This document shows positions 1 through 7,046 of a DNA stretch of 7,046 nucleotides, piece after piece. The notes beneath the pieces were generated by a model. That model worked only from the letters and a program-made list of their open reading frames with translations, was not told the DNA's origin and made no database searches. The translations under genes were made by a program, and so were the position numbers. Positions within the stretch are counted from its first letter, which is position 1. Each line of letters starts with the position of its first letter. Source of the stretch: an uncultured Bacteroidales bacterium (GTDB lineage Bacteria > Bacteroidota > Bacteroidia > Bacteroidales > Paludibacteraceae); NCBI GenBank assembly GCA_903873355.1, contig CAIQOG010000327.1, positions 1 to 7,046 on the forward strand, given 5' to 3'.

Positions 1-27
1 GTTGTTTAACATTAAAAATCTTTTCTT

Positions 28-35
28 TATCTTTG
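28..35 (+). promoter_or_regulatory. Candidate Bacteroidota -7 box for the restriction-modification gene
   Basis: TATCTTTG matches the Bacteroidota primary sigma factor -7 consensus TAnnTTTG exactly and lies 34 bp before the ATG at 70. A TTG at 2-4 could serve as a weak -33 element, 23 bp upstream. Transcription would start near 40-43 and leave a leader of about 27 nt. Nothing else is recognisable in bases 1-69, and there is no Shine-Dalgarno sequence, which is usual for this phylum. Confidence 0.55.
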
Positions 36-69
36 AGCTTCGAAAAAAAGCTAAACCAATCTGATTATT

Positions 70-3000
70 ATGTCTCTGTTTCAACCATCAGTAAGTTCCA
101 AATACCTTAAAACTCTTGATAAACAAGCGGTACTGGCTGCCTACACTAAATTTAAAGCTCATTTTCATAATCCTGCAATTCAGGAAAATATTCGTAACAG
201 CAAAGAAGAACAGTATCAGGGTGAGTTTCTGATTGACTTGTTTGTGAATGTGTTGGGTTATACCAAACATCCTTCGGCTGAATATAACCTGACCACCGAA
301 TACAAAAACGTGAAGGACAGCAAAAAAGCCGATGGAGCAATTCTATCCGCACAAACAATGGGGCATGCCCCATTGTCTTCTGCTCCTCTGTCTTCTACTC
401 CTCTGCCGAAGAAAATAGTAGCAGTTATCGAACTGAAAGGAACCAATACCACCGATTTAGGACATGTGGAAGCACAGGCTTTCGGGTATAAAAATAATCA
501 ACCGGAATGTGTGTATGTGATTACTTCCAACTTTGAGAAGCTGCGGTTTTATATCGACAATGCCATTGAATTTCTGGAATTTAATCTGTTCACACTCACC
601 GAAAAAGATTTTGAACTGCTTTATCTTTGTCTGGCTTACTCACAAATAGAAAAGGGAATACCGAAAAAGATTAAAGATGAATCGATAAGTCACGAGGATG
701 ATATTACCAAACAATTGTACCGCGATTATTCGCTGTTCAAACGGGAATTGCATGCCGATTTGGTGGCGAAAAACCCTGAATACGACACGCTGGTGCTATT
801 CCGAAAATCACAAAAACTTCTTTCCCGCTTTCTGTTTCTGTTTTTTGCCGAAGACCGTGAATTACTTCCGCCTAATTCCGTCCGACTGATTCTGAATCAG
901 TGGCAACAACTCCGTGAACTTGATGAATACAGTCCCCTTTACAGCCGTTTCAAAAAATACTTTGGCTATCTGAACACCGGCTACAAAGGCAAACAACATG
1001 ATGTGTTTGCGTATAATGGTGGATTGTTTAAGCCCGATGCCATACTGGATTCGGTGCAGATAGATGATGACTTGCTTTATCGGCACACGGCTAAGATATC
1101 CGACTACGATTTTGCCAGCGAAGTGGATGTAAACATTCTGGGGCATATTTTCGAAAACTCGCTGAATGAACTGGACGAGCTAAAAGCAGAAATAGCCGGA
1201 GAAACTATCGACAAATCGAAAACCAAACGCAAGAAAGATGGTGTTTTCTATACCCCGAAATACATTACCAAATACATTGTCGACAATACGGTAGGACGAC
1301 TGTGTGAAGAGAAGAAAGCCGAAATCGGCATAACAACGGGGCATGCCCCGTTGATGGAAAGTGGGCATGCCATCACAACAACAACAAGGGGGCATGCCCC
1401 CACAACAACAAGGGGGCATGCCCCCACAACAACAAGGGGGCATGCCCCCTTGCAAAAGAAAACAAAACAAGCGTTATCTGATAAACTTGCTCAGTACAGG
1501 GAATGGTTGTTGCAAATCAGTATTTGCGATCCGGCCTGCGGGTCAGGGGCTTTTCTGAATCAGGCACTGAATTTTCTGATTGACGAGCATCGCTATATTG
1601 ACGAACTGCAAGCCAAACTCTTTGGTGATGCGTTGGTGCTGAGCAATATTGAAAATACCATTCTGGAAAACAATCTCTTTGGTGTTGATCTGAACGAAGA
1701 AAGTGTGGAAATTGCCCGTCTGTCACTTTGGCTACGCACCGCGCAACCCAACCGCAAACTAAACGACCTGAGCCGAAACATTAAATGTGGCAATTCATTG
1801 ATTGACGACCCGGCTGTGGCAGGTGAGAAAGCGTTCGATTGGGAGCGTGAATTCCCGCAGGTGTTTGTACAAAAACAAAAAATTGCATGGCATATTACTA
1901 CTGCCACTCATAATTCGAGATATTCACAGCGGATGTTCGATAATTATGTAAAGTTAGGTGAACCGGTGTGGCTCTCAGAAGTAGAGGAGTTGATAGTAAG
2001 TAAAACTATTGCAGAAATAGCCGTAAAAGACAACCTAAATATTTTGGCATACAATATTTGTGGTGATCACATGCATCTGCTACTTGCATGTGAAAAAGAA
2101 GAAGTAGATAAAATCGTAGGTAAACTGAAGTCTATGTCTGCCCGGGCATGCAATATCGCTATGGGACGAACGATTCCGATTCCGACTCCTACTCCGGGAA
2201 CAACAAGGGGGCATGCCCACTTGTCCACAACCGATACGATAGAAACAAGTGGGCATGCCCACTTGCTGGAAAAGCATGCCCCCTTGTCGACAGAGACGGG
2301 ATCGGTACCCGCACACGGCGAAACGCAAACGCAACTATGGACGCAAAAATTCGGAAAAAAAGAAATAACAAGCGACGAACAGCTATATAATACCATCCAA
2401 TATATTGAAAATAATAGGGTGAAGCACGGGTTGCCCGAACTATCCTGCGATGGAGATGCTCAGAACAAGGGGGCAAGCCCCCTTGTCATCGCTCCGATAT
2501 CGGAGGCTACCGTATCCTCTATCCCCATTGTCTTTCCGCAAACCGTCTCTCCCCAGCATGCTTTCCGTCCCGAATATAAAGGTGGTTTTGATGTGGTGAT
2601 TGGAAATCCGCCGTATGGTGCAACATTTTCTGAAAACCATAAAAATTATTTCATCGGAAAATTCAAAATTTCACCAACGATTTTAGATACCTATTTACTT
2701 TTTATTCTCCACTCTATGTCGTTGATAGAGGAAAATGGATTTTTAGGTTTTATTATTCCATCAACCTGGCTATATATGACTCAGTTTTCTGATTTTAGAG
2801 TAAAATTGGTAAAAAATTATGAATTGTCGGAAATCAGACTTTTTAGAAATGCAATTTTTGAAGAAGCAACAGTTGAAACATGTATTGCGTTATTAAAAAA
2901 TAACAGCCCTTTAGCAGATAGTTTATATAACTATAAAGAAATTAATGGTTTAGAGATTTTGAATGATATTTCTGTAACCCAAAAATCAATATTAAATGAC

Positions 3001-3930
3001 ACAAATGTAAGTCTGTTGCTTAAGAATATTTCAATAGATAAACTTTATCAAAAGATTTCAGAAAACAATTCTCTTGATAAATTCACAAAAATAATTTGTG
3101 GTTTAACTCCATATAGATTAGGTAAGGGTAATCCAAAACAAACACAAGATATTGTTGAAAATCGCCTATTTGATTCAAACTTCAAAAAAGACGAGACGTA
3201 TAGGCAGTATTTAATGGGCAGGGATTTTAATAGATATATTTGGCAGATTGAACAAGAGCGATGGATTAGTTATGGAGATTGGTTAGCAGAGCCAAGATAT
3301 GCCGCACCATTTGATGTGCCACAAAAAATTATTTTAAGACAAACTTCTGATAGAATTATTGCACATCTTGATACAAATAAATATGTATCACTTAAGAATG
3401 TCCATAATTTAGAAATTGTGAATTCTGAAATTGACTATAAATTCTTATTGTCAGTATTAAACTCAAAATTATTAGATTGGTGGTATCAACAATTAATTCC
3501 AGAAAAAGGAAGAGTTTTTGCTGAAGTTAAAGTTATAAACCTAAAGAAGTTACCCATTAAAATTGCTCCCGACCAACAACCCTTTATCGCCAAAGCCAAC
3601 CAAATGCTTTCGTTGAACAAAGAGTTGCAGGAAGCCACAGCTAAATTTCAACGGAGTTTGGTTCGTGAGTTTTCATTAGAGAGTTTATCCTCAAAGCTTC
3701 AAAACTGGCATACGCTGAGTTATGCCGAATTTATCAAAGAGTTGGATAAGTTGAAAGTAAAACTCTCGCTGCATCAAAAGGCAGAATGGGAAAGCTATTT
3801 CCGGCAGGAAGCCGATAACGCCCGCACCATCAAAACACAGATTGACAGCACCGACCGGGAAATAGACCGCATGGTTTACGAGCTTTATGGATTGACAGAA
3901 GAGGAAATCGGGATAGTGGAAAATTCGTAA
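70..3930 (+). CDS. Type IIG (Eco57I-like) restriction-modification enzyme with an internal RAYT-like HUH domain and in-frame palindromes
   Basis: A single-chain enzyme expected to methylate adenine N6 at its recognition site and cut unmodified DNA. The N-terminal nuclease shows D88 and E121-x-K123 (within VIELKGT). A helical region leads to methylase motif X (GVFYTPKYI, 391-399), motif I (DPACGSGAFL, 487-496), an acidic motif II (GVDLNEES, 538-545), CGNSL (573-577) and catalytic NPPY (846-849). The C-terminal third resembles TaqI-like specificity domains and ends in a helical tail (MVYELYGLTEEEI). Three things are odd. Residues about 602-835 are extra: FPQVF runs into a RAYT-like domain and the methylase resumes at GGFDVVIGNPPYG. 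Palindrome-encoded GHAPL peptides occur at several sites. Base composition changes sharply after NPPY. Without the insert the protein is about 1050 residues, my estimate of normal size. A PglX-type methylase is less likely because the nuclease motif is present. Target sequence and activity are unknown. Confidence 0.9.
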   Translation: MSLFQPSVSSKYLKTLDKQAVLAAYTKFKAHFHNPAIQENIRNSKEEQYQGEFLIDLFVNVLGYTKHPSAEYNLTTEYKNVKDSKKADGAILSAQTMGHAPLSSAPLSSTPLPKKIVAVIELKGTNTTDLGHVEAQAFGYKNNQPECVYVITSNFEKLRFYIDNAIEFLEFNLFTLTEKDFELLYLCLAYSQIEKGIPKKIKDESISHEDDITKQLYRDYSLFKRELHADLVAKNPEYDTLVLFRKSQKLLSRFLFLFFAEDRELLPPNSVRLILNQWQQLRELDEYSPLYSRFKKYFGYLNTGYKGKQHDVFAYNGGLFKPDAILDSVQIDDDLLYRHTAKISDYDFASEVDVNILGHIFENSLNELDELKAEIAGETIDKSKTKRKKDGVFYTPKYITKYIVDNTVGRLCEEKKAEIGITTGHAPLMESGHAITTTTRGHAPTTTRGHAPTTTRGHAPLQKKTKQALSDKLAQYREWLLQISICDPACGSGAFLNQALNFLIDEHRYIDELQAKLFGDALVLSNIENTILENNLFGVDLNEESVEIARLSLWLRTAQPNRKLNDLSRNIKCGNSLIDDPAVAGEKAFDWEREFPQVFVQKQKIAWHITTATHNSRYSQRMFDNYVKLGEPVWLSEVEELIVSKTIAEIAVKDNLNILAYNICGDHMHLLLACEKEEVDKIVGKLKSMSARACNIAMGRTIPIPTPTPGTTRGHAHLSTTDTIETSGHAHLLEKHAPLSTETGSVPAHGETQTQLWTQKFGKKEITSDEQLYNTIQYIENNRVKHGLPELSCDGDAQNKGASPLVIAPISEATVSSIPIVFPQTVSPQHAFRPEYKGGFDVVIGNPPYGATFSENHKNYFIGKFKISPTILDTYLLFILHSMSLIEENGFLGFIIPSTWLYMTQFSDFRVKLVKNYELSEIRLFRNAIFEEATVETCIALLKNNSPLADSLYNYKEINGLEILNDISVTQKSILNDTNVSLLLKNISIDKLYQKISENNSLDKFTKIICGLTPYRLGKGNPKQTQDIVENRLFDSNFKKDETYRQYLMGRDFNRYIWQIEQERWISYGDWLAEPRYAAPFDVPQKIILRQTSDRIIAHLDTNKYVSLKNVHNLEIVNSEIDYKFLLSVLNSKLLDWWYQQLIPEKGRVFAEVKVINLKKLPIKIAPDQQPFIAKANQMLSLNKELQEATAKFQRSLVREFSLESLSSKLQNWHTLSYAEFIKELDKLKVKLSLHQKAEWESYFRQEADNARTIKTQIDSTDREIDRMVYELYGLTEEEIGIVENS
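355..376. repeat. Palindrome 1, perfect 22 bp, inside the nuclease domain
   Basis: The 20 bp core CAATGGGGCATGCCCCATTG at 356-375 is extended by A and T to a perfect 22 bp palindrome. It encodes T-M-G-H-A-P-L-S in the restriction enzyme and falls between the two catalytic segments D88 and E121-x-K123 of the nuclease fold, probably in a loop. Confidence 0.9.
376..405 (+). repeat. 15 bp tandem duplication directly after palindrome 1
   Basis: Two 15 bp units (376-390 and 391-405) differ at one base and encode SSAPL and SSTPL, continuing the pentapeptide rhythm of the preceding GHAPL. This lengthens the loop in the nuclease domain. It may derive from local slippage next to the palindrome. Confidence 0.75.
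1334..1353. repeat. Palindrome 2, perfect 20 bp
   Basis: CAACGGGGCATGCCCCGTTG is a perfect palindrome encoding T-G-H-A-P-L. Compared with palindrome 1, the variable arm position is C on the left and G on the right instead of T and A, so both arms changed together. It lies between methylase motifs X and I. Confidence 0.9.
1358..1377. repeat. Palindrome 3, degenerate
   Basis: The sequence is centred on GGCATGCC (1364-1371) but its arms no longer pair: the right arm reads ATCACA instead of a CCnTTG-like end. It encodes S-G-H-A-I-T, in the same reading phase as the intact copies. It looks like a decayed copy just upstream of the tandem array. Confidence 0.6.
1378..1449 (+). repeat. Three perfect 24 bp tandem repeats, each with a 14 bp palindrome (palindromes 4-6)
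   Basis: Units 1378-1401, 1402-1425 and 1426-1449 are identical and encode TTTRGHAP three times (residues 437-460). Each contains GGGGGCATGCCCCC (1388-1401, 1412-1425, 1436-1449). The unit length is a multiple of three, so changes in copy number would alter linker length without shifting the frame. The array lies between motif X and motif I of the methylase. It is too regular and too short-spaced for a CRISPR array. Confidence 0.92.
1433..1452. repeat. Palindrome 6, perfect 20 bp, last unit of the tandem array
   Basis: CAAGGGGGCATGCCCCCTTG is the only unit of the 24 bp array with complete CAA/TTG outer arms. The first two units end in ACA, the start of the next unit. This suggests that the array grew by duplication from this complete copy. 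Confidence 0.85.
2203..2224. repeat. Palindrome 7, 22 bp with one unpaired position
   Basis: The core CAAGGGGGCATGCCCACTTG (2204-2223) with outer A and T has a single G-A mismatch between arms. It encodes T-R-G-H-A-H-L-S. It looks intermediate between the G-C form (palindrome 6) and the T-A form (palindrome 8) at that position. It lies in the linker inside the RAYT-like domain. Confidence 0.85.
2246..2265. repeat. Palindrome 8, perfect 20 bp
   Basis: CAAGTGGGCATGCCCACTTG is a perfect palindrome encoding T-S-G-H-A-H-L. The G-to-T change in the left arm is matched by C-to-A in the right arm relative to palindrome 6. It lies 22 bp after palindrome 7, inside the RAYT-like domain. Confidence 0.9.
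2267..2287. repeat. Palindrome 9, half-site
   Basis: The right half GCATGCCCCCTTGT (2274-2287) is intact, while the left half reads TGGAAAA and does not pair. It encodes E-K-H-A-P-L-S in the same phase as the complete copies. It is either a decayed copy or a partial insertion beside palindrome 8. Confidence 0.7.
2465..2486. repeat. Palindrome 10, 22 bp with a central mismatch and a different reading phase
   Basis: The core CAAGGGGGCAAGCCCCCTTG (2466-2485), flanked by A and T, pairs along both full arms, but the central GCATGC is GCAAGC. It is read one base out of phase with the other copies and encodes K-G-A-S-P-L. The central change turns what would be a cysteine codon (TGC) into serine (AGC). 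It sits after the RAYT-like domain and before the NPPY motif. Confidence 0.85.
2620..3545 (+). other. A+T-rich segment of the restriction enzyme gene (late methylase plus specificity region)
   Basis: Counted in 60 bp samples, G+C is 27% at 2761-2820 and 23% at 3001-3060, against 48% at 1081-1140, 40% at 3661-3720 and 47% at 3841-3900. The shift starts just after the NPPY motif codons and ends near the codons for LKKLPI (about residue 1160). The segment covers the methylase part after motif IV and the TaqI-like specificity region. This is the pattern expected if a specificity cassette was exchanged between conserved anchors; the boundaries are approximate. Confidence 0.7.
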
Positions 3931-3957
3931 ACTTGGCAACAAAACCTTAACAAATAA

Positions 3958-5805
3958 ATGAAAGTAATCCTAAATTATCTTCCACCCGGTCGGATCGATC
4001 AGCCGTCCTCGTCGCTTTCAATACTTCAAAGTTTTTTGAATCACAACGGCATTCAGGCAAAGACAATTTACTGGAATATATTGATGCTTCCCACCACATT
4101 TTATTACGAAAATAGTCACGAAGTTTTTCGAAATATATTTCCGTTTCTGGCTGATATTGCCGACGAATTCAACGATCAGAAAGTCCGGAAAAGATTAGTT
4201 TCGTATCTTCAGACTTTAAAACCTTTTTTCAAAACAACGGATAATTTCTACAGCAACTCGCTGGATGAGATTCGTAAAAACACTCATCAGCTAATCCATA
4301 CTGAATTATTGAAAGACGGGAATGAAGCTGTACTCTATGGTATATCCGCCCGCTTTTATCAATGGATTCCGGGGCGAATTCTGGCAAAAGCAATTAAACA
4401 ACTGTACCCGACAGCTAAAATTGTGGTAGGCGGGTTGAGTAATCGTAATAGTGCGATTGCCATGTTGAAAAAGAATCCCGATTTTGATTATGCCATTTGG
4501 GGTGAGGGTGAATATCCGTTGCTCGACCTGTGTAATCATCTGGAAAATAATTCAGTACGGCTTGAAGAGATTCCCCGGTTTGTTTATCGGGTCGACGATG
4601 AGGTTATTGCCAACAAACCCATGAAATCAACCTATCTCGATTTCACAGATTATATTTTCCCCGACATAAGTGACTATTTCGAAACACTTGCCGCCAACAA
4701 AATTTCAAATGAAAGTGTACAAATACTGATTCATTCCGTTTGTGGTTGTCGTTGGAATAAATGTTCGTTTTGCAACTACTCAAACGACAAGGTATTTCGC
4801 GAACGTACAGCCGAAAATATCTTTGGGGAAATAAAAAGCTGTTCAGAAAAATACGGTATCAACAACTTTTATATGGCCGACAATGAGATGGTTGGCAAAA
4901 ATATTGACCGTTTTGAAAAATTGCTTGATTTGTTGATTGAATTTAATCAGGATACCTCCCGCGACTTCAGAATTTTTGGCGAAATGATTCCTTCTTCGGG
5001 GATAACTCCGGCTATTTTCAGTAAAATGTCAAGGGCAGGTTTTAAATTCCTGTTTATAGGCTACGAGGCGGTTACAGATTCGCTGTTGAAAAAGATGAAG
5101 AAAGAGAATTCTTTTTCCGAAAACATCTACTTTGTAAAACAAGCTTTAAAGAACAATATCAAACCACAGGTAAATATCATTCAGGAAATTCCCGACGAAA
5201 CCGACGATGACATTCTGGAAAGCATTAATAACCTGCACTTTATGAGGTTCTTTTTTCATGATGGTGAAATAAGCTTTGCCCATGAATTTATGATATTGAA
5301 CTTATATAAAAGTACCGAATATTTCAGAAAAATGCCCGACGATGAAAAAGAGAATTACTGCATAAATCCTTTCAATGATTTTATTCCGCAGGCATTTATA
5401 TCTAAGCATGAAGGCTGGGATTTCTTTAGTTATCGAAGGAATTATTTAAAAAACCACTCGCTTTGGCTCGATTTTATGAATATTGAGCAGTTTTACCGAA
5501 GAAACAAATTCAGGTATATAGTAACTAACGATGACTCAGGATTAACTTTTACGGAATATTTCAATAATGATAAAATCAGGAATATCAGACTCAATAACCC
5601 TGTGTATTATGATATTTTAGTTGAGACGGAAAACAAAATTGAATCTTTTGATTGGTTATTCCACAAATTGCTGCTAAAGTATCCTGATTTGACTGAAAGT
5701 GAATTAACGGAATATTTGAAGGAGTTCAGATCAAACTACATCATCTATTGCAATGATGATTTTTCTTCCATCATATCGGTGATTAGCTTGGATAAGAATA
5801 CGTAG
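3958..5805 (+). CDS. Radical SAM protein with B12-binding-type N-terminal domain, similar to RiPP-maturation enzymes
   Basis: A 615-residue cytoplasmic enzyme. Residues 1 to about 220 look like the B12-binding-type domain of cobalamin-dependent radical SAM proteins, with IVVGGLS (155-161) and IWGEGEYPLLDL (180-191). No DxHxxG cobalamin motif was seen, which is common in this class. The cluster segment is CGCRWNKCSFCNY (262-274). The usual CxxxCxxC spacing is not met: C264-x4-C269-x2-C272, or C262-x6-C269-x2-C272. IGYEAVTDSLLKKMKK (367-382) is a typical core segment. The C-terminal extension (about 560-612) resembles the small end domain of radical SAM enzymes that modify ribosomal peptides, and the PSSSL start also fits that group. 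No precursor peptide gene is visible in the window. It follows the restriction gene by 27 bp with no promoter or terminator between, so co-transcription is likely. Substrate is unknown. Confidence 0.88.
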   Translation: MKVILNYLPPGRIDQPSSSLSILQSFLNHNGIQAKTIYWNILMLPTTFYYENSHEVFRNIFPFLADIADEFNDQKVRKRLVSYLQTLKPFFKTTDNFYSNSLDEIRKNTHQLIHTELLKDGNEAVLYGISARFYQWIPGRILAKAIKQLYPTAKIVVGGLSNRNSAIAMLKKNPDFDYAIWGEGEYPLLDLCNHLENNSVRLEEIPRFVYRVDDEVIANKPMKSTYLDFTDYIFPDISDYFETLAANKISNESVQILIHSVCGCRWNKCSFCNYSNDKVFRERTAENIFGEIKSCSEKYGINNFYMADNEMVGKNIDRFEKLLDLLIEFNQDTSRDFRIFGEMIPSSGITPAIFSKMSRAGFKFLFIGYEAVTDSLLKKMKKENSFSENIYFVKQALKNNIKPQVNIIQEIPDETDDDILESINNLHFMRFFFHDGEISFAHEFMILNLYKSTEYFRKMPDDEKENYCINPFNDFIPQAFISKHEGWDFFSYRRNYLKNHSLWLDFMNIEQFYRRNKFRYIVTNDDSGLTFTEYFNNDKIRNIRLNNPVYYDILVETENKIESFDWLFHKLLLKYPDLTESELTEYLKEFRSNYIIYCNDDFSSIISVISLDKNT

Positions 5806-5814
5806 AGGATTTGT

Positions 5815-6849
5815 TTAAATCACTGTCATTTCACCACACATACTCTCACTCAGACGATGTTTCACTTCATCGAGTGAAGTGTATTCGCCCAAAAGGTACA
5901 TCAGTTTAGTAACAATGGCTTCGGTAGTGCAATCGTAACCGCTCATAACTCCGGCAGTAACCAGATTCAGACTGGTTTCGTAACGTCCCATTTCCACTGA
6001 ACCGGTGCTGCACTGCGATTTGTTTACAATGATGATACCACGATCGGTAGCTTCACGCAATGTGTCATAAAACCACTGGCGGCGGGGCGCATTTCCCGCT
6101 CCGAAACTTTCCAGCACAACAGCTTTCAGGTTGGGGATATTCAGAATTGCCCGAACGGTATTTTCGCTTATTCCGGGGAAAAGCTTTAGTATGGCTACAT
6201 TCTGGTCTATTTTTGTGCGAACCCGGAGATTGGTTCCTGAATGAGGATAATGAATGTAGGTTCTGAAGTATTTGATATGAACACCGGCCTTTGCTAAAGC
6301 CGGATAATTGTAGGAATTGAATGCGTTGAAATGTTCGGCATTTTTCTTGGTAGTGCGGTTTCCACGGAAAAGTGTGTCTTCAAAAAAGATACAAACTTCG
6401 GGCACAATCGGTTGGCCGCTTTCTTTGGCAGTTGCAATTTCGATGGCAGTCAGCAGATTTTCCTTCGCGTCCGATCGCATCATCCCGATAGGTAATTGCG
6501 CACCGGTGAAGATTACCGGTTTGGAAAGATTTTCGAGCATAAAACTCAGTGCTGAAGCCGAATAAGCCATTGTATCGGTACCGTGAAGTACCACAAAACC
6601 ATCGAAATCGTTGTAGTTTTCTTCAATAATCTTAGCTAATCGCTCCCAAACTTCGGGATGAACATCAGATGAATCTATTAAGGGTAGAAAAGGGATGCTT
6701 TTGATTCGAATACCGGTTTGCTTCAGTTCGGGCATGTAATCCAGCAAGCGGTCAAAATCGATAGGGCGTAATGCTCCGGTTGTGGGGTCTTCAGACATGC
6801 TGATAGTTCCGCCTGTAAAAAGTAATAAAACTGCACTTTCTTTTTCCAC
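5815..6849 (-). CDS. ansA: L-asparaginase, type I (cytoplasmic)
   Basis: Hydrolyses L-asparagine to aspartate and ammonia in the cytoplasm. At 344 residues it is close to E. coli AnsA (338) and has no signal peptide, unlike the periplasmic type II enzymes. Visible family motifs are FTGGTI (11-16, with the predicted nucleophile T15), DSSD (59-62), HGTDTMAYSASALSFMLEN (89-107, with T91 and D92) and FRGNRTTKK (161-169, with K168 the likely catalytic lysine). T167 aligns with the residue region of the allosteric asparagine site in E. coli AnsA, so similar control is possible. The start is GTG at 6849: the ATG at 6870 in the same frame is followed by TAA at 6858-6856, and the next Met (residue 18) would cut off the TGGTI motif. 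It converges on the radical SAM gene with 9 bp between stop codons. Confidence 0.96.
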   Translation of the reverse strand: MEKESAVLLLFTGGTISMSEDPTTGALRPIDFDRLLDYMPELKQTGIRIKSIPFLPLIDSSDVHPEVWERLAKIIEENYNDFDGFVVLHGTDTMAYSASALSFMLENLSKPVIFTGAQLPIGMMRSDAKENLLTAIEIATAKESGQPIVPEVCIFFEDTLFRGNRTTKKNAEHFNAFNSYNYPALAKAGVHIKYFRTYIHYPHSGTNLRVRTKIDQNVAILKLFPGISENTVRAILNIPNLKAVVLESFGAGNAPRRQWFYDTLREATDRGIIIVNKSQCSTGSVEMGRYETSLNLVTAGVMSGYDCTTEAIVTKLMYLLGEYTSLDEVKHRLSESMCGEMTVI

Positions 6850-6871
6850 GAAAAATTATCTAAATTTCATG

Positions 6872-6879
6872 CAAAGATA
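6872..6879 (-). promoter_or_regulatory. Candidate -7 box for ansA
   Basis: On the minus strand this reads TATCTTTG, an exact match to TAnnTTTG, 22 bp before the GTG start. It implies a short leader of roughly 15 nt. No convincing -33 TTTG element is present at the expected distance. Confidence 0.5.
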
Positions 6880-6921
6880 GAGTAAATTTTCAGACGAGTA
6901 TTCAGTTTGGTTATTTATCAT

Positions 6922-6929
6922 TATTTTTG
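6922..6929 (+). promoter_or_regulatory. Candidate -7 box for aroK
   Basis: TATTTTTG fits TAnnTTTG, 19 bp before the ATG at 6949. A TTTG at 6906-6909 is only 12 bp upstream, closer than the usual spacing of about 19-20 bp, so it is probably not the -33 element. The 99 bp between ansA and aroK thus seems to carry two divergent promoters. Confidence 0.45.
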
Positions 6930-6948
6930 TGCTTCAAAAATTAGATTT

Positions 6949-7046
6949 ATGAACCGGATTTTTCTGATTGGATACATGGGCTCGGGCAAAACCACTATTG
7001 GCAAATTGCTTGCCGAAAGGTTAAACTATACTTTTATTGATATGGA
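6949..7046 (+). CDS. aroK: Shikimate kinase, N-terminal fragment (cut by the window end)
   Basis: Phosphorylates shikimate with ATP in the chorismate pathway for aromatic amino acids; cytoplasmic. Only 32 codons plus two bases are visible. They show the Walker A loop GYMGSGKT (8-15) inside IFLIGYMGSGKTTIGK and the segment LNYTFIDM, where the shikimate-binding FxDxD motif begins. This start is that of the family, with the first strand immediately after Met. A related small nucleotide kinase is possible, but the FIDM segment favours shikimate kinase. It is transcribed divergently from ansA. Confidence 0.9.
   Translation, partial: MNRIFLIGYMGSGKTTIGKLLAERLNYTFIDM

Follow-up and report, generated by a model that had tools for sequence, protein, structure and literature searches.

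All palindromes described here for the window (i.e., the whole stretch of DNA that was analyzed, 7,046 nucleotides) lie inside one long ORF of 1286 amino acids, whose product matched the Type IIG restriction-methylase family PDLC03609 of PADLOC with an E value of 7.5e-282. Pfam assigned Eco57I, N6_Mtase, TaqI_C and MmeI domains to it, and nuclease, methylase and specificity parts are all present in the one protein together with catalytic motifs, as is the rule for Type IIG enzymes. In an alignment of 31 proteins, D88, E121 and K123 (D88 and E121-x-K123 being what we take, by role, to be the nuclease motif), DPACGSG and NPPY (presumably methylase motif I and, as GNPPY, motif IV), both HuH histidines and the tyrosine of the domain described below were invariant. 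The window also contains genes for a radical SAM protein (3958-5805, + strand) and an L-asparaginase (5815-6849, - strand), both assigned by Pfam, and the start of a putative shikimate kinase gene (6949-7046, + strand), recognized by eye only.

Between methylase motifs I and IV, a HuH/Y1 domain that the first-pass annotation had missed is embedded in frame, with three palindromes (7, 8 and 9) inside it. Its match to PF01797 reached 34.3 and 40.2 bits, above the gathering score of 23, and the best-scoring NCBIfam transposase model was NF047646, REP-associated tyrosine transposase (RAYT). The latter match came in two stretches, and its scores of 43.7 (whole protein) and 50.9 (piece) missed the equivalog cut-off of 80, which is why the domain is named RAYT-like. 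A HuH motif together with a single candidate catalytic tyrosine places it in the Y1/HuH superfamily, catalysis being putative; H66, H68 and Y177 (domain numbering) and a W were invariant in 21 aligned domains, 24-65% identical to that of the window. Five aligned genes of the same enzyme family without the domain (hereafter unfused; L033, L038, L039, L046 and L053) had a shorter unrelated stretch at this place, or nothing. A comparison of residues 590-850 with long proteins yielded 781 matches, and in nearly all of the 120 listed Eco57I and Y1_Tnp occurred together, P0108 being the exception noticed among them; some sources already label the fused proteins as methylase/REP element-mobilizing transposase. 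The matches of a PDB sequence search were all weak and to TnpA (best E 0.015), no Rfam family reached its gathering score, and plasmid and phage records held no relative of the RAYT (E 1e-10 and 1e-8). Because the nuclease and methylase motifs are kept, the fused protein is probably a working restriction enzyme, which would carry its own REP-processing module.

With regard to the palindromes, the pattern CAANGGGGCATGCCCCNTTG with at most three mismatches matched the window eight times, always within 356-2485, against a chance mean of 0.01 and a maximum of 1 in 200 shuffles. Two decayed copies, at 1358 and 2267 (the register of the latter set by its GCATGC at 2274), raise the total to ten, four of them perfect over 20-22 bp and six imperfect or decayed (Table 1), in line with the first-pass annotation, which had counted about ten within this one coding sequence. 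The T-A, C-G and G-C variants that it had described for the perfect copies were recovered, as was the matched G-C to T-A change in palindrome 8; its statement that the arms change together applied to the perfect copies but not to palindrome 7, in which they do not. Nine of the ten copies share one reading phase (xGHAPL, KHAPL and variants), and palindrome 10 (KGASPL) is read in another. Three units of a 24-bp tandem repeat were found at 1376-1452, and therefore local duplication accounts for part of the family.

Table 1. Features of the fused restriction gene and of its palindromes (positions in the window).
Feature	Position	Strand	Basis
ORF of the Type IIG restriction-methylase, embedded RAYT-like domain included	70..3930	+	PADLOC, Pfam, NCBIfam
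Nuclease motif D88 and E121-x-K123 (assumed by role), palindrome 1 between them	331..438	+	Alignment of 31 proteins
Palindrome 1, perfect 22 bp, T-A variant	355..376	+	
Palindrome 2, perfect, C-G variant, linker before methylase	1334..1353	+	
Palindrome 3, decayed, GTGGGCATGCC core	1358..1377	+	
Palindrome 4, intact 14-bp centre with CACA at the right end, 24-bp tandem unit	1385..1404	+	
Palindrome 5, 14-bp centre intact, right end CACA, tandem unit	1409..1428	+	
Palindrome 6, perfect, G-C variant	1433..1452	+	
Methylase motif I (DPACGSG; presumed name)	1528..1548	+	Alignment
RAYT-like HuH/Y1 domain, between EFPQVF and GGFDVVIGNPPY	1873..2460	+	Pfam, NCBIfam, alignments
HuH motif D666-H667-M668-H669	2065..2076	+	Alignments
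Palindrome 7, one broken pair, HuH-Y linker	2204..2223	+	
Palindrome 8, in HuH-Y linker, perfect with a change to T-A at the second pair	2246..2265	+	
Palindrome 9, left arm decayed, HuH-Y linker	2267..2286	+	
Candidate catalytic tyrosine Y778 (YIENN), invariant	2401..2403	+	Alignments
Palindrome 10, central mismatch, after Y motif, KGASPL phase	2466..2485	+	
Methylase motif IV (GNPPY; presumed name)	2602..2616	+	Alignment

A genome scan, whose query alignment consisted of fused proteins only and from which the best 80 loci were kept, gave together with the window a set of 81 genes, 47 fused and 34 unfused. The loci were mostly titled Bacteroidota, and the titles outside this phylum were Chlorobiota (L026, L030), Thermus/Deinococcus (L048), Lentisphaeria (L052) and Cloacimonadota (L054). 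Among these best 80 loci and the matches listed, predicted RAYT-restriction fusions are widespread, mostly in Bacteroidota. Cultured strains with a fused gene include Algibacter amylolyticus DSM 29199 (L031) and Gelidibacter pelagius DF109 (L047). Palindromic 20-mers with at least nine of ten pairs were counted in these genes and compared with codon shuffles. The 47 fused genes had 141 of them (shuffle mean 10.1, maximum 14), with at least one in every gene, versus 16 in the 34 unfused genes (shuffle mean 8.65, maximum 17), two of which (L033, L038) had clear copies by eye. With 19 A/T-type sites left out, 122 sites of the G/C type were counted in 45/47 fused genes, 79 of them perfect. The stem is alike throughout, often CAAGGG or a variant, and the self-complementary centre varies from gene to gene (GCATGC, AGCATGCT, ATTAAT, TTTAAA, CTTAAG, ACATGT, TTGCAA, TCATGA and AGCTAGCT). 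Ten centre types were present in 40 genes, nine genes having more than one perfect type, and the centre was identical in 70/90 site pairs within genes versus 471/3826 between genes. Arms and centre differ together between genes, which bears out the earlier proposal that the palindrome is maintained as such. An accompanying claim, that the consensus has no stop codon in any of six frames, is correct for the GCATGC type but not in general, since the ATTAAT-type centres of relatives carry TAA in one frame.

Single-strand folding of five examples gave a stem of 8-9 bp and a 4-nt loop (-6.9 to -8.5 kcal/mol), and the ends of the element read (A)CAA...TTG(T). In the 30 genes in which all regions were measurable, pairs with the same 4-nt loop were closer to each other in the RAYT domain, with an AUC of 0.754 and 0/2000 permutations, all permutations of this kind ignoring phylogeny. 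The corresponding values were 0.489 for the N-half, 0.545 for the methylase after NPPY and 0.510 for the C-terminal half, and that of the RAYT was 0.743 once these three regions had been regressed out. When the finer core label was used, AUCs of 0.647 (7/2000) for the RAYT, 0.621 for the methylase, 0.622 for the C-terminal half and 0.532 for the N-half were obtained. Furthermore, the nearest RAYT neighbour had the same core in 23/40 genes (null mean 5.2) and the nearest N-half neighbour in 15/40, also above chance (2/2000); L008, L016, L029 and L040, with unrecognized borders, and L023, L049 and L054, with no perfect centre, were out of this test. Together with the comparison of 30 genes, it replaced an earlier test of 31 genes with wider domain borders, in which the core was shared by the RAYT neighbour in 18 and by the N-half neighbour in 8. 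What the palindrome loop tracks is the RAYT sequence, as opposed to the other parts of the enzyme; for the core label the picture is less clear. Group 3 TnpA_REPs have been described as needing both loop and stem features of their REPs (PMC8266576).

We consider it likely that the palindromes are REP-like hairpins and the cognate substrates of the RAYT-like HuH/Y1 domain encoded in the same Type IIG gene. Most likely, they spread in cis and are tolerated in loops, with activity and movement being inferred. In the mechanism we propose, the hairpin, with its stem of 8-9 bp and loop of 4 nt, would be bound by the RAYT-like domain in single-stranded DNA, then cut and rejoined by the domain's tyrosine, so that palindromes would be copied or converted, mostly into the domain's own gene. 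Selection on the restriction enzyme would then leave, as survivors, in-frame inserts in flexible loops, and it may be, as a guess, that the RAYT persists through the restriction enzyme.

Copies were also present elsewhere in the genomes of relatives. The pattern CAANGGGNNNNNNCCCNTTG occurred in 18/26 fused-gene genomes (those behind 27/46 fused loci), with 1-32 copies each and 0/26 for the reversed control; in the other eight, the fused gene had a GGA-type or imperfect copy that falls outside the pattern. In the genomes searched for 25/34 unfused loci, it occurred in 5/25, with 2/25 for the control. A set of 116 genomes assigned to one genus was also analyzed. Of the 24 copies in 20 of its regions, 21 lay outside ORF calls, among them two at the stop codon ending a RAYT fusion gene, and the ORFs that contained the other three encoded a RAYT or a RAYT fusion. 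Species differed in whether they had the palindrome at one syntenic intergenic site; the ends of the syntenic intergenic alignments were too diverged to define an inserted unit or a target duplication. Many dispersed copies had their centre approximately 13-60 bp from an ORF end. Twelve ORFs outside the PDLC03609-type family were scanned, namely three methylases (L116, L142, L151), seven SpoIIE-type sensors and two others, and several of their copies were imperfect. The sensors are seven genes of one genome (G002; L130-L134, L136), with in-frame palindromes mostly of the TCATGA or ATTAAT type, some imperfect, and L142:1856-4846, which is of the MmeI-type IIG kind, has three copies in frame that differ in their centres and of which one is imperfect. 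In viral contigs, at least 120 stretches had a loose form of the pattern; in the 80 listed, the palindrome was perfect in 20/93 matches, where 1.5 were expected, and a single contig accounted for 11 of the 20. None of these 80 had a RAYT-like ORF of at least 100 aa. In the viral contig L394, CAAGGGGACATGTCCCCTTG is repeated identically 11 times, mostly in the spaces that separate the predicted ORFs, and these copies are possibly terminators.

These dispersed copies bear on the alternative that fares best, which is compatible with a RAYT origin: the RAYT would be an immobile relic or domesticated, and the palindromes would be kept by gene conversion, by hairpin action in mRNA or DNA (attenuation, terminator-like) or through some other use by the fused protein. 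The low number of copies per genome and their position near ORF ends, as for terminators or REPs, are in line with it, as are the same palindromes at intergenic positions of viral contigs, where the stretches searched had no RAYT-like ORF, and the RAYT remnants with internal stops seen in G086, G076 and G113. On the other hand, the invariance of the HuH and Y residues among such divergent domains, the tracking of the RAYT by the loop and the species-level presence and absence at the syntenic site all speak against it, and we regard this alternative as unlikely.

The co-occurrence of palindrome and RAYT speaks to a second alternative. In a search of 40 loci, a RAYT match was found in 25/25 fused-gene genomes versus 1/15 others (G031, again in a long frame), the sole short-frame copy being that of G009 (229 aa). 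Across the 116 genomes, palindromes were present in 7/11 with a RAYT match versus 8/105 without (P 3.5e-5). The 11 matches include weak ones (E 2.8e-4 to 1e-5) and three that are broken, and the palindrome counted was in some genomes located within the RAYT gene or at its edge. Palindromes for which no RAYT was found occurred in G022, G027, G029 and G033 (two imperfect copies) and, among the 8/105, in G062 (12) and G111 (8); our guess is that these reflect draft gaps or loss of the RAYT. As to RAYTs outside long frames, L148:4340-5002 (- strand) encodes a stand-alone RAYT of 220 aa with palindrome-type linker peptides, its genome having a fused RAYT as well, and L318 and L319 contain RAYT frames of 328 and 331 aa that look stand-alone by eye.

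Rickettsia palindromic elements (RPE) are in-frame palindromes inside proteins, and the first-pass annotation had taken them as the nearest precedent. An RPE-like palindrome independent of the embedded domain, as proposed there, would fit the in-frame insertion into coding genes and the palindromes in the few genomes lacking a RAYT match; its near-confinement to fused genes within this enzyme family, the association with RAYT across the 116 genomes and the tracking of the RAYT sequence make it very improbable. REPs with their cognate HuH transposase are the nearer precedent, such a domain being part of the same ORF.

Reading phase and insert length argue for the palindrome itself, rather than the peptide, as the unit that is kept, which was also the earlier contention. 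Of the 122 G/C-type sites of fused genes, 47 are located in the HuH-Y linker, where two phases are used at homologous positions (32 and 15 sites), and in 14/45 genes the phase varies within the gene. The remaining phase, in which several centres contain TAA, is found at 2/122 sites. The insert sites, which are presumably surface loops, comprise linkers, the loop separating the nuclease residues, the stretch from HuH to Y, the part that follows the Y motif, and the C-terminal half. As the first-pass annotation had suggested, orthologues lacking the inserts were aligned, with up to two comparisons per site, and in 57/151 comparisons the gene with the copy had 5-7 extra residues, the rest having 4 or 8-40; the commonest inserts are accordingly of 5-7 residues, in frame and palindrome-sized. 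An example is RDLSPL in L009, absent from L071 and L072 (flank identity 96%). That the GHAPL/GACPL loops are instead functional in the protein and the palindrome a by-product would agree with the single phase seen at some places, such as after the Y motif (16/16); the two phases of the HuH-Y linker, the genes with several phases, the peptides that vary with the centre (GLIPL, GLQPL, GHVPL) and the copies between genes led us to reject selection on the peptide as highly implausible.

We likewise rejected, as hardly credible, that the palindromes are the restriction enzyme's own recognition or regulatory sites, i.e., a target of methylation or control. Their presence in the gene of the enzyme and in a few other methylase genes would agree with this, and so would the core-label AUC of the C-terminal half; that signal, however, fell to 0.532 (502/2000) with the other regions removed and was lost with the loop label, and 32/34 unfused orthologues have the corresponding nuclease, methylase and C-terminal parts with no clear copy. 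Finally, local duplication within the window gene as the only source, in spite of the tandem units, is practically excluded, as relatives have copies at other genomic places, unrelated genes included; the earlier reading, which absence of the palindrome from the rest of the genome and an origin by local duplication alone would have refuted, was not refuted in these relatives.

Taken as REP-like substrates of the embedded domain, the palindromes can be compared with known systems. TnpA_REP subclass 2.4, i.e., group 4 of Bertels, is described as abundant in Bacteroidetes and Cyanobacteria, with in-frame REPs inside the tnpA_REP genes, generally between HuH and Y, palindromes also outside the gene, symmetric 'double foot' REPs and the Y motif YIxNNP (PMC6006769). 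The gene described here resembles subclass 2.4, as characterized there, in its HuH/Y1 domain and in the in-frame palindromes between HuH and Y (three in the window). It differs from that description in that the transposase is a domain inside a restriction-methylase and palindromes are also found in the restriction parts, in the ends (A)CAA/TTG(T) instead of GT[AG]G, and in the Y motif, YIxNNR or close to it in the aligned domains and not YIxNNP. The main text of PMC6006769 contains no match for restriction, methylase or fused. As in canonical REPs, relatives have hairpin palindromes in or near the transposase gene and also at other genomic sites. The GT[AG]G foot 5' of the hairpin, the hallmark of canonical REPs, was lacking, with no such tetranucleotide in the flank counts.

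In-frame palindromes inside a protein are shared with RPEs, unlike which the gene also encodes a HuH domain in the same ORF; RPE-1 is described as longer (PMC3733652). According to the same source, intragenic GTAG/CGTC REPs are in frame, many of them in DNA synthesis and repair genes, as one or few insertions, dimers or clusters per host gene (PMC3733652), in contrast to the gene described here, which contains a family of palindromes along with a HuH domain of its own. The fused gene has the nuclease, methylase and specificity parts and motifs of Type IIG enzymes (PADLOC PDLC03609); what sets it apart from them is the additional RAYT-like domain that separates motif I from motif IV. With IS200/IS605 TnpA (HuH/Y1), elements of which have hairpin ends (PMC8266576), it shares the Pfam family and the catalytic motifs; the difference is that the domain lies within another enzyme and no autonomous insertion sequence was seen in the window.

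A literature search, which covered titles and the openings of abstracts with most subscription journals outside its scope, returned no RAYT inside a restriction enzyme. A 2017 survey by Bertels and colleagues reportedly forms part of the prior art. To our knowledge, the movement of a REP has never yet been caught. PMC8049555 belongs to the prior art as well, and how REPs spread is described as poorly understood (PMC8266576). In the fused genes, a transposase-like domain and its likely substrates are brought together in one ORF that is under selection as a restriction enzyme, and the ten centre types that occur naturally among 40 genes can be paired with the corresponding domains, which makes specificity and movement directly testable. 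REP elements are linked in this way with anti-phage restriction, two fields that were unconnected within the scope of the literature search.

More tentatively, these genes may represent what could be called an in-frame REPtron, i.e., a HuH domain with its cognate in-frame palindromes, translated within host enzymes as a mobile or self-editing module. Such a module would have settled repeatedly in restriction or modification genes (Type IIG, HmaB twice, PglXI, HsdR N-terminal), RecG and cobyrinate synthase, and in Type IIG it would use the enzyme's hold on the cell for its persistence and diversify the enzyme's loops. A RAYT domain profile, which is biased to IIG fusions because it was built mostly from them, had matches in 114/395 Bacteroidota genomes. 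The six strongest matches were all in long IIG frames, and most of the other matches listed were in short frames of stand-alone size. Among the matches listed in frames of at least 464 aa, 10/11 hosts were restriction or modification proteins, i.e., six IIG (two assigned by flanking sequence), two HmaB with the domain at different positions, one PglXI and one HsdR N-terminal protein, and the remaining one was RecG. The stretches L239, L240, L241, L242 and L243 contain such distant RAYT domains in HmaB (two positions), PglXI, RecG and the HsdR N-terminal protein; no perfect palindrome of at least 16 bp was present in L238-L243, the stretches with distant RAYT insertions.

In addition, 10 proteins consist of cobyrinate a,c-diamide synthase with a RAYT fused in frame at its C-terminal end, with loci at L200:2962-4839 (- strand), L201:1291-3099 (+ strand) and L182, and by sequence in L180, L181, L183, L250 and L251; the named relatives are Tenacibaculum and Flavivirga. 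These cobyrinate fusions carry an in-frame palindrome at the junction (L200) or inside the synthase part (L201), and another one at the stop in both.
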